Shown here in pieces: positions 1 to 64,000 of a stretch of 64,000 bases of DNA; the stretch's first letter is position 1; every line of letters starts with the position of its first letter. The stretch comes from Terriglobia bacterium. GTDB lineage: Bacteria > Acidobacteriota > Terriglobia > Terriglobales > Acidobacteriaceae. A program made the position numbers and the translations under genes. The notes below the pieces were generated by a model. The model saw only the letters and a list, made by a program, of their open reading frames with translations. It was not told the DNA's origin and did no database searches. Location: positions 62,001-126,000 of the forward strand of contig JAIQFD010000002.1 in NCBI GenBank assembly GCA_020073495.1. The letters are read 5' to 3'.

Positions 1-1088
1 GACTGCAGCGAAAACTGTCCGCTCGGAATGTCGGTGCGGACATTACCGCGCCTAAAGTAGGGGCCGCCTGGGCCGGTATTCAGGAGAACGCCGGTGCATC
101 CCGCGTTGATTATGAAAACATTATTCGGCTGGATGGTCTGTCCGTTAAAGCACGAGGGCAGGGTACCACCGAGGGGCGGTAACAGAACGCCAATATCGAC
201 CTGCGGTCCACCCGTGTTGCCCAACGCGTATAACACGTTGCCATCCAGGAAGCCGATATCGTTCTTGTCGTGCTCGAAGAATGCGTCGAGGCTGATGGTG
301 GTGCGTGGAAGCATCTTCAGGTCCACGCCGAACTGGTAACGGTCGGACCGCCATTGGGAGTCCTCCGTCAAGATGGTGCGGATGGGGGCCTCCAGGCTGG
401 TGTCGACGGTTCCGTACGTGGCATTGCGGGCATAGCCCAGGCGGAAGCTGATGGCCGACTCGGGCAGCAGCGTCAGGGTGAAATCCCCCATGTTGCGCGC
501 CGTGGTCTGCAGGTGTGGGCTATCCGTGTACCACGGCAGTGCCGACGGGGTGATTGCGTTCGTGCAACCCACGCCGCACGTGGCGATGCCCGGATTCAGG
601 TTCATCGGATTCGCGAACAGGTTGTAATCAAAGTAATTCTTATCGCGCCGGTAAAGGGCGACGAAGTTGTACCACTTGTTCTTCTGCATCCGCAGGCGGG
701 CCACGCTTTCCGGATCGCCGCCGAATCCGAAGCTGCTCACGTACAGGTTGTCGAAGAGCAGGCCCTGGTGGCTGATCGATTGCATGGACAGATCCGCACC
801 CAGGATCCGCGGGCCGCTGTACAAGTTCACGAATGTGCCGTACGTCTGCTGATTGCCTTCGGCGTCCGCGATGTGGCCGCCGAGTTCGATGGACTGATGC
901 ACGGTGTAGTCGCCCCAAACACGTCCCTTGTCATCTTCCCCTTGGCTCTGCGCCAGGGTGAACAGCGGCGACGCCAGCATCAGGATGGCGACAAAGATTG
1001 CATGCTTCCTTTTCATACGTCGGCTCCCATCCAACGGCTCTTCTCCGCGAAGGAGAGGCCGCGGCGGATTTTGATTTCGATTTGCCAT
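1..1088 (-). CDS. Outer-membrane beta-barrel protein, partial (MtrB/PioB-like partner of the cytochrome)
   Basis: Reading the minus strand from 1088 gives an open frame that runs off the left edge (362 codons visible, no stop). A hydrophobic export signal (MKRKHAIFVAILMLASPLF) is followed by alternating polar/aromatic stretches such as YNFVALYRRDKNYFDY, typical of a porin-like barrel. The start at 1088 has an AAGGAG ribosome site 8 nt upstream and lies 15 bp after the cytochrome stop. ATG 1016 is an alternative that starts directly at the signal peptide. Known: decaheme DmsE/MtrA cytochromes are commonly inserted into MtrB/PioB barrels for electron transfer across the outer membrane. The MtrB-like role is inferred from this pairing, not from a recognised motif. 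Confidence 0.7.
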   Translation of the reverse strand, partial: MANRNQNPPRPLLRGEEPLDGSRRMKRKHAIFVAILMLASPLFTLAQSQGEDDKGRVWGDYTVHQSIELGGHIADAEGNQQTYGTFVNLYSGPRILGADLSMQSISHQGLLFDNLYVSSFGFGGDPESVARLRMQKNKWYNFVALYRRDKNYFDYNLFANPMNLNPGIATCGVGCTNAITPSALPWYTDSPHLQTTARNMGDFTLTLLPESAISFRLGYARNATYGTVDTSLEAPIRTILTEDSQWRSDRYQFGVDLKMLPRTTISLDAFFEHDKNDIGFLDGNVLYALGNTGGPQVDIGVLLPPLGGTLPSCFNGQTIQPNNVFIINAGCTGVLLNTGPGGPYFRRGNVRTDIPSGQFSLQ

Positions 1089-1103
1089 GGTTCTTCTCCT
1101 TCC

Positions 1104-2069
1104 TTATTTGAAGAAAATATTGCTCACGTTTGAGCCGTGAATACTCATGTGGCAAACGATGCAAACTTGCCGGTACTGGTTCTGCGCGCCATGCACGCCC
1201 GTCGGGATTTGCTCATGGCACTGCAGGCAAAGGGTGTTGATGCGTGCGGTGAGCAACATGCGCGGATAGACCGAGGAGTGCGGGGTGTGGCAGGCCATGC
1301 ATCCCTCGACCCTCACGGGTTCGTGCTCGAAGACGAACGGTCCGCGTTTGTCCGCGTGGCACTTCGTGCAGATGAGGTCCTGATTGGGCGCCGACCGGAC
1401 CATGCGATCTCTCACCGCGCCGTGCGCATTGTGGCAATCGGTGCACTTGATCAAGCCCTCGTTCACGCGATGGCGGAACGTCTTCTGGAAGTCGGCCTTC
1501 TGTTCCGCGTGGCACGAGTAACACAGCCCTGGCTGCTTGTTCACCAGCAGGTACTCCGCCTTGGTGTGGTGGATGGAGTGGCAGCTCGTGCAACTGACGC
1601 CGTTCTCATTGTGCGTTGACCGCATGAACTCCCGCTGTTCCACCTTGGCTTCGTGGCAGGTCAGGCAGCGCTTGGTGATGTCTTGGCTCTTGGCCCCTGC
1701 GAAGGTGAAGATCTTGGTCTTATCGCCCCCACCTTCCACGTGCGCTAGCCCAGGACCATGGCACGATTCGCAACCGTGCGCACCGTGTGTCATCTTGGTT
1801 TCTTTGGTGGTCATCCAGTGCGGCGACGCCTCGAAGCCCTTGTACAGTTCGTCGTGGCACCCCTGGCAGGTAGCCACGCCAACATACTGGCCCGAATCCG
1901 TTGCCTGAGACGATGGCGTTGCGGCTTTAGCCTTGTCCTCGGCAGCGCCTGGATTGGCGCCCATGAGGAACGTACCGGAAAGTGCGCGGGCCGAATGCGC
2001 TGACACCGCACTCGCGCTCACCGCCAAAGCCGCAACAACTGCGAGAAGGGCTGCTGTTCGGAATCTCAT
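1104..2069 (-). CDS. DmsE-family decaheme c-type cytochrome
   Basis: A 321-residue periplasmic cytochrome with exactly ten CxxCH heme sites: CQGCH, CESCH, CLTCH, CTSCH, CYSCH, CTDCH, CTKCH, CMACH, CLQCH and CIVCH. The even spacing over about 230 residues is that of the DmsE/MtrA decaheme family, which carries electrons through an outer-membrane barrel. ATG 2069 begins MRFRTAALLAVVAALAVSA, a clear signal peptide. A GTG at 2159 would extend the frame by 30 residues without signal-like character. The frame ends 15 bp before the barrel gene, so the two are surely co-transcribed. No extracellular MtrC-type cytochrome lies in the window, so the terminal acceptor is unknown. Confidence 0.9.
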   Translation of the reverse strand: MRFRTAALLAVVAALAVSASAVSAHSARALSGTFLMGANPGAAEDKAKAATPSSQATDSGQYVGVATCQGCHDELYKGFEASPHWMTTKETKMTHGAHGCESCHGPGLAHVEGGGDKTKIFTFAGAKSQDITKRCLTCHEAKVEQREFMRSTHNENGVSCTSCHSIHHTKAEYLLVNKQPGLCYSCHAEQKADFQKTFRHRVNEGLIKCTDCHNAHGAVRDRMVRSAPNQDLICTKCHADKRGPFVFEHEPVRVEGCMACHTPHSSVYPRMLLTARINTLCLQCHEQIPTGVHGAQNQYRQVCIVCHMSIHGSNVSNIFFK

Positions 2070-2496
2070 GGCCGGCTTCGCCTGCCTCCCTCGATCCTTG
2101 GAATGTTTGACCTTCCCTGGGATGAATGCGGGAAATAGATCGCTACCCTTGTGCCCCACCTGCCGCGAACAAGTCTGTGATGTTCGTCACATAATGCTGT
2201 TCCCGGAATCACTTTCTGTACGTCGACAGCGGTGTCCATTGCACGTCCCTCTCGCCTGTTCGAGAATTTGTGAAGACGATCTTCATCTGAAACGCCCGCG
2301 CCGGTCCGCTCCCGTGATCTTCACGAACTCCCTGCGCGTCGGCCCATTGTGTCTCTTCGGCATGAGCGCTTCCTCCCTTTCTCCAAGGGGCCGGATTGCA
2401 CCAGTAACGCCAGGGCCGCCCGCCGGCAAGCGTGTCGGCCTTCGAATTCATCGTCCTTTAACCATCGCCATTCGGATTCTCACTAAACTTCGCCGC
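2070..2496. other. Intergenic region between divergent cytochrome and STAS genes
   Basis: 427 bp separating a leftward and a rightward gene, so it must hold both promoters. No consensus -35/-10 pair, operator palindrome or RNA gene was recognised. The short open frames here have no ribosome site or family character. Confidence 0.5.
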
Positions 2497-2916
2497 ATGG
2501 CGGATCAGAAGCTGCAGATTCAAACCTCGGCCGGGTCGCGCGAGGGATGCATCGTCGTCCATCTCAGCGGGCCGCTTACCATCGCCACGCTCTTTGAGTT
2601 CCAGACTCTGCTTCGCTCCGAGCGATCGCCCGTCCTGGTTCTGGATCTCGCGGGGGTGCCGTACCTCGATTCGGCGGGCCTGGGTTGCCTGCTGGGGGCG
2701 CACGTGTCGCGTCAGAAGGACGGCAGGAAGCTGATGCTGGCCGGGGTCAGCGACCGGGTGAAAACCGTCTTCCTGCTGACGCACGTGGATCCATTGTTCC
2801 AATTCTTCGACAGCGTTTCCCAGGCGGAAGCGGCGCTGGCGACAGACTCCTGCGAAAAACCCGTCAAGCCGCATGTCGGCTTCCGCATCAAACCCGGCGC
2901 CGGATGGGGAGGCTGA
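2497..2916 (+). CDS. STAS-domain protein (anti-sigma factor antagonist-like)
   Basis: A 139-residue single STAS domain (about residues 5-110): VHLSGPLTIATLFEF, then LVLDLAGVPYLDSAGLGCLL. That second block contains the DSAG loop with Ser59, the residue phosphorylated by anti-sigma kinases in SpoIIAA/RsbV-type antagonists. The family binds a cognate HPK-type anti-sigma kinase and is released by a PP2C phosphatase; neither partner is adjacent. The last 30 residues after the domain are low in structure, and the 3' end (about 2896-2935) is shared with a non-coding sequence near 7046, so the tail may derive from a dispersed repeat. ATG 2497 is chosen because the domain starts about seven residues later. 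Confidence 0.82.
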   Translation: MADQKLQIQTSAGSREGCIVVHLSGPLTIATLFEFQTLLRSERSPVLVLDLAGVPYLDSAGLGCLLGAHVSRQKDGRKLMLAGVSDRVKTVFLLTHVDPLFQFFDSVSQAEAALATDSCEKPVKPHVGFRIKPGAGWGG

Positions 2917-2928
2917 TCGGCGCTTGGT

Positions 2929-2978
2929 CGCCTTCTCCATCATCGCGATCGAGATATTCCGCTTCTCCGCCATCTGGC
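2929..2978 (-). repeat. clpX C-terminus echo, copy C
   Basis: On the minus strand this stretch reads [15 protein letters not shown] in one frame, close to the last 16 residues of the ClpX encoded at 14183 ([16 protein letters not shown]). It overlaps the end of the Nudix gene in a different frame. Its flank towards 2900 also matches a non-coding stretch around 7046, so it sits inside a dispersed repeat. Confidence 0.5.
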
Positions 2979-3491
2979 CGCTGAAGCTCGAGCATGGGCG
3001 TATTCTTGCGCTTCGGTATTCGTGAGGTTCCTCAATGCAGCGTCGATGACGCCGACGAGTTCCGTCGAAGACTCGGTGTCTCGGCCTTCGGCGACCGCAC
3101 GTATTGCCGCAAAGGGCGTGAACCACGTGGGGGCCCTGTAGTCCTCCTCCGGAACGCGGCGCCGGAGCACCTCGAGCAGGTAGGCCTCTACCAACAGGAT
3201 CTCGTCGCCGGAATCTTGTTTCCAGTACCGGAAGGTCTGGAAGCATCGGGGCTCGATCTCTCCTATCGCGCCGGCTTCCTCCCAGGCTTCGCGGGCCGCC
3301 GCCTCACACTTGGAAAGCGATTCATCCGCGTGGCCCTTGGGAAAGATCCATCTGCCGCTGGAGGTACGGACGAGCAAAAACTCTATTTCCGGCCCGCGGC
3401 GGCGGTAGCAGACGGCCGCTACTTGAACTCGGAGCGGGATCACCGGCACGGTGTTTCGCAGTCGCATGGTCTTTTGTGCGTCCACTGTCAT
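2940..3491 (-). CDS. Nudix hydrolase
   Basis: A 183-residue Nudix-fold pyrophosphohydrolase. The Nudix box is visible as GHADESLSKCEAAAREAWEEAG: the REAWEEAG core that binds metal is intact, but the usual first glutamate (GX5E) is a leucine. FLLVRTSSGRWIFPKG before it is the standard lead-in strand. The substrate cannot be predicted; the family hydrolyses nucleoside diphosphates linked to another moiety. ATG 3491 forms an ATGA overlap with the glycosyltransferase stop. GTG 3485 is an alternative with GGAGG at better spacing. The gene is third in an overlapping set with the phosphoesterase and glycosyltransferase. Its last codons run over a clpX-like repeat in another frame. Confidence 0.85.
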   Translation of the reverse strand: MTVDAQKTMRLRNTVPVIPLRVQVAAVCYRRRGPEIEFLLVRTSSGRWIFPKGHADESLSKCEAAAREAWEEAGAIGEIEPRCFQTFRYWKQDSGDEILLVEAYLLEVLRRRVPEEDYRAPTWFTPFAAIRAVAEGRDTESSTELVGVIDAALRNLTNTEAQEYAHARASAARWRRSGISRSR

Positions 3492-4198
3492 ACCTCCCAA
3501 TACTTCTGGTCGCGCAGAAAGTGCTTTTCGTTCCACGTGTTGAGCGCAGTCCAAAGGAACAGCGAGACCATCTTGAGGTGCCCCATTTTGCGGAACCGCC
3601 GGTTGGTGGTGTAGGCGCCGCCATGGATGATCGCGAATCGTCCCGGGGACACCTTCTTGCTCAGCAGGTAATCCTCCGCGAACAGCGCCTGCTCATGGAA
3701 CCCGCCCAGCTCCCAGAACCGCTTCCGGTCAAAGAGCATGAACATCCCGGTCGCGTACGGGCTTGCGAACTGTGAGAGCCACTGCGAGATGTTATTGCCC
3801 AGATAGAGCGCTTGGTCGAGCGCCGTGCCCGACTCACACCAGATATTGGTCGTGAGGCAGTGCAGTTGACGCTCGCGCATCATCTCCACGGCGCGGGCGA
3901 TCAGCGTCGCGTCGTGAAACTCCATGTCCGCATCGATAAAAAGGACGTACTCGCCGTCAGCCAGACGGGCGCCAGCGTTCCTGCCCACAGACGGCAGTCC
4001 GCCGGGAATGACCTCGAGTTCCAACCGGCCACGAAAAGTCATTGCCAGTTGCGGCGTGTCGTCGCTAGACCCCGCGTCAGCAACGAACACCTTCGTCTTC
4101 CGGTTCTGCAAATAGGTCTGTTTCGTCAGCGAGGTCAGCAGCTTTGGCAGCAACGTCGCTTCGTTCTTGGCAGGGATCACGATCGTCAATTCCGGCAT
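3488..4198 (-). CDS. Family 2 glycosyltransferase
   Basis: A 236-residue GT-A fold enzyme. ELTIVIPAKNEATLLPKLL at the N-terminus is the nucleotide-sugar binding start, followed by VFVADAGSSDDT and the metal-binding FIDADMEF. One weak hydrophobic stretch lies near the C-terminus (MVSLFLWTAL). The family transfers sugars from UDP/GDP-sugars to lipids or glycans at the cytoplasmic face. The fold starts within two residues of ATG 4198, so this start is required even though it lies 122 bp inside the upstream phosphoesterase gene. Its stop overlaps the Nudix start. The acceptor is unknown; envelope glycan or glycolipid work is inferred from context. Confidence 0.86.
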   Translation of the reverse strand: MPELTIVIPAKNEATLLPKLLTSLTKQTYLQNRKTKVFVADAGSSDDTPQLAMTFRGRLELEVIPGGLPSVGRNAGARLADGEYVLFIDADMEFHDATLIARAVEMMRERQLHCLTTNIWCESGTALDQALYLGNNISQWLSQFASPYATGMFMLFDRKRFWELGGFHEQALFAEDYLLSKKVSPGRFAIIHGGAYTTNRRFRKMGHLKMVSLFLWTALNTWNEKHFLRDQKYWEV

Positions 4199-4883
4199 AT
4201 TGGTGGATTCGCACTCCTTCCTCTCCCACGGTGATGAACGTCGGCGGCACGCCAACCCACGATCCAGAGTTGTAGTACCGGACTCCGTCGCGCTCCGCTT
4301 CCATCGCGATGTGAGTGTGCCCGCAGAAGATGCGGTCGATGCCCCGGCGCCGTGCATGTTCCAGTGCTCCCTTCGACACCTTTGCCGACAGCCGCAGCCA
4401 GCGGGTGTTCAACCCGTCGAGCAAGCGGCTGAAACGCTTCTTCTCCGAATCCAGCTTCTGCAGCTGCAAGTGCACGAGCGTGCCGAAACGGCTGAGACGC
4501 ACTCTGTTGATGGCGAATTGGTCGAACTGGTGCCCGTGGATCGCCAAGTGCCGCAGACCGGCGAAAGTCCACGTATATTCCTGATACACGCGCACCCCCA
4601 CCAGATGCGACATGAGCGTCGCCAGCCCTTGGTCATGGTTGCCTTCCACCCACACCACCTCGATCCCGCGCTTCGGGTTCGAGAGCTTGCGGATCTGCGA
4701 CAGGAATCTCCAGTGGTCCTTTTTCAGCCTCGAGAAGTTCAGGTCGGCGAAGATGTCGCCGAGAAGGATCAGCCGCTGGAACGAGGAGTGTTTGATCAGG
4801 CGGAGCGCCTCGCGCGCGCGGCTTAGGTCCGAACCCAGATGCACGTCGCTGATGATCAACGTGTCTGCCGATACGGCCTGCAT
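4077..4883 (-). CDS. Calcineurin-like metallophosphoesterase (LpxH-like)
   Basis: A 268-residue binuclear-metal phosphoesterase with all family blocks: DVHLG near the N-terminus, GDIF, GNHDQ, HGHQFD and GHTHIA. The layout resembles UDP-2,3-diacylglucosamine diphosphatases, but whether it acts in lipid A synthesis cannot be told. ATG 4883 is used; a TTG at 4901 would add six residues. The last 41 codons overlap the glycosyltransferase gene in another frame, and the Nudix gene follows, so the three are translationally coupled. The C-terminal tail beyond the fold (DVAAKAADLADETDL) is acidic and is the part that overlaps. Confidence 0.85.
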   Translation of the reverse strand: MQAVSADTLIISDVHLGSDLSRAREALRLIKHSSFQRLILLGDIFADLNFSRLKKDHWRFLSQIRKLSNPKRGIEVVWVEGNHDQGLATLMSHLVGVRVYQEYTWTFAGLRHLAIHGHQFDQFAINRVRLSRFGTLVHLQLQKLDSEKKRFSRLLDGLNTRWLRLSAKVSKGALEHARRRGIDRIFCGHTHIAMEAERDGVRYYNSGSWVGVPPTFITVGEEGVRIHQYAGIDDRDPCQERSDVAAKAADLADETDLFAEPEDEGVRC

Positions 4884-5048
4884 GCACCAGATTATGTGCA
4901 ATTGCGATTGCAGCCGCGTGAACGCACGATGAATATCCCGTGACGATTCACCTTGGGAATCAGCCTCTTCACAGGTGACCAGCTAGGCTCGGATCGACAG
5001 CTCCTCTTCACGCTGCGCGTCTGCTCGCTGCTAGACTCCGATTCGACC

Positions 5049-6047
5049 ATGAAGACTGCTCTCGTCGTTTTCAATCCGCTAGCGGGCATGCGGTGGAGGT
5101 GTCGCGACAGCGAGCTTCACGCCCTGCTCTCCTCGTTGACAAGGGCCGGCGTCAACACCATCACCACGACCACGCGAGGCCCCGGCCATCTGCCGGACGC
5201 GCTGTTCGATGGCCTGGCTGATTTCGACACTGTCCTCGCCTGCGGAGGGGATGGCACGGTCAACGAGGTGCTCCAGGCACTGATGGCAAACGGCCGCGAA
5301 GCATCGCTCGGGATCGTTCCCTTCGGATCGGGAAATCTTCTAGCCAGAGATTTGGGCGTCCGCCGCAGCGTTGAGCTTCTGGTTGAGGGCCTAATTCACT
5401 CCGCACCGCAATCGTGCTCGGTCGGATGCATCGAGCGAACGGCTGATGGTTACCGTCGCTATTGGCTCGCCGCCGTCGGCGTTGGCGCAGATGCCCGTGT
5501 GATCTGCGAATTAAGTCCATCGGCCAAGGCTCGTTTCGGGATCGCTGCCTACTACGCGGAATCGGCGCGCCAGCTCATTTTTTCGCGGGAACCGTTCCCG
5601 CTGTTCTGCGCCCAGTTTGAAGACCTCTCCTCGGGTGAGACCCGCACGGAAATCGTCGCCCAGGTTGTCGCGGAACGGATCGGATACTTCGGACATTTCC
5701 TTGAACCGAAGGGACCGGCTCTTCTTCCAGCCGACCAACTTCGGGTTGTGCTCTTTAAGACCGCGCGTCGCACCGCGTTCCTGAACTACGGCCTCCAGCT
5801 TGTCGCATCTCAAGTGTTTGGGAATTCTTCGCAGGCGCGATTGAGTGACATCGAGGTCGTTCGTACTCGCGAACTCCGCTGCCATCCCGCCGAGGCCGCC
5901 AGCATTGCCACGCAGCGCGTGCATGGAAGCAGCAAGAGCCTGGCCGAGGTCGATGGTGAATTGTTCGGCGAACTCCCCGTGCGCGTATTTCTGGTGCCGC
6001 GCCAGGTTACGATTCTCCGCCCGTCTCTCCGTAGGCCGGTCTCATAA
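5049..6047 (+). CDS. Diacylglycerol kinase catalytic-domain protein (DagK/YegS/LCB5 family)
   Basis: A 332-residue lipid kinase fold. VVFNPLAG at the N-terminus, ACGGDGTVNEVLQALM (the GGDGT nucleotide loop) and GIVPFGSGNLLARDLG are the diagnostic blocks of the DAGK catalytic domain, and length matches the family. Members phosphorylate diacylglycerol, sphingoid bases or other lipids at the membrane using ATP. ATG 5049 directly precedes the first strand; the frame is open 32 codons further upstream but without family sequence. Divergent from the phosphoesterase operon with 165 bp between them. The lipid substrate is not predictable. Confidence 0.87.
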   Translation: MKTALVVFNPLAGMRWRCRDSELHALLSSLTRAGVNTITTTTRGPGHLPDALFDGLADFDTVLACGGDGTVNEVLQALMANGREASLGIVPFGSGNLLARDLGVRRSVELLVEGLIHSAPQSCSVGCIERTADGYRRYWLAAVGVGADARVICELSPSAKARFGIAAYYAESARQLIFSREPFPLFCAQFEDLSSGETRTEIVAQVVAERIGYFGHFLEPKGPALLPADQLRVVLFKTARRTAFLNYGLQLVASQVFGNSSQARLSDIEVVRTRELRCHPAEAASIATQRVHGSSKSLAEVDGELFGELPVRVFLVPRQVTILRPSLRRPVS

Positions 6048-6596
6048 CACAAGCGAACTTGTCTCTTCTATCTCGCTACCTGCGGACGTGGTTCCGCCAA
6101 GCCGCTTAAGTGCCGGCGTCGGACATCACTCTTGGCGACGATGACCGATTTGGCTGAGGCTTTCCTCGATAGCGCGCGTGGCACGACCATCGGGGTCCGG
6201 TTCTGGGTCCGGAGCCTTCGCGGGTAAGCGGGCGAGAGCCGTCCTTGCGATCGCATGAGTCAAAGGCCTTTCCGAGTCTCTAACGCTTTTACCAAGCGCG
6301 AAACTATCGTCAACTGGAATTTCGCGGCTGTAAACCACGCGCCAGCAAGCAATTGCCAGCCGTCCACAAGGAGGTGACGAAGATTGGTGCAGAAGGTTCT
6401 GGTTCACTCGCGCAGCGCGTGCGCGATGCCTGTTTAGCAGCTCAAGACTGTGTGGAAAATATCGGAAAGCCGCTGCCAGCGTGGAATCAGCCAAGAACGG
6501 AATCGCCTGCTGGGATGTTCTTGGGCCAAAGTGAAATTCATCATCTGTTCATCATCTCGTAACAATTGGGCCCTACGTTGAATTCAGGAGAAGCCG
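6048..6596. other. Intergenic, nothing recognised
   Basis: 549 bp without a convincing gene. Open frames on both strands lack ribosome sites and family character. The rightmost 60 bp must hold the promoter of the small membrane gene at 6597, but no strong consensus was seen. Confidence 0.4.
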
Positions 6597-6809
6597 ATGT
6601 CCCCCTTAGCCATCGGACTGTTGGCGATTGCTGTACTCCTGTGGGTATGTGTACAGCTCTGGAGGACTCCTGATCCCCACCATCAGCAACTGGTCTCGCT
6701 TCTACCCCTGCTCGATGTGGAACACAGCGTCGGGACTCCTCGGCCCGATCCGCAGTTCGACGCTCAGCGGATTACGCAATCTGAGGCCGTGACCAACAAG
6801 GCTGACTAG
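6597..6809 (+). CDS. Small single-pass membrane protein, unknown
   Basis: 70 residues. Residues 3-22 (PLAIGLLAIAVLLWVCVQLW) form one strong transmembrane helix, followed by a polar cytoplasmic or periplasmic tail rich in Pro and Asp. AGGAG lies 7 nt before ATG 6597, which supports translation. No family is recognised. It stands alone, 0.85 kb before the PAS-CRP regulator and in the same direction, with repeat sequence between. Confidence 0.5.
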   Translation: MSPLAIGLLAIAVLLWVCVQLWRTPDPHHQQLVSLLPLLDVEHSVGTPRPDPQFDAQRITQSEAVTNKAD

Positions 6810-7658
6810 CGTAGCCCAGCATGGCCTGCCCTGTTTTTGCCGACACTTAGCGGAGCGAAGGGGAGCCCTGAGCATCGTCGAAGGGGCAGCCGAAGGGAAA
6901 GTGCTGGGCATGCGTCCCCCACAATCCTCCGAAGCCCGTAGGGACGACTCAGGTAGCCCCGGGCGGAACCTGTCCCGAGCAAAGCCGAGGTAGCCCTGAC
7001 TCGCTTCGCGACCCTGGATTCGGGACGCGGTCCCGAACCCCGGGCGCGGGATGGGGAGGGTGATCGGCGCTTAGCCGCTGCGGGAAAGGGCACGACTTAA
7101 GTTCGGACGGTGCTCCACTGGGATTCGACTGCGAAGCGGATTTATGAGCGCCTAGCATTGTCCTTCCTCATGGGCGGAAATGGTGACGTGAATAGCTGGT
7201 TCAACACGTGCAGCGCCCTGACAGTGCCATCGGCTGTGAGACTGGTGGAGCAGCGCTTCCGTGCTGCTTTTCAAGAGCCCTCACCAGTGTCATCTCCGAG
7301 CGAAGCAGCGTTGTTTGCTTGCGAATAATCGCGCGAAGTCGAGAAACTCTGACTTTCCGTTGGTTGATCACTTTTGACCAGTGTTCACACGCCCGAAGCT
7401 TGATACTGACCGTGGGGAGCGCTCTCCCAACGGGAGACGAGACAAGAGTTGTAAAGGGTATTTCTACAGCCAGTGTTTTGATCTCGCCAAAACTCGGCAG
7501 TTTATCAGCCCACTGGGGTCTTCGCTCCGCCGTTTCCAATTCGCTCAACCGGTATCTTCCCGGCAGGCATGACGAGCCTGGCTGGGCTGTCGTGGTGTCT
7601 GCGGCATGAGGGGGATGGTTGAGAGGGCCCGGGCCTGGAAGTCTACACGAGGTAAGCC
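6810..7658. other. Repeat-rich intergenic region
   Basis: 849 bp. Positions about 6910-7060 carry a copy of the dispersed repeat that is tandem at 9122-9345 (ATGCGTCCCCC, GTAGGGACGA, GGGCGGAACCTGTCCCGAGC, AGCCCTGAC). About 7040-7070 matches the 3' end of the STAS gene. From 7100 to 7600 both strands stay open in places, but no frame has a ribosome site or recognisable domain. Confidence 0.5.
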
Positions 7659-9110
7659 ATGCAGGAAGAAACGGAACCCAAGCGCTCGGACGATGCGCTA
7701 CGAGCTTCTGAGCTTAGATACCGTCGCCTCTTCGAAACCGCCAAAGATGGGATCCTGATTCTCGACGCGCAGACAGGACAGATAAGGGACGTTAACCCAT
7801 TCCTGGTTAATTTGTTGGGCTACACGTATAACGAGTTTATTGGGTTGCCACTCTGGGAGATCGGGCCCTTCAAAGACATCAAGGAATGCAAGCTGGCTTT
7901 TCTGGAGTTGCAAGACAAGGAATATATCCGCTATGAATCTCTCCCGCTTGAAACCAAGGACGGCCGGTCCATTGCCGTGGAGTTTGTTAGCAACGTCTAT
8001 GGATTGAGCGGTGGGACGAGGGTCATTCAATGCAACATTCGTGACATCACGAAGCGCAAGCAAGCCGAGGATGCGCTGCACCGAAGCGGGGAGGAAACCC
8101 GGCGCTTTTTTGAGGCGAATCCCGCGGGCAGCTACGTCGCAAGCCCCGATGGAAGGTTGCTGACCTGCAATTCGGCCTTCGCGCGAATGCTCGGTTTCGC
8201 CTCGGTCGAAGAGGCAATGCAAGTTGATCTGGTCTCACTCTATCCCGACCGCGCGTCGCGAAACGTATTCCTGGGGCGCCTCAAGAAGAAGGGGCGGCTC
8301 GAATACAACGAAGCTGAACTCCTCCGCAAGGACGGCAGCCTGGTCCACGCCGTGGAGAATGCCGCCGGAACGTTCGACGAGCGGGGTGAGCTGGCCGAGA
8401 TCCATGGCTGCCTCATGGACGCGAGCGAGCGGCAGACAGAGCAGCAGTTGCGCCAGGCTCATAAACGACCGCTCTTTCGTCTTAAGACTTTTCTCTCGAA
8501 AGCCGGCGCAGGCAGGACGATTGTATATGTACCCGGAAAACAGATCCTCTTTGAACAAGGCAAACGGGGTGATGCTGTCTTCTATGTCTTGACCGGCATG
8601 GTGAAGCTCTCGGTAGTCTCTCAGGGTAAAGAAATCACGATTGGCTTTCTCGGCCCGGGGGACTTCGCAGGCAAGGAATGCCTGGCGACAGTTCGGCTCC
8701 GGCGCACGGCGTCAGCCAGGGCGTTCACAGATTGCACGATACTCAGGATTGAACGAAAAGAGATGTTGCGCGTGATTCAACAGGAAAAGACCTTTGCGGC
8801 ATTTTTTCTCGATTACTTGCTTGCCCGCATCAGTCGCTACCAGGAAGTCGCAATGGATCAGCTTTTGCACTCCAGCGAAAAACGGCTGGCCCGAGCTCTT
8901 CTCTTACTTGCTGCCTTTGGCAACGGTGGCAAACCGGAGGCTGTCGTTCCGAAGATCCATCAGGAAGAGCTGGCGGAAATGGTCGGCACAACCCGATCCC
9001 GAATCAGTTTTTTTATGAATCGCTTCCGAAAACGGGGTTTCGTTGCCTACAAGGGGCAAAGCTCTGTCACCATCCGTACCGCCAGGTTGTCGCGGTTCGT
9101 AATGGCTTGA
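7659..9110 (+). CDS. PAS-PAS-CRP/FNR-type transcriptional regulator
   Basis: 483 residues in four parts. PAS 1 spans about 18-135 (YRRLFETAKDGILILDAQTG ending NIRDITKRKQAEDAL). PAS 2 spans about 145-265 (FFEANPAGSYVASPDGRLLT). A cyclic-nucleotide-type beta-roll spans about 285-395 (ILFEQGKRGDAVFYVLTG, FLGPGDFAGKE). A Crp-type helix-turn-helix spans about 425-465 (HQEELAEMVGTTRSRISFFM). CRP/FNR proteins bind DNA as dimers; here the usual single sensor is preceded by two PAS modules that in other proteins sit on kinases. GAGG 8 nt before ATG 7659 supports the start. No heme or Fe-S cysteine cluster is visible. It stands alone with repeats on both sides, so its targets are unknown. Confidence 0.88.
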   Translation: MQEETEPKRSDDALRASELRYRRLFETAKDGILILDAQTGQIRDVNPFLVNLLGYTYNEFIGLPLWEIGPFKDIKECKLAFLELQDKEYIRYESLPLETKDGRSIAVEFVSNVYGLSGGTRVIQCNIRDITKRKQAEDALHRSGEETRRFFEANPAGSYVASPDGRLLTCNSAFARMLGFASVEEAMQVDLVSLYPDRASRNVFLGRLKKKGRLEYNEAELLRKDGSLVHAVENAAGTFDERGELAEIHGCLMDASERQTEQQLRQAHKRPLFRLKTFLSKAGAGRTIVYVPGKQILFEQGKRGDAVFYVLTGMVKLSVVSQGKEITIGFLGPGDFAGKECLATVRLRRTASARAFTDCTILRIERKEMLRVIQQEKTFAAFFLDYLLARISRYQEVAMDQLLHSSEKRLARALLLLAAFGNGGKPEAVVPKIHQEELAEMVGTTRSRISFFMNRFRKRGFVAYKGQSSVTIRTARLSRFVMA

Positions 9111-9121
9111 TTCATCACGAA

Positions 9122-9390
9122 TATGCGTCCCCCCAAAATCTTCCGAGTCCCGGAGGGACGAAGCAGCTAGCCCTGGGCGGAACTTGTCCCGAGCAGAGCC
9201 GAGGGAGCCCTGACGAGGGACGAGAGTCCCAAATCCCGGAGGGACGACAGAGGTAGATCAGGGCGGAACTTGTCCCGAGCAGAGCCGAGGGAGCCCTGAC
9301 GAGGGACGAAGTCCCGAAGCCCGGAGGGACGACAGAGGTAGATCAGGGCTCGGTAGATCAGGGCTCGGTAGGTCAGGGTTTTAACCCTGA
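9122..9390. repeat. Tandem copies of a dispersed repeat, with short 15-bp repeats
   Basis: An 85-86 bp unit starting GGGCGGAACTTGTCCCGAGC occurs at 9175-9260 and again at 9261-9345. It is followed by 15-bp units GGGCTCGGTAGATCA at 9346-9360 and a one-base variant at 9361-9375. The array ends in an inverted repeat, TCAGGGTT-TT-AACCCTGA, at 9373-9390. A lead-in at 9122-9174 (ATGCGTCCCCC) also occurs near 6910. Confidence 0.85.
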
Positions 9391-9551
9391 CTTCGCGACG
9401 CAAGTCCCGAACGAGGGGTAGGCTACGAAAGAAAACCAGAGCCCCTTCAGGGGCGAAAGAGGTACCCCGGCCCCTCACCGCCGGACTCGAGCTCTCACAT
9501 CGTTCCCATTGCCTACTCTCCATCCAAGTAGCACAATTCCGACCCATCAAG

Positions 9552-10472
9552 GTGCGCTTCTACGTCGCCATCACCGACTTCGACTGGTTCACCTGCCTCT
9601 CCGCGCAGAAGCCCGACGAGGTGAATTTCTGGCAGCCCTCGGGCAGCAGCCAGTTCCGCGCCCTGGAGACCGGCGAGCCGCTTCTCTTCAAGCTTCACAG
9701 CCCAAGGAATTACATAGTCGGCGGCGGGTTCCTTAGTCGCTTCACCCTTGCGCCCCTGTCCTTCGCCTGGGAAGCCTTCGGAACGAAAAACGGCACCCAA
9801 TCGCTCGACGAGATGCGCGACCGTGTATGGAAATACCGCAACTCATCCCCTACAGGAACGACGGAAGAGGTGATCGGCTGCATCCTGCTCCAGCAGCCGT
9901 TCTTCTTTGATGAACCCGAGTGGATTCCCGTCTCCGACTGGGCGCAGAGCATTGTGCGGGGGAAGGGCTACGACACCGCCGAAGTCCGCGGCAATGAGAT
10001 CTGGACCGAGGTTCAGAACCGTCTCGCCAACCCGGTACCCGTGCCGGACGAATCGGTCGCCATGGCCGAGGAGAGATTCGGCAAGGCGCAGATCGTGCTG
10101 CCACGCCTGGGCCAGGGCGGATTCCGCGTCATCGTAGCGGACATCTACAACCGGTCCTGCGCGCTCTCTTCGTCTCACATCCTGCACATCCTCGACGCCG
10201 CGCATATACGGCCCTACGCTCAGGGCGGCACCCACTCTCCCACCAACGGCCTGCTTCTTCGCCAGGACATCCACACCCTCTTCGACCGGGGCTACATCAC
10301 GGTCACGCCGGAGTACCGGGTCGAGGTGAGCAAGCGCATCAGGCAGGAATTCAACAACGGGGCTGATTACTACGCCATGCACGGGCGGCCGATCCATCTG
10401 CCCGGCATCGAGCAGCTCCGACCATCAGCGGACGCTCTGAGGTGGCACAACGACGTCGTCTTCCGCCCGTAA
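9552..10472 (+). CDS. HNH endonuclease with N-terminal EVE/PUA-like domain (putative modification-dependent restriction enzyme)
   Basis: 306 residues in two parts. Residues 1-95 (MRFYVAITDFDWF, FWQPSG, GEPLLFKLHSPRNYIVGGG) look like a PUA/EVE-type modified-base reader. Residues about 185-260 are an HNH nuclease: C and AAHI in RSCALSS.ILDAAHIRPYAQGG, then NGLLLRQDIHTLFDRGYI, as in the HNH_2 family. Known: EVE- or SRA-HNH fusions cut DNA carrying modified bases and act as phage restriction. That role is inferred here. No methyltransferase is adjacent, which fits a modification-dependent enzyme. The start is GTG 9552 with a weak ribosome site, and the frame stays open upstream. Confidence 0.8.
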   Translation: MRFYVAITDFDWFTCLSAQKPDEVNFWQPSGSSQFRALETGEPLLFKLHSPRNYIVGGGFLSRFTLAPLSFAWEAFGTKNGTQSLDEMRDRVWKYRNSSPTGTTEEVIGCILLQQPFFFDEPEWIPVSDWAQSIVRGKGYDTAEVRGNEIWTEVQNRLANPVPVPDESVAMAEERFGKAQIVLPRLGQGGFRVIVADIYNRSCALSSSHILHILDAAHIRPYAQGGTHSPTNGLLLRQDIHTLFDRGYITVTPEYRVEVSKRIRQEFNNGADYYAMHGRPIHLPGIEQLRPSADALRWHNDVVFRP

Positions 10473-10674
10473 CCACACCCGGGGCTAGATTCCTACGCGC
10501 CTGCGGCGCTAGCCTGCTTAAGTGGGCGAAGACTACGTGTCGAAAACGTCTCAATTACCATTACGGCAAATAGCCATGTCCTGCTGCATCAGGTCTTGGA
10601 CTTGAACCTTGTGCAATGTGTGCGGAAAAGAAGTGGTTTCCGCACCGCTGTCTTGAAGATGCGAAATTCGGTGC

Positions 10675-13542
10675 TCAGTGCGATGCTTTGTCGACGTCGA
10701 GTACAAAGACGGTTTGATCGTCGGTGAGTACGACCAAACGCTTGCTGTCAGAGGTGAATTCGGCGAAGATGACGCGTGCTCCGAAGGTAAGCTCATCTCG
10801 CTGGCGCAGGCCAACGACATCGTAGAGCGCAAGACGCCCCGGCTCGCGCTCTACGACGACGCTCCCCCCGTCTGGCGAAAGAACCGCATCGCCCCCGAAT
10901 AGCCCGCCTAGTCGCTTACCTTTGAAGGAGTACAGCAGGACGCGGTTCTGCGTGTCGAGCATGACGACGGTTGAGCCGGCCGCGGCGGAATGGCGGACAG
11001 AGAATGAACCAAGCCCGGTTTCGACGGGAAATTTGGCCAGGGGCTTGCCGGAGCGAAGGTCCACAACCTCGACCAGGTAGCTGCCTTCGCTCTCCTTGAC
11101 GGCCTTCACCAGTTCCTTTGCCTCAGGATCGTCTTTCAGCTCCTCCTTAGCGCCGCGGGTTCCCAGATTCCAGGAGAACACCACCGCTGTGTCCCTGCCT
11201 GCGTCGCCGTTGATATAGGGAAAACTCTTTGGCCGGCGCGACCACAAAACCGCATCGGTCCGGGAATCTCTTGCCTCAAGGGTGATGTTATCGAAGGGTT
11301 TCTCGTCGTCTTCCGGCGTCCAGGTGAGCACGACTGAGCCGAATTGATGCACATGAACGCGCTTCTGCATCTGGCGTATGGGGATGATGGAGCGGGTGGC
11401 GAGGTCGGCGCGGGCGAGACTGTCCCCGGGCTTTTCGGCTTCCAGCCTGCGCACCTCTTTCTCGCTCTGCCCTTTGAGGGGCTGCAAAGCGAATTGATCG
11501 GGGGGAGCAAAGTCAAGAAAGATCGAGCCACCGTCGAAGTAGGCACCGTGAAAGCCGCGAATGTAGAAGAGTCGCTCACCACTGTTCAGATCCCACACGG
11601 AGCCGCGGGAGCGCTCGCTGAGCGCGATTGCATTCAGGTTGGGGGCCACCGCCGCCGTGGCCAGACGCGCAAGCGGGCTGAGCGGCAGGGCCAGGGTCGC
11701 GGTGGGCTTCTGTCCCGCCTGGGTATATAGGCCGATCTCGCCGTTGGTGCGCTCGTTGACGAATGTGGTGTCATAGATATCAAGCGCATCGGTGCGGCTG
11801 GCCATGAAGATCTTCTTGGCCTCCAGGTCCATCAGGCCGACAGGTGCCTTTTGCATGGGGCGGACAATCGCGTAAAGACCTTTGCTGACCGGGTAGAGCG
11901 CACGACCCCCGATTGGGATGTCCGAGGAAATGATCTCACCCGAGGGGAAGCGAACGAGCGAGGCGTGTTCGAGGTTCTGGCTGTCGGCGCCGACGATGCG
12001 ATCGGGCCCGACAAAAGCGAAGCTGACCGAAGTAATCCTGCGCAGAGGGCCCGGCACGGCGATTTCAGCGAAAGACTTCATGTCCAGCAAAAGATGCACT
12101 TCGGAACGGCCGGCCAGGAAGTAGCGCCCATCGGGGGAAAACGCCATGGCCGCAACCGGCCGTCGGCCACCCTTCAGCAGTATGTAGTTCAAGAACGTGT
12201 TGTAACCGAACTTCACGGGCCCGATATAGTTCTTCTTCGTGAAGACGGCGGCGCCGGTCTTGACGTCGAGTAACAGGAAGTCTAGAGGGAAATAGGTATC
12301 ACGGTTTGGACGGATGCAGGCGAGGTAGTGACCGTCGGGCGAAAGCGCGGTTTGCACGCAACCGTTGAACACGTACAATTCGTCGACGTCGTCGAGACGT
12401 TGTTCGGTGATGTTCCACCGCTCGACGCGCAGTCCGGACGTGTAGAAGACGACATAGCGGGAATCGGGGCTGAACTGAGCGCCGTGAGCGTCCAGGGCGT
12501 CAATGCGAAACAGGAAGACGAGCGGGTCGCGGGTGAGCACGAAGATGCTGGTATTGTCCTGGGCGAGAAGGTACTTGCCGTCGGGACTGAATCGAAAGAC
12601 CCGGATGTCCTCGCGAAGCACAGGATCGAGCGCGCGCTTCAGCACTACCTTGTGCAGTGATTCCTTCTTGCCGAAGCCCTTGTAGTTGCGAACGGCGGCC
12701 TGCCAGCGCTCGAAGTCAGCCGAGGAGGCATGGCCAGTGGCATTGATGCAGGATGCCGGGATAGCGCCCAAGTTCTTGACGAACTCGCGAAGGCGCTTGG
12801 ATTCGGGGCGGGTGGAGCCGAAAAAATCTGAGAGCCAACTCCCCTTGCGTCCGTGGGACTCGGTGAAGCGATCCCAAAAGTCCACGACGGCCTGCGGCGA
12901 GTAGCCGGCGCGGGAGACGGCGTAAACAGCGACCTGGTCGGCGCCCAACTGCTCGCGCTCCCCGCGATTCGACTGGGCAAATATGCCCTCCTTGGTGCGG
13001 TACGCATCGAGCACCTGGTTGTACTTGTCTTCGATATCGGAGCGGTCGCCAAGCTTGGTGACGCCCAGCATGTCGTGGAAGATGCGGCTCCAGTCGAGGG
13101 CGGAGTGATGGGCAAGTTGATGGCCCATTTCATGGGCGACGACGCCAGCAAGTTCGTCTTCGGAGCGGACCGCCGTGATCAGCTTGCGGGTGACGTAGAC
13201 GCGACCTCCAGCGACGGCGAAGGCGTTGGCGTCAGGACTGTCCACTAGATAGAAGCGGAACCGCAGCCGGGTGGGGGGCATCTGGAGCAGGAGGCGGTCG
13301 CCGATGTGCTGCAAGCGGCCGGCGACGGCATCGTCTTCAATGACGTGCAGGGAGTAGGAAATCTTTGCGGCGAGAACCTCGCCGAAATCAATCTCCTGCT
13401 CTTCACTGAACAGGTTCAACTCGTGGGAGGGTGACAGCGCAGGAGCTTGGGGGCATTGCTGAGCGAACCCAAACCCGACCAAGAGCGAACCGACGAAAAC
13501 CAAGAGCCACCGGCGGGGCATCGCGGTTTTCCTAACGGACAT
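10675..13542 (-). CDS. Secreted M48 metalloprotease fused to a beta-propeller (WD40-like) domain
   Basis: 955 residues. A signal peptide (RRWLLVFVGSLLVGFGFAQ) leads an M48 peptidase domain at about 45-260 with the zinc motif HEMGH (137-141) and the third ligand E197 in EREQLGAD. Residues about 300-955 form WD40/TolB-like blades (FRFSPDGKYLLAQD, AQFSPDSRYVVFY, AMAFSPDGRYFLAG, AVLSPDGGSVVVE). M48 peptidases of this type are periplasmic quality-control enzymes; the propeller probably recruits or positions substrates. ATG 13521 (MPRRW) is an alternative start with AGGA upstream. Single gene, convergent with the HNH gene. Much longer than BepA/Oma1-type M48 proteins. Confidence 0.88.
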   Translation of the reverse strand: MSVRKTAMPRRWLLVFVGSLLVGFGFAQQCPQAPALSPSHELNLFSEEQEIDFGEVLAAKISYSLHVIEDDAVAGRLQHIGDRLLLQMPPTRLRFRFYLVDSPDANAFAVAGGRVYVTRKLITAVRSEDELAGVVAHEMGHQLAHHSALDWSRIFHDMLGVTKLGDRSDIEDKYNQVLDAYRTKEGIFAQSNRGEREQLGADQVAVYAVSRAGYSPQAVVDFWDRFTESHGRKGSWLSDFFGSTRPESKRLREFVKNLGAIPASCINATGHASSADFERWQAAVRNYKGFGKKESLHKVVLKRALDPVLREDIRVFRFSPDGKYLLAQDNTSIFVLTRDPLVFLFRIDALDAHGAQFSPDSRYVVFYTSGLRVERWNITEQRLDDVDELYVFNGCVQTALSPDGHYLACIRPNRDTYFPLDFLLLDVKTGAAVFTKKNYIGPVKFGYNTFLNYILLKGGRRPVAAMAFSPDGRYFLAGRSEVHLLLDMKSFAEIAVPGPLRRITSVSFAFVGPDRIVGADSQNLEHASLVRFPSGEIISSDIPIGGRALYPVSKGLYAIVRPMQKAPVGLMDLEAKKIFMASRTDALDIYDTTFVNERTNGEIGLYTQAGQKPTATLALPLSPLARLATAAVAPNLNAIALSERSRGSVWDLNSGERLFYIRGFHGAYFDGGSIFLDFAPPDQFALQPLKGQSEKEVRRLEAEKPGDSLARADLATRSIIPIRQMQKRVHVHQFGSVVLTWTPEDDEKPFDNITLEARDSRTDAVLWSRRPKSFPYINGDAGRDTAVVFSWNLGTRGAKEELKDDPEAKELVKAVKESEGSYLVEVVDLRSGKPLAKFPVETGLGSFSVRHSAAAGSTVVMLDTQNRVLLYSFKGKRLGGLFGGDAVLSPDGGSVVVEREPGRLALYDVVGLRQRDELTFGARVIFAEFTSDSKRLVVLTDDQTVFVLDVDKASH

Positions 13543-13976
13543 GATTCCACGTTCTTTGGCGACTCAGTCTATGATTGCTTCCTTCGAAAATCAATAACAA
13601 CGTGGGGGATGAACACGTCGGCATGAAGGGACGTCAATCAAATGAACCAATCTAAGAATCCGGCATAGCCGCTTTTTTTCTCGTGTATCTTGGCTCACTA
13701 GTCGAGCAGGGGAGACTCTAGGAAGCGGGATTCCCGGCAACCAGAGACGTAGCGTGTCCGAAACCATGTGGTTTCCCCACACCCATTTCGTCCCTCCTTG
13801 TCAATCAAACGCAATGACTTTGCGGGCTAGGACTCAACAGGTTCTCGGCAAATAGCGGGGCTGTAGGCCGGTCATTCGCGCGGCATACTTGTTCTCACAA
13901 TCGGAAAACTGCGCACCCCACCACTTGCAGCTTGGGTCCTGCGCGGCAGGCACCGGGATTGCAATTGACACAAGAA
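13543..13976. other. Intergenic region upstream of the M48 gene
   Basis: 434 bp between the M48 start and the clpX terminator. It must contain the M48 promoter. A weak 4-bp hairpin followed by seven T lies near 13664-13682. No gene or RNA family was recognised. Confidence 0.4.
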
Positions 13977-13998
13977 GGCCGTGCCACCCGGCACGGCC
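13977..13998 (-). terminator. Terminator-like hairpin downstream of clpX
   Basis: A perfect 9-bp stem, GGCCGTGCC / GGCACGGCC, with an ACCC loop. On the minus strand it is followed by TTCTTGTG, a moderate T-rich tail. It lies 185 bp after the clpX stop and would close the tig-clpP-clpX transcript. Confidence 0.6.
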
Positions 13999-14034
13999 TC
14001 TCTGCTCTATGCGCTCTGTACTATGCGCTATGCG

Positions 14035-14086
14035 CTATCCCGCCTTTTCCATCATCGCGATCGAGACGTCCCGCTTCTCTACCATC
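14035..14086 (-). repeat. clpX C-terminus echo, copy B
   Basis: On the minus strand this reads [17 protein letters not shown] then a stop. The last 16 residues are identical to the end of the real ClpX (14183), yet the codons differ only at silent positions (GTG/GTA, TCC/TCG, AAA/AAG, GCT/GCG, GGC/GGA). It is out of frame with clpX and separated from it by two 49-bp repeats. Confidence 0.8.
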
Positions 14087-14184
14087 ATCGCTCGCTTCAC
14101 TCGCGACCCAGGGCTTAAGCTCTGGGCTACCTCTGATCGCTCGCTTCTCTCGCGCCCCAGGGTCAAAACCCTGGGCTACCTCCT
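14087..14184. repeat. Two tandem 49-bp palindrome-bearing repeats abutting the clpX stop
   Basis: Units at 14087-14135 and 14136-14184 both begin ATCGCTCGCTTC and end GGGCTACCTC plus two bases. Each carries an inverted repeat (CCCAGGG.CTCTGGG or CCCAGGG.CCCTGGG). The second unit ends inside the clpX stop codon. They look like REP-type elements. Confidence 0.8.
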
Positions 14185-15469
14185 AGCCAGCTTTTTCCAT
14201 CATCGCGATGGAGACGTCCCGCTTCTCCACCATCTCTTTCGTGACCTCGAACTCTTTCACCTTCTTCTGGCTGGGCAGGTGATACATCAGGTCGAGCATC
14301 AGTTCTTCCAGGATCATGCGCAGTCCGCGCGCCCCCACCTTGCGGTTCATGGCTTCGCGCGAGATGGCACGCAGCGCCTCCTGCGAGAACTTCAGCTTCA
14401 CGTTCTCGAAGTCGAACAGACGCTGGTACTGCTTGATGATCGCGTTCTTCGGACGCGTCAGGATCTCGATCAGCGCGCTGTCGTCCAGATCGTCGAGGAT
14501 GCCGACCACCGGCAGCCGTCCCACGAACTCCGGGATCAGCCCGAACTTGATCAGGTCCTGCGGCTGGATCTGCTGTAGCAGTTCGGTGTCGCGCTTGTTC
14601 GGCCCCGCCGGTTGCTGCGCCGCCGGCTGCTGTTCCTCCTGCTCCGGACTGAGGAAGCCCATGGCCTTCTTGCCCACCCGCCGCCCCACGATCTTTTCCA
14701 GCCCCACGAACGCTCCGCCGCAGATGAAGAGGATGTTGGTGGTGTCCACCGGCGTGAATTCCTGGTGCGGATGCTTGCGCCCGCCCTGCGGCGGCACGTT
14801 GGCCACCGTCCCTTCCAGGATCTTCAGCAGCGCCTGCTGCACGCCCTCGCCCGAAACGTCGCGCGTGATCGACGGGTTCTCGTCCTTGCGCCCGATCTTG
14901 TCCACCTCGTCGATATAGATGATGCCGGTCTGCGCCCGCCCCACGTCTCCGTCCGCCGCCTGCAGCAGCTTCAGGATGATGTTCTCCACGTCCTCGCCGA
15001 CGTAGCCCGCCTCGGTCAGCGTGGTCGCATCCACGATGGCGAACGGGACGTCGAGCATGCGCGCCAGCGTCTGCGCCAGCAGCGTCTTGCCCGTCCCCGT
15101 CGGCCCGATCAGCATGATGTTCGACTTCGACAGCTCCACCTCCCCGGCCCGCTGCCGGTTCATGTGGATGCGCTTGTAGTGGTTGTAGACCGCGACCGCC
15201 AGCTTCTTCTTGGTCTGCTCCTGCCCGATCACGTATTCGTCGAGGAAGGTCTTGACCTCTTGTGGCTTGGGCAGATGGTTGGGCGCCGCCGCCGCGTGCG
15301 ATTCCGTCCGGTCGTCCTCCAGGATCGAGTTGCACACCGCCACGCACTCGTCGCAGATGTACGCCCGCGGATAGTCGCTGGGCGACGAGATCAGCTTGGC
15401 CACCGCGTCCTGGCTCTTGTGGCAAAACGAGCAGCGTAACGTTTCGTCCGTTCCCGACCGCGTTTTCAC
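14183..15469 (-). CDS. clpX: ATP-dependent Clp protease ATP-binding subunit ClpX
   Basis: 428 residues, normal for the family. A C4 zinc-binding domain opens the protein (CSFCHK ... CDECVAVC, residues about 14-42). It is followed by the AAA+ unfoldase with Walker A GPTGTGKT, Walker [11 protein letters not shown], the pore-loop region and a sensor-2 arginine block near the C-terminus. ClpX unfolds tagged substrates and feeds them to ClpP in the cytoplasm. It is the last gene of tig-clpP-clpX, 28 bp after clpP. The 3' end abuts two 49-bp repeats and an out-of-frame duplicate of its own last 16 codons. Confidence 0.98.
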
Positions 15470-15497
15470 CTGGATACTCCTTTACCGCACGTCTTCA

Positions 15498-16085
15498 TCA
15501 CTTATGTTGGTAAATGATGTCGTCGATGATGCCGTACTCCTTGCTCTGCTGCGCATTCATGATGAAGTCGCGCTCGACGTCTTTTTCGACTTTGTCGAGG
15601 CGCTGGCCGGTGTGCTTCGCAATCAACTGATTCGTTATTTCGCGCATGCGGAGGATCTCGCGCGCGTGGATATCAATATCGGTGGCCTGGCCGGAGAGGC
15701 CGCCCATCGACGGCTGATGGATCAGGATGCGCGAGTTGGGCAGCGCATAGCGCTTGCCCGGCGCGCCGGCGCAAAGCAGCAGCGCGGCCATCGAGGCCGC
15801 CTGGCCGATGCAGATGGTGGTGACGTCGGGGCGGATGAACTGCATGGTGTCGTAAATGGCCATGCCCGAGGTGATGGAGCCGCCCGGAGAATTGATGTAC
15901 AGCGCGATGTCTTTTTCCGCGTCCTCGGCTTCCAGGAAGAGGAGCTGGGCAATGATCAGGTTGGCGATCTGGTCATCCACGGGCGTGCCGAGAAAAATGA
16001 TGTTGTCCCGCAGCAGCCGCGAATAGATATCGTAGGCGCGCTCGCCGCGGGCGGTCTGCTCGATGACCATTGGCACCAGGGCCAT
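15498..16085 (-). CDS. clpP: ATP-dependent Clp protease proteolytic subunit ClpP
   Basis: 195 residues. The serine-protease triad is visible: Ser98 in [11 protein letters not shown], His123 in LIHQPSMGG and Asp169 in [10 protein letters not shown]. The N-terminus [24 protein letters not shown] is the conserved axial loop and start of the mature chain, so little or no propeptide is removed. ATG 16085 has GAGG 6 nt upstream; ATG 16097 would add four residues. ClpP forms the 14-subunit degradation chamber used by ClpX, whose gene follows. Confidence 0.97.
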
Positions 16086-16174
16086 ATGCTCCCTCATTTC
16101 AACTGCCTACACTTCGTTCGCCGACACCCCGGCCACACACTTCCAGGGCTGGGGGAGGGCGGACGCAGGCCGCA

Positions 16175-17449
16175 TCATGCCGGCCTGCTGTACAAGAACT
16201 CGAGTGTCTTCTCGCTGCGGATCCTATCGCGGATTCTATCCAGCGCTCCATCACGTGTCAAACGAGCGCGGACCGCTTCCGCCGGCTGCTTGGACTGAGT
16301 GGCCAGGGCCTGCACTTCTTTCTCCAATTCCTCGGCGGAGACCTCGATCTTCTCCGCGTCGGCGATGCGCTCCAGGATGAGCGAGGCCTTCACTTCCTTC
16401 ACCGCGTTCTCGCGCTGACCGGCGCGCAGACGGGTGAAATCCATCTTCTTCATGTCCTCGGGACGCATGCCCTGGGCGGCCAGCGCCCGCAGTCCGCGCT
16501 CCAGCCGCAGATCGATCTGGCGCTCGACCAGGGCTTCGGGGACGGGAAAATCGTTGCGCCGCACCAGCTCGTCCATCAGCTTGTCCTTGGCTTCGTGCTC
16601 GGCGTGATGCTGCTTCTCGTGCTCCATCTGGTCGCGGACCTTTGCCTTCAGCTCGGCCAGGTCCTTGAACTCGCCCACTTCCTTGGCGAAGTCGTCGTTG
16701 ATGTCGGGCAGGTTCTTCTGCTTGATGGCCTTCACCTGGACGGTGTAGCTCATGGTCTTGCCGCGCAGGCGCTCGTCCTGGAAGTCGGGGGCGTAGGTGA
16801 CGTCGAAGGTGCGCTCGTCGCCGGCGTTGGCGCCGCGCAGGTTCTCCGTGAACTCCTTGACCGTGCTCTCCCCGCCGATCTGCACCAGGACGTCGTCCAG
16901 GTTGGAGGGCTTGGCGTCCTCGGTCTCTTCCTTGGGCCGGCTCTCCAGCGAGACTTGGGCGAAGTCGCCGTCCTGCAGCGGGCGTCCCTCGATGGCCGCG
17001 AAGCTGGCGTGCTGCTCCTGGAGCTGCTTGAGATATTTTTCGACCTCTTCGTCGCTGACCGCGATCTCCGGCTTCTCGGCGCGCACCTCTTTATATCCGG
17101 CGACTTCGATGGGGGGCAGGACTTCGAAGGTGGCCTTGAAGCGCAGCGGCTGGCCTTCTTCCAGCTTGAGGTCGGTGACCTTGGGCTGGGAGACCACGGT
17201 CAGGCCCTGCTTCTCCACCTCCTGGCGGAAATACTTGGGCACCAGCTTGTCCACGACCTCGGACTTGATGTCCTCGGCGAAGCGGGAGCGGATGACGCTG
17301 GCCGGCACCTTGCCGCGGCGGAAGCCGGGCAGGCGCGCATGCTTGGCGAATTGCAGGAGGGTGGCGTCGGTTTCTTTCTTGACGATGTCGGCGGGGATCT
17401 CGACCGCGATCTCGCGCTCGCAACTCTGTTCTTTGGTCTCGGGGCTCAC
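16175..17449 (-). CDS. tig: Trigger factor
   Basis: 424 residues with the three trigger-factor parts. The N-terminal ribosome-binding domain carries the signature GFRRGKVPASVI (about 42-53), followed by an FKBP-like peptidyl-prolyl isomerase domain at about 150-240 and a helical C-terminal chaperone domain. It binds nascent chains at the exit tunnel. The start is GTG 17449 with AGGAACC upstream. First gene of the tig-clpP-clpX operon; the 89-bp gap to clpP has no terminator. The N-terminal signature is intact, so ribosome docking is expected. Confidence 0.96.
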   Translation of the reverse strand: MSPETKEQSCEREIAVEIPADIVKKETDATLLQFAKHARLPGFRRGKVPASVIRSRFAEDIKSEVVDKLVPKYFRQEVEKQGLTVVSQPKVTDLKLEEGQPLRFKATFEVLPPIEVAGYKEVRAEKPEIAVSDEEVEKYLKQLQEQHASFAAIEGRPLQDGDFAQVSLESRPKEETEDAKPSNLDDVLVQIGGESTVKEFTENLRGANAGDERTFDVTYAPDFQDERLRGKTMSYTVQVKAIKQKNLPDINDDFAKEVGEFKDLAELKAKVRDQMEHEKQHHAEHEAKDKLMDELVRRNDFPVPEALVERQIDLRLERGLRALAAQGMRPEDMKKMDFTRLRAGQRENAVKEVKASLILERIADAEKIEVSAEELEKEVQALATQSKQPAEAVRARLTRDGALDRIRDRIRSEKTLEFLYSRPA

Positions 17450-17566
17450 TCTAGAGGTTCCTTCCTAAGGTGGGACAATCCTTGATTTTAAGGGAGGGAA
17501 GGGAAGGAGGGCAAACGGGGGAGCGAAGGCCTGCGCGAGATTCCTACGTTTCGGAACAGAACGGCA

Positions 17567-19264
17567 CTACTGTATGGTGTCGGGAATGCGGCGAAGAAAT
17601 CCCACGACGTCGCGAAATTCGTTTTCTATGTGTTCGGGCTTAAGCCGGTCTCCTACATAGCTAGCCACTCGCGCCTTCCACCCATCCCCATTGAGTGCAG
17701 CCGTAATCTTCGACACGACGGGCTCGTCTTCGTTCAATGTGAGTTTTTCCAGGTTGATTTCCGGGTAGAAGGACTGCAGGGCCGCCTTGAGCAAATCTTT
17801 CGGATACAAGTCTTCAATATCGCAGTCTCGCGCGGCCCGTAAAGTTTCCTTATCAAGTATCTTGCAATTATCCCGATCAACTTTACGTGCGTTTATTACT
17901 TCTTCGGCTTCGGCCTGAGCATTCTTATCCAGCAAGAGAAATGCTGGAATTCCCGCGTCCTTCGCAGCCTCTAACCAGACGCTCAGGTGATACTTGGACT
18001 TAGACTTGCCCCTTAAAGGCATAATCTTAACGTTAGTGAAGTCCAGACGAGCTTTTTCCACTAACGATGGAATAAATACCTCTTCCGACCGGCCCTCAAC
18101 AAACAACACTTCATTGGCGAAGAAGAAATCGCTGGGTCTGATACCCAATTCGAAAAGGACTTCACGTAACTGGTCGTTCTCCAGACGCGCAACCTTTGTT
18201 TGCTTTCCCTCGCATCGGGTAAGCCACGTGTTATTGAGGAACGCCTTATCCACGAAGACTGGAGAATGGGTTGCGACAAAAATTTGCCAGTCGCCAGCTA
18301 CCCTGCGCAGATACTTGAAGAGCTTGCGTATGTAGTCGTGGTGTAAACGTGTTTCCGGCTCCTCCATGCCGTAGAAATACTTGTGGGGTTGGTGGAACTG
18401 CCGCATGAGGATGAGTAACGCTTGGTCACCGCTCCCGCTAAATTCAAGCGGCAGCGCCAGGTCCCGGTGGCGGAATTCGATCTCCGTTCCCCTCACTTGC
18501 AAGCGACGTCCGGAAAATCTCTCGAAATCGTCTGCGTACTCATTCCATAGTTCCTCCTTCGCCCGATCCTTCTCAAGGGCCAAGGTTGTGAAAAACGTCT
18601 TGCTTTCCGCGTCCAAAATCGCCGCACGTGCCGGGGCTGCAGGACGTTCTGTGGATTCACGGGGGCCGCGAATCATCTTGAACTGGTTCTTCAGTTCGGT
18701 GGTAAGACACTTGAGTAGAGCCTGAGCGGCTTCCGGTTCAAGTGGCCCCTCGGTACTTACTTGGACTCCGACAACTGCCGGCGTTCCTTCTGGATTTGCC
18801 TGAGGTACGTTCGTGAGGACTCTCTTGAAAACGATTTTCCCGTCTGCCAAATGGAACACATTCTCGAGAGTTATTTCGACATTCTTCCAGACCTTACCAA
18901 CAATCTGTCTTCGAATCGTCAGTTTTCTGCCCTGCTGTGGAGGCGTGTCCAGCTTGAGGACGGCCAATACCTCTTTCGAGAAGATGCGATCTAGCCCATC
19001 CCATTCTTCTGCCTTCTCGACCTCGAGAACTACTCGCATATCGATAGGCGTGTTGGTGCGCTTATCAAACCACAGCTCTGGAGTTGCCTGTTTCTCGACG
19101 TCGGTTGTAAGGTTTAGGTCGGCGAAGAACAGTTCCAACGCCTCTAGAATGTTGGACTTACCTGAGCCGTTCCGACCGATGAAAATAACAAAGTCACCGA
19201 GGTTTTCTAGCTTTATGTGGCGCAAGGAACGAAAGTTGCGGATTTCGATTTCTCTGATTCTCAA
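17567..19264 (-). CDS. OLD-family ATP-dependent endonuclease (AAA ATPase + TOPRIM)
   Basis: 565 residues. Residues 1-380 are an ABC/SMC-like ATPase: IRNFRSLRHIKLENLG, Walker A GRNGSGKS (30-37), signature-like EFSGSGDQALLILM, Walker B YFYGMEEPETRLHH and ATHSPVFVD. Residues about 390-500 are a TOPRIM nuclease: EVLFVEGRSEEVFI and FLLLDKNAQAE. The OLD family includes phage P2 Old and GajA of Gabija; all are DNA nucleases, several antiviral. No UvrD-like GajB gene is adjacent, so this is a solo (class 1 style) OLD or part of another system. The start is TTG 19264 with GGAGG 6 nt upstream. Three unknown membrane proteins and an IS follow on the same strand, suggesting accessory DNA. Confidence 0.9.
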   Translation of the reverse strand: MRIREIEIRNFRSLRHIKLENLGDFVIFIGRNGSGKSNILEALELFFADLNLTTDVEKQATPELWFDKRTNTPIDMRVVLEVEKAEEWDGLDRIFSKEVLAVLKLDTPPQQGRKLTIRRQIVGKVWKNVEITLENVFHLADGKIVFKRVLTNVPQANPEGTPAVVGVQVSTEGPLEPEAAQALLKCLTTELKNQFKMIRGPRESTERPAAPARAAILDAESKTFFTTLALEKDRAKEELWNEYADDFERFSGRRLQVRGTEIEFRHRDLALPLEFSGSGDQALLILMRQFHQPHKYFYGMEEPETRLHHDYIRKLFKYLRRVAGDWQIFVATHSPVFVDKAFLNNTWLTRCEGKQTKVARLENDQLREVLFELGIRPSDFFFANEVLFVEGRSEEVFIPSLVEKARLDFTNVKIMPLRGKSKSKYHLSVWLEAAKDAGIPAFLLLDKNAQAEAEEVINARKVDRDNCKILDKETLRAARDCDIEDLYPKDLLKAALQSFYPEINLEKLTLNEDEPVVSKITAALNGDGWKARVASYVGDRLKPEHIENEFRDVVGFLRRIPDTIQ

Positions 19265-19482
19265 GAGCAGCCTCCAGGGCTAGAAGCGGACCGTGGGAAC
19301 CGAGGACTAACACACGCAAGACGCGCTGCATGGTCGGGGGCTGCAACGGCCAACGATTTACGCTTATCGCTACGAGGTGTCAATTATCGCGCCGGGGGCT
19401 GCGACGTCAAGCGCTAATCGAGAAAAGAACTCGGCGGTTGGCCCGGCCTCTCCGAGGTGTGGGTGGCCCAACCGCCGGGTTC

Positions 19483-20301
19483 TCAGTCGCATTTTGGCCG
19501 GTGTTGGGCACACCAATCCTCGACAGCGGGTAGATCAAAGATATGGAACTGAGTATTTGTCAATTCTCGCAATGCGAGGAATGCGGCAGCTACCGCGTGT
19601 GCATTGCCCGAATGGCGGATGACTTCCACTACCCCTTTCACGGTTGTTGGCGCTGGGGTAATCCAATTATCCAGCATCTTTTTTCGGGCCTCTCCAGAGG
19701 GCACCCCTTCGATGAGGACATTTTCGTAATCGGCCCCTATCATTCTGATGGTGGACTTGGCGTACTCTCGAACGGCTGGGTTCGGACTCTCCGCCTTCTT
19801 AGTCAACGTGTCGAGTGCAGGGCGAAACCCTAACCTGAGACGGGCACCCGCGTTAGAGATTTCGCCCGTCTCGGTGATTTGATCCTGGAGGATCTTCATC
19901 CTCTGGGCAAGATTTTGATTAATTTCGCGCTCAACGGCGGTGCCTACCTTCTCTTTTGCTGCGCGCTCAATCAATTGCTGCACGTTGCCCTTTTCAAACG
20001 CTTCGTCGATGCGTTTCTGAGCTTCAGAACGAGCGATTGTAGCCGCCTCGCTCTCAATCTTTGCAATCTGACGATCTGCGCCGCTCTTTGCTGCGGCGAT
20101 GGCGTCGGTTGCTTCCGTTTTCACCTCCGAGACGTTTTTCCAGATCAACAATCCGACCGCTGCGAGCACGACGCCAATAGCGATGTATGTCAGCTTTACG
20201 AGTTTCTCGAAGTATGCATTCAGGCTTCTGTATTCGACTTCTGCCACAGAAGGCGCGGAGTGCTCCGTCGGGGTTTCTGGCGCGTTCCCGGTGTCAGCCA
20301 T
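19483..20301 (-). CDS. Membrane-anchored coiled-coil protein, unknown
   Basis: 272 residues. A cytoplasmic N-terminus is followed by one transmembrane helix at about 38-57 (YIAIGVVLAAVGLLIWK), a long Ala/Glu/Lys-rich coiled coil at about 60-150, and a helical C-terminal part with HEAT-like character (NPAVREYAKSTIRMIGA, HAVAAAFLALRELT). No catalytic motif is seen. ATG 20301 starts the plausible protein; the frame is open 33 codons upstream without protein-like sequence, and no clear ribosome site is present. It lies 218 bp upstream of the OLD gene on the same strand, so co-transcription is possible. Function unknown. Confidence 0.7.
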   Translation of the reverse strand: MADTGNAPETPTEHSAPSVAEVEYRSLNAYFEKLVKLTYIAIGVVLAAVGLLIWKNVSEVKTEATDAIAAAKSGADRQIAKIESEAATIARSEAQKRIDEAFEKGNVQQLIERAAKEKVGTAVEREINQNLAQRMKILQDQITETGEISNAGARLRLGFRPALDTLTKKAESPNPAVREYAKSTIRMIGADYENVLIEGVPSGEARKKMLDNWITPAPTTVKGVVEVIRHSGNAHAVAAAFLALRELTNTQFHIFDLPAVEDWCAQHRPKCD

Positions 20302-20440
20302 GTGCTGGCATTCTAGCGACTCAGGAGGGTGAAGGAAAGAACTGGCACCGGTGGTGGCCCTCGTTAAGAGGGAAGGCGGGCGGGTGGCCTGTCCTTCCAA
20401 GAATAAGCGTTCTCCATCCTTCCAGCTTCAGTTGGCCTGA

Positions 20441-20776
20441 CTAATGAAAGCCTTCCAAGAGCCAACGTCGAAGTGTCGGAAATCCGAATCTTAGGCATCT
20501 CCAACACCAGTTGAAGTACCGATCTGGATAGTTGTCCCAGTACCCAGGCAGGACAGGACCGGGTCGGTTATTGAAGGCGAGATCGATCCAAACGAGAACG
20601 TAGAGAACCGGGTAAACGAACGGGTGAAGGATGAGGATAGCTATGCTAACCAATAGACCAACCCCCGCGAGCCACCACCAAATGTAAGCTACCCAAAGAG
20701 CACCCAATACGAGAACAACAACGAGTCGAAGCGCAAACCCGACCTGCTTCCGAAATTCCGGTACTCGGCTCTCCAT
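20441..20776 (-). CDS. Small membrane protein, unknown
   Basis: 111 residues with two or three transmembrane segments (residues about 15-65: LRLVVVLVLGALWVAYIWWW, GVGLLVSIAILILHPFVYPV). A Trp/Tyr/Arg-rich tail follows, YWDNYPDRYFNWCWRCLRFG. No family is recognised. ATG 20776 is chosen; GTG 20809 extends the frame by 11 residues, with a perfect AAAGGAGG placed too early for either start. It is upstream of the coiled-coil gene on the same strand with 139 bp between. Confidence 0.55.
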   Translation of the reverse strand: MESRVPEFRKQVGFALRLVVVLVLGALWVAYIWWWLAGVGLLVSIAILILHPFVYPVLYVLVWIDLAFNNRPGPVLPGYWDNYPDRYFNWCWRCLRFGFPTLRRWLLEGFH

Positions 20777-20904
20777 AGGCTTTGAGCGCGATGCGCACCT
20801 CCTTTGCACGTGCGGTCCCGGAGCCCAATTGGCAGACTTCCGTATTCATAGACTCCCTACTTCGTGAGGATAAGGACGAAGAGCAATTTGTTCTGTTTTC
20901 GGAA

Positions 20905-21055
20905 CAACGATGGGCGGGTGGCCCAGACACGTGAGAGGTGGCCCACACGAACGCAGCCCATGGAATCGCCGACATCGCCGGAATCGCCGGGAACGCCCCT
21001 TCGACTCCGCTCAGGGCAGACTGTGGCAGGCTACTTCCAGCCGCCGGCTGCGCGA
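20905..21055. repeat. Dispersed repeat R2, copy 1
   Basis: About 150 bp matching 23480-23632 in order: GGGTGGCCCAGACA, GCCCACACG, GCGCAGCCC or its variant, AATCGCCGG, CGCCGGGAACGCCCCTTCG, GCTCA and GGCAG, then a GC-rich GCCGCCGGCTGCGCG end. The copies have diverged but are collinear. Confidence 0.75.
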
Positions 21056-21081
21056 GAGGTCTGTGGTCGGCCCTCGTCAAA

Positions 21082-21372
21082 TCACCCCCTGAAATTCAAA
21101 TGCCCCTGGCCTCTTCCTTTCGTCCCGGCCCGCCACTTTTCTTGCGTTTTCTTCTTCACCTCGTTCAGAAAGATAGCGAGGACACCCAGCAATTGGACAG
21201 ATACAACCAGGAGAACCTCGTCCTCACGCCCTTCGCAAAGTCGGCTCCAGCTGCCCGCGAGAAACCAGAAAAAGAGCCAAGGTACGGCGAGTATCAAGAG
21301 TATGCCTGCCGCCTCATAGGAGGCTTGTCGCCAGTCTTCTCTGTCGGCTTCTAGCCATGGGTCAAGCCACAT
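21082..21372 (-). CDS. Small two-helix membrane protein, unknown
   Basis: 96 residues. Transmembrane helices lie at about 20-40 (AAGILLILAVPWLFFWFLAG) and 53-70 (EVLLVVSVQLLGVLAIFL), followed by a basic tail (NEVKKKTQEKWRAGTKGRG). A strong ribosome site, GGAGGTGGAGG, lies just before ATG 21372. No family is recognised. It sits between the R2 repeat and the IS end, first of the leftward group that ends with the OLD nuclease. Confidence 0.62.
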   Translation of the reverse strand: MWLDPWLEADREDWRQASYEAAGILLILAVPWLFFWFLAGSWSRLCEGREDEVLLVVSVQLLGVLAIFLNEVKKKTQEKWRAGTKGRGQGHLNFRG

Positions 21373-21446
21373 GCCTCCACCTCCAGTCGGTTCTAAACCT
21401 CACAAGGGCGGTGAGCAAGCCTTTTGGACAGTGGCGGGTGGCCCTC

Positions 21447-21461
21447 GATAAGAGCGAAGGC
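21447..21461 (+). repeat. Left subterminal inverted repeat of the IS
   Basis: GATAAGAGCGAAGGC, perfect inverse of 22781-22795. Confidence 0.9.
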
Positions 21462-21674
21462 GTTGTCAAGAGACACGTAACCGGTTCGGTGCGCAAGCAC
21501 CGAGTTGTTCGTCCGTGGAGTGAGGTCTGAAGCCGTCTGGCAGATTCCACGTTACGAATCATCCTGCGGTCGTTGCACCAACCATCGATTCGGGCCTGAC
21601 TGCGCCCATGATTCTTCTATGCGGACATCCCGCCCTGGTGCGGGATGCGAGAGCGCCCAATCAACACCTACGGC
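21462..21674 (-). ncRNA. Candidate bridge/seek RNA region of the IS
   Basis: 213 bp of non-coding sequence between the transposase stop and the inverted repeat, on the transposase strand. It holds an 8-bp hairpin (CATCCCGC / GCGGGATG, 6-nt loop, 21626-21647) and a 7-bp hairpin (TCGGTGC / GCACCGA, 4-nt loop, 21486-21503). Known: IS110-superfamily elements encode a guide RNA in a non-coding end, downstream of the transposase in the IS1111 group. The stretch CCAATCAAC at 21657-21665 also occurs at the right junction (22795-22803), so an RNA from the minus strand could pair with it. RNA boundaries are not known. Confidence 0.5.
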
Positions 21675-22715
21675 CTAGCTTGCGCCGGCCAGGGCCACCC
21701 GCGGGCTGCTCTCGATGGCAACGCTCTCCGGATGCGGGTTCTTGTTTCTCAACATCCAGTAGAGCTTGACCGCCAACTTGCGCGCCGCCGCCACCTTGGC
21801 CACCTGTTTCGGGCGGCAGTGGCAGCGGTGCAGATAGTCGCGACGAAACTCCGGGTCGTAGCGAATCGCGGTATGCGCCGCCTCCACCAGCAGCATGCGC
21901 GTCATGCGGTTGCCCTGTTTGCTGATCGCTCCCAGCTTCTGCCGCCCCGCCGAACTGTGCTCGCGCGGGATCAGTCCCAGGTAGCTGGCCACCTGCTTGC
22001 CGCGCGGGAAGCGGGCGACGTCCCCGATGGTCAGCACGAAGGCCAGCGCCGTGTTCGGTCCCACTCCCGGCTGGGTCATCAGCAGACGGGCGCTCGGGTC
22101 CTGCTGGGCGGCCTCGGCCACCGCCCGATCCAGCGGTGCGATCTGCTGGTCCAACGAAGTCAACAATCGGAGCAGGTCTTCCCGCCGCCGCGCTGCCCAG
22201 GGCGCCAGCGGCAGCGCTCGCAGCGTCTCCATCCCGGCCTCGCTCCACAGCCTGCCTTTCTTCTGCACTCCCTGGTTCATCGCCAAGTGCTGCAGACCGT
22301 TCTTCACCCGGGCGCGGATCTCCACCAGCTTGTGGCGATGGATCAGCAACTGCCGCAAGTCGCGCGCCGCGCGGTCCGGCACCCACAACCGCGGAAAGCG
22401 CCCTTCCACCAGCAGCTTCAGGATGTGCGCCGCGTCCCGCCGGTCGGTCTTCTGTTTCCGCACGTAGCTGGCCCGGATCTGGGCCGCATCCCCGATCCAC
22501 ACCTCGTGCCCCAGCTCCGTGAGCAGGTCCTGCAGCCAGTGGCAGTTGCCCGTCGCTTCCATCCCAATCAGAGCCGCTCCCGTCAGCGACCGGTAAAATC
22601 GTTCCGCCTCGCCGTCGCCATGCACCAGCTTCCGCTCCCCCGTCTCCCCGCTCTCCGGGTCCAGCCAGCAAATATGTTCCCAGCTGGGATGAAAATCGCA
22701 TCCTATAATCAGCAT
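21675..22715 (-). CDS. IS110-family transposase
   Basis: 346 residues, full length for the family. An N-terminal RuvC-like DEDD domain has D7 (GCDFH), E53 (GMEATGN) and D91/D94 (KTDRRDA). The C-terminal Transposase_20 domain has QPGVGPNTALAFVLTIGD and the serine-containing block PREHSSAGRQKLG. These recombinases act with a guide RNA to join element and target without duplication. AAGGAG lies 6 nt before ATG 22715. No frameshift or stop is present, so the element is potentially active. Confidence 0.95.
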   Translation of the reverse strand: MLIIGCDFHPSWEHICWLDPESGETGERKLVHGDGEAERFYRSLTGAALIGMEATGNCHWLQDLLTELGHEVWIGDAAQIRASYVRKQKTDRRDAAHILKLLVEGRFPRLWVPDRAARDLRQLLIHRHKLVEIRARVKNGLQHLAMNQGVQKKGRLWSEAGMETLRALPLAPWAARRREDLLRLLTSLDQQIAPLDRAVAEAAQQDPSARLLMTQPGVGPNTALAFVLTIGDVARFPRGKQVASYLGLIPREHSSAGRQKLGAISKQGNRMTRMLLVEAAHTAIRYDPEFRRDYLHRCHCRPKQVAKVAAARKLAVKLYWMLRNKNPHPESVAIESSPRVALAGAS

Positions 22716-22780
22716 CGAAGGCTCCTTCTTCCCCAGCGTCTTCAGACCTCAATCCAAAGACACGCTAGGGTAACGTCGGA

Positions 22781-22795
22781 GCCTTCGCTCTTATC
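22781..22795 (-). repeat. Right subterminal inverted repeat of the IS
   Basis: GCCTTCGCTCTTATC, perfect inverse of 21447-21461. The flank continues CAATCAACGC. Confidence 0.9.
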
Positions 22796-22852
22796 CAATC
22801 AACGCTTCGGACCCGGCTTAGAATAGTTTGAGGGGCTTCGGACGGAGGCCAA

Positions 22853-23086
22853 ATGCAATACCAGCAACCGGCCATGTACAAGATCGTACCCAGCGGCGAT
22901 TACCTGCACGTTATTTGCGAGAAATGCGGCGAGGCTTGCGAGCTTGATTTCAAAGGGATGGAACCCTCAGTGCCACTGATTGAGATCACCTGCCCGAAGT
23001 GCGGCACGTCAGGGGAATGGAAGCTGTGGCGCGGGGGCATGGGATTCTTCAGGATTGAAAAACGGCGCGCCAGGAAAGCAAATTAG
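22853..23086 (+). CDS. Small zinc-ribbon protein, unknown
   Basis: 77 residues with two CxxC knuckles, CEKCGEAC near residue 23 and CPKCGTSGEW near residue 47, so one zinc-ribbon is expected. The tail is basic (IEKRRARKAN). GGAGG 6 nt before ATG 22853 supports translation. No family name can be given; a nucleic-acid-binding or adaptor role would be typical of the fold but is not shown. It lies immediately outside the right end of the IS. Confidence 0.62.
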   Translation: MQYQQPAMYKIVPSGDYLHVICEKCGEACELDFKGMEPSVPLIEITCPKCGTSGEWKLWRGGMGFFRIEKRRARKAN

Positions 23087-23192
23087 TGCGGAAGCCCGGC
23101 GGGTGGCCCAGGGGCGCTTACGCATACGGCAAAACCAGGTAGTGGTGCAGTTTGACGTGGCGGGAAGTCGTGGGAGGTGACAGGATGGTCCC

Positions 23193-23456
23193 ATGCCCAA
23201 AAAGAAAATGCCCGCCAAACGGGGCAAGCGGGCGCTGGCCTGGCTGGAATCGTCCGGCTTCATCGGCTGGAGCTGTAAGGGCTGTTGGTGGCTACGCCCG
23301 TCCCGAAGCTTTCTAGCTGCCGCCAAAACGCCCTCGCGGGACACTCAAGATGCATTCAATAAGCACGATTGCAATCGGTATCCGAAGCACGCGAAAAAGC
23401 GCAAGGACTCCAGCCAAGCCGCTGCGCCAATCGTTCCCGAAGCGACGAAGCACTAG
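23193..23456 (+). CDS. Small basic Cys/His protein, putative zinc binder
   Basis: 87 residues. A lysine/arginine-rich start (MPKKKMPAKRGKR) is followed by CKGCWW and, 25 residues on, AFNKHDCNRYPKH. This CxxC ... HxC spacing could bind one zinc. The C-terminus is Ala/Lys rich and probably disordered. Upstream is AGGA 7 nt before ATG 23193. It follows the zinc-ribbon gene by 106 bp in the same direction, so they may be expressed together. No function can be assigned. Confidence 0.5.
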   Translation: MPKKKMPAKRGKRALAWLESSGFIGWSCKGCWWLRPSRSFLAAAKTPSRDTQDAFNKHDCNRYPKHAKKRKDSSQAAAPIVPEATKH

Positions 23457-23479
23457 GCCTTAAGTTCCTCCTCAAATCG

Positions 23480-23632
23480 TGGGAGGCCCAGACAAGTGAG
23501 GGGGTGCCCCACACGGGCGCAGCCCCTGGGATCGCCGGAATCGCCTGAATCGCCGGGAACGCCCCTTCGGCTTCGCTCAAGGCAGGCTAGAAACCGGGGC
23601 TGCCCTTCCGCCGCCCGCTGCGCGGGCTCCCG
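23480..23632. repeat. Dispersed repeat R2, copy 2
   Basis: Collinear with 20905-21055: GGCCCAGACAAGTGAG, CCCACACG, GGCGCAGCCC, ATCGCCGGAATCGCC, CGCCGGGAACGCCCCTTCGG, TTCGCTCAAGGCAGG and a CGCCGCCCGCTGCGCG end. Confidence 0.75.
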
Positions 23633-23636
23633 ATTC

Positions 23637-23935
23637 CACGAATTCCTCTGTGCGCTCCGTGCCTCTGTGGTGAGATTTTCTTCGTGCCCTTCGTGCCTGC
23701 CCTTGTGTCCTTTGTGTTGAATCTTTGATTTTTCTAGTTCCTACCGCGTCCTCTGCGCCCTCTGCGGTGAAATGGTTGTCGGTCGTTTGCTGTGCGTGTA
23801 GTGCGTCTCTGTGGTGAGATTTCCTTCGTGCCCTTCGTGCCTGCCTTCGTGTCCTTCGTGGTGAGGCGTGTTGCCGACGACTTTTCTCTGCGCGCTCCGT
23901 GCCCCTGTGGTGAGCTTTTCTTGACCGCCGGCTCC
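23637..23935. repeat. Array of degenerate GTGCCTCTGTGGTGA-type repeats
   Basis: At least four imperfect copies of a phrase built from TGCGCTCCGTGCC, TCTGTGGTGAGATTT, CTTCGTGCCCTTCGTGCC and GTGTCCTT(C)GTG lie between 23645 and 23930. The minus strand gives a spurious open frame with repeated HHRGTER-like words. Related single copies, sometimes inverted, occur at 44475-44512, 48830-48855 and 63401-63455. Confidence 0.8.
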
Positions 23936-24215
23936 GGATATACTTATAGCTCCCAGCTATTGCAAGAACTTTATTTTTCCTCCTCCTAACCCCCTGATTC
24001 CACACGTCTTTCCACTGCCCCATTCAGCGGACCTTCCTCTCCACAGTGCTACTCTGGATGTGTCGGGTGCATTTCCGCCCAGCTACTAGCTACCAGCTAC
24101 TAGCTACTGCTCTTTGACATATCTGACATATTTCCGCCCCTAACTCCTTTGTTTCGACATATCGAGGGGGAGGGGGAGGGGGGCCTGATCTGTCGCGGCT
24201 CGCCTCTGCGTCTTC
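23936..24215. other. AT-richer intergenic stretch with short repeats
   Basis: Contains TACTAGCTACCAGCTACTAGC (imperfect short repeats near 24085-24110), TGACATATCTGACATATTTC and a G-rich run near 24165-24182. No gene recognised. Confidence 0.45.
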
Positions 24216-24512
24216 TCAGCGGCCTTTCTGATACTGCTCGACGAGTTGGCGGATGCGGATGGCGTCGGCCTTGGTATGGCCGTGGCTCAGGATAGGATTT
24301 GTCCCGCCGCTGGAATCGATGCGGATGTTCGACCAGAAGATCCCGGTGCTGATCTGCACCGAAGCCACCTTATCGATGGCGATGCTCTCTTCGGTCTGGC
24401 CGAACAACCTGGGCTTGATGCGCAGGACATGTTCCGGGTCCACCTCGATGCGGGTGGGGAAAATCAGATTTCCGTGGGTCAAGCGGCTGGCGGTGAAGCA
24501 TTCGACGGGCAT
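24216..24512 (-). CDS. Small PH-like (YdbS/DUF304-type) domain protein
   Basis: 98 residues with the beta-rich pattern of a short bacterial PH-like domain: TRIEVDPEHVLRIKPRLFG, SIAIDKVASVQISTGIFWSNIRIDSSGG, then a C-terminal helix DAIRIRQLVEQYQKG. No transmembrane helix is present. These small domains are often membrane-associated adaptors, but no role is shown here. ATG 24512 has AAGG 7 nt upstream; the frame is open 12 codons further. The family call rests on pattern only. Confidence 0.6.
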   Translation of the reverse strand: MPVECFTASRLTHGNLIFPTRIEVDPEHVLRIKPRLFGQTEESIAIDKVASVQISTGIFWSNIRIDSSGGTNPILSHGHTKADAIRIRQLVEQYQKGR

Positions 24513-24617
24513 GAGCACCTTTTTATCCGAGTGCGCGCGGGATCGCAACCAAGATCGAGTGATTGGGTGATCGAGTGATCGGGGAATTGGAATGGCGAAA
24601 GGATCCCATCGCGCGGG

Positions 24618-24728
24618 CTACTCGCTGCGGAGGTCCACCACCAGCAGCGCACTGAGCAGGACGACGATCAGCACCATGGCGGCAAAAGATGCCGAGAGAA
24701 GTTGGTCTACGACGGTAAGCAGATCCAC
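24618..24728 (-). CDS. Candidate 36-residue transmembrane micropeptide
   Basis: GTG 24728 is preceded by GGAGG at 6-7 nt. It opens a short frame whose residues 9-31 (QLLSASFAAMVLIVVLLSAL) form a strong transmembrane helix and which ends DLRSE then TAG. The combination of ribosome site and helix argues for translation, but a frame this short could arise by chance. It is upstream of the PH-like gene on the same strand. Confidence 0.35.
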   Translation of the reverse strand: MDLLTVVDQLLSASFAAMVLIVVLLSALLVVDLRSE

Positions 24729-25067
24729 GGAGACCTCCGATCAACGAGTCACCGGCGAATTCATCGGCCGAGCCGGGTGGTCCCGTTCAGCTCGAGAAGG
24801 GAAGCAACACATGCCGCCAGCAGCGACAGGCAGGAGTACGTGGAGCCGAGGTAAACCGCCTCGTGGAGCGCCGTCACCAGGCGTGCCCCCACCGCCGACA
24901 TCGGGACCCGGGTTCTGAGCAGCTCCAGCATGTGCCTTCCTGATGGCGTAAACCCGGAGATTGCGCAGAAAATGTAAAGATTTGTAATCCTGGCGGGTGA
25001 GCCACCCCGGAAGAATCGCCGGGACCGCCGGGATCGGGGGATCGGGCCAACGGTTCATGTGGGAACG
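24729..25067. other. Intergenic, repeat-like
   Basis: 339 bp. Around 24990-25050 it contains GGCGGGTGAGCCACCCC and GAATCGCCGGGACCGCCGGG, echoes of the R2 and GCGGGTGGCC repeats. No gene recognised. Confidence 0.4.
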
Positions 25068-25802
25068 CTACCGCGGAGCGGCGCCAGTCGGTGTGGTCGC
25101 ACGTTTTCCGCGAGCTGCGATGCGCGCGGCGGCGCGGAAGACGTCGAGCAGCATCTTTTCGGTCAGCTTGCCCGTATTGGTGTTCTGCAAGGACGGATGG
25201 TAGGAGCAAAGCAGCGTCACGCCGTGGGGCAGACGATAGCGCGCGCCGTGGGCGAAGGTGAGGCCACTGCGGGAGTTGAGCACGCCGGCGCGCTTCAGCG
25301 CAGCCAGGTAGCGGTCGAAGGCGATCTTGCCCAGCGCGACCACCACCGTGACCTTCTTCAGGCCGGCAAGTTCGCGGTCGAGGAAGGGCGCACAGTTGGC
25401 CAGCTCCGTGGGCGTCGGCTTGTTGCCGGGAGGAGCGCAGCGGGCCACCGCGGTGATAAACAGATCCTTTAACTTCAGCCCATCATCTTTATGTGTCGCA
25501 GCAGGTTGGGAGGCGAAGCCAGCGCTGTGCAGGACGCGGTAGAGGAAGTAGCCGGAGCCGTCGCCGGTGAAGGGGCGTCCGGTACGGTTGGAGCCGTGGG
25601 CGCCGGGAGCGAGTCCGAGGACGAGCACGCGCGCGTCCGGGTCGCCGAAGCCCGGCACGGGCTTACCCCAGTAATCCCAGTCCATGTAGGCGCGGCGCTT
25701 CTCGCGCGCGACCTTTTCGCAATGCCGGCGCAAGCGCGGGCAGAGCTCGCAAGCGACGATCTCGCGGTTGAGATGGGTGAGCCAGGAGGGCATTGGCTTC
25801 AT
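25068..25802 (-). CDS. Type-5 uracil-DNA glycosylase (UDGb)
   Basis: 244 residues. Motif A is GLAPGAHGSNRTGRP (63-77) and motif B is SYHPSLQNTNTGKL, both characteristic of family 5 glycosylases, whose motif A has Ala-Pro-Gly-Ala-His in place of the catalytic Asp/Asn of other families. Cysteines in CELCPRL, ARCAPPGNKP and LANCAPFL are positioned as in Fe-S-cluster family 4/5 enzymes. The enzyme removes uracil and related deaminated bases to start base-excision repair. ATG 25802 has no strong ribosome site; ATG 25793 is alternative. It is divergent from the RRM gene. Confidence 0.92.
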   Translation of the reverse strand: MKPMPSWLTHLNREIVACELCPRLRRHCEKVAREKRRAYMDWDYWGKPVPGFGDPDARVLVLGLAPGAHGSNRTGRPFTGDGSGYFLYRVLHSAGFASQPAATHKDDGLKLKDLFITAVARCAPPGNKPTPTELANCAPFLDRELAGLKKVTVVVALGKIAFDRYLAALKRAGVLNSRSGLTFAHGARYRLPHGVTLLCSYHPSLQNTNTGKLTEKMLLDVFRAAARIAARGKRATTPTGAAPR

Positions 25803-26059
25803 TGTATGCGGGAGATCGGAGAAATGGAGGAACGGGATCTCAGCGTCGTGACTCGGGGACGACCGCTAGACCGCCCTGGGTTAGCCGGGGCTCCCGAACC
25901 GGGCACGGATATTTTGCCAATCAGGTACAAAACTGGTAGTGTTGTGCCGCCTTTGCGCTTCGATTCCTGACCTGCATAGACACGCGAGAAGCGATCTCGC
26001 CCTGCCTGACTCGTCGAAAAGAACGCAATGTCAGTCCCACACTCGGAAGGAACATCGAA

Positions 26060-26395
26060 ATGAAGAACATCTATGTTGGCAATCTCGACTACAACGTCAA
26101 TGAGGAACAACTGCGGGCTGCGTTCGAGGCGTACGGGCAGGTGGACAAGGTAACCCTGATCCGCGACCGGGACACCGGCCAGCCGCGGGGCTTCGGCTTC
26201 GTGGAAATGGCGGGCGACACCGAGGCGGGGAATGCGATCCAGGGCCTGAACGGCTCGCAACTGGGCGGACGCGCGATCACGGTCAACGAGGCGCGGCCGA
26301 GGCTGGAACGCAGCGGCGGAGGCGGCGGCGGTGGCCGTCGCGAGGGCGGCTTCGGCGGCGGCCGGGGCGGATTCCGCGGCGGGCGCGGACGCTAG
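26060..26395 (+). CDS. RRM RNA-binding protein with Gly/Arg-rich tail
   Basis: 111 residues. One RNA recognition motif (1-80) has RNP2 IYVGNL and RNP1 RGFGFVEM, then a GGGGRREGGFGGGRGG tail. Bacterial and cyanobacterial proteins of this design (Rbp type) bind single-stranded RNA and are often cold-induced. AAGGAA precedes ATG 26060. The 257-bp upstream space shared with the glycosylase gene leaves room for a long leader; TTGCCA at 25914 with a poor -10 17 bp on is the best promoter guess. Confidence 0.93.
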   Translation: MKNIYVGNLDYNVNEEQLRAAFEAYGQVDKVTLIRDRDTGQPRGFGFVEMAGDTEAGNAIQGLNGSQLGGRAITVNEARPRLERSGGGGGGGRREGGFGGGRGGFRGGRGR

Positions 26396-26441
26396 TAAAT
26401 CCCGGCGCACTCGTCAGAAACTATCCATCGTCAACCCAGGG

Positions 26442-28070
26442 CTACGGCTCTGACCCATCATAAATCGCGACCCTGAATCCAGGGCCTCGCTCTTTTTCCG
26501 CATTCTCGACGCGCTCCAGGGCGATCACGGCTGCCCACTGTCCTTTTCTTTCCTGCTGCCAGACGATGCGCCCGCGGAGTGCGCGCGCGATGAGCCCGGG
26601 CGGCAGATCGCGGTGATAATCGAAATACGGTTCTTGGGTGCGCTCCCACCAGCGCAGCAGCGCGGGCTGCGAGGGCGCCTCGTACTTCGTAGAGAAGACG
26701 TAGGCGACGTCGAACAGGGAAGTGTCGTGGGCGGCGCGCGCGATCTGGGGCGCGGAGAAGTCCTCGACGGGCACGACGGGGACAGCGGATTTCACGTATC
26801 CCAGATACGGTTTCTCCAGCTCATTCGTCGCCGGCCAGGCGGTGAGCACGCGCGCAGTCGCGTGATGCGCCGACAGGAAGTCCGCCGCCGACTTGTGCAG
26901 CAGGACGTAGTCGCGGTAGGCGAGGTTGTCCTCCATGGGGAAGCGGTAGGGCGGATTGACGAACAGTCCCAGCAGAAAAGCTGCGCAGACCAGAGCGATG
27001 ATGGCCGGCCATCCACGCACGCGGCGGCGCAGCGTGGAAACGCAAAGGATGATGACCAAGGGGACGGCCATCAGCATGTAGCGCGCCAGCACCGCGCCTC
27101 CGATCAGCGAGAGGGCGAAGACGTGGGCGAGGACGACGAGCGCGAAGATGGCCTGGATGTGCGGCAGGATCCTGGGACGCGTGACCGGCCCGACAGCGGC
27201 CGCGGGCTCGGGCAGCGGTGGCAGCATCATGGCCAGAGCGCCCGCGACCGTCAGCACGAACAGGTTCATGTATCCGGTCACCTGCCACAGGCGGCGCAAG
27301 GTGGCGAGCAGGATACGAACGGGCTGAAGCGTGGCAGAGACGTTGTAGCGGAAGAATTCCGGGTTGCCGAAGACATAGCCGGTGCGGTGATAGTGATAGG
27401 CGAACCAGGCGGAGAGCACGGCTGAAGGGACCAGGAGCAAGGCGAGCGACTCCCACCCGGCACGCTGCCGAGGCGCAATGGCGGAGCGAACGCGTCCCAA
27501 GCGTTCGGCCATCCACCAGCCGATCTCCCACAATGCCAGCGTGACCGGAACGAGGACAGCAGTCTCCTTGGCGAGCACCGCCAGGGAAAAGGCGGCAACG
27601 CAGGGGACGCGGCGGTCCTCGATGAAGAAGGCCAGGCCCCACAAGCCGAGCGCGGCTGCGGCTATGTCCACGTGGGCCATCGAGCTTTGGGCGAAGAAAA
27701 CGGGATAGAGCGCGGTGCAGAGGGTGGCCGCGACGGCAACCCCTGGGTTCATGACGGAGTGCGCAAGGCGAAAGACCGCAGTCAGCCCCAGCGCGGCGAG
27801 AAGCAGCATCGCAGTACGAGTGACCGCGGGTACGAAGCCGGAAAGCTTCCACCAGAGGGCCAGCCAGGCCATGACCAGCGGCGGGTGGGCGTTGCTGGGG
27901 ACGCTGTGCGGGATCAGAGCGCCGGTCTGGAGGAGGTCGTGCGCGGCGGGAACGTAGTAGCCCGCTTCGTCCCAATAGTAGGGCAGGCGGAGCAGGGGCG
28001 CGTGCGCGAGGAAAATCGCGCAGAAGATCAGGGCAAACGTGGAGACGAGGGGAAGAGAGCGAGCGCGCAA
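26442..28070 (-). CDS. GT39-type membrane glycosyltransferase (ArnT/PMT-like)
   Basis: 542 residues with about ten transmembrane helices in the first 370. The luminal/periplasmic acid motif DE occurs in LPYYWDEAGYYVPAAHDLL (about 32-34), followed by the conserved PSNAHPPLVMAW loop and LAVLAKETAVLVPV. Such GT-C enzymes move sugars from polyprenyl-phosphate carriers to lipids or proteins on the outer face of the inner membrane. The C-terminal 150 residues are a soluble periplasmic domain. The start is TTG 28070 with a weak ribosome site. Convergent with the RRM gene. Substrate unknown. Confidence 0.85.
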   Translation of the reverse strand: MRARSLPLVSTFALIFCAIFLAHAPLLRLPYYWDEAGYYVPAAHDLLQTGALIPHSVPSNAHPPLVMAWLALWWKLSGFVPAVTRTAMLLLAALGLTAVFRLAHSVMNPGVAVAATLCTALYPVFFAQSSMAHVDIAAAALGLWGLAFFIEDRRVPCVAAFSLAVLAKETAVLVPVTLALWEIGWWMAERLGRVRSAIAPRQRAGWESLALLLVPSAVLSAWFAYHYHRTGYVFGNPEFFRYNVSATLQPVRILLATLRRLWQVTGYMNLFVLTVAGALAMMLPPLPEPAAAVGPVTRPRILPHIQAIFALVVLAHVFALSLIGGAVLARYMLMAVPLVIILCVSTLRRRVRGWPAIIALVCAAFLLGLFVNPPYRFPMEDNLAYRDYVLLHKSAADFLSAHHATARVLTAWPATNELEKPYLGYVKSAVPVVPVEDFSAPQIARAAHDTSLFDVAYVFSTKYEAPSQPALLRWWERTQEPYFDYHRDLPPGLIARALRGRIVWQQERKGQWAAVIALERVENAEKERGPGFRVAIYDGSEP

Positions 28071-28129
28071 GAGTTTCCAGCTTCTCGTTTCTAGTTTCTC
28101 GACAAATCCCGTCGCACCGAAGTATCCCC

Positions 28130-28432
28130 TCAGTTCACCACGCCGGGCTGGGCCAGGCGAGGATCGAGTTTGATCTCGCCGAACGTCTTCTCGTAATTGA
28201 CGACATTCTGCTGCAGGATGGTGAGCAGCGCCTTGGCCTGCTGCGGGCTGAGATAGACACCCTGGAAATTGGTGATCTCGACCGCGGTGGGCGTCTGCTG
28301 CTGCAGCGTGCCGAAGACCAGGAAGAAGTCCCAGACGCTGACGCGGATCTGGACGCTGTTGGAATAGCCTTCGCGATAGTCGCTCGTGTTCTTCAGAGTG
28401 ATGTTGGGCTGCGGGGGCATGGTCATAGTCAT
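28130..28432 (-). CDS. DUF3467-family protein
   Basis: 100 residues: NITLKNTSDYREGYSNSVQIRVSVWDFFLVFG, then NFQGVYLSPQQAKALLTILQQNVVNYEKTFG. This is the DUF3467 pattern: a beta-sandwich followed by a helix that starts with the conserved V-LSP-QAK-L block. Family function is unknown. AAGGA precedes ATG 28432; ATG 28426 is an equal alternative. It is 59 bp upstream of the glycosyltransferase gene on the same strand, so the two may be co-transcribed. Confidence 0.8.
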   Translation of the reverse strand: MTMTMPPQPNITLKNTSDYREGYSNSVQIRVSVWDFFLVFGTLQQQTPTAVEITNFQGVYLSPQQAKALLTILQQNVVNYEKTFGEIKLDPRLAQPGVVN

Positions 28433-28524
28433 GATTCCTTCGCGCAAGAGTGTAACTCGCCGGGGGTGAAGAATGCTGGGACGAATGGCTGCCCGGGGCC
28501 CCTGGATTGCGCTAGACTTTGTAT

Positions 28525-29241
28525 ATGCACCGCCGGGTGGTCATTGCCGTATTGGCCGCCGCGCTCCTGGTTCCCACTCTCGAAGCGCAGATGAGGGGCG
28601 TTTCCGCGCGAGGTCCGGTGCACGTGGCCCCTCGCATGGGGCCGGCAACCCGGATGATGGGTGCTCCGCGCAGGGCCGGAGCTCCGGCCGGTTTCGGGTT
28701 CAGAACGTCACCCGGATCCCGCCATGGTCCCATCATCGTGAATCGTGGGTTCCGCAATTTCCACCGCCACCGATTCATCCTTAACAGTGGCTGCTTCAAC
28801 GGCGCATTCTTCGATCCCTTCTGCCGCAGCCAGTTCTTCGTGGCGCCGCCCATCTTCTGGCCCAGCTTTGACTACGGGATGCAGGCTTACCCCGTGGCGC
28901 AGCAAGTGCCGGCCGCCAACTACGACGACAGTGCGCTGCGGGTGCAGATCGAGAGGCTCACCGACGAAGTCGATCGGCTCAGGGAAGAGCAGGCCGCGCG
29001 CAACAATCCACCTTCGCCGCCCGTCGAAGCGCGCCCGACCCGCGCCGAACCGCCCACCATCCTGGTCTACCGCGACGGCCACCGCAGCGAGATCCAAAAC
29101 TACGGCATCGTCGGGCAGACGCTCTGGATCTTTACTGAGCGGCACGCGAAGAAGGTCGCTCTCGGCGACCTCGATGTGGAAGCGACGAAGGCGGCGAACG
29201 AGGAACGCGGGGTGGGGTTCGTACTGCCGGAGCGGCACTAG
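28525..29241 (+). CDS. Secreted protein with coiled-coil segment, unknown
   Basis: 238 residues. A signal peptide (MHRRVVIAVLAAALLVPTLEAQ) leads a Gly/Pro/Arg-rich stretch, an aromatic-rich stretch (FFDPFCRSQFFVAPPIFWP), a short coiled coil at about 138-160 (ALRVQIERLTDEVDRLREEQAA) and a C-terminal beta-rich part (PPTILVYRDGHRSEIQNYGI). No catalytic motif is seen. ATG 28525 is used; TTG 28519 would add two residues. Divergent from DUF3467. The closing domain looks like a small beta-structure for protein contacts, but no family is recognised. Confidence 0.7.
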   Translation: MHRRVVIAVLAAALLVPTLEAQMRGVSARGPVHVAPRMGPATRMMGAPRRAGAPAGFGFRTSPGSRHGPIIVNRGFRNFHRHRFILNSGCFNGAFFDPFCRSQFFVAPPIFWPSFDYGMQAYPVAQQVPAANYDDSALRVQIERLTDEVDRLREEQAARNNPPSPPVEARPTRAEPPTILVYRDGHRSEIQNYGIVGQTLWIFTERHAKKVALGDLDVEATKAANEERGVGFVLPERH

Positions 29242-29254
29242 AGCGGACGCTCAC

Positions 29255-29551
29255 CTACCCGCCGGCAATGGCCCCGATGATCAAAAAGGGCTCCGTGCCC
29301 GAGGCGACCACCTCGGGCAGCGGAGTGTCCGGCGATTCGAGCGACCAATCCTCTTCGCACACATAGAATCGGAGGAAGTCTCTGCGTTTCAGGGTTACGT
29401 GGTCGCGGATGGTACCGCGCAGCATGGGGTACTTCGCCTCGAGGGCGTCAAGCACCGAGCGTTGCGTGATCTGACCGGCGACCTCGAGCTTCACCTCGCC
29501 CTCGACCTTCGCGAGCGTCCGCAGGTGCGCCGGGAGTATGACCCGGATCAT
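29255..29551 (-). CDS. MoaD/ThiS-like ubiquitin-fold protein
   Basis: 98 residues: [40 protein letters not shown], then a C-terminus [10 protein letters not shown] ending exactly in Gly-Gly. This is the MoaD/ThiS sulfur-carrier layout in which the terminal GG is adenylated and thiocarboxylated by an E1-like enzyme. No E1, MoaE or ThiG gene is in the window. ATG 29551 overlaps the stop of the upstream beta-propeller gene by ATGA, so the pair is coupled. Whether it is a true sulfur carrier or a protein modifier is open. Confidence 0.85.
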
Positions 29552-30726
29552 GGCAGCGCCTGGGCCTCGACGGAGAGCACGGCGGGAAGGTCGCGAACGA
29601 TCGCGGTCCAACTGTCTCCGCCATTGGCCGACGCGTACACCTGCCCGCCGGTGGTGCCGAAATAGACGCCGCAGGGATCGAGCGTGTCGACGGACATGGC
29701 GTCGCGCAGCACGTTCACGTAGCAGTCGCGCTGCGGCAGTCCCTTGCTCAGCGGCTCCCACTCGTTGCCGCCCTTGCGGCTGCGGTAGACGCGCAGCTTG
29801 CCGTCGGGCACGAAGTGCTCCCCGTCGCTCTTGATGGGGACCACGTAGATGGTCTCGGGCTCGTGCGCGTGGACGTCGATCACGAAGCCGAAGTCGGTGG
29901 GCAGGTTGCCGCTGACCTCGTGCCAGTTGTCGCCGGCGTCGTCGGTGCGCAGGACGTCCCAGTGCTTCTGCATGAAAAGCACGCCCGGGCGCGAGCGGTG
30001 CATGGCGATGCGGTGCACGCAGTGGCCGACCTCGGCGTTCGGGTCGGGGATGTATTGGGAACGGAGCCCGCGGTTGATCGGCTTCCAGGTCGCGCCGGCG
30101 TCGTCGGTGCGGAACGCGCCCGCCGCTGAAATGGCGATGTACATCCGCTTGGGATTGCTTGGGTCCAGGATTATGGTGTGCAGGCCCATGCCACCGGCGC
30201 CCGGCGACCACTTGGGTCCTGTGCCGTGGCCGCGCAGACCCGCGAGTTCGTGCCAGGTCGTGCCGCCGTTTGTCGAGCGGAAGATGGCGGCGTCCTCGAC
30301 ACCGGCATACACAGTGTCGGGGTCGGTAAGCGAGGGCTCGAGATGCCAAACGCGCTTGAACTCCCACGGGTGCTGGGTGCCGTCGTAAAACTGATGGGTG
30401 GTCAGAGGCTTGCCGGTCTCTTTCGATGTGTCATAGACGAATTTATTGCTTTGCCCGGCAGGCGGCCCGCCGGGCTCCGGCATCTTTTCGCCTCCGGGCG
30501 TCTCCCACGTCTTGCCGCCGTCGCTGGAGCGCTGGATGATCTGGCCGAACCAGCCGCTGGTCTGAGATGCGTAGATACGGTTCGGGTCGACGGGCGAACC
30601 TTTCAGGTGGTACAACTCCCAGCCCGCAAAGAGGGGGCCGCTGATGTCCCATTTGTCGCGCTTTCCGTCCGACGTAAGGATGAATGCGCCCTTGCGCGTG
30701 CCAACCAGGACTCGTACTCCGCTCAT
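29548..30726 (-). CDS. BNR/sialidase-like beta-propeller protein
   Basis: 392 residues of repeated BNR/VPS10-like blades, each with an Asp-box-type turn: [44 protein letters not shown] and [11 protein letters not shown]. No signal peptide is present, so a cytoplasmic location is likely, unlike most sialidases. The catalytic Arg triad of true sialidases cannot be confirmed. AAGGAG lies 7 nt before ATG 30726. It is coupled by an ATGA overlap to the MoaD-like gene, so the two products probably act together. The annotation exo-alpha-sialidase often given to such proteins would be unsafe. Confidence 0.83.
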
Positions 30727-30831
30727 GTGTTTCTCCTTCTCATCAGTATTCAAGTGGGCGCAGAAGCGTCCGTCCTCTCTTACTCAATCGCCTTCGGATC
30801 CCGCATCGAAGATGATGGCGATATGCGAGCC

Positions 30832-30863
30832 CTGTCGGGGAGCACGATCGTGCTCCCCGACAG
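30832..30863. repeat. Perfect 32-bp palindrome
   Basis: Arm CTGTCGGGGAGCACGA is followed directly by its exact complement, with no loop. It lies between the 3' end of the gene at 30896 and the start of the propeller gene at 30726. No T-run follows on either side, so it is not a canonical terminator. It could be a strong hairpin that blocks exonucleases, an attenuator, or a protein site. Confidence 0.85.
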
Positions 30864-30895
30864 CCAAGCTCGGTCCCTGGTGATCGTGAGTTGGT

Positions 30896-31357
30896 TTAGG
30901 CGGCCTTTGCGACCTGGGCCCGCCATTGCTTCATGAATTGGCGCATAGCGGCGATATGGCCCGGAGAGCGGGTCTCGATCCAAGTCTCATATCGCTGCGC
31001 TGCCTTTTCCGTGTGCGCGAGGAACTGTTGGCTCACCCACTGTTGACGGGTTTGGGCCAGGATGGGCCGCACCCGCTCGAAGACCCCGAAGAATTCTCCG
31101 CTGGTCTCGAAGAACAGGTCCTCGTGCAGCAGCCCGTAGTTGAGCAACGCGCAGGCTTGCTCCCAGTAGCTGAGCACCATCATGACGAAGGTGCCGTTCT
31201 CCGTTCCGGGAGCCGCGATCTTCATGGACTCCTCTACGGTCTCCGGAAAGTAATTCTTGAAGAACCAGTCGCGGGCTTGGCGCAACCGGGCCTCGCGGCG
31301 CTGTTCGAAGACTTGCAGGTGGAGTTGTGCTTGTTCGTGCGTAGGTTTGGATTCCAT
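30896..31357 (-). CDS. DUF4760-like hypothetical protein
   Basis: 153 residues, mostly helical: REARLRQARDWFFKNYFP, TFVMMVLSYWEQACALLNYG, LFFETSGEFFGVFERVRPIL, then a tail YETWIETRSPGHIAAMRQFM. The pattern fits the DUF4760 type, soluble here since no transmembrane helix is present. AAGGAG lies about 10 nt before ATG 31357. It is upstream of the propeller/MoaD pair on the same strand, with a 32-bp palindrome between, and 122 bp downstream of the HxlR gene. Function unknown. Confidence 0.65.
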   Translation of the reverse strand: MESKPTHEQAQLHLQVFEQRREARLRQARDWFFKNYFPETVEESMKIAAPGTENGTFVMMVLSYWEQACALLNYGLLHEDLFFETSGEFFGVFERVRPILAQTRQQWVSQQFLAHTEKAAQRYETWIETRSPGHIAAMRQFMKQWRAQVAKAA

Positions 31358-31479
31358 GGTCTTTGTCTCCTTTTCTCTTCTATGAGTCGGCTAGGTTGAG
31401 TTTTGAGTCGCCAGGCTCCATCCGGGAAGCGCGCAAGCGCACGCTCGCGGATGAGAGTTCAGGCCCCACATCGGACAAA

Positions 31480-31953
31480 TCATGGCCACTGCCAGCCCCC
31501 GGACCTGGGGAGCAGCGGGAGCGGGTCCCTGTCCCGCCAGCGCCGCCGGACTTCCGCGAGCACCTGTTCCCGATCCATCGCGAGTTTCTCGATGAGGGCG
31601 CAATTTGCTCCCGAGTTTTCGTGCCGAGCCCCCCAAATAAGCAAGTCCAACAGCAGCGGCGCGAGATCGATGCCTTTTTCAGTCAGGCGGTAATGAGCCC
31701 TTCGCCGGTCCTTCACGTCCGCCGCCGCCGTGATGATGCCGGCCGCTTCAAGCCTCTTTAGACGCTCCGAGAGGATATTCGTCGCAATCCGTTCGCCCGA
31801 CTGCTGGAATTCCTTGAAGGTCCGGAAGCCGCGCACCATCAAGTCGCGGATGATCAGCAGCGACCAGCGGTCTCCGAATACCTCGAGGGAGATACTCACC
31901 GGGCAGCCGGAACGTCGTTTTAGCTTAAGTTTCCCGCCCACATTGGGAGACAC
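31480..31953 (-). CDS. HxlR-family transcriptional regulator
   Basis: About 157 residues. The HxlR winged helix begins at CPVSISLEVFGDRWSLLIIRDLM and continues FRTFKEFQQSGERIATNILSERLKRLEAAG and DRRRAHYRLTEKG. The conserved N-terminal cysteine is present, often a redox sensor in this family. The C-terminal 50 residues extend beyond the usual domain. GTG 31953 or GTG 31941 are likely starts; TTG 31980 lies inside the palindromic operator. Autoregulation through that operator is inferred. Confidence 0.85.
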   Translation of the reverse strand: MSPNVGGKLKLKRRSGCPVSISLEVFGDRWSLLIIRDLMVRGFRTFKEFQQSGERIATNILSERLKRLEAAGIITAAADVKDRRRAHYRLTEKGIDLAPLLLDLLIWGARHENSGANCALIEKLAMDREQVLAEVRRRWRDRDPLPLLPRSGGWQWP

Positions 31954-31962
31954 GATACCAGC

Positions 31963-31985
31963 ATGACTTGCAATAAGCAAGTCAT
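31963..31985. promoter_or_regulatory. Palindromic operator upstream of the HxlR gene
   Basis: Perfect 9-bp arms ATGACTTGC / GCAAGTCAT with a 5-bp AATAA spacer, just upstream of the regulator. Size and position fit a dimeric winged-helix repressor site. No second copy was noticed in the window. Confidence 0.7.
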
Positions 31986-32037
31986 CTGAAGGTGAGAATT
32001 GTGGATTTCAGATTGCAGATTTGGAGTGAACTAGGGG

Positions 32038-32093
32038 TGGTGCGAAAGGGGGATTTGAGCCCCCGCGGGTTTCCCCGCCAGATCCTAAGTCTG
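32038..32093 (-). pseudogene. tRNA-Leu(UAG) 3' fragment (candidate attachment site)
   Basis: 56 bp matching the intact tRNA-Leu at 44312, from the anticodon stem through the CCA end, in the same orientation. There are three differences: one G fewer in the run near the acceptor, and two substitutions in the variable/T-arm region. The D arm and 5' acceptor strand are missing, so it cannot make a tRNA. Confidence 0.85.
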
Positions 32094-32377
32094 ATTTTGG
32101 GTCGCGCAGGCAAACGCACGGAATTGCGCGGCGTGACAGGGTCCATCAGTCACGGGTTCGCTTGGCGCACAGGGCTGCGTCCAGACGCACGGAATCTGAA
32201 AACGAACAGCCACCACTTTACGCTGCGAAGCAAACCGACCCGGACTAGAGCGGGAGCGGGTTTTCCCAGTTGACATGCGGCGCAAAGAAAAGCAAACTTC
32301 CGCCACTGTCCGCAGACTTCCTACAGGCATACACGCGGTGGAACCTGCCGAGTCCTGAAGCATCGGCCTGTTGACGC
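32094..32377. other. Non-coding stretch between tRNA fragment and kinase gene
   Basis: 284 bp. No integrase or other gene is visible. The last 100 bp must hold the kinase promoter; no clear consensus was seen. Confidence 0.4.
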
Positions 32378-35300
32378 ATGGACGACCCAAGAAAGCTACC
32401 TCCAGATCCGGATGGCGCGACGTATGTCCCCGAGGCGGTGCAGACCCCGATCCCGAGCTCGGCGGCAGACGCGCCCACCCTGGTACCGGCGGGCGGCGGT
32501 GCGGGTGCTGCACCCGCCCGCGCCCTAGACCCATCCATCGCGCCCCCACCGACCTTGAAACCGGGCGCAGTGCTGGCCGGGCGCTACGAGATCGTGCAGG
32601 TGCTGGGGGAGGGCGGCATGGGCGCCGTCTACAAGGCGCGCGACAACGCACTCGACCGCCTGGTCGCGCTCAAGGTCATCCGGCCGGAGCTGGCCGGCAA
32701 TCCCGCCATCCTGCAACGCTTCAAGCAGGAGCTGATCCTGGCGCGGCAGATCACGCACCGCAACGTCATCCGCATCTACGACATGGGCGAAGACCTGGGG
32801 ATGAAGTTCATCACCATGGAGTTCGTCGAAGGCCAGGACCTGCACCACATCCTCAAGGAGCGGGGCAAGCTGCCGCCGGCGGAGGCGGTGGAGATCATGC
32901 AGCAGGTGTGCCGCGCACTGGCGTCGGCGCACGCCGAAAACGTCATCCACCGCGACCTGAAGCCGCAGAACATCATGCGCGACACGCAGGGCCGCATCCT
33001 GGTGATGGACTTCGGGCTGGCGCGGACGGTGGAGTCGTCCGGCATGACCCAGACCGGCGCCCTGGTGGGCACCATCGAGTACATGAGCCCGGAACAGGCG
33101 CTGGGCAAGGACCTGGATGCGCGCTCCGACCTGTTCTCGGTGGGGCTGATCATCTACGAACTGCTCACGGGCAAGATGCCCTACAAGGCGGACAGCGCCA
33201 TCGCCAGCCTGATGAAGCGCAACCAGGAACGGGCGGTGCCGGCGTCGCAAGTGGACGCGGACGTTCCGGAGGGGCTGAGCGCGATCGTCAGCAAGTGTCT
33301 GGAGCGCGATCCCAAGGACCGATATCAGAAAGCGACCGAAATCCTGCACGACCTGGACGTGTGGCGGGGCGGTGGACGGGTTGTGTACAAACCCAAGCCG
33401 CCGGGCGTGCTCGAAGGGGCCAAGCATGCCAAGCCGTGGAAGTGGATGATGATCAGCGCGTTCGGCATCGCGCTGGCGTTCGGGATGAAGTATGCCAAGC
33501 GGATCACCGGTGGCGGAGAGCACTCCACCCAGGAGGCGGCGTCGGGCCCGGTGGTGTCGGTCGCGATCTTGCCGTTCCGGAACGCCTCGAGCGATGGGTC
33601 GCTCGACTGGCTGGGCCCAAGCCTGGCGGACATGCTGACCACCGACGTCGGCCAGTCGGCACAATTGCACCTGGTTTCCCAGGACAGACTGCAGCAGATC
33701 GCAAAAGACTTGAAGATCCGCACCGATGAAGGTGTCGATCCTGCCACGGCACGGCGCCTCGCCGACTTCAGCAGCGCAGAGACCGTTATTTCCGGGCAAT
33801 TCGTCAAAGTAGGGGAGCAGATCCGTATCGATGCGACGCTGCGCGACATCAAGCGGGACCGTTCGACCACGCTGAAGGCAGAGGCGCCGAACGAAAAGGA
33901 GCTGCTGGCGGCGGTCGGACAGTTGGCACAGCAGATCCGCGACACTCTGGGGTCGGGCGAAGCGGCCAAGTCGATCCGCGGAAAGGTCTTTGCGCCGTCG
34001 TCGAAATCCGTGTCGGCAGTCCGCTACTTCAACGAGGGACTGCAGCTTGCGCGACAGGTCGACAATCTGAAAGCCCGCGAGCGCTTCGAGGCCGCGACCA
34101 AGGAGGACCCGGAGTTCGCCCTCGCCTACTCCAAGCTGGCGCAGACATTGTCGGCCCTGGGCTACGACAGCGAGGCGGAGACGGCCTCGCGCAAGGCTGT
34201 GGACCTTAGCGACAAGCTCGACGAGCGCGAACGCTATCTCATCCAGGCGAATCACGCGCGCATCACCAACGACAACGCCAAGGCGATCCAGGCGTACGAG
34301 AACCTGGCGCAGGTCGCGCCCGACGATCTCGACGTGCAGTTCACGCTCGGCGGCCTCTACGAGTCCACGGGAGCGTTCGACAAAGCCAAGCTGCACTACG
34401 GCAGGGTGCTGGCGCAGGATCCGAAGTATGTGGACGGGCTGCTGGCGACCGGGCGGACCGAGATCAAGAGCGGCAATCCCCAAGGGTCCCTCGACTACTT
34501 GAGTAAGGCGCTCAATCTGGCGGTGCAGTTCGACAACCAGGAGGAGAAAGCGAACATTCTCCAAGCGACGGGGATCGCATACAAGCTCATGGGCCGGCCC
34601 GAAGATGCGCTCAGCAATTACCAGCAGTCGCTGGAGATCAAGCGGAAGATCGGTCAGAAGCGGGGAATGGCCGCGAGTCTCGACCAAATTGCACAAGTCC
34701 AAAACCGGCTGGGACACGCGCGTGAAGCGCAGCAGGCTTACGAGGAATCACTGCGGATCCGCCGAGAAATCGGGGACAGGAAGGGAATTGGGGATACTCT
34801 CATCGATGTGGCCCAGTTCTATGAAGATCGTGGTCAACACGATCAAGCACTGAAGCTGTACAAACAGTCCTTGCAGGCGCAGAGAGAGGTCAGTGATGAG
34901 GCAAAGCAGGCTCTCTGTCTGGATTCTATCGGCAACGTCTACCTAGCTAAGGGCGAATACGAAGACGCGCGGACCAATTACGAGCAGGCGCTTCAGATAA
35001 GAGAGAAGCTGAAGGCTCCGGAACTCGCAGAGACGCTCCACAACTTGGGCGAGACCGCGAACAAGATGGGGCAGTTCGACCAGGCGCTGAAGTCGTATAT
35101 GCGCGCCCTGGACCTGCAGCGCAGTGCGGGGAATACACGCGACGCGGCCATCGAGTCGTACAGCCTAGGGACGGTGTTCGGGTACCAGGGCCGTTTCGGT
35201 GCGGCACTGAAGGCCAAGCAGGAGGCGCTGAAGACGTTCCGCGATTTGAAGGACCGCAGCCCATGGATGGCGGAGATCCTGGCGGGCTACGGCGAGGCCC

Positions 35301-35932
35301 TGGCGGAGGTGGGAAGAAGCAGCGACGCGCGCGGAGCTTTGGAGGAATCGCTGGCGCTCTCCCGCGAGATCCAGAATGACGCCGCCGCGGCCATCGCGCT
35401 CGACGCGCAAGGCGATATGGCCATGGCGAATGGCGACAACCGCGGCGCTCGCTCATCGTACGAAAAAGCGCTGCAAGCCGCCGTCCGCGCCAAGGACCGC
35501 GAGCACGCGCTCGCGGCCAAGGTGCGGCTCGCCCATGTCGATATTCGTGAAGGCCGCCCCCAAGCGGCGATCGCCGCGTTACGATCTCTGGGCCCGGAGG
35601 CGGACACCATGGGTTTGAAATATCTCTCGGTGCGCTGCGCGGTCGAGCTCGGTGAGGCCTACCTGGCGGCGAAGGACTATGCGAAAGCGCGGCAGGAACT
35701 GGAGCGCGCCACCGGGCGGGCGGAGAAGCTCGAAGCCCGCGCCCTGATGGCACGCAGCGAGTTTGGCATCGCGACGGCGCTGCGGCTGCAGAACCACGCG
35801 GCCGATGCCGCCCTGCACTATCGCAAGGCGGTCCGGCTGCTCGATGAGATCAAGACGGATGCGGGCCCGGACGCCATCGCCAAAGACCAAGAGCTCAATG
35901 GCATCTACGCAGACGCGAGCAAGTTGATGTGA
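32378..35932 (+). CDS. Ser/Thr protein kinase with membrane anchor, TolB-like domain and TPR array
   Basis: 1184 residues. A Pro/Ala-rich leader (1-60) precedes a complete Hanks kinase (65-335): GEGGMGAVYK (78-86), catalytic K99, HRDLKPQN (191-198), DFGLA (211-215) and GTIEYMSPEQ. One transmembrane helix follows at about 358-375 (WMMISAFGIALAFGM). An FlgO/TolB-like domain (VAILPFRNASSDGSLDWLG) comes next, then at least ten TPRs from about 550 to 1150 (FALAYSKLAQTLSALGYDSE, ALSNYQQSLEIKRKIG and others). The kinase is cytoplasmic and the TPR part external, a signalling receptor layout. ATG 32378 has a weak ribosome site. It is convergent with the SBBP gene. Confidence 0.93.
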   Translation: MDDPRKLPPDPDGATYVPEAVQTPIPSSAADAPTLVPAGGGAGAAPARALDPSIAPPPTLKPGAVLAGRYEIVQVLGEGGMGAVYKARDNALDRLVALKVIRPELAGNPAILQRFKQELILARQITHRNVIRIYDMGEDLGMKFITMEFVEGQDLHHILKERGKLPPAEAVEIMQQVCRALASAHAENVIHRDLKPQNIMRDTQGRILVMDFGLARTVESSGMTQTGALVGTIEYMSPEQALGKDLDARSDLFSVGLIIYELLTGKMPYKADSAIASLMKRNQERAVPASQVDADVPEGLSAIVSKCLERDPKDRYQKATEILHDLDVWRGGGRVVYKPKPPGVLEGAKHAKPWKWMMISAFGIALAFGMKYAKRITGGGEHSTQEAASGPVVSVAILPFRNASSDGSLDWLGPSLADMLTTDVGQSAQLHLVSQDRLQQIAKDLKIRTDEGVDPATARRLADFSSAETVISGQFVKVGEQIRIDATLRDIKRDRSTTLKAEAPNEKELLAAVGQLAQQIRDTLGSGEAAKSIRGKVFAPSSKSVSAVRYFNEGLQLARQVDNLKARERFEAATKEDPEFALAYSKLAQTLSALGYDSEAETASRKAVDLSDKLDERERYLIQANHARITNDNAKAIQAYENLAQVAPDDLDVQFTLGGLYESTGAFDKAKLHYGRVLAQDPKYVDGLLATGRTEIKSGNPQGSLDYLSKALNLAVQFDNQEEKANILQATGIAYKLMGRPEDALSNYQQSLEIKRKIGQKRGMAASLDQIAQVQNRLGHAREAQQAYEESLRIRREIGDRKGIGDTLIDVAQFYEDRGQHDQALKLYKQSLQAQREVSDEAKQALCLDSIGNVYLAKGEYEDARTNYEQALQIREKLKAPELAETLHNLGETANKMGQFDQALKSYMRALDLQRSAGNTRDAAIESYSLGTVFGYQGRFGAALKAKQEALKTFRDLKDRSPWMAEILAGYGEALAEVGRSSDARGALEESLALSREIQNDAAAAIALDAQGDMAMANGDNRGARSSYEKALQAAVRAKDREHALAAKVRLAHVDIREGRPQAAIAALRSLGPEADTMGLKYLSVRCAVELGEAYLAAKDYAKARQELERATGRAEKLEARALMARSEFGIATALRLQNHAADAALHYRKAVRLLDEIKTDAGPDAIAKDQELNGIYADASKLM

Positions 35933-35948
35933 TCGGCTTGCCCGCGCG

Positions 35949-35978
35949 AAAAAAAGCAGGGGCGCGGAACCGCGCCCC
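35949..35978 (-). terminator. Rho-independent terminator of the SBBP gene
   Basis: Stem GGGGCGCGG / CCGCGCCCC (35959-35978). On the minus strand it is followed by TGC and seven T (35955-35949). It lies 22 bp past the SBBP stop and 27 bp past the convergent kinase stop, so it may slow transcription from both sides. Confidence 0.85.
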
Positions 35979-35999
35979 CATTCGTCTTGCCGCAAACGC

Positions 36000-38900
36000 T
36001 TACTGCAATGTGAACGTGACCTGTTGCGCCGGGAACGAGTTCGAGAACACGGTCAGTTGGTACTGTCCCGCCGGCAGTCCCGTCGTATCCAGGTAAAACT
36101 CGTAGGCGTGAAGCGCCGAGTTGTACTTAAAGATATTGGGCGGCGTGCCATGGGTGTTCGCCAGGTGCACAGGCTCCGGCGTCACGCCGGTGACCAGCGT
36201 GAGCTTGGCTGTGGCATTGGTCACGAACGACTGCACCGAGATGATATTCGGCGGGGAGGTAACCGAGCTCGAAGGAACGACCCGGAACGTGATGGGGATG
36301 GTGGCGCCGTGCGAAAACACCCGGGCGTTGGCCGGCCCCAGTGGCGCCAGGAAGCCCAGGAAGGTGCCGGCCGGCACTCCCGGGGCGGGTCCGAGGTCCA
36401 CGACCACGAAATCAGAAAACTGATCTGTATTGCCCTTGATGGTGCCGTCGATCTTGGGCAGGTAGAAGGCGGTGAAGATGTTGTGCCAGTTGTTCGTCCC
36501 TGACGGCGCCTGGAGGAAGCCGGGATTGACGATCGGCTGGGAGCTGTCAAAGGCCGTCTTGACGGTGATGTTCGGCTGCGGAGCGCTGGGGCAGGGGCTG
36601 GGCGTGCACTTCACCTGGAAGACGGTGCAACTGCCGCTGCTGCCGTCGTAGACGATGCACTGGGCGCCCGGAAACGAAGGCGCGATGCGGGTATGGAAAT
36701 CGGGGGTGGAGACGAAAGCCGCTGTCACCGCGGCCGTCACACCGGCGAAATCCGTTCCCGGCGGATACTGGATCCCATAATTGAACGTGGTGCCGGGGAA
36801 GTTGAAAGTATTCTGATCGGTCGGGCTCAAGGGCTGCGTGACGGTGACGCTCTGGGTGCCGTTGGCGTCCAGGCTCACGGCCTGCGGACTGTAAGGTGCG
36901 TTGTCGCTGATGTACAGCGTGCCGGAGACGGGACCGGTTGCCGCCGGGGTCACGGTCACGGTAACCGTGCAGAAGAGCCCCGGATTCAGCGAAGGCGGGC
37001 AGGTGTTGTTGCTGATGGCGAACTGCGGGTCGCTGGTGGTGAAGCTGTTGAACAACAGCGGCGCGGTGCCGGTGCTGGTAATGGTGACGTCCTGACCTGG
37101 GCTGGTGAAGTTCACTCCCACGTTCCCAAAGTGCAGGGCGGCGGGCGTAACTATCGCCGCCGCGAAGGTGGGGATGCCGGTGCCGGTGAAGGTGATGATC
37201 TGCGGGCTATCAGGCGCATCATCCCTGATATTCAGTTGGTCGTTGAAGATCCCGAGGCCCGGCGGCGTGAAGGTGAACGAGGCGCTACACATCGCTCCGG
37301 CGGCCACCACGTCGCCGCAGTTGGTTGTATAGAAGAACGGGCTGCCCGGGTTCACCGGCCCGCTGAGCGCGTGGTGTTCAATGTGCAGCGGCCCGGAACC
37401 GGTGTTGGTGAGCGTGACGATCTGCGGCGGGCTGGTGAGGTTTTGGATCACCGGACCGAAATTCAAGGCGTGGCTGCTCAGGAGCACCGCCGGAGGGAAG
37501 AAGGCGATCTTGCTGATGAAGTTCGTTCCCCCGCCCACTGTGTTGTCCACCGATTGGAAGGGGCTGACCAGCGGGAAATCCTGGGAAGTGGCCAGGCCCG
37601 CGACGTAGACGTCGCCGGTCGCATTGGCTACGACCGCATCGCCGTTATCGAATCCGCTGCCGCCAAGATACGTGGAGAACTGTACCGCGCCGTTCGAAGT
37701 CAGCTTGACCACGACCGCATTCTCGCCACCACTTTCGGAGTTGAAACCTGGATACGGCTGGGTGGCGTTCTCGGTGACCGGAAAATTCGACGATCCGGTG
37801 TCACCTGTCAAGTACAGGCTTCCGGATGCGTCGACGAACAAACTGCGTCCGTCTTCGTCGCCCGAGCCGCCCCAGAAGGTGGAGTACAGCACAGAACCGC
37901 CGGGAGAGAACTTGGTGATGAACAGGTCGAAGAACCCGCCAAAGCCGGGTTGCGCCGCGTTCACTGTCGGGAAGTCGGGCGATTCTCCGCTCCCGGTCAC
38001 GTACACATTTCCGGCGGAATCAGCGGTCGCGGCGAAGCACTGATCCAGCACCGTGCCGCCCAGATAGGTGGAGAAGACGTAGGCGGAACCCGCCGGGTTG
38101 ATCTTGGTGACGAAACATGAGCTGCCGCTCGGGTTGACGCCCTGATAGGCATTGACGATCGGCAAGCCCTCGTCCGATTGAGTCGCCCCGGCCACCGACG
38201 CACACCCGAACGGATCGGCTGCGACACCAAGCACGGAGTCGGTGCGGTTGCCTGAGATGTAGGTGGAATAGAGCACTGCCGCGCCGCCTGCCGCCAGCTT
38301 GGCCACCCAGCCATCCTGTGCTGTCGTGCCGACATAAAGGATGTCGGGCGAGCCCGCCACCACCGCCATCCCGCGGAACCCAGCCTGGCTCAGTTCGAAC
38401 GACCAATTTGCGCCGCTGTCGGTACTCTTCACCACCGAGTTGCCGCGGCGCGTTGCATAGATCCGGTTGGGCACGGTGGGCGAGGGCCTGATGTCCGTAA
38501 TGTTGGAGCCGTCGAGGCTGTGCAGCGGCCACGTCGCCCCACCGTCGATGCTCCGGTAGAAGCCGTTCGGCGTCAAGTTTGTGCCGTTGAGCACGGATGC
38601 ATAAAGAGTATTCGGATAGAACGGATCGACGGCGATCACCTGCGCCGTGGGCAAGCCGCTGCCCAGCGATGTCCATGTAGCCCCGGCGTCGGTGCTGACG
38701 AACACGCCCGCGCCCGCCGCCGCTAACACGCGGTTGGCATTGCTGGGATCGACTGCCAGCCAAAACCACGTGCCCGACGTGCCGGCAACATGGGTGAACG
38801 AGCCCCCGAAATTCGTGCTGCGCCAAACGCCACCATTGGCAGCGACCAGCACAATGTTGGGCGAGGCCGGGTTCACGACGATGGAGCGGATGTTGCGGCT

Positions 38901-40583
38901 GAGCGTCGTCGTCCAACTCGCCCCGCCATTGGTGCTCCGGGAGAATGCGGTGAGCGTTCCCACGTAAACGTTCGTGGGGGTGACGGGATCGACGGCGAGC
39001 GCCCGGACACTCAAGCCGGTGTTGATACCCGTATTAGTAGCCGTCCAGTGCGCCCCCGTGTCGGTGCTCTTGTACACACCGCCGCCGTTGGCGCCGGCGT
39101 AGATGGTGGCGTGGTTGGTGGGATCCACGGCGATGGCCCAGACGTCCGTTCCCGTCAGACCGTTATTGAATGCGTTCCAGTTCACGCCGTCGGTCTGGGT
39201 GTAGAGTCCCGCCTCGCCTGGTTGGGATTGCAGGGCGCCCACCAGCGGAAAATCCGTTGAGTCCGTGTTTCCGCCCAGGATAATGTGGCCGGCCGCGTCG
39301 AGAGCGATGCCGATCGCATAATCGTTGGCGGTGCCCCCGTAGTAGCTGGAGAACAGCAGCGCTTGCCCGTCCGCTCTGAGTTCAAAGACGAACGCGTCGT
39401 TGTCGCCGCCACCGTGGTTCGCCTGGATGGGGCCCATCGTGGGGAAGTCGTGCGACTGCGTCAGCCCGGCGACGTAGGCGTTGCCGGAGCCGTCCACCGC
39501 CAACATGTTTGTGCCGAAGTTGGAAAAGGTTCCATCGGCGCCGGAGCCGCCCACATAGGTGGAGTAGACCAGCTTCCTGCCCAGTGGGTCGAGCTTGGTC
39601 ACAAAAATATCGGAGTTGCCCAATGGTTCAGGATACAAAGCGTTCTGGATGGGGAAATCTGGAGAGATCGTGGTGCCCGCGATGATGATGTCGCCCTGAG
39701 CATCCAGCGCGATCCCCAGCGGGATGTCGGACCCGCTGCCGCCCAGATAGGTCGAATACGTCAGCACCGGGTCGATGGTCAGCGCTCTCGAGCGGTCGTA
39801 CGCGCCCAGCGCGAAGCTGACCCGGTTGTCCGCGCGCACTACGAACTGTGCGTCGATCGGCTTGCTCGTGTCCGCCTGGTAGACCAACGGCTTGTGCACG
39901 GTGACGGTCTGGCTGCCGGCGTGGATGAGCAGATCACCGGAGGCGGATTTCTCGATCGTATCCGCGCCCTCGAAGGCCAATTGGATCTTGCTGGGATCGG
40001 CGCCGGGAGCGGCGGTGAAGTCAAACTCCAGCCGCTGCGGGTTGCCGTAAAAGACCAGATCGATCCCGGGATAGACCGAGCTGTAGGACACGCGGTCGTA
40101 ACCGGGAACCTTGGTGTGCCACTTCTTGGGGTCGTTACCGATGAAGTAGTTGGTCGTGCCTGCCTGCGGCGACGCAGCTTGCACCGTGGCGGCCGGGTCG
40201 GCGCCGACCAGGCGCATGCGGACCACGGAGGTCTCGAATTCCGGCGGAGCCGCCTCGGCATCGTCAGGATCGATCCTGTGTCGCTCGGATTTCTCACCCT
40301 TGATCGGCTTTGCCAGGGTGAGCACCGCCTCGTCCTTGGTCAGAAAGAGCGTGTAGCCCGGTCCGTGCGCCATGTATTTCACCCGCGCATCCGTCTGCCC
40401 CTGATTCGGCTCGAAGCGGAGTGGCAGCCTGCCCAGATTCTGCACCACACTTTTCGCGCTGGGTGGCATCGCCTTCGCTGGGGCGGAACTTTTCGACGAG
40501 GTGGGCAAGTCGGCGGCGGCTGTGTTGACGGCGAACAACGCCAAGCTGAAGATCAGGCAAAGCAGCGTGCGGACTGCGCGCAT
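36000..40583 (-). CDS. Giant secreted SBBP-repeat / BNR / choice-of-anchor D protein
   Basis: 1527 residues. The start is ATG 40583 with GGAGGG 6 nt upstream and a signal peptide (MRAVRTLLCLIFSLALFAVN). An N-terminal domain (LPLRFEPNQGQTDARVKYMA) is typical of SBBP-repeat proteins. Several beta-propeller repeats (TYLGGSGSDIPLGIALDAQG, STYVGGSGADG, STYLGGTVLDQ) are split by a BNR-type sector (STDTGAHWTATNTG, STDAGATWTSLGSG, SIDGGATWPLHS). Two ASH/HYDIN-like Ig domains follow at about 1060-1270 (LNFGPVIQNLTSPPQIVTLT; LHFGNVGVNFTSPGQDVTIT). The C-terminal 250 residues include an Ig-like end. A cell-surface or extracellular adhesion role is inferred. It is flanked by two kinase-TPR genes. Confidence 0.88.
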   Translation of the reverse strand: MRAVRTLLCLIFSLALFAVNTAAADLPTSSKSSAPAKAMPPSAKSVVQNLGRLPLRFEPNQGQTDARVKYMAHGPGYTLFLTKDEAVLTLAKPIKGEKSERHRIDPDDAEAAPPEFETSVVRMRLVGADPAATVQAASPQAGTTNYFIGNDPKKWHTKVPGYDRVSYSSVYPGIDLVFYGNPQRLEFDFTAAPGADPSKIQLAFEGADTIEKSASGDLLIHAGSQTVTVHKPLVYQADTSKPIDAQFVVRADNRVSFALGAYDRSRALTIDPVLTYSTYLGGSGSDIPLGIALDAQGDIIIAGTTISPDFPIQNALYPEPLGNSDIFVTKLDPLGRKLVYSTYVGGSGADGTFSNFGTNMLAVDGSGNAYVAGLTQSHDFPTMGPIQANHGGGDNDAFVFELRADGQALLFSSYYGGTANDYAIGIALDAAGHIILGGNTDSTDFPLVGALQSQPGEAGLYTQTDGVNWNAFNNGLTGTDVWAIAVDPTNHATIYAGANGGGVYKSTDTGAHWTATNTGINTGLSVRALAVDPVTPTNVYVGTLTAFSRSTNGGASWTTTLSRNIRSIVVNPASPNIVLVAANGGVWRSTNFGGSFTHVAGTSGTWFWLAVDPSNANRVLAAAGAGVFVSTDAGATWTSLGSGLPTAQVIAVDPFYPNTLYASVLNGTNLTPNGFYRSIDGGATWPLHSLDGSNITDIRPSPTVPNRIYATRRGNSVVKSTDSGANWSFELSQAGFRGMAVVAGSPDILYVGTTAQDGWVAKLAAGGAAVLYSTYISGNRTDSVLGVAADPFGCASVAGATQSDEGLPIVNAYQGVNPSGSSCFVTKINPAGSAYVFSTYLGGTVLDQCFAATADSAGNVYVTGSGESPDFPTVNAAQPGFGGFFDLFITKFSPGGSVLYSTFWGGSGDEDGRSLFVDASGSLYLTGDTGSSNFPVTENATQPYPGFNSESGGENAVVVKLTSNGAVQFSTYLGGSGFDNGDAVVANATGDVYVAGLATSQDFPLVSPFQSVDNTVGGGTNFISKIAFFPPAVLLSSHALNFGPVIQNLTSPPQIVTLTNTGSGPLHIEHHALSGPVNPGSPFFYTTNCGDVVAAGAMCSASFTFTPPGLGIFNDQLNIRDDAPDSPQIITFTGTGIPTFAAAIVTPAALHFGNVGVNFTSPGQDVTITSTGTAPLLFNSFTTSDPQFAISNNTCPPSLNPGLFCTVTVTVTPAATGPVSGTLYISDNAPYSPQAVSLDANGTQSVTVTQPLSPTDQNTFNFPGTTFNYGIQYPPGTDFAGVTAAVTAAFVSTPDFHTRIAPSFPGAQCIVYDGSSGSCTVFQVKCTPSPCPSAPQPNITVKTAFDSSQPIVNPGFLQAPSGTNNWHNIFTAFYLPKIDGTIKGNTDQFSDFVVVDLGPAPGVPAGTFLGFLAPLGPANARVFSHGATIPITFRVVPSSSVTSPPNIISVQSFVTNATAKLTLVTGVTPEPVHLANTHGTPPNIFKYNSALHAYEFYLDTTGLPAGQYQLTVFSNSFPAQQVTFTLQ

Positions 40584-40944
40584 CTGGACCCTCCGGGGTG
40601 GGTCAGCGAACCTAAGACTTGGGAACCTGTGGATAGAGATTGAGAAGAATGATTGCATCCGGACTGCCAAATCGGGAGGCCACTATACAGGACAACGACA
40701 AGCTCGTGTCAAGACATTGATTCTGCGGAACCAAGTTCTCATGAAATGTCTTTGGCGAAGTAAGAATGCGAATCTGTCGGGCCGGCAAGGATGAAAATTC
40801 TTGCACAAAAACAGCAAGAAGCCTGTCAGCGACCCTGCTGCAATCTTCTGCTTGCCCAGAGGATGCTAGAGGGTGTCTCCTCTCTTCGAAAGTCACATGG
40901 TTTCGGCAAGCAGAGCCGAAGAGGATGTAAAGGCCTGGCCTTCT
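40584..40944. other. Intergenic region holding the SBBP promoter
   Basis: 361 bp between two leftward genes. The only feature recognised is the promoter at 40682-40712. No terminator with a T-run was found for the kinase gene at 40945. Confidence 0.5.
40682..40712 (-). promoter_or_regulatory. Candidate sigma-70 promoter of the SBBP gene
   Basis: On the minus strand a perfect -35 TTGACA (40712-40707) is followed after 19 bp by TATAGT (40687-40682), five of six to consensus. The spacer is 1-2 bp longer than ideal. It predicts a leader of about 90 nt before ATG 40583. Confidence 0.5.
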
Positions 40945-43900
40945 TCAAGGCATCAATCTCTTGAGCGCAGCACGAGCTTCAGCGACCTGCGGCAGTCGGG
41001 TATGGGAACTCTCGAAGTGCAACAGGAACGATTGATATTCATTCACGGCTTGGTCGCGCTTGCCGGTGGCTTCGTACAGTTGGCCCAGATAGAAGGGGCA
41101 AAGCAGCGCCACGAGAGGAACTTGGCGGCGCATATCACTGTAGTTGCCTCGCTGAGTTCCCTCTGTAAAGGCGCGTCGAAACTCCTGCTCGGCGGAGGCA
41201 TAATCCTTCAACAGCAAGTGCGCGCGCGCGTTAGCAAACAGCACGTCTGCCACCTGTTGGTTGGGGAGGCGAGCTATGGCGGCCAGCGCGCCGTGGGCGT
41301 CGCTGTGAACCAGAGCGACGGCCATGTCGTTGTAGGCGCGCTGGCGTTCCAGGGCATGGCGACCAATCCAGGGATGCTCGGTCGCTAACTGCTGGAGGCT
41401 GCGCTCCGAGGCAGCCTGCTCTCCACGAATCGCTTCCAAGAACGACACGGACTGCAATTCTTCACCATAGAGCTTCTGCTGCCGCGCGAAGGACAGCGCG
41501 CCAGAGCTATCGCCCATGAGCGTCGCCAGAATGGCGAATGAATAGAGAGCCTCGCCGGCTCCCAGGGATTGGCCCGCACGAGCGAGCTGCGAGACCGCTT
41601 TGTGGTAGCTTTCGAAGGCACCGTCGAGATCACCACGCATCTGGTGGAACTGCCCCTGGAACACGGGCAGGTACAAGCGAGACAGAGGCGTGGTGCGCTG
41701 TGCGTACTCCAGGAAGGCCGCATCCGCCAGCGCATATTTCCCCTGATCAGCGTAAACCAGAGCCAGCTTCAGGTACTCGACGTAAGCCTGAAAGTCCGGC
41801 TTAAGCTCCAGAGCTTTGCGGTAGGCGGCGACGGCTTCGTCATCACGCCCGAACCGGTGAAGGACATCGCCACGAGTATCCCAAGGATTGGGATCACCGG
41901 GGCGAAGTGCGCTGTACTGAGTACACGCGTCGAGCGCGGCGGCCTGGTCGCCCCGCCTGGCCTGCACGTAACAGAGCTCGTTTAGTAGGGCTTCGTCTTT
42001 GGGTTCGGCCGCCAGGCCGTCTCGAAGGATGCCCAAGGCCCGTTCATCCTGATTGAACTGGTGCAACCAGTCAGCCAGGTTGGCGCGCGAATCCGTATCG
42101 CGTGGAAACTCCGCGACCACAGATTCGAAAGCCTTAATCACCGCTTGCCCGTCGCGGGAACGATAGGCCTTGTTGACCTGAAACAAAAGCTGCTCGCGGC
42201 GCGGCAAGCGGGACTGGAACTGGTCAACCTTGCGGGCCATCTCGTCCGCCTTGGCCAGGTCTCCCTCGGTCTCGTACTGACCGGACAGCAGCAGATAAGA
42301 CAATGCAAACTGGGGATCGAGACGCACGGCTTCCTCGAGCTCGCGTATGGCGTCGTCAGCAAGGAAACGACGGTCGTATTCGCGTGCCAATTGGTAATGA
42401 CGGTAGGCCTCGATGTTGGAAGTGGACGCTTGCTCGATGGCCGGGGCGTTCTCGGGCAGACTACCGGCGGGCAGAAAACGGCGAGCGATGCGCGCGGTGA
42501 GGGAGTCCACCATTCCGAAGATGTTTTGAACGCTTTCCCCTTCCAGCTTGTCGGAGAAAAGGATCTGGCCGGTACGGGTGTCCTGCACGCGGACGTCAAG
42601 ACGGAGTTGGGCGGGCCCAACCTTCAGCAGGGCGCCGCTGACGAAGGCGTCGGCACCAGCGTCGCGCGCCACCGCCTGCGCGAGCCCCGGGTCCATGGTG
42701 GTGTCCTTCTTGCCGACGATGCGCTGGAGCGAGCCTTCCACACGCTCGGTGGAGAGCACATCCAGGCCTTGGACTTGTGCCAGATTGGTGGTGAGCATCT
42801 CCGTCAGGCCCCGGTCCAACCAGTCGAGCGAGCGGTCTTGCGAGAGGTTATTGAAATACAGCACGGCGAGGGCCTTGTGCCCTGCGCTGGGACCGGCCAC
42901 GCGGCCGCGCAAAAGCCACCAGGCAAGCACGGCGGCAACCACGACAACCGCAGCGACAACGGGAATAAGCCATTTTCGACCTATTGGCTGGGGCTGCCCA
43001 GGAGGCAGCGGAACGGTGCCACTTGCCGTGGTGACGGTGGAAGTACCAGTAGAAGGGGTCGTTGTGACGGCACCGATCGCTGGGGTCACGGTTGCGCTAA
43101 CCGGACTGCTGCCGCTCGCAGGCTGGGTCGATGCGGGTGTCACCGCCCCCGTCGATCCGGATAACACTTCCATAGGCGGTGCTGGCGCCGGAACCTCGGG
43201 CACGGCAGCCGCGATGGTGCGACCGGAATCACTGTCGCGCTTCAGACGCGCCAGGTCGGCTCGCAAGTCTGAGGCGTTTTGGTAGCGGAGCTTCCGGTCT
43301 TTCTCCAGAGCCTTGTTGATGATCTCTTCGAGCTTGGGCGGCAGATCGGGATTGAGGCGGATAGGAGACACCGGCGTACGGTTAAGAATCGCCTCGGTGA
43401 TGACTCCAGAGGTCTCGCCTCGGAAGGGCAGGACTCCTGTCGCCATTTCGTAAAGTACGACGCCGAAGGAGAATAGGTCTGTCCGTCCATCCAACTCCTT
43501 GCCCCGTACTTGCTCGGGCGACATGTAGACCACAGTGCCCACGGCAGTACCCGGGCTGGTCAAGTGCTCCTCGCCGACCGCCGTCGCTGCCGCGGCCGCC
43601 ATTGCCGGTTCCAACCTGGGCTGGATCACCTTGGCCAGGCCGAAGTCTAGAACCTTGGCGTGTCCATGCTCGGTCACGAAGATGTTCGCAGGCTTGATGT
43701 CGCGATGGATGACGCCTTTGGCATGGGCGGCATCCAGTGCATTCGCCACCTCGATGCCGATTTCCAGCAGTCGCTCCAGTTCCAACGGCCGGGTGGCGAT
43801 TGTATGCTTCAGCGTCTTGCCATCGAGAAACTCCATGACGATGAACGGCTGACCATCGTGTTCTCCGATCTCATGAATGGTGCAGATATTGGAATGGTTC

Positions 43901-44091
43901 AGCGCGGAAGCGGCTCGCGCTTCCCGACGGAAGCGTTCCAGCGCTTGGGGATCCCGGGCAAGTTCTTCCGGGAGGAATTTCAAAGCAACAAAGCGTCCCA
44001 GCGTGGTGTCTTCGGCCTTGTAAACCACACCCATGCCGCCGCCACCGAGCATCTCCAAGATGTGATAGTGGGAAACGATTCGCCCGACCAA
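40945..44091 (-). CDS. Ser/Thr protein kinase with membrane anchor, TolB-like domain and TPR array
   Basis: 1048 residues. The Hanks kinase spans 1-285: [12 protein letters not shown]38, HRDIKPAN (129-136), DFGLA (149-153) and [11 protein letters not shown] Thr/Ser/Pro-rich linker follows (about 300-365), then one transmembrane helix ([20 protein letters not shown]). A TolB/FlgO-like domain ([19 protein letters not shown]) and TPRs to the end ([20 protein letters not shown] and others) complete it. It has the same plan as the kinase at 32378 but is clearly diverged. The start is TTG 44091, supported by the family-typical [16 protein letters not shown] run of seven G lies just upstream, and an ATG at 44114 would be in frame with eight. 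Confidence 0.92.
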
Positions 44092-44311
44092 GGCCCCCCC
44101 AATTGGCCGCCCATGTTAGGTTGCCGAGGTAGGCGAGTCAATGCGGAAGCTCAGTGGGCGAAAACCGTTGGTTTCGCGCACGGTTCTTTCTAACGCCCCT
44201 CTTCCAGTTTGGACGACGCCTATTGCGCGCGGGCGTGGAACGGTCAGAACCAACAGCCACCGGAACAGCCACCATCCGCCGCTCCCCGGCCGCCATGGTC
44301 CAGTAAACCAT

Positions 44312-44396
44312 TGGTGCGAAAGGGGGGATTTGAACCCCCACGGGTTTCCCCGCCAGATCCTAAGTCTGGTGCGTCTGCCAATTCCGCCACTTTCGC
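44312..44396 (-). tRNA. tRNA-Leu(UAG)
   Basis: 85 nt including an encoded CCA. The acceptor stem GCGAAAG pairs with CTTTCGC. The anticodon stem CCAGA / TCTGG closes the loop CTTAGGA with anticodon TAG. A long variable arm (GCGGGGAAACCCGT) identifies a class II leucine tRNA. The T arm is GGGGGTTCAAATCCCCC. Its 3' half is duplicated at 32038. Confidence 0.97.
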
Positions 44397-44515
44397 TCTG
44401 TTACTAGGATACACCGGGGCGGAACGGTGTTTGCCAGTGGTGCCGCTGGTTCGTGCGAAAGAAAAAACTCAATACATAAGGACACAAAGGAAGGCACGAA
44501 GGTCACGAAGGAACC
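44397..44515. repeat. Single inverted copy of the GTCCTTCGTG repeat near tRNA-Leu
   Basis: Positions about 44478-44512 read AAGGACACAAAGGAAGGCACG then AAGGTCACGAAGGAA, the reverse complement of the phrase arrayed at 23637-23935. Confidence 0.6.
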
Positions 44516-45211
44516 CTACCGCTTCTTGGCGGGGACCTGCTGCCAGACATCCTTGAAATCGAAAAAGCCTTCCTTGCCCTTGAGCCACTCGGCGCCCAGG
44601 ACGGCGCCCTCGGCGAAGCCGCGGCGGGACTTGGCGTCGTGGATGAGCATCATGGTGTCGTATGCAGAGTCGAAGAGGATCACGTGGGTGCCGACGATGT
44701 CGCCCTCGCGCAGGGAGGTGATCTCCACCTCGTCGCCGCTGACCGCCTGCAGGATCTTCTTGATCTTCACCGCGGTGCCGGAGGGCGCATCCTTCTTCTG
44801 GGCGTGATGGCGCTCGACGATCTTGGCGGTGTAGCCGTGCTGCAGTCCGGCGGCGGCGGCGCGCGCGATGTCGTAGAAGACGTTCACGCCCACGGAAAAA
44901 TTGGAGGCGAAGAGAAAGGCGATGTAGCTCTGCTCCACCAGCTGGCGGACGTGCGTCATCTGCTCTCCCCAGCCGGTAGTGCCGACGACCATGTCGGCGC
45001 CGGCGCGGCAGCAGGCCTCGATGTTCTCCACCACCGCGTCCGGGGTGGTGAAGTCGATGACCATGTCCACGCCCTTAAGCGCTTCCTTGGTCAGCGCCGA
45101 GGCGTGCGGGTTCTCCTTGCTGTCGAGGGCGCGTACGTCGTGGCCGCGCTCGCTCGCGATCTCGGCGACCATGCTGCCGGTCTTGCCCTTGCCCAGCACC
45201 CAGATCTTCAC
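44516..45211 (-). CDS. dapB: 4-hydroxy-tetrahydrodipicolinate reductase
   Basis: 231 residues, slightly short for the family. The N-terminal nucleotide fold is VLGKGKTGSMVAEIA. FTTPDAVVENIEACC and GTTGW follow, and the catalytic block is ERHHAQKKDAPSGTA with the HH pair and Lys. The enzyme reduces hydroxy-tetrahydrodipicolinate with NAD(P)H on the way to diaminopimelate and lysine. ATG 45211 overlaps the aspartate kinase stop by ATGA. It is last in the asd-lysC-dapB operon; dapA is not in the window. Confidence 0.94.
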   Translation of the reverse strand: MKIWVLGKGKTGSMVAEIASERGHDVRALDSKENPHASALTKEALKGVDMVIDFTTPDAVVENIEACCRAGADMVVGTTGWGEQMTHVRQLVEQSYIAFLFASNFSVGVNVFYDIARAAAAGLQHGYTAKIVERHHAQKKDAPSGTAVKIKKILQAVSGDEVEITSLREGDIVGTHVILFDSAYDTMMLIHDAKSRRGFAEGAVLGAEWLKGKEGFFDFKDVWQQVPAKKR

Positions 45212-46581
45212 TCAAACACCTCAGGGTCGGGATCGCTGAAGAAGGCGTCGTGCAGGCGGCGGACGGCCTCGGGGACGTCGTCCTCGTCGATCACGAAGGT
45301 GATGTTGATCTCCGACGCGCCTTGCGAAATCATACGCACGTTGATGTCGGAAATCGCAGAGAAAACTTTGGCCGCAATGCCGGAGGTGCCGCGGATGTTC
45401 TCGCCCACCAGGCAGACGATCGCCTTGCGGCCCTCGTATTTCACGTAGGCCAGCTTGTCGAGGTCGGCGGCGATGGCGGGGATGGCCTCGTTGGAGTCCA
45501 CGGTGAGCGAGACGCTGACCTCGGAGGTCGAAACCACATCCACCACACAACTGTGCTTGTCGAAAACATCGAAGATGGATTTCAGGAAGCCGTGCGCGCC
45601 CAGCATGCGGGTGGCGACCACGTCCACGATGGTGATGCGCTTCTTGGCGGCGATGGCCTTGAAGACGTTACGGCAATGGGGCGCGCGCGAAGTGATGCGC
45701 GTGCCCTCATTGTTCGGCTTCCGCGAATTCAGCACCTGCACCGGGATGTTCTTCTGCACCGCGGGCAGTAGAGTCGCCGGGTGCAGGACCTTGGCGCCGA
45801 AATAGGCGAGTTCGGCGGCCTCGTCGAAGCTGATGACCTTGATGCGGCGCGCGCCGGGACAGAGGTTGGGATCGGTGGTCATCATGCCGTCCACATCGGT
45901 CCAGATCTCGATGACCGCCGAGTCGAGCCCGGCGCCAACGATGGCGGCGGAGAAGTCCGAGCCGCCGCGCCCGATGGTGGTGATGGCGCCCTGGGGCGTA
46001 GCGCCGATGAAGCCGCCCATCACCGGCACGCGCCCTTTCTCGATCAACGGCTTGACCTCGCGCCGCAGGCGGTCGTTGGTCTCCTCGAAGTCGGGGACCG
46101 CCCGGCCAAAGCGTTGGTCGGTGACGATGACCTTGGAGGAGTCCACATGCGTTGCATCGATCCCGCGCAGCGAGAAGGCCGCGGTGGCGATCTTGCTGGA
46201 GATGCGCTCGCCGAAGGAAGCGATATTGTCGGCGGTGCGGTCGGTGAGTTCGCCGACGGCGGCGATGCCGCGGAGCAGCTCGTCGAGCGCGTCAAAGTGC
46301 GATTCCAGCTCGGAGTGGAACTGGGTGAAGACGCCGGTCCCCAGCACTTCGCCGGCGACGGTGTAGTGGCGCTCGCGGAGCTGGCGGGAGAGGTCGAGCG
46401 CCAGGTCGCGGTCGCCGGCGCCGGCCGCCTTGCCCATGGCGAGCAGCGAGTCGGTTACCCCCGCCAGCGCGCTGACCACCACCGCCGGGCGCAGGCCGAG
46501 GCGCGAGCGCACGATCTCGGCGGCGCGCTCGATGGCGGCAGCGTCCTGCACGGACGTTCCGCCGAATTTCATCACGATCAT
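45208..46581 (-). CDS. lysC: Aspartate kinase
   Basis: 457 residues. The kinase domain (1-290) begins with the signature VMKFGGTSVQD and has FGERISSKI and TTIGRGGSDFSA. Two ACT domains follow (about 310-457), the allosteric part that usually senses lysine or threonine. It catalyses the first committed step of the aspartate family. ATG 46581 overlaps the asd stop by ATGA, and its own stop overlaps dapB. The frame is open for 32 codons further upstream but only as the asd 3' end in another frame. Confidence 0.95.
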   Translation of the reverse strand: MIVMKFGGTSVQDAAAIERAAEIVRSRLGLRPAVVVSALAGVTDSLLAMGKAAGAGDRDLALDLSRQLRERHYTVAGEVLGTGVFTQFHSELESHFDALDELLRGIAAVGELTDRTADNIASFGERISSKIATAAFSLRGIDATHVDSSKVIVTDQRFGRAVPDFEETNDRLRREVKPLIEKGRVPVMGGFIGATPQGAITTIGRGGSDFSAAIVGAGLDSAVIEIWTDVDGMMTTDPNLCPGARRIKVISFDEAAELAYFGAKVLHPATLLPAVQKNIPVQVLNSRKPNNEGTRITSRAPHCRNVFKAIAAKKRITIVDVVATRMLGAHGFLKSIFDVFDKHSCVVDVVSTSEVSVSLTVDSNEAIPAIAADLDKLAYVKYEGRKAIVCLVGENIRGTSGIAAKVFSAISDINVRMISQGASEINITFVIDEDDVPEAVRRLHDAFFSDPDPEVFE

Positions 46582-47630
46582 TCGAAGTAGCCCTGCGCCT
46601 TCAGGAGTTCTGCGTTGAGCAGGGCCGCACCGGCCGCGCCGCGAATGGTGTTGTGCGACAGGACGGTGAATTTCCAATCAAGCAGGGGACACGGACGCAG
46701 CCGGCCGACGCTGATGGCCATGCCCGCGCCGCGGTCGGCGTCGAAGCGCGGCTGCGGACGGTCGGGAGCAGGATCATAGACAATGGGCTGCTGGGGCGCG
46801 CTGGGCAGGCGCTTCTCCTGCGGGATGCCGCGGAAGTCGCTCCAGGCGGCGATGATCTCCTGCGCCGTCGCCGGCCGCTTCAACTTTACCGACACCGATT
46901 CCGTATGCCCGTCCTCGACGGCCACGCGGTTGCACTGCGCGCTCATCACAAAATCGGCGGGGACGGCGGCGGCTCCGTTGACCGAACCCAGCATCTTCGG
47001 GGTCTCGGCCTCCATCTTCTCCTCTTCCTGCGCGATATAGGGGATGACGTTGCCCAGGATGTCGAGCGAGGCGACACCCGGGTATCCCGCGCCGCTCACC
47101 GCCTGCATCGTGACCACAAAGACCTTTTCCAGGCCGAAGTGTTTCTGGATGGGCGCCAGTGCCAGCGCCAGGCCCATCGCCGAGCAGTTGGAATTGGTGA
47201 CCACGAAGCCGCGCGACTTCTTGTGCCAGGACTGCGCCTCGATCAGGCGAAGGTGGTCAGGGTTGATCTCGGGGATGACCAGGGGCACATCCGGCTTCAT
47301 GCGCATCGCGCTGGAGTTGGAGATCACGGCGCAGCCGGCATCGGCGAACTGCGGCTCCAGCTCGCGCGCGATGGCGCCGTCGAGCGAGGCGAAGACGATG
47401 TGTGGTGCGCCCTCGGGCGTGGCCGGGGAAACCACCAGGCCGGCGACGGACTCCGGCATCGGCGTCTTCAGGCGCCAGCGCGTGGCATCGCGATATGGTT
47501 GTCCGGCGGAGCGCTCCGAGGCGGCAAGCCACTTCACCTCGAACCACGGATGGCGTTCGAGCAACTGGATGAGCCGCTGGCCGACTATTCCGGTCGCGCC
47601 CAGGATCCCTACAGGAACTCGGTCTGACAT
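46578..47630 (-). CDS. asd: Aspartate-semialdehyde dehydrogenase
   Basis: 350 residues. The NADP fold is GILGATGIVGQRLIQLL. The active-site cysteine is in VVTNSNCSAMGLALAL, and GAGYPGVASLDILGNVIPYI follows. The pattern and length fit the archaeal/fungal-type ASADH branch also common in Acidobacteriota and other phyla. The enzyme reduces aspartyl phosphate made by the next gene. First gene of the asd-lysC-dapB operon. ATG 47630 starts directly at the fold. Confidence 0.95.
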   Translation of the reverse strand: MSDRVPVGILGATGIVGQRLIQLLERHPWFEVKWLAASERSAGQPYRDATRWRLKTPMPESVAGLVVSPATPEGAPHIVFASLDGAIARELEPQFADAGCAVISNSSAMRMKPDVPLVIPEINPDHLRLIEAQSWHKKSRGFVVTNSNCSAMGLALALAPIQKHFGLEKVFVVTMQAVSGAGYPGVASLDILGNVIPYIAQEEEKMEAETPKMLGSVNGAAAVPADFVMSAQCNRVAVEDGHTESVSVKLKRPATAQEIIAAWSDFRGIPQEKRLPSAPQQPIVYDPAPDRPQPRFDADRGAGMAISVGRLRPCPLLDWKFTVLSHNTIRGAAGAALLNAELLKAQGYFE

Positions 47631-47800
47631 CGCTTTCAGAGGATTCTACACCGGCGTACGAGCACAGATTCGCTCGGGGGTTGTCGGATTGGGGGAGCGA
47701 GGCGCCGATGTCGCCCTCGTCACACGGCACCAGGCGCGGAATCACACGCCGACAAGGCGGGATTTTGGTATGCTGCGCGGCTGGAAAGAAGGAGGGATCC

Positions 47801-48826
47801 ATGCCCGAGCTACGGCAGAACCGCTTCACCAAAGAATGGGTCATCATGGCCACGGAACGTGCGAAACGGCCGGAAGAATTGTGCGTGAAACGCGACATCA
47901 AGCCGCTGCCGCACTATTCGGAGAAGTGCCCGTTCTGCCCGGGGAACGAGAAGCTGGCGCCGCCGGAGGTGATGCACGTGCCCGACGGTAACGGGTCCTG
48001 GCGATGCCGGGTGGTGCCGAACAAGTTCGCGGCGCTGTCGCGGGAAGGGCAGCCCACGTTCAACGTGCATCGGTCGAGACGGACGATGAACGGGGTCGGC
48101 ATCCACGATGTGATCGTGGAGACGCCGGACCACGCGGCGACCACGGCGCTGCTGGCCGACGACCAGGTCGCCGACATCATCCGCTGCTACAAATCCAGGT
48201 TTGACGAGTGCAGCGCGGACCCGCGCGTGGAGAACGTCACCATTTTCAAGAACCACGGCGCCGGCGCCGGCACCAGCCTGGAGCACCCGCACTCGCAGCT
48301 GATCGCGACGCCAGTGATCTCCTCCCAGGTGCGCTACCGCCTGTACGAGGCGTTGCGCCACTACGACGAGTTCGGCGAGTGCATGTTCTGCTCGGGACTG
48401 GCGGAGGAAATCGCGGAGAAATCGCGCATCGTGATGGCGACCGATCATTTCGTGGTGGGGGAACCATTCGCGTCGGCGACGCCGTTCGCCACCTACATCT
48501 ATCCGCGGCGGCACATGGCGAGCTTCGGGGCGATCGACCCGGTCGAGATCGAGGACCTGGCACACGTGCTGCGCGCCGTCCTGGCGAAGCTGTACGTCGG
48601 ACTGGAGAACCCGGACTTCAACTACACCATCCGCACCGCGCCGCACGAGAACTCCGGCGTTAAGTACTACCACTGGTACCTGAGCGTGATCCCGCGGCTG
48701 ACGCGGGTCGCAGGGTTCGAGCTTGGATCGGGGATGTTCATCAACACGGTGCTGCCGGAGGCGGCGGCGGAGTTCCTGCGGAACGTCAAGACCGATCAGT
48801 TGACCGCGGCGGCTACGAAAACCTAG
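47801..48826 (+). CDS. galT: Galactose-1-phosphate uridylyltransferase
   Basis: 341 residues. Zinc or iron ligands are CPFC near residue 45, with the catalytic HxH in GTSLEHPHSQLIA. CMFC lies in the second half, and YHWYLSVIPR is the C-terminal histidine block. The enzyme swaps UMP between UDP-glucose and galactose-1-phosphate in the Leloir pathway. A strong AAGGAGGG lies 6 nt before ATG 47801. No galK or galE neighbour is present, so it may serve sugar-nucleotide interconversion in general. The substrate could also be another hexose phosphate. Confidence 0.9.
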   Translation: MPELRQNRFTKEWVIMATERAKRPEELCVKRDIKPLPHYSEKCPFCPGNEKLAPPEVMHVPDGNGSWRCRVVPNKFAALSREGQPTFNVHRSRRTMNGVGIHDVIVETPDHAATTALLADDQVADIIRCYKSRFDECSADPRVENVTIFKNHGAGAGTSLEHPHSQLIATPVISSQVRYRLYEALRHYDEFGECMFCSGLAEEIAEKSRIVMATDHFVVGEPFASATPFATYIYPRRHMASFGAIDPVEIEDLAHVLRAVLAKLYVGLENPDFNYTIRTAPHENSGVKYYHWYLSVIPRLTRVAGFELGSGMFINTVLPEAAAEFLRNVKTDQLTAAATKT

Positions 48827-48925
48827 ACACAGCGAACACAGAGGAACACAGAGGCGGAGCCCCCGGCCCTTTGTCTCTTAGGTAGCGATCCTTCGACTCG
48901 CGCGCCCAAAACGGGGCGCGCTCGC
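48827..48925. repeat. Repeat-derived spacer after galT
   Basis: About 48830-48855 is an inverted GTGTTCCTCTGTG-type phrase. About 48890-48935 reads CCTTCGACTCGCGCGCCC then CGCTCGCTCAGGATGACA, a hairpin-bearing repeat with a second copy at 50690-50745. Confidence 0.6.
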
Positions 48926-50017
48926 TCAGGATGACACCGTGGAGGATTTTGTGGCGAGGCGCACGAGGCGCGCTGCGGGGTAGAGCCAGCGCAGACCGCA
49001 CGGCAGGCGGACGTAATTCCAGTCATCCAGCGTGGGGATCAACGCATAGCGCAGCAGGTAGGCGAGCCGCTCCGCGGAGGTATCGCGTGACGCTCGGATG
49101 AACCGGTGCCGGGCGGCGAGATCCTCGTCCAGGTCAGCGCCGTTCTCGAAATTGCGCTTCACTATTTCCACCAGAGGTTTGGTTTCACGATCGTTTGCAG
49201 CGACAGAGCGAACGTCCTCCGGCAAAGGGGCACCGCACCAGTCCGCAAGCATGCAGGCGATGCAGAATCCCAGGCCGGTGCGGCGGTCCAAGGCTTCCCC
49301 CTTCACATAGTCCCAGTCCATTGAGCATGCGCGCAGGAGGGCGGCTATATCCGCGACGTGCGCCAGCTTGTTCCAGCCGTGTTTGGTCGCGTGGACCGTC
49401 AGCATGAGTAGATCGTCTTCTGGCGAAAGCGCGGGTATGTCGCGGTCGCCGATGCGAACCTTTGCCGATCGGGCGAAAAGTTGATCCAGGTCGAAGACAT
49501 CGCCGAATTGTCGCGGAACGTATTGCCAGTGGAGTTCGACATGGATGCGGCCGTCCGACATGGCGTACTCGCAGCCGGAACGCAGATGCGCCTGGAGCTG
49601 CCAGGGCTCCAGCGGCAGCGCGGCGGTGAAGCCCATCTTTCCGAGCGTGGCGATGGCCGCTGGGATGTCGTCGGGGCGAAGTAGCAGGTCGAGATCGCAA
49701 TACTCGCGCGCGGCGACGTCGCCGTACAGACGCTGTGCCAGGACCGGGCCCTTGAAGGCGAGCGCGGGCGGGAGGGCGTCGAGCAAGCGAGGCAGCTCCG
49801 AACTCAGCAGCAGCGAGCGCCGTAGGTTCTGCTGGAAGCGTTCTTCGAGGCGGGGGCGAAGCTGTGGGAGGCGCCGATAAAGCTGCGGCGCAAGACCGTG
49901 GCGAATGGCGAAGGACAGGTCCGCGTGAGCGAACTGGGTGTCGTCGCCGCGCAGAAAGGCGATGAGGGCGGCGAACTGGTCGTGCGGGGCGACGATGGAG
50001 GTGGCGGCGATGGCCAC
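48926..50017 (-). CDS. Nucleotidyltransferase-fold protein (NTP_transf_5-like)
   Basis: 363 residues. The nucleotidyltransferase core is at about 85-170: LAFKGPVLAQRLYGDVAAREYCDLDLLLRPDDIPAA, with the metal-binding DLDLL pair, then a beta strand HVELHWQYVP. A helical C-terminal half follows. This matches the uncharacterised nucleotidyltransferase family often found near polysaccharide genes. The start is GTG 50017 with a weak ribosome site. It lies 18 bp downstream of msrQ on the same strand. Substrate unknown; the third catalytic acid is probably E of VELHW. Confidence 0.82.
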   Translation of the reverse strand: MAIAATSIVAPHDQFAALIAFLRGDDTQFAHADLSFAIRHGLAPQLYRRLPQLRPRLEERFQQNLRRSLLLSSELPRLLDALPPALAFKGPVLAQRLYGDVAAREYCDLDLLLRPDDIPAAIATLGKMGFTAALPLEPWQLQAHLRSGCEYAMSDGRIHVELHWQYVPRQFGDVFDLDQLFARSAKVRIGDRDIPALSPEDDLLMLTVHATKHGWNKLAHVADIAALLRACSMDWDYVKGEALDRRTGLGFCIACMLADWCGAPLPEDVRSVAANDRETKPLVEIVKRNFENGADLDEDLAARHRFIRASRDTSAERLAYLLRYALIPTLDDWNYVRLPCGLRWLYPAARLVRLATKSSTVSS

Positions 50018-50035
50018 TATTCTAATGCGCCCGCG

Positions 50036-50677
50036 CTAGTCGGCCTGCGGGCTCAGGGCCGGCGAAGCGGGACGCGCCGTACGGCTGCGTCCGATGGCCG
50101 GCACGATCCACAAGGCCAGGCGGGACAGCATCAGGATGGCGAAGATGACAGCATACGTCTGCGGCTTGACGGTCACGCGCTTCACCAGCCAGAGGAAGTG
50201 GATCACGCCCGCCAGGGCGCTGAAATAGATCAAGCGGTGAAGCGTCTGCCAGCGTTTGCCGCCCAGGCGGCCGATCCAGCCGCGCGTCGAAGTAAACGCC
50301 AGCGGCAGCATGAGGACAAATGCGCTGAATCCGGCGGTGATGAAGGGACGCTTGTAGACGTCCGGCACCATGCCGGCGAAATTGAAGTTCTGGTCGAGCC
50401 AGACGTAGGTCGTCAGGTGGAGCACGCCGTAGAAGAAAGCGAACAGGCCGAGCATTCGGCGGAAGCGGATCAGGTCGGCGATGCCGGTGAGCTTGCGCAG
50501 CGGCGTGATGGCGAGCGTCGCCATCAGGAAGACCAGGACCCACTCGCCAGTGGAGCGTGTGATGAACTCGATGGGGTTGGCGCCCAGCGTCCCCTGGACG
50601 CCCTTCCACACCAGCCGCACCAGCGGCCCCAGGCAAGCGAGGAAGACAGCGACTTTCAGGATTGGGACGCGTTTCAT
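50036..50677 (-). CDS. msrQ: MsrQ heme-binding membrane subunit of the MsrPQ system
   Basis: 213 residues with about six transmembrane helices of the ferric-reductase-like fold. STGEWVLVFLMATLAITPLR and MLGLFAFFYGVLHLTTYVW (His heme ligand) come first, then RWQTLHRLIYFSALAGVIHFLW with two more histidines. MsrQ passes electrons from the quinone pool or flavin reductase to MsrP in the periplasm. ATG 50677 is the natural start; the frame is open 22 codons upstream without membrane character. It follows msrP by 67 bp, the usual gene order. Confidence 0.92.
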   Translation of the reverse strand: MKRVPILKVAVFLACLGPLVRLVWKGVQGTLGANPIEFITRSTGEWVLVFLMATLAITPLRKLTGIADLIRFRRMLGLFAFFYGVLHLTTYVWLDQNFNFAGMVPDVYKRPFITAGFSAFVLMLPLAFTSTRGWIGRLGGKRWQTLHRLIYFSALAGVIHFLWLVKRVTVKPQTYAVIFAILMLSRLALWIVPAIGRSRTARPASPALSPQAD

Positions 50678-50744
50678 AGAGATCAAAGCAGGTCCCTCGA
50701 CTCGGACGCGCGCGGTTCGGCGCGTCCTCGCTCGGGATGACAAT

Positions 50745-51716
50745 TCAATAATATTTTTTCAGGTCCATGCCGCTATACAGGCCGGCGACCTCGCTGTACC
50801 CGTTGAACATCTGCGTCTCACGCTTCTTAATGGAGGCGAAGAAGCCGCTGCCGTCGATGCGGCGTTCGGTCTTCTGGCTCCAGCGCGGATGGTCCACGTT
50901 CGGGTTGACGTTCGAGTAAAAGCCGTACTCGTTGGGCGCGGCCTTGTTCCACGCGGTCTTAGGCTCGTGGTCCACAAAGCGGATCTTCACGATGGACTTG
51001 CAGCTCTTGAATCCGTACTTCCAGGGCAGCACGACGCGGACGGGAGCTCCGTTCTGGTTGGGCAACGTTTCACCGTACAGGCCGAAACAGAGCAGGGCGA
51101 GCGGGTGCATGGCTTCGTCCATGCGCAGACCCTCTACGTAGGGCCAATCGAGGACCGCCTGGCGCACGCCGGGCATCTGAGCGGGATCGGCAAGGGTGAC
51201 GAACTCGATGTACTTGGCCTTCGACGCCGGCTCCACCTGCTTGATGAAGTTCGACAGCGAGTAGCCGACCCAGGGGATCACCATGGACCAGCCTTCGACG
51301 CAGCGGTGGCGGTAGATGCGCTCTTCCAGCGTCGCCATCTTCATGAGCTGGTCAATGTCGTATTCGAGCGGCTTCTTGACGAAACCTTCCACCAAGACCT
51401 TCCACGGCTGTGGCTTCAGGCGGTACGCCTCGCGCGCGGGGTCGTCCTTGTTCACGCCGTACTCATAGAAATTGTTGTAGGTGGTGAGGTCCTTGTACGG
51501 CGTCTGCTTCTCGTCGGTCTTGATGGTGGTCTTGAGGCCGGGGAGCTTGGTCCCCGCGAGCGCGGACTCTGGCGATACGAACTCGAGCAGCCTCGGCCCG
51601 GCCAGCAGCACCGCCCCCGCGACTCCCATGCCGGCCATGAACTTGCGCCGGTCCAGGTAGGAGCTTCTGGGCGTGATCTCGGACGACGGGATATCAGACG
51701 GCTTCTTGATCAGCAT
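50745..51716 (-). CDS. msrP: MsrP periplasmic methionine-sulfoxide reductase, molybdopterin subunit
   Basis: 323 residues. A twin-arginine signal ([20 protein letters not shown]) exports the folded protein. The molybdenum-binding cysteine is C139 in [17 protein letters not shown], and [20 protein letters not shown] is the second cofactor block. MsrP repairs oxidised methionines in envelope proteins using electrons from MsrQ, encoded just downstream. Length and motifs match the YedY family throughout. ATG 51716 precedes the Tat signal by a normal n-region. Confidence 0.95.
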
Positions 51717-51839
51717 GGCTGCAATCTATGTATGGTCCGGACGCTGGATTCCCCCTCTCATCAGACACGTATCCCTTGCAAAAGTTTCAGAGAGATGAGC
51801 AGAGAAGCCAACGAAGAACGACCGAAGACCAACGACTCC

Positions 51840-53060
51840 TTACTCGTAGCGCAGGGCCTCGATGGGGTCGAGTCGAGCGGCTTTGCGGGCCGGATAGAAG
51901 CCAAAGAAGATACCGACCGCCATCGAGAAGAAGACGGCGACGCCGATGGCAACGGGCGAGACCAGCACCGGCCAGCCGAAGACGGTGACGATGACCTGGG
52001 TGGCGCCCACGCCGGTCAGGATGCCGACCGTTCCGCCCAGCAGGCTGAGCGTCACTGACTCAAGCAGGAATTGTTTCTGCACGTCGGTCTCGGTGGCGCC
52101 GATGGCCATGCGGATGCCGATCTCCCGCGTGCGCTCCGTGACCGATACCAGCATGATGTTCATGATGCCGATGCCGCCCACCAATAGCGAGACGCTGGCG
52201 ATGGAGAGCAGCAGCAAGGTCATGACGCGGTTCTGCTGGTCGCGAAGCTCGGCCAGGTCGGCGAGGTTGCGGACGAAGAAGTCGTCGTCCTGTTCGGGGC
52301 GGATGCGGTGGCGGTCGCGCAGCAGGCTGGTGATCTGCTGCTCGGCGGTGTAGCTGCCTTCCTTCGAGACCGCCGAAACCATGATGTAGCGCAGCCAGGT
52401 GTCGCCGGTGAGTTTCTTCTGGTGGGTGGTGTAGGGGATGATCACGACGTCATCCTGGTCGTTGCCCATGGCCGCGGACATACCCTTGGATTCCAACACG
52501 CCGACCACCTTGAAGGGCATGTCCTTAATGCGGATGGTCTGGCCGAGGGCGTTGGTGGAGCCGAACAGGTTCTTGCGCACGGTTTCGCCGACCACGGCGA
52601 CGTTGGCGGCCATCTCCACGTCCTGCTGGGTGAACTCGGTGCCCTGGGCGACCGCCCAGTTGCGGACCTCGAAGAACTCCGGCGAGGTGCCGCTGATCTG
52701 GGTTCCCCAATTGTCGTTGCCGAAGACCACTTGCGCCCCGGTGCCCACACCCGGCGCAGCATTCTTCACCGCGGGACACTCCTTGAGGATTGCGGTCAAG
52801 TCGGAGTAGATCAAAGTCTTGGTGTTGCCGTGACCCATGTGCAGGCCGCCGCGGGTCACCGTGCCGCTACCAACGAAGATCAGGTTCGAGCCCATGGCGG
52901 CGAGCTGCTCCTGGGCCTTCTGCGCGCCGCCCTGGCCGATGCCGACCACGGCGATCACCGCGGCCACGCCGATGATGACGCCCAGCATGGTCAGGATGGA
53001 GCGCATCTTGTTGCGCGCCAGGGCGCGCAGCGCGATGCGCAATGTGGACATCAGGTCCAT
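51840..53060 (-). CDS. MacB-type ABC transporter permease
   Basis: 406 residues with the MacB/FtsX topology. TM1 is near residue 25 (SILTMLGVIIGVAAVIAVV), followed by a large periplasmic domain at about 45-280 and three C-terminal helices (LLLLSIASVSLLVGGIGIMNIMLV, VGILTGVGATQVIV, FSMAVGIFFGFYPARKAARL). Such permeases act by mechanotransmission, pushing substrates from the periplasm through TolC, or move lipoproteins. GGAGG lies 6 nt before ATG 53060, 1 bp after the ATPase stop. It is third in the adaptor-ATPase-permease operon. No TolC gene is in the window. Confidence 0.93.
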   Translation of the reverse strand: MDLMSTLRIALRALARNKMRSILTMLGVIIGVAAVIAVVGIGQGGAQKAQEQLAAMGSNLIFVGSGTVTRGGLHMGHGNTKTLIYSDLTAILKECPAVKNAAPGVGTGAQVVFGNDNWGTQISGTSPEFFEVRNWAVAQGTEFTQQDVEMAANVAVVGETVRKNLFGSTNALGQTIRIKDMPFKVVGVLESKGMSAAMGNDQDDVVIIPYTTHQKKLTGDTWLRYIMVSAVSKEGSYTAEQQITSLLRDRHRIRPEQDDDFFVRNLADLAELRDQQNRVMTLLLLSIASVSLLVGGIGIMNIMLVSVTERTREIGIRMAIGATETDVQKQFLLESVTLSLLGGTVGILTGVGATQVIVTVFGWPVLVSPVAIGVAVFFSMAVGIFFGFYPARKAARLDPIEALRYE

Positions 53061-53061
53061 A

Positions 53062-53850
53062 TCAATCCTCCAGCGTGGGCATGGTATTCAGCACCTCGGC
53101 GGCGCGCGGGCGCTCGAGGACCTGCTCGTCCTTGCGGATCTTGCCGTCGCGGAAAATGAGGACGCGGCGGGCGAACTGCGAGATGTCGTGCTCGTGCGTC
53201 ACCAGCACGATGGTGATGCCGCGCTCGTCGTTGAGCCGCTGGAATATGTCCATGATCTCGATCGAGGTGCGGCTGTCGAGATTGCCCGTGGGCTCGTCGG
53301 CCAGCAGGATCGAGGGGCGGTTCACCAGCGCGCGCGCGATGGCCACGCGCTGCTGCTGCCCGCCCGACATCTGCGACGGGAAGTGGTGCGCGCGGTCCAT
53401 GAGCCCGACCATCGCCAGAGCCTCGAAGGCCCGGGCCTCGCGCTGCTCCCGGTCCAACCGCGCATAGATGGCAGGCAGCTCCGCGTTCTCCAGCGCGGTG
53501 GTGCGCGCCAGCAGGTTGAATCCCTGGAAGACGAAGCCGATCTTCTGGTTGCGGATGGAGGCGAGCTGGCGCTTGTCGTGCCCGGAGACGTCGGTGCCTT
53601 CCAGGAAGTAGCGGCCGCTGCTCGGCTTGTCCAGGCACCCGAGCAGGTTCATGAAGGTGGACTTGCCGCTGCCGCTGGCGCCCATGACGGCGACGAACTC
53701 GCCGCGCGCTATGTCCACAGTGACGCCGCGCAGGGCGTGCACCCGGGTCTCGCCCAGGTCGTAGTACTTGTGCACGTCGTCCACGCGGATGAGTACTTCC
53801 GCCCCCGCGGCATGATTCTCGCTGGTCGGTAAGACGTCGGTTACAGCCAA
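53062..53850 (-). CDS. MacB/LolD-type ABC transporter ATPase
   Basis: 262 residues. Walker A is GASGSGKST, the Q-loop region is [11 protein letters not shown], the signature is [15 protein letters not shown], Walker B is [13 protein letters not shown], and the H-loop is [16 protein letters not shown] and the short helical part place it with the MacB/LolD group. The start is TTG 53850 with GAGGGA upstream. It is separate from its permease, unlike the E. coli MacB fusion. It lies between the adaptor and permease genes. Confidence 0.94.
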
Positions 53851-53916
53851 TGTTCCCTCAGCAATTTACACAGATTCATGAAAGTATTGCTTGAATGTGG
53901 ACCGGCCCCCACGTTC

Positions 53917-55227
53917 TTAGCGCCGCGGCGGGCCTCCCACCGGGCTGCTGGTCGCGCGCACGGTCTTGGCGCCGGTGACCAGTTCGTCGCCCTCCTTCAG
54001 TCCGCCGCCCTGGAGCGCCTGCGTCAGCTCGGTGAAGGTGTGATCGGTGATGCCGGTCTTCAGCTTGAGCGGCTGCAGCGTGTTGTCGGGGCGGAGCTTC
54101 CACACGATGGAAACGTCGTACCTCGGCGGGCGGGGCGCTCCCGAAGCGCCCGCCGGAGCCGCCGGTCGCGTGCCGCCCGGGGCATCGACTCCGTACTGCT
54201 GGTACAGCGCGCGGATCTCTTCCGGCTTCAACTCCGGCTTGTAGCGCAGGGCGCCGTTCGGCACCTTCACCACGTTCGAGGCGGTCGCGACCGGAATGGT
54301 GACGTACGCCGTCATCCCGGGGAACAGCTTCATCTCCGGGTTGTCGAAATCCACCACCGTCGTGTAGGTCACCACGTTCTGCACGGTCGTTGCGTTCAGC
54401 CGGATCTGCGACACGTGGCCGGTGAACGTCTCCCGGGGGAAGGCATCCACTTTGAAAGTGGCGGCCTGACCCGAACGGATGTTGCCCACGTCGCTTTCGT
54501 CGGTGCTGACGTACACCTGCATCTTGGTGAGGTCCTGCGCGATGGTGAACAGGGTCGGGGCCTGGAGCGAGGCGGCGACGGTCTGTCCCACGTCCACGTT
54601 GCGGGCGACCACCGTGCCGTCGATGGGCGAGCGGATGGTGGTGTAGTCCAGATTGGTCTGGGACACCGCGACTGCGGCAGCTTTCTGCTGCACCTGGGCG
54701 GCCGCCTGCGTGACCTGGGCCTGCGAGGCCGAGACTTGCGCAGCGGCGCTCTCGGAAGTGGCCTGGGCGAGGTCGAGTTGCTGCTGGCTCATCACGCCTT
54801 CCTTGGCCAGTCCCTGCGTACGCTCGTAGTCCGCCTTGGCCTGGACCGCGGTGGCGCGCGATTTCTCCAGGTTGGCCTTGGCGGAAGCCAGGTTGGCCTT
54901 CGCGTTCTCCAGGTCCGCCTTGGCCTGCAGCATCGCGCCCTCGAAGAGCGACGGTTCGATCCTGGCGATGACCTGCCCTTTCTTCACGCGCGAGTTGAAA
55001 TCGGCGTAGAGCGTCTGGATGGTGCCGGAGACCTGCGAGCCCACCTGCACGGTGATCACGGCGTTGATGGTGCCGGTGGCTTCGACCACATCGCGGATGT
55101 CGCCGCGTTCGACCTTGGTGGTGAAGTATTGCGGTTTTTCCTTCTGGGTCAGGCGAAATGCCGCGAAGATCGCCACCGCGGCTACGATGACTGCGATAAT
55201 GAACCACTTATTTCGGAGGATTTTCAC
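53917..55227 (-). CDS. MacA-like periplasmic adaptor subunit
   Basis: 436 residues. An N-terminal anchor (WFIIAVIVAAVAIFAAF) leads the biotinyl-lipoyl half (VVEATGTINAVITVQVGSQV). A long coiled-coil hairpin at about 95-190 is made of repeated AKANLASAKANLEKSRA words, followed by YTTIRSPIDGTVVARNVDVG and beta-barrel domains. An inserted Pro/Ala linker lies near 345-365. The adaptor links the permease to an outer-membrane channel. GTG 55227 begins just before the anchor and is preferred; ATG 55356 would add 43 residues with a second hydrophobic stretch. First gene of the operon. Confidence 0.9.
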   Translation of the reverse strand: MKILRNKWFIIAVIVAAVAIFAAFRLTQKEKPQYFTTKVERGDIRDVVEATGTINAVITVQVGSQVSGTIQTLYADFNSRVKKGQVIARIEPSLFEGAMLQAKADLENAKANLASAKANLEKSRATAVQAKADYERTQGLAKEGVMSQQQLDLAQATSESAAAQVSASQAQVTQAAAQVQQKAAAVAVSQTNLDYTTIRSPIDGTVVARNVDVGQTVAASLQAPTLFTIAQDLTKMQVYVSTDESDVGNIRSGQAATFKVDAFPRETFTGHVSQIRLNATTVQNVVTYTTVVDFDNPEMKLFPGMTAYVTIPVATASNVVKVPNGALRYKPELKPEEIRALYQQYGVDAPGGTRPAAPAGASGAPRPPRYDVSIVWKLRPDNTLQPLKLKTGITDHTFTELTQALQGGGLKEGDELVTGAKTVRATSSPVGGPPRR

Positions 55228-55380
55228 GTTTGACGATTCCGTACTGTATGAATTCGGCGCTGGAGTGGAGACCAGGATTTGCCGCTGGAATAAACCCGCA
55301 AGACACAGCAAAGTCGCGGCGATTCCAGACACCTTGATTGTAGCAGCGGGAAGCATCGGCAGAGCAGCTTCTTTAGCGCA

Positions 55381-55539
55381 CTAGCGGGCTGCGGCGATGA
55401 GCTTCTGCGCGTTGCTCCAGATGTCGTCCTGCGCGGCTTCCACCCGCTTCCGGAGGTCCTTTTCGAGCTTGCGATGCTGCTCCTCCAGGTTCTTCTCGAC
55501 CGCGGCCGGGCAAGAGGAATTCAGCGTGGTACGGTACAC
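55381..55539 (-). pseudogene. Possible gene remnant or small helical protein
   Basis: A 52-codon frame whose last 38 residues are protein-like and strongly helical: VEKNLEEQHRKLEKDLRKRV, then EAAQDDIWSNAQKLIAAAR. The first 14 codons look non-coding and no usable ribosome site is present before GTG 55539, so this may be the end of a decayed gene. It lies between the adaptor operon and the divergent MBL gene. Confidence 0.3.
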
Positions 55540-55566
55540 TCCTCTGCCGAGGACCGCTCAGCCCTG

Positions 55567-56508
55567 ATGAAGCGCCTGCCTCTCACTCTCGTTGTGGTGG
55601 CCGCCGTGGCGTCGCTCACGGTCGCGTGTTGGGCACAAACGGACATCACTTATTCCGCCGACTGGTGCCGCAAGCTGCCCCGTCCCGAATACAAGAAACT
55701 GGTACGGGTGCCCATCAAGTCGGACTGGTTCGAGGTGTATCGCGTCCGCCCGGGGGTCTTCGCCATCTACGAGCCGCACCAGGCGGAAGAGGTCATCTCG
55801 TACCTCATCGTCGGCTCCCGCAAAGCCCTGCTCTTCGATACGGGCATGGGGATCGCCGGCATCCGCGCTGTAGTACAGCAATTGACCAGGCTGCCGGTCA
55901 CAGTCCTGAATTCGCATACCCACTACGACCACATCGGCGGGAATCACGAATTCGCCGACATCCTGGCGATGGACACCGACTTCACCGGTGAGCGCGCCGC
56001 GCACGGCTACTCCGATCAGGTGATGAAGAACGAGGTCAGCCCGGAAAGTTTGTGCGGCAGATTGCCGAAGGGCTTCGATGCGAACGGCTATCGCGCGCGG
56101 CCCTTTCACATCACAGGAACCGTTCGCGACGGCAGTCTCATCGAGCTGGGAGGACGCAGACTCGAGGTGCTGTCCGTTCCTGGCCACACCCCGGACTCGA
56201 TCGCCCTGCTCGACCGGACCAATCGCCTACTGTTCACCGGCGACACGTTCTACGCGGGACCGATCTGGCTCTTCGAACCAGAGACCGACTTGAACGCCTA
56301 CGCACGATCCACCGCGCGGCTGGCATCTCTTGCCGACTCGCTGGACCTGCTGCTGCCGGGACACAACACTCCGGCCGTTTCCCCGGCGTATCTGCGCAAG
56401 CTGCGCGACGCGGCGCAGGCCATCGTCACGGGGGCGGTCAAAGAGACATCGCGGGAGGACGGTCATCGGCGGTTCCAGTTCGACGGCTTCTCGATCTTGA
56501 CGCGGTAA
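55567..56508 (+). CDS. Secreted metallo-beta-lactamase-fold hydrolase
   Basis: 313 residues. A signal peptide (MKRLPLTLVVVAAVASLTVA) leads an MBL fold with the metal motif NSHTHYDHIGG (H117, H119, D121, H122), then SVPGHTPDSIALL, LFTGDTFY and LLPGHNTP. All ligands for a two-metal site are present. The strand pattern FEVYRVRPGVFAIYEPHQ before it is typical of environmental MBL hydrolases. True beta-lactamase activity cannot be inferred; lactonase, phosphodiesterase or thioester hydrolase is equally possible. ATG 55567 fits the signal peptide; the ribosome site is weak. Confidence 0.88.
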   Translation: MKRLPLTLVVVAAVASLTVACWAQTDITYSADWCRKLPRPEYKKLVRVPIKSDWFEVYRVRPGVFAIYEPHQAEEVISYLIVGSRKALLFDTGMGIAGIRAVVQQLTRLPVTVLNSHTHYDHIGGNHEFADILAMDTDFTGERAAHGYSDQVMKNEVSPESLCGRLPKGFDANGYRARPFHITGTVRDGSLIELGGRRLEVLSVPGHTPDSIALLDRTNRLLFTGDTFYAGPIWLFEPETDLNAYARSTARLASLADSLDLLLPGHNTPAVSPAYLRKLRDAAQAIVTGAVKETSREDGHRRFQFDGFSILTR

Positions 56509-56533
56509 CCCCGCCGGTTGACACCCGCACAAC

Positions 56534-57577
56534 TCAGAATCCGACAAACACCGGCTCGGGCAGGAGCTGGATGCCGAAGGTGTCCAGCACGCGCTGCTGG
56601 ATCTCGTTCTTGAGCGCGATGATCTCGGCCGCCGTGGCGCCGCCACGATTCACGATGGCCAGCGAGTGCCGCCGCGAGATCCCGACAGCGCCACGGGTGT
56701 AGCCCTTGGCAAAGCCCGACTGCTCGACCAGCCACGCGGCGGCCAGCTTCACCCGGCCGTCGGGGGCAGGATAGCTCGGCGGCTTCAGGCCGCGTCCAGC
56801 CACGATCCCGGCGATCCGCGCGTACTCCGTGGAATTCACGATGGGGTTCTTGAAGAATGATCCGGCGCTGCGGCAGTCGTCGTCGCCGGGGACGATGAGC
56901 ATGGCCTTCGACAGCCGGATCTGCCGCACCGCTTCACGCGTCTCCGCCAGGCTGGGCGACGGGTTTCCGGCAAAGAAGTTCTTCAGGTCGGCGTACTCGA
57001 TCTTCGGTGCGCCGCCGCGGGTGAGGACATAGCTGACGCGCAGCACGATGTAGCGCCCGCGCTGCGACGAATTGAAGATGCTGGTGCGATAGGTGAAACC
57101 GGCGTCGGCGTTGCTGAGGTCGAGCACGTCGCCGCCTTGAACGTCGAGCACGCGCACGCTGGTGATGGTGTCGGCGACCTCCTGGCCGTAGGCGCCGACG
57201 TTCTGCACCGGAGTGCCCCCCACCGTGCCGGGAATGCCGCTCAGGCACTCGATCCCGGCGCAGTCGCGGGAGACGACGCGGGCTACAAAGGCGTCCCAAT
57301 CCTCGCCCGCGGCGGCGTCGAACACAGGCCGGCCGCCCTCCTCCCGCTCTTCGATCCCGCGCAGCGCGATCCTCAGCACCAGGCCGGAGAAACCGGCGTC
57401 GGACACCACCAAGTTGCTGCCGCCGCCCAGCACGAACAGGGGCAGGGTGCGCGCTCCGGCGTGCTCGACCGCGGCGCGGACGTCGGCCTCGCTCGCCGCC
57501 TCGACGAACCAGCGGGCCGGACCGCCCACTTGGAAGGTGGTCAGCGGCGCCAGCGGCACATGTTCCTGGATCTGCAC
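56534..57577 (-). CDS. murB: UDP-N-acetylenolpyruvoylglucosamine reductase
   Basis: 347 residues. The FAD-binding PCMH-type fold includes TTFQVGGPARWFVEA and FVLGGGSNLVVSDAGF. GIECLSGIPGTVGGTPVQNVGAYGQEV comes next, and the catalytic serine is in RSAGSFFKNPIV. The final acid is in LLPEPVFVGF. The insert between FAD and substrate domains and the Tyr loop fit the type I enzyme. It reduces enolpyruvyl-UDP-GlcNAc to UDP-MurNAc in peptidoglycan synthesis. The start is GTG 57577. It stands alone, convergent with the MBL gene, not in a dcw cluster. Confidence 0.95.
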   Translation of the reverse strand: MQIQEHVPLAPLTTFQVGGPARWFVEAASEADVRAAVEHAGARTLPLFVLGGGSNLVVSDAGFSGLVLRIALRGIEEREEGGRPVFDAAAGEDWDAFVARVVSRDCAGIECLSGIPGTVGGTPVQNVGAYGQEVADTITSVRVLDVQGGDVLDLSNADAGFTYRTSIFNSSQRGRYIVLRVSYVLTRGGAPKIEYADLKNFFAGNPSPSLAETREAVRQIRLSKAMLIVPGDDDCRSAGSFFKNPIVNSTEYARIAGIVAGRGLKPPSYPAPDGRVKLAAAWLVEQSGFAKGYTRGAVGISRRHSLAIVNRGGATAAEIIALKNEIQQRVLDTFGIQLLPEPVFVGF

Positions 57578-57762
57578 CGAGGCCAGAATAAATGAGGATC
57601 GGGAGATTGAGGCATTGAATCATCGAGTCATTGGGCCAGACTGGCGGCTGGGACCCAAGGGATCAATCACTCAATGAGTCAACGATCCGATTCCCCGATT
57701 GGTCGCTTCCCGACACTCTTGGTATATTGTTGCGAAATCCCCGAGAGGAGAAACAGGCCAGA

Positions 57763-58194
57763 ATGTATCCAGAACTGATGGTGGTGCCCATGCGCGAGGA
57801 GCTGACCCGGTTGGGGGTCCAGGAGTTGCGGACCGCCTCGGAGGTGGACTCGGTGCTCTCAAGGAACGAGGGCACGGTGATGGTGGTGGTGAACTCGATC
57901 TGCGGCTGCGCCGCCGGACGGATGCGTCCCGCCGTGCGCCTCGCGCTGGAACATTCGATCCGGCCCGACAAGGTCGTCAGCGTCTTTGCCGGACAGGACC
58001 GCGACGCCACCGAGCAGGCGCGCGGCTACTTCACCGGCTACCAGCCGTCCTCGCCCTCCATCGGCCTGCTGCGCGACGGCCAACTCGTCTTCATGCTGGA
58101 GCGGCACGACATCGAGCACCGCGAAGCCGGGGACATCGCCGCCGACCTCACCAGCGCCTTCAACAAGTTCTGCGCCAAGGCATCGGCAAACTAA
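57763..58194 (+). CDS. Bacilliredoxin, BrxA/BrxB (YphP/YqiW) family
   Basis: 143 residues with a thioredoxin-like fold and the family's Cys-Gly-Cys site (C47, C49 in VVNSICGCAAGRMRP), followed by DKVVSVFAGQDRDATEQARG and PSSPSIGLLRDGQLVFMLER. Known: these proteins remove bacillithiol from mixed disulfides in Firmicutes. Homologues occur in Acidobacteriota, some with bacillithiol genes, but none of those is in the window. AGGAG lies 11 nt before ATG 57763. A terminator follows at 58218. Confidence 0.92.
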   Translation: MYPELMVVPMREELTRLGVQELRTASEVDSVLSRNEGTVMVVVNSICGCAAGRMRPAVRLALEHSIRPDKVVSVFAGQDRDATEQARGYFTGYQPSSPSIGLLRDGQLVFMLERHDIEHREAGDIAADLTSAFNKFCAKASAN

Positions 58195-58217
58195 GGACGG
58201 ATCAGTCGCAAGAAGTA

Positions 58218-58240
58218 GCCCGGCAGGCGCCGGGCTTTCT
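58218..58240 (+). terminator. Rho-independent terminator of the bacilliredoxin gene
   Basis: Stem GCCCGGC / GCCGGGC with an AGGC loop (58218-58235) followed by TTTCT, 23 bp past the stop. It also lies just beyond the convergent rhomboid gene. Confidence 0.8.
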
Positions 58241-59568
58241 CATTTCTTGGGTTTTCGTACCGTTGGCGGCTTGGAGTCGGCAGGGGGCTCGTGCGCACGT
58301 AGGTTGTCGAGCACCTGCTGCGCTTCTTTCATTCTTGGATCCAATCGTAGCGCAGTCTGCGCCGCCTTTCTGGCTGGGTCGGCTTTCCCCTCGGCGGCGT
58401 ACGCCATCGCCAGGTTCTCCCACGCGTCGGCATCCTTGGGATCGATCTGGATGGCGCGCAAAAGTGGGGCCTCTGCCTCCTTGGGCCGATCCAACCGCAC
58501 GTATGCGTAGCCAAGATTGGTGAATCCGCCAGCTACGTCCGGAGCAAGCTGAGTCGCGGTTTGCAGTACCGGAACCGCGTCGGCGTACTTCTCCTGGACA
58601 AGGTATACGTAGCCGAGGTCAAGGTATGCCTGGGCGAATTTCGGATCGTGCGAGATGGCATCTTTGAACGCGGCGACCGCCTTGTCGTACTGCTTGGCTT
58701 GCATCGCCTGCACGCCGTCAGCCCAGGCCATCGGCGCCGCGTTGACGCGCTTGGCGTAGGTGAAGCCGGTGAACAGCAGAACAACTGCAAGCCCGAAGGT
58801 ACCGATCTTTTTGCCCGTACCCTCCTCGGAGCCCGCGATGGGCAACAGGGCCCCGAGCAAGAGTCCCGTGGCCAACCCGCCCAGGTGCGCGGAATTGTCA
58901 ATATGTGGGCTGATGAACCCGAAGAAGAGGTTGTAGCCGATGAAGGCCACAATGCTCTTCGAATGCCGCTTGAGGTACTCCGCCGGAAGTGCAAGCTGAC
59001 CGGAACGAAGAATGGTTACCAACATCCCGGCGGCGCCGAAGATCGCGCCCGACGCTCCCACGCCCACCACCAGGGGATGCCACCACACGCTCGCCACCGC
59101 GCCGCCGATCCCCGCCAGCAGGTACGCGGCAGCGAAGGTCGCACGGTCCAGGTAGCGCTCCACGAACATGCCCAGCGACCACAGGCACCACATGTTGAAC
59201 AGGATGTGGAGCAGCCCCGCGTGCACGAAGCAGGAAGCCAGAAGCCGCCACGGCTGCCCACTCAGCGTCATGGGACCGAAGTCGGCCCCCCAGCGCAACA
59301 ATTGATCGCGAGTCGGCTCGGCCGGAGAAACTCCCTTCGCCACCATAACGACAAACACCAGCACGTTCAGCGCGATGATGGCGGAGGTCACCGGGAACTG
59401 CTGCACCAGCACCGAGAGCGGCGGGCGCTGGAGCTGCGGCGCCGGCTGCCGTGGCGGAGGTAGCTGTTCCTGCCGGCACTGCGGGCACAGGTCGGAGGTC
59501 GCGCCCAGGATGGGAGGCGAGAACTCCGCCCCGCAATTGCGGCAGGTCGTGATGTTGATGCGGCTCAT
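58240..59568 (-). CDS. Zinc-ribbon / rhomboid protease / TPR fusion
   Basis: 442 residues in three parts. Residues 9-31 form a zinc-ribbon (CRNC ... CPQC). Residues about 55-265 are a rhomboid intramembrane serine protease with six helices, HILFNMWCLWSLG, catalytic S173 in GVGASGAIFG and H228 in DNSAHLGG. After a seventh hydrophobic segment (IGTFGLAVVLLFTGFTYA), residues about 285-425 hold four TPRs (YDKAVAAFKDAISHDPKFAQ, YADAVPVLQTATQLAPDVAG and others). Rhomboids cut transmembrane substrates; the TPRs probably select partners. ATG 59568 starts just before the ribbon. It is 7 bp downstream of the YVTN gene on its right? No: it precedes it, ending the leftward pair. Confidence 0.9.
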   Translation of the reverse strand: MSRINITTCRNCGAEFSPPILGATSDLCPQCRQEQLPPPRQPAPQLQRPPLSVLVQQFPVTSAIIALNVLVFVVMVAKGVSPAEPTRDQLLRWGADFGPMTLSGQPWRLLASCFVHAGLLHILFNMWCLWSLGMFVERYLDRATFAAAYLLAGIGGAVASVWWHPLVVGVGASGAIFGAAGMLVTILRSGQLALPAEYLKRHSKSIVAFIGYNLFFGFISPHIDNSAHLGGLATGLLLGALLPIAGSEEGTGKKIGTFGLAVVLLFTGFTYAKRVNAAPMAWADGVQAMQAKQYDKAVAAFKDAISHDPKFAQAYLDLGYVYLVQEKYADAVPVLQTATQLAPDVAGGFTNLGYAYVRLDRPKEAEAPLLRAIQIDPKDADAWENLAMAYAAEGKADPARKAAQTALRLDPRMKEAQQVLDNLRAHEPPADSKPPTVRKPKK

Positions 59569-59575
59569 CGAAAGC

Positions 59576-60769
59576 TCACTGTGCGCCCGCCGGCGTCTGG
59601 CTGACGAATGCCTTTACCGCGATCTGGTTGGGCTGCAGCCCGACCGGGATCAGCAGGAACATGACATACGGGCTGGTGTCTTTTCCCTTGGGCTTACGCT
59701 TCTGGATGACGGCGACATCGGCGCTCTGCGTGTCCACCACGAGCACGTAGTTCTCGCGCGGCGAGAGAGCGATCGCGTCCGGCTTGTTGCCGACGGGAAT
59801 CGACATCAGCAGCTTGCTGTTGTCGATGGCGAAGACGGAGACGGCATCGGAGCCGAAGTTGCTTACGTACAGCAGCGTGTTGTCGCCGCTCACCGCGCTG
59901 CTCACCGGGCTGGTGCCGATCAGGTAGGTGCCACCCACCTCATTCGCTCCCGTCTCGATCACCGAGATCGAATGTGCGTCGAAATTGCTCACGAACATCT
60001 CGCCCCCGTCGGGCTTCAGCGCCAGATGGATGGGCGTCTTGCCAACGTCGAGCAGCGCCAGCAACTTTTGCGACTTCAGGTCGATGGCCGCCACCTGCGC
60101 CGCGCCGGTGCAGGCCACGAAGGCTTTGGACGAGTCCGGCAGGATGGCGATGTCCTCGGGCTGATGGCAGATGGGAATGGTCGCAACCGATTTCATCTGC
60201 CCGGCGTCGAGCAGGGAGACGGAATCGCCGCCGCGGTTGGAGACCACCACGATCTTCCCGTCGGGCGAGACGCGCGCCAGCCCGGGCGCGGCGCCGACGC
60301 CCACCGTCGCCAGCACCCGCCGCTGGTCAAGGTCGAGGATGGAGACGTTCGCCGAGCCGGAGTTGGCCACGTAGCCACGGCGCCCATCCGCTGAGACATC
60401 GATGAAATAGGGCTTGCCGTGCACGCCGATGGTCGCCACCACCTGGTTGCTCTCCGCGTCGATCACGCTCACGTTGCTCGAACCGGTGTTCACGATGTAG
60501 ACCTCGTTCTTCTTCGGATTGACGTCGAGGCCGGTCGGCCCATGTCCCACCACGAGAGTCTTGACGACCTTCAACGTGAAAAGATCGATCACGCTGACCG
60601 AATTGCTCTTTCCGTTGGTGACGTAGGCGTACTCGCGGTATCCGGGAGGGAAGTGCTGGCTGGAACAACCGCTGGTGAGGGCCGGTAAAACGGCAGCGGC
60701 TATCACCAGGACGACTTTCTTCCAACGTCCCCGGTGTCTCCCCGCCTCAGTGGTTTTGTTCGGATGCAT
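59576..60769 (-). CDS. YVTN-repeat beta-propeller lipoprotein
   Basis: About 397 residues. A lipoprotein signal ends in the lipobox LTSGC, so the protein is lipid-anchored in the periplasm. The rest is a seven-bladed YVTN propeller: YAYVTNGKSNSVSVIDLFTL, VYIVNTGSSNVSVIDAESN, GYVANSGSANVSILDLDQ, IVVVSNRGGDSVSLLDAG, MFVSNFDAHSISVIE and LLYVSNFGSDAVSVFAID. Similar proteins serve binding or surface roles; no catalytic residue is visible. ATG 60769 is preferred over a GTG five codons upstream. It is 8 bp upstream of the rhomboid gene, so the two are co-transcribed. Confidence 0.88.
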   Translation of the reverse strand: MHPNKTTEAGRHRGRWKKVVLVIAAAVLPALTSGCSSQHFPPGYREYAYVTNGKSNSVSVIDLFTLKVVKTLVVGHGPTGLDVNPKKNEVYIVNTGSSNVSVIDAESNQVVATIGVHGKPYFIDVSADGRRGYVANSGSANVSILDLDQRRVLATVGVGAAPGLARVSPDGKIVVVSNRGGDSVSLLDAGQMKSVATIPICHQPEDIAILPDSSKAFVACTGAAQVAAIDLKSQKLLALLDVGKTPIHLALKPDGGEMFVSNFDAHSISVIETGANEVGGTYLIGTSPVSSAVSGDNTLLYVSNFGSDAVSVFAIDNSKLLMSIPVGNKPDAIALSPRENYVLVVDTQSADVAVIQKRKPKGKDTSPYVMFLLIPVGLQPNQIAVKAFVSQTPAGAQ

Positions 60770-60814
60770 CACGCGCCGTGACACACGTTAATGGATGGGC
60801 AGACCGGGCGCAAT

Positions 60815-61864
60815 TCAGCGCGCCGCGGCCGGCTGCGCCGATGCGGCCGGCGCTACCACACGGTCCACAATGGGTGCAATCTGCCGCACCTTCTTCATCA
60901 GGTCGTCGAACTGGTCGGGATAGAGCGATTGCGGGCCGTCGGACAGGGCGCGGTCGGGATCGCAGTGCACCTCGACGATGAGCCCGTCGCAGCCCGCCGC
61001 CACCGCAGCGCGCGACATCGGCACCACCTTGTCCCGCTTGCCTGTGCCGTGGCTCGGGTCCACCAGGATGGGAAGGTGGCTCAGCCGCTGCACCGCCGGC
61101 ACCAGGCTGAGGTCGAGCGTGTTGCGCGTGTGGTCGGCAAAGGTGCGCACGCCGCGCTCGCACAGGATCACCCGGTAGTTGCCCTCGCTCATGACGTACT
61201 CGGCCGCCATCAGGAACTCTTCCAGCGTCGCCGACATGCCCCGCTTGAGCAGCACCGGCTTCTTGGAGCGCCCGGCGCGCTTCAGCAGGGAATAGTTCTG
61301 CATGTTGCGCGCTCCGATCTGGATGACGTCGGCGTATTCTTCGACCAGGTCCAGCGACTCGTAGTCGATGGCTTCGGTGACGATCATCAGGTTGTACTGT
61401 TTGCGCACGTCGGCGAGGATCCGCAGTCCCTCTTCGCCCAGCCCCTGGAAGGCGTACGGGGAAGTGCGCGGCTTGTAGGCTCCGCCGCGGAAAAAACGTG
61501 CCCCGGCGCGGCTCACGCGCTCGGCCACGGCGAAGGTCTGCTCCCGGCTCTCCACCGAGCACGGCCCCGCGATGATCATCAATTCCTTAGCGCCGACCGA
61601 GCCGCCGTTCGCGAACTGGACGACGGTGTTGTCCTGCTTGACGTCGCGGCTGACCAGTTTGTAGGGCTTGCTGACGCGGATGACTTCGCCGACTCCGGGC
61701 ATCTCCTCCAGGCCGATCTCCACCACTCCCTGGTTGCCGGTGATGCCGATGGCGGTACGCTGCGCCCCCGGGATGGGGTGCGCCCGCAGACCTGCGCGCT
61801 CGATCTTTTCACATACCGCACGCACCTGCTCTTCGCTGGCGTGCGCCTGCATGACCACCAACAT
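60815..61864 (-). CDS. aroF: 3-deoxy-7-phosphoheptulonate (DAHP) synthase, type I-beta
   Basis: 349 residues. An N-terminal ferredoxin-like/ACT-like domain ([20 protein letters not shown], about 1-70) is fused to the TIM-barrel synthase: [46 protein letters not shown] and [18 protein letters not shown]. This is the Thermotoga-type enzyme, where the N-terminal domain gives feedback inhibition by aromatic amino acids. It makes DAHP from PEP and erythrose-4-phosphate, first step of the shikimate pathway. ATG 61864 opens the regulatory domain. It is divergent from nfo by 91 bp. Confidence 0.95.
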
Positions 61865-61955
61865 GGCCGGGACCCTCGGAAACCTTGTAGTTTACCGCAT
61901 TGTGCGCTTGCGACCCAGGACGCAAGTCCGGCCGGCATTTAGAATCGACCTCCGC

Positions 61956-62894
61956 ATGCCACGCTCCATGGCCAACGAGCAGGACATCCTCAAACGGCCG
62001 CCGCCGAAGCATCCTCCCAAGCTGACCTCGCGGCGCATCGGCATCCACACCTCGACCCAGGGAGGCGCAGCGACCGCCGCCGAGCGCGCCTACCGCCTGG
62101 GGTGCAACACCTTTCAGATCTTCTCCTCGAGCCCGCGCCAATGGAAGCCGTACGCGCTGGCGCCGGAGCAGTGCGACGCCATGCATCGCCTGCGCTCGAA
62201 GTACGGCCTCAAGCCGCTGGTCATCCACGCCAACTACCTGGTGAACCTGGGCGCGATCAACGAGACCTTCTACGGCAAGACCATCGCGGCATTCCGCGGC
62301 GAAGTGGAGCGCGCCCTGGCGCTCGGCGCCGAGTATCTCGTCGTGCATCCCGGATCGTTCCGCGGCGCCAGCAGGGAAGAGGGACTCGCCCGCGCCGCGC
62401 ACGCCATCACCCAGGCCACACAAGGGCTCGATCTGGCGAAGGGCGGCCTCACCGTGCTGATCGAGAACACTGCGGGAGCGGAGTTCTCCCTCGGCGGAAG
62501 CTTCGAGAAGGTGGCGGCGCTGGTCGGCGTCCTGCGCGACATCGTCCCCGTCGCCGCCTGCATCGACACCTGCCACACCCACGTCGCCGGCTACGACATC
62601 GTCTCCGATGCGGGCTACCACGCCACGCTCGCGCAGATCGACGTGACCATCGGCCTGGAGAACGTCCCCGTTTGGCACTGTAACGACGCCAAGGCCGCCT
62701 TCGCCTCCAAGCTCGACCGCCACCAGCACATCGGCAAGGGAACCATCGGCCTGGAGCCCTTCCGCCGCCTGCTCAACGATCCTCGGCTCAAGCGCGCCGC
62801 CTTCATCGCCGAAACCCCCATCGACGAACCCGGCGACGACCGGCGGAACGTGGACGCGCTGAAGAAACTTGTCGCTAAGAAGCACCCCATCTAA
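61956..62894 (+). CDS. nfo: Endonuclease IV (AP endonuclease)
   Basis: 312 residues, with the AP-endonuclease-2 TIM barrel. RRIGIHTSTQGGAATAAERA comes first, then HANYLVNLGA, LVVHPGSF, VLIENTAG, CIDTCHTHVAGYD, HCNDAKAAF, DRHQHIGKG and FIAETP. The histidines, acids and Glu of the three-zinc site are all present. It cleaves DNA at abasic sites in base-excision repair, downstream of glycosylases such as the one at 25068. A basic 30-residue leader (KRPPPKHPPKLTSRR) precedes the barrel. ATG 61956 is used; ATG 61968 is alternative. Confidence 0.94.
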   Translation: MPRSMANEQDILKRPPPKHPPKLTSRRIGIHTSTQGGAATAAERAYRLGCNTFQIFSSSPRQWKPYALAPEQCDAMHRLRSKYGLKPLVIHANYLVNLGAINETFYGKTIAAFRGEVERALALGAEYLVVHPGSFRGASREEGLARAAHAITQATQGLDLAKGGLTVLIENTAGAEFSLGGSFEKVAALVGVLRDIVPVAACIDTCHTHVAGYDIVSDAGYHATLAQIDVTIGLENVPVWHCNDAKAAFASKLDRHQHIGKGTIGLEPFRRLLNDPRLKRAAFIAETPIDEPGDDRRNVDALKKLVAKKHPI

Positions 62895-62913
62895 ACGCAA
62901 AAAGGAGAGCGTG

Positions 62914-63396
62914 ATGAGAATAATCCTGCTTATCGCTTGTTTAGCAACTGCTATCGCGGGCTCCGCACAAACAAAAGTTCCACCCAAAGTCGTTCGGCGA
63001 TTGGAGCCAACTCTTGCGGCTCTTAAGAAACCTCATGTGGACCCGGAGTGCCGGGGTGTCGACTACACGGGGCGCTGCGCCGACATGTTCCGCGCGTATG
63101 AAGAACGACTTTACGACCTATTCAAGGACAAGACGGCCACGGGTGATGAGTCAGTTGCAGTCTTATTCTCCTTTTACATTGGTGAACACCCGGGAGAGGA
63201 GCTACTGTGCGAGGCTGCTGGTCGAGGACGCCCCATGATTCCTCTTCTCAAGAAGTACCGGACTTGCAGCCCAGACATACTGTCACGCTACCCACGAAGC
63301 ATGCATCTGGAACAGAACATTTGCCGAGAAAACATCGATCGAGCGATTGATCTCATACGCACCGACAAAGTGAAGAAACAATGCGATTTCGATTAG
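62914..63396 (+). CDS. Secreted cysteine-containing protein, unknown
   Basis: 160 residues. A signal peptide (MRIILLIACLATAIAGSAQ) leads a helical mature chain with six cysteines (PECRGVDYTGRCADMF, ELLCEAAGRG, YRTCSPD, QNICREN, KKQCDFD), which could form three disulfides in the periplasm. AAGGAG lies 8 nt before ATG 62914. GC content is visibly lower than in neighbours, a possible sign of later arrival. No family is recognised. It lies 19 bp after nfo, so read-through is likely. Confidence 0.68.
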   Translation: MRIILLIACLATAIAGSAQTKVPPKVVRRLEPTLAALKKPHVDPECRGVDYTGRCADMFRAYEERLYDLFKDKTATGDESVAVLFSFYIGEHPGEELLCEAAGRGRPMIPLLKKYRTCSPDILSRYPRSMHLEQNICRENIDRAIDLIRTDKVKKQCDFD

Positions 63397-63400
63397 AAGT

Positions 63401-63455
63401 CGCTGTGTTTTTTCTCTGCGTTCTCTGCGTCCTCTACGGTGAAATCGTTTCGTCG
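63401..63455. repeat. Single copy of the TCTGCGGTGAAAT-type repeat upstream of leuS
   Basis: TTTTTTCTCTGCGTTCTC, then TGCGTCCTCTACGGTGAAAT. The same phrase (CGTCCTCTGCGCCCTCTGCG, GGTGAAAT) occurs in the array at 23637-23935. Confidence 0.65.
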
Positions 63456-63497
63456 TTGTAAAATCAACAATTCCGCATTCATCCGCGGTCTATCCCG

Positions 63498-64000
63498 ATG
63501 CCGGAAATGAAGTCCGACAAGCCGACCACCGAACGCGAGGAGCGTTTCGACGCCCAGGCCATCGAAGCCAAGTGGTTCGAGCGCTGGCAGGCCGATCCCT
63601 CGCTGTACGCCGCCGAGCCCGCCACCAGCAAGCGCAAGAAATACTATGTGCTGGAGATGCTGCCCTATCCCTCGGGCGAGCTGCACATGGGACACGTGCG
63701 CAACTACGCCATCGGCGACGCCCTGGCCCGCTACATGTGGATGAACGGCTACAACGTGCTCCACCCCATGGGCTGGGACTCGTTCGGGCTTCCGGCGGAG
63801 AACGCCGCTATCAAGAACAACACCCCGCCCCGGGAATGGACGCTGCGCAACATCGCCTACATGAAGCGGCAGATGAAGCGCCTCGGATTCGCCTACGACT
63901 GGTCCACCGAAGTCACCACCTGTTTCCCCGAGTACTACCGCTGGAACCAGTATTTCTTCTTGAAGATGTACGAGCGCGGGCTGGCCTACCGCAAGAAGAG
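63498..64000 (+). CDS. leuS: Leucyl-tRNA synthetase, 5' part
   Basis: The first 167 residues of a class I synthetase; the gene continues past the right edge. [17 protein letters not shown] is the usual N-terminal helix. The ATP-binding HIGH motif is present as HMGH in [19 protein letters not shown], followed by [16 protein letters not shown] and [17 protein letters not shown], both diagnostic for LeuRS. It charges leucine onto tRNA-Leu such as that at 44312. ATG 63498 has no strong ribosome site. The KMSKS loop is outside the window. Confidence 0.96.

What the first reader, a model, noticed from the sequence alone, without database searches (positions are those of the whole stretch)
21447..22803. 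IS1111-like element whose 3' non-coding end contains a match to its own right junction
Seen: a complete DEDD transposase, perfect 15-bp subterminal inverted repeats, and a 213-bp non-coding 3' end with two hairpins. Nine bases (CCAATCAAC) in that end (21657-21665) recur exactly at the right junction (22795-22803). Known: IS110-superfamily recombinases use a structured guide RNA from a non-coding end, downstream of the gene in the IS1111 group. Inference: the minus-strand RNA could pair with the junction through GUUGAUUGG. A 9-base match can occur by chance.
Basis: partly seen in the sequence, partly recalled or inferred. Interest (0 to 1): 0.68.

Follow-up and report, generated by a model that had tools for sequence, protein, structure and literature searches.

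The report
Jumping gene with guide inside recombinase
This is a mobile element of the IS1111 family that almost certainly makes an RNA to choose where it inserts; unusually, one of the two target-reading stretches of that RNA lies inside the last codons of the recombinase gene, so changing the target also rewrites the tail of the enzyme.

Summary
The element (window 21445-22801, minus strand) is an IS1111-type insertion sequence. About 85 relatives define a covarying RNA module straddling the recombinase stop codon (97% of pair cells canonical; 12 of 15 pairs with double changes). Its internal loop carries two target guides. Both follow each element's own flanks (0 of 20,000 permutations as good). 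Two empty sites of a relative's insertion fix the ends and show no target duplication. Farther downstream, apparent donor guides match the circle junction. In six proteobacterial IS1111-group elements the guide lies 75-130 nt after the stop instead. In this clade retargeting changes the protein's C-terminus or even creates its stop codon; that tail is predicted disordered. No RNA was measured. Verdict: a new variant of a known kind (IS1111 seekRNA / IS110 bridge RNA).

The parts
21445..22801 (-). whole insertion sequence, 1357 bp, left end (TGATTGG-ATAAG) at 22801, right end (CTTAT-CGA) at 21445
   Evidence: ends of about 50 relatives; empty sites of a relative's insertion in two sister species show left flank joined to right flank without these bases
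21675..22715 (-). DEDD recombinase gene, 346 aa
   Evidence: PF01548 and PF02371 above cut-off; catalytic D7, E53, D91, D94 and S255 in alignment A1; best fold match IS621 recombinase 8wt9, E 8.8e-15
21703..21714 (-). 5' arm of outer stem of the target-guide module (CGAGAGC A GCCC), inside the gene
   Evidence: covariation with 21648-21658, 9 of 11 pairs with changes on both sides
21692..21702 (-). 5' target guide (GCGGGUGGCCC), complementary to right flank 21434-21444, inside the last codons of the gene; next base U 21691 pairs with the last base of the element
   Evidence: 11 of 11 pairs; own-flank permutation test 0/20000 over 50 elements
21672..21690 (-). apical hairpin between the two guides, contains the TAG stop (21675-21677)
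   Evidence: 3 of 4 pairs with changes on both sides
21664..21669 (-). 3' target guide, matches left flank -1 to -6 (AAGCGT, two wobble pairs), followed by UGA(UU) 21659-21663 that matches the element's left end
   Evidence: per-position own match 0.91-0.67 at -1 to -5 against 0.66-0.40 expected; permutation 0/20000 over 46 elements
21648..21658 (-). 3' arm of outer stem (GGGC GCUCUCG)
21608..21613 (-). proposed right donor guide AAUCAU, complementary to ATGATT of the circle junction (last A of right end plus TGATT of left end)
   Evidence: reads CAUCAU in 11 of 14 relatives whose left end is TGATG, never in 23 with TGATT (my reading of the listings); also pairs with a downstream GUGAUU/GUGAUG, so stem and guide roles are not separated
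21578..21589 (-). proposed left donor guide AUCGAUGGUUGG, matches circle junction ATCGA|TGATTGG at 11 of 12 (one wobble)
   Evidence: AUC with right end TTATCGA in 25, AUA with TTATAGA in 11, one exception; permutation 0/20000; AGA with TTAGAGA in some more distant elements
21447..21461 (-). right subterminal inverted repeat
22781..22795 (-). left subterminal inverted repeat; its inner part CGAAGGCTCC (22778-22787) also pairs with GGAGCCTTCG just before the ATG (22716-22725)
   Evidence: leader fold z -6.2; own-pair permutation 0/5000
21464..21469 (-). TTGACA, conserved 17 bp before GATGAT that forms only when the ends join in a circle (predicted junction promoter)
   Evidence: sequence; conserved in nearly all right ends
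22740..22751 (-). leader segment UGAGGUCUGAAG, complementary 12 of 12 to the 3' non-coding segment 21521-21532
   Evidence: own-pair permutation 0/5000 over 48 elements
21521..21532 (-). 3' non-coding segment CUUCAGACCUCA, partner of 22740-22751
21434..21444 (-). right half of the target (GGGCCACCCGC), outside the element
   Evidence: also flanks the second, decayed right end in this genome (L002:1501 ff.)

Best explanation
An IS1111-family insertion sequence that moves by an RNA-guided recombinase. A transcript through the recombinase gene and its 3' end, probably from the promoter formed when the ends join in a circle, is processed to a seekRNA/bridge RNA whose module begins about 40 nt before the stop codon. 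[quoted passage not shown] a second part downstream pairs with the circle junction. The element integrates without target duplication into ...GT|GGGCCACCCGC..., a dispersed repeat. Shown in silico: the fold, both target guides, the element ends, the overlap with the gene, covariation of the left donor guide. Inferred: that the RNA exists, is bound by the recombinase and works as in ISEc11 and IS621.
For: Fold: 97.1% of cells paired, 94 double-changed cells against 33 in shuffles and at most 12 in slid controls (also on 84 modules). Target guides: own flanks score 15.8 against 9.1+-0.48 permuted; left guide 0/20000 at all widths tried; 12 guide classes. Ends and lack of duplication: empty sites in G316 and G295. 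Guide in ORF: starts before the stop in nearly all; in L052 and L020 the guide itself supplies the TAA. C-terminus: fold ends near residue 330, residues 335-346 pLDDT < 50. Control: six other IS1111-group elements have the guide at +75 to +129. Recombinase fold: IS621/ISCro4. Guide order (top-strand complement first) is the order reported for IS1111 seekRNAs (PMC11187229).
Against: No transcript or RNP data. A few elements fit poorly at fixed register (for example L072, L082, L088, L049, L068), some because flanks have been rearranged or ends are misassigned. The thermodynamic fold of the window copy alone is not unusual (z -0.96); the support is comparative. The window's own empty site was not found; no match to its flank at the locus in the genus mate. 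Relatedness inflates permutation tests, though 12 guide classes and double changes limit this. The right donor guide could simply be a stem.
Confidence: 0.87

Rival explanations
1. Ordinary IS1111 element whose guide RNA lies wholly in the 3' non-coding end; the match in the gene end is chance or protein-driven.
For: Described IS1111 seekRNAs map downstream of tnp (PMC11187229); IS4321 and five others here fit that.
Against: The in-gene guide follows the right flank through 12 guide classes; the outer stem's 5' arm in the gene covaries; the protein tail varies in sequence and even reading frame while the RNA is kept.
Confidence: 0.04
2. The 9-base repeat is chance and there is no guide RNA function in the 3' end.
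For: Several exact 9-mers occur in the same region by chance.
Against: Covariation of the left guide with the left flank in 46 elements and of the fold.
Confidence: 0.01
3. In addition to the guide RNA, the element carries a self-regulating switch: the leader hairpin hides the ribosome binding site and its apical part pairs with the 3' non-coding RNA, tying recombinase translation to guide RNA production.
For: Leader fold z -6.2; inverted repeat:ribosome-site stem and leader:3'-end complementarity both exceed permuted pairs 0/5000; the 12-mer changes in concert in many relatives.
Against: The second complementarity could be a DNA-level internal inverted repeat bound by protein; the few mismatches are A:C or G:G as often as G:U, so RNA pairing is not favoured over DNA symmetry; weak in the more distant clades.
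Confidence: 0.4
4. The copy in the window is a fossil that no longer moves.
For: Single complete copy plus one decayed right end in the genome.
Against: Open frame, catalytic residues, perfect repeats and a perfect 11-nt guide-flank match suggest recent activity; G167 has seven near-identical copies of a relative.
Confidence: 0.3

Closest known systems
IS1111 family with seekRNA (ISEc11, ISKpn4, ISPa11; IS4321)
   Same: DEDD recombinase of similar length, sTIR with 7/3-bp extensions, no target duplication, guide order top-strand complement then bottom-strand match, predicted circle-junction promoter
   Different: the 5' guide and stem arm are inside the recombinase ORF; in IS4321 and five other elements measured here the guide starts 75-130 nt after the stop
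IS110 group with bridge RNA (IS621, ISCro4)
   Same: recombinase fold; two-part RNA with target loop and apparent donor guides
   Different: RNA is at the 3' rather than 5' end, guides appear in reverse order (right before left) in both parts, long sTIR
TnpB omega-RNA (reRNA)
   Same: guide RNA and nuclease coding sequence overlap (stated for TnpB in PMC11844463)
   Different: there, by my own knowledge, the guide lies outside the element and only the scaffold overlaps coding sequence; unrelated protein

Membership tests
IS1111 family | DEDD_Tnp_IS110 plus Transposase_20 domains, catalytic DEDD and Ser | tested here: met
   (D7, E53, D91, D94, S255)
IS1111 family | subterminal inverted repeats of about 11-17 bp | tested here: met
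   15 bp perfect
IS1111 family | 7-bp left and 3-bp right extensions, no target duplication | tested here: met
   within-genome copies and empty sites of a relative; not tested at the window's own site
IS1111 family | long non-coding region downstream of tnp | tested here: met
   21462-21674; but the guide module begins upstream of the stop
IS1111 family | seekRNA with top-strand complement 5' of bottom-strand match | tested here: met
   (sequence and covariation only)
IS1111 family | circular intermediate and RNA bound to recombinase | not testable with these tools
   only the predicted junction promoter TTGACA-17-GATGAT
IS110 group (IS621 type) | bridge RNA upstream of tnp, short or no sTIR | tested here: not met
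   RNA module at the 3' end, 15-bp sTIR
IS110-type bridge RNA (as a mechanism) | donor guides complementary to the circle junction | tested here: inconclusive
   left donor guide covaries with the right end; right donor guide suggestive
Rfam families | match to any described RNA family | tested here: not met
   none at E <= 1

The most novel reading that the evidence does not exclude
In a large acidobacterial clade of IS1111 elements the target guide is a translated sequence: each change of target rewrites, shifts or truncates the recombinase C-terminus, so ribosomes running to the stop codon and folding of the guide RNA compete on the same transcript, and together with the leader/3'-end pairing this sets the balance between recombinase and guide RNA.
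Probability: 0.35. Interest if true: 0.75.

Novelty: new variant of a known kind. Interest (0 to 1): 0.58.

Why it matters
It shows that programmable guides of RNA-guided recombinases can be placed within coding sequence, so searches restricted to non-coding ends will miss half of the target code. It supplies about 12 naturally reprogrammed guide classes with their targets, apparent donor guides for IS1111, and a natural test of how a selfish element retargets itself without breaking its enzyme. The compact, covarying module is also a practical source of new programmable recombinases.

Tried and rejected
(1) Core 'GA' model (target ...TTGA|GGG...): rejected by empty sites, which lack TGA. (2) 9-mer as an independent signal: within chance. 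(3) 393-aa plus-strand ORF 21645-22826: antisense shadow of the gene, not pursued. (4) Empty site of the window copy in its genus mate: locus not found. (5) Rfam: no family. (7) Second IS1111-like family of the own genome (L005/L006): no clear guide match with the right flank assumed, so not used as a control. (8) Orphan guide RNAs found with the covariance model (L176, L179, L181, L183): look like 5'-truncated remnants, not mobile non-autonomous elements. (9) Main text of the two founding papers: no mention of a guide within the ORF; supplements and subscription papers were not searched, so priority is not proven.

Full report
WHAT IS THERE. The element lies on the minus strand: left end at 22801, recombinase gene 22715..21675, right end at 21445. 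The protein carries PF01548 and PF02371, the DEDD residues and the Ser of the C-terminal motif; its predicted fold matches IS621 and ISCro4 recombinases best. The genome (3.7 Mb, 8 contigs) has one complete copy and one decayed right end, L002, with the same right flank GGGCCACCCGCC. Titled relatives are Acidobacteriota MAGs.

ENDS. In about 50 relatives with both ends, bases outside TGATTGG...CGA vary between copies of the same element in one genome. For one insertion of a G167 element, two sister species hold the uninterrupted site, GCGGGACCC|GGGGCACCC in L135 and a near-identical one in L133. So the element is TGATTGG-ATAAG...CTTAT-CGA, the 7/3 extension reported for IS1111 (PMC11187229), with no target duplication. 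By analogy the window's target was GAAGCGT|GGGCCACCCGC. GTGGGCCACCCGC occurs 22 times exactly in this genome and 77 times with up to one mismatch, against 21 for the reversed pattern: a dispersed repeat, in line with other IS1111 elements that target repeats.

THE RNA MODULE. An alignment of the gene ends showed a stem, CGAGAGCAGCCC...GGGCGCTCTCG, whose 5' arm is in the gene. In 34 diverse modules, 97.1% of pair cells are canonical and 12 of 15 pairs change on both sides; sliding the partner by one base drops pairing to about 40% (84 modules). Inside are, in order: an 11-nt guide complementary to the right flank, a variable hairpin (often holding the stop codon), and 5-6 nt matching the left flank followed by UGA. 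Tested against permuted flanks, both guides fit their own flanks better than any of 20,000 permutations. About 12 guide classes are present, two thirds of them with at least 8 of 10 pairs to their own flank at fixed register, against 4.6 on average across classes. Examples: L022 guide GAGUCAUCUUG with flank CAAGATGAC; L031 GGGGCUGGCCC with GGGCCAGCCCC; L081 GAAAUCGCCA with TGGCGATTTT.

THE GUIDE IS IN THE GENE. In the window the 5' guide occupies 21702-21692, starting 25 nt before the stop, and encodes part of PRVAL. Across relatives it usually starts 18 to 79 nt before the stop. In L052 and L020 the new guide contains the stop codon (GAGA-TAA-CGCG, GAGG-TAA-GGTG). One subclade reads the same RNA in another frame. 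The folded protein ends near residue 330 and residues 335-346 are predicted disordered. I read this as an open frame running on into a guide RNA gene, the tail being dispensable; that reading is inference. In IS4321, IS5708-type elements and elements of Pseudomonas, Komagataeibacter and Sinorhizobium the same search finds the guide 75 to 129 nt after the stop. The two founding papers place the RNA downstream of tnp and do not mention such an overlap in their main text.

DONOR SIDE. Further downstream, AUCGAUGGUUGG (21589-21578) matches the circle junction ATCGA|TGATTGG, and its third base follows the right end: AUC with TTATCGA (25), AUA with TTATAGA (11), one exception. AAUCAU (21613-21608) complements ATGATT and is CAUCAU in 11 of 14 elements whose left end is TGATG (listings). 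These look like left and right donor guides, in the reverse of the IS621 order; Durrant et al. [quoted passage not shown] The right donor guide may be only a stem.

LEADER. The 86-nt leader folds far better than shuffles (z -6.2): the left inverted repeat pairs with the ribosome-binding site. Its apical part is complementary over 12 nt to 21521-21532, and both complementarities exceed permuted pairs. RNA regulation and a DNA-level internal repeat are not separated. Joining the ends gives TTGACA-17 bp-GATGAT, a plausible circle promoter.

LIMITS. No RNA, RNP or transposition was measured. Permutations do not remove relatedness. A minority of elements fit badly. Priority of the in-gene guide rests on the papers held here.

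Noticed in passing
L002:1501-1631 (own genome C3:93552-93682): Decayed solo right end of the same element family with the same right target flank GGGCCACCCGCC; nearby the repeat GTCTGGGCCACCCGCC occurs twice.
   Followed up: partly
own genome C4, L005 and L006: Two 95.8% identical copies of another IS110/IS1111-type element with left end ATTAATGAGATGGTCCGCCG, resembling the IS4321 end.
   Followed up: partly
L176, L179, L181, L183: Guide RNA module without any recombinase gene (three of the four with a clear right end); apparently 5'-truncated remnants that could still supply RNA in trans.
   Followed up: partly
L068 (G167): A copy whose right flank is the guide RNA segment of another copy of the same element, suggesting recombination between copies.
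   Followed up: no
L054, L067, L069, L070 (G167): Insertions sit at the end of short palindromes (e.g. CCCATGTCCC...GGGACAT|GGGGCACCC), a REP-like target.
   Followed up: partly
window 20646-21080 and 23356-24023: Dispersed repeats on both sides of the element, with many partial copies elsewhere in the genome.
   Followed up: no
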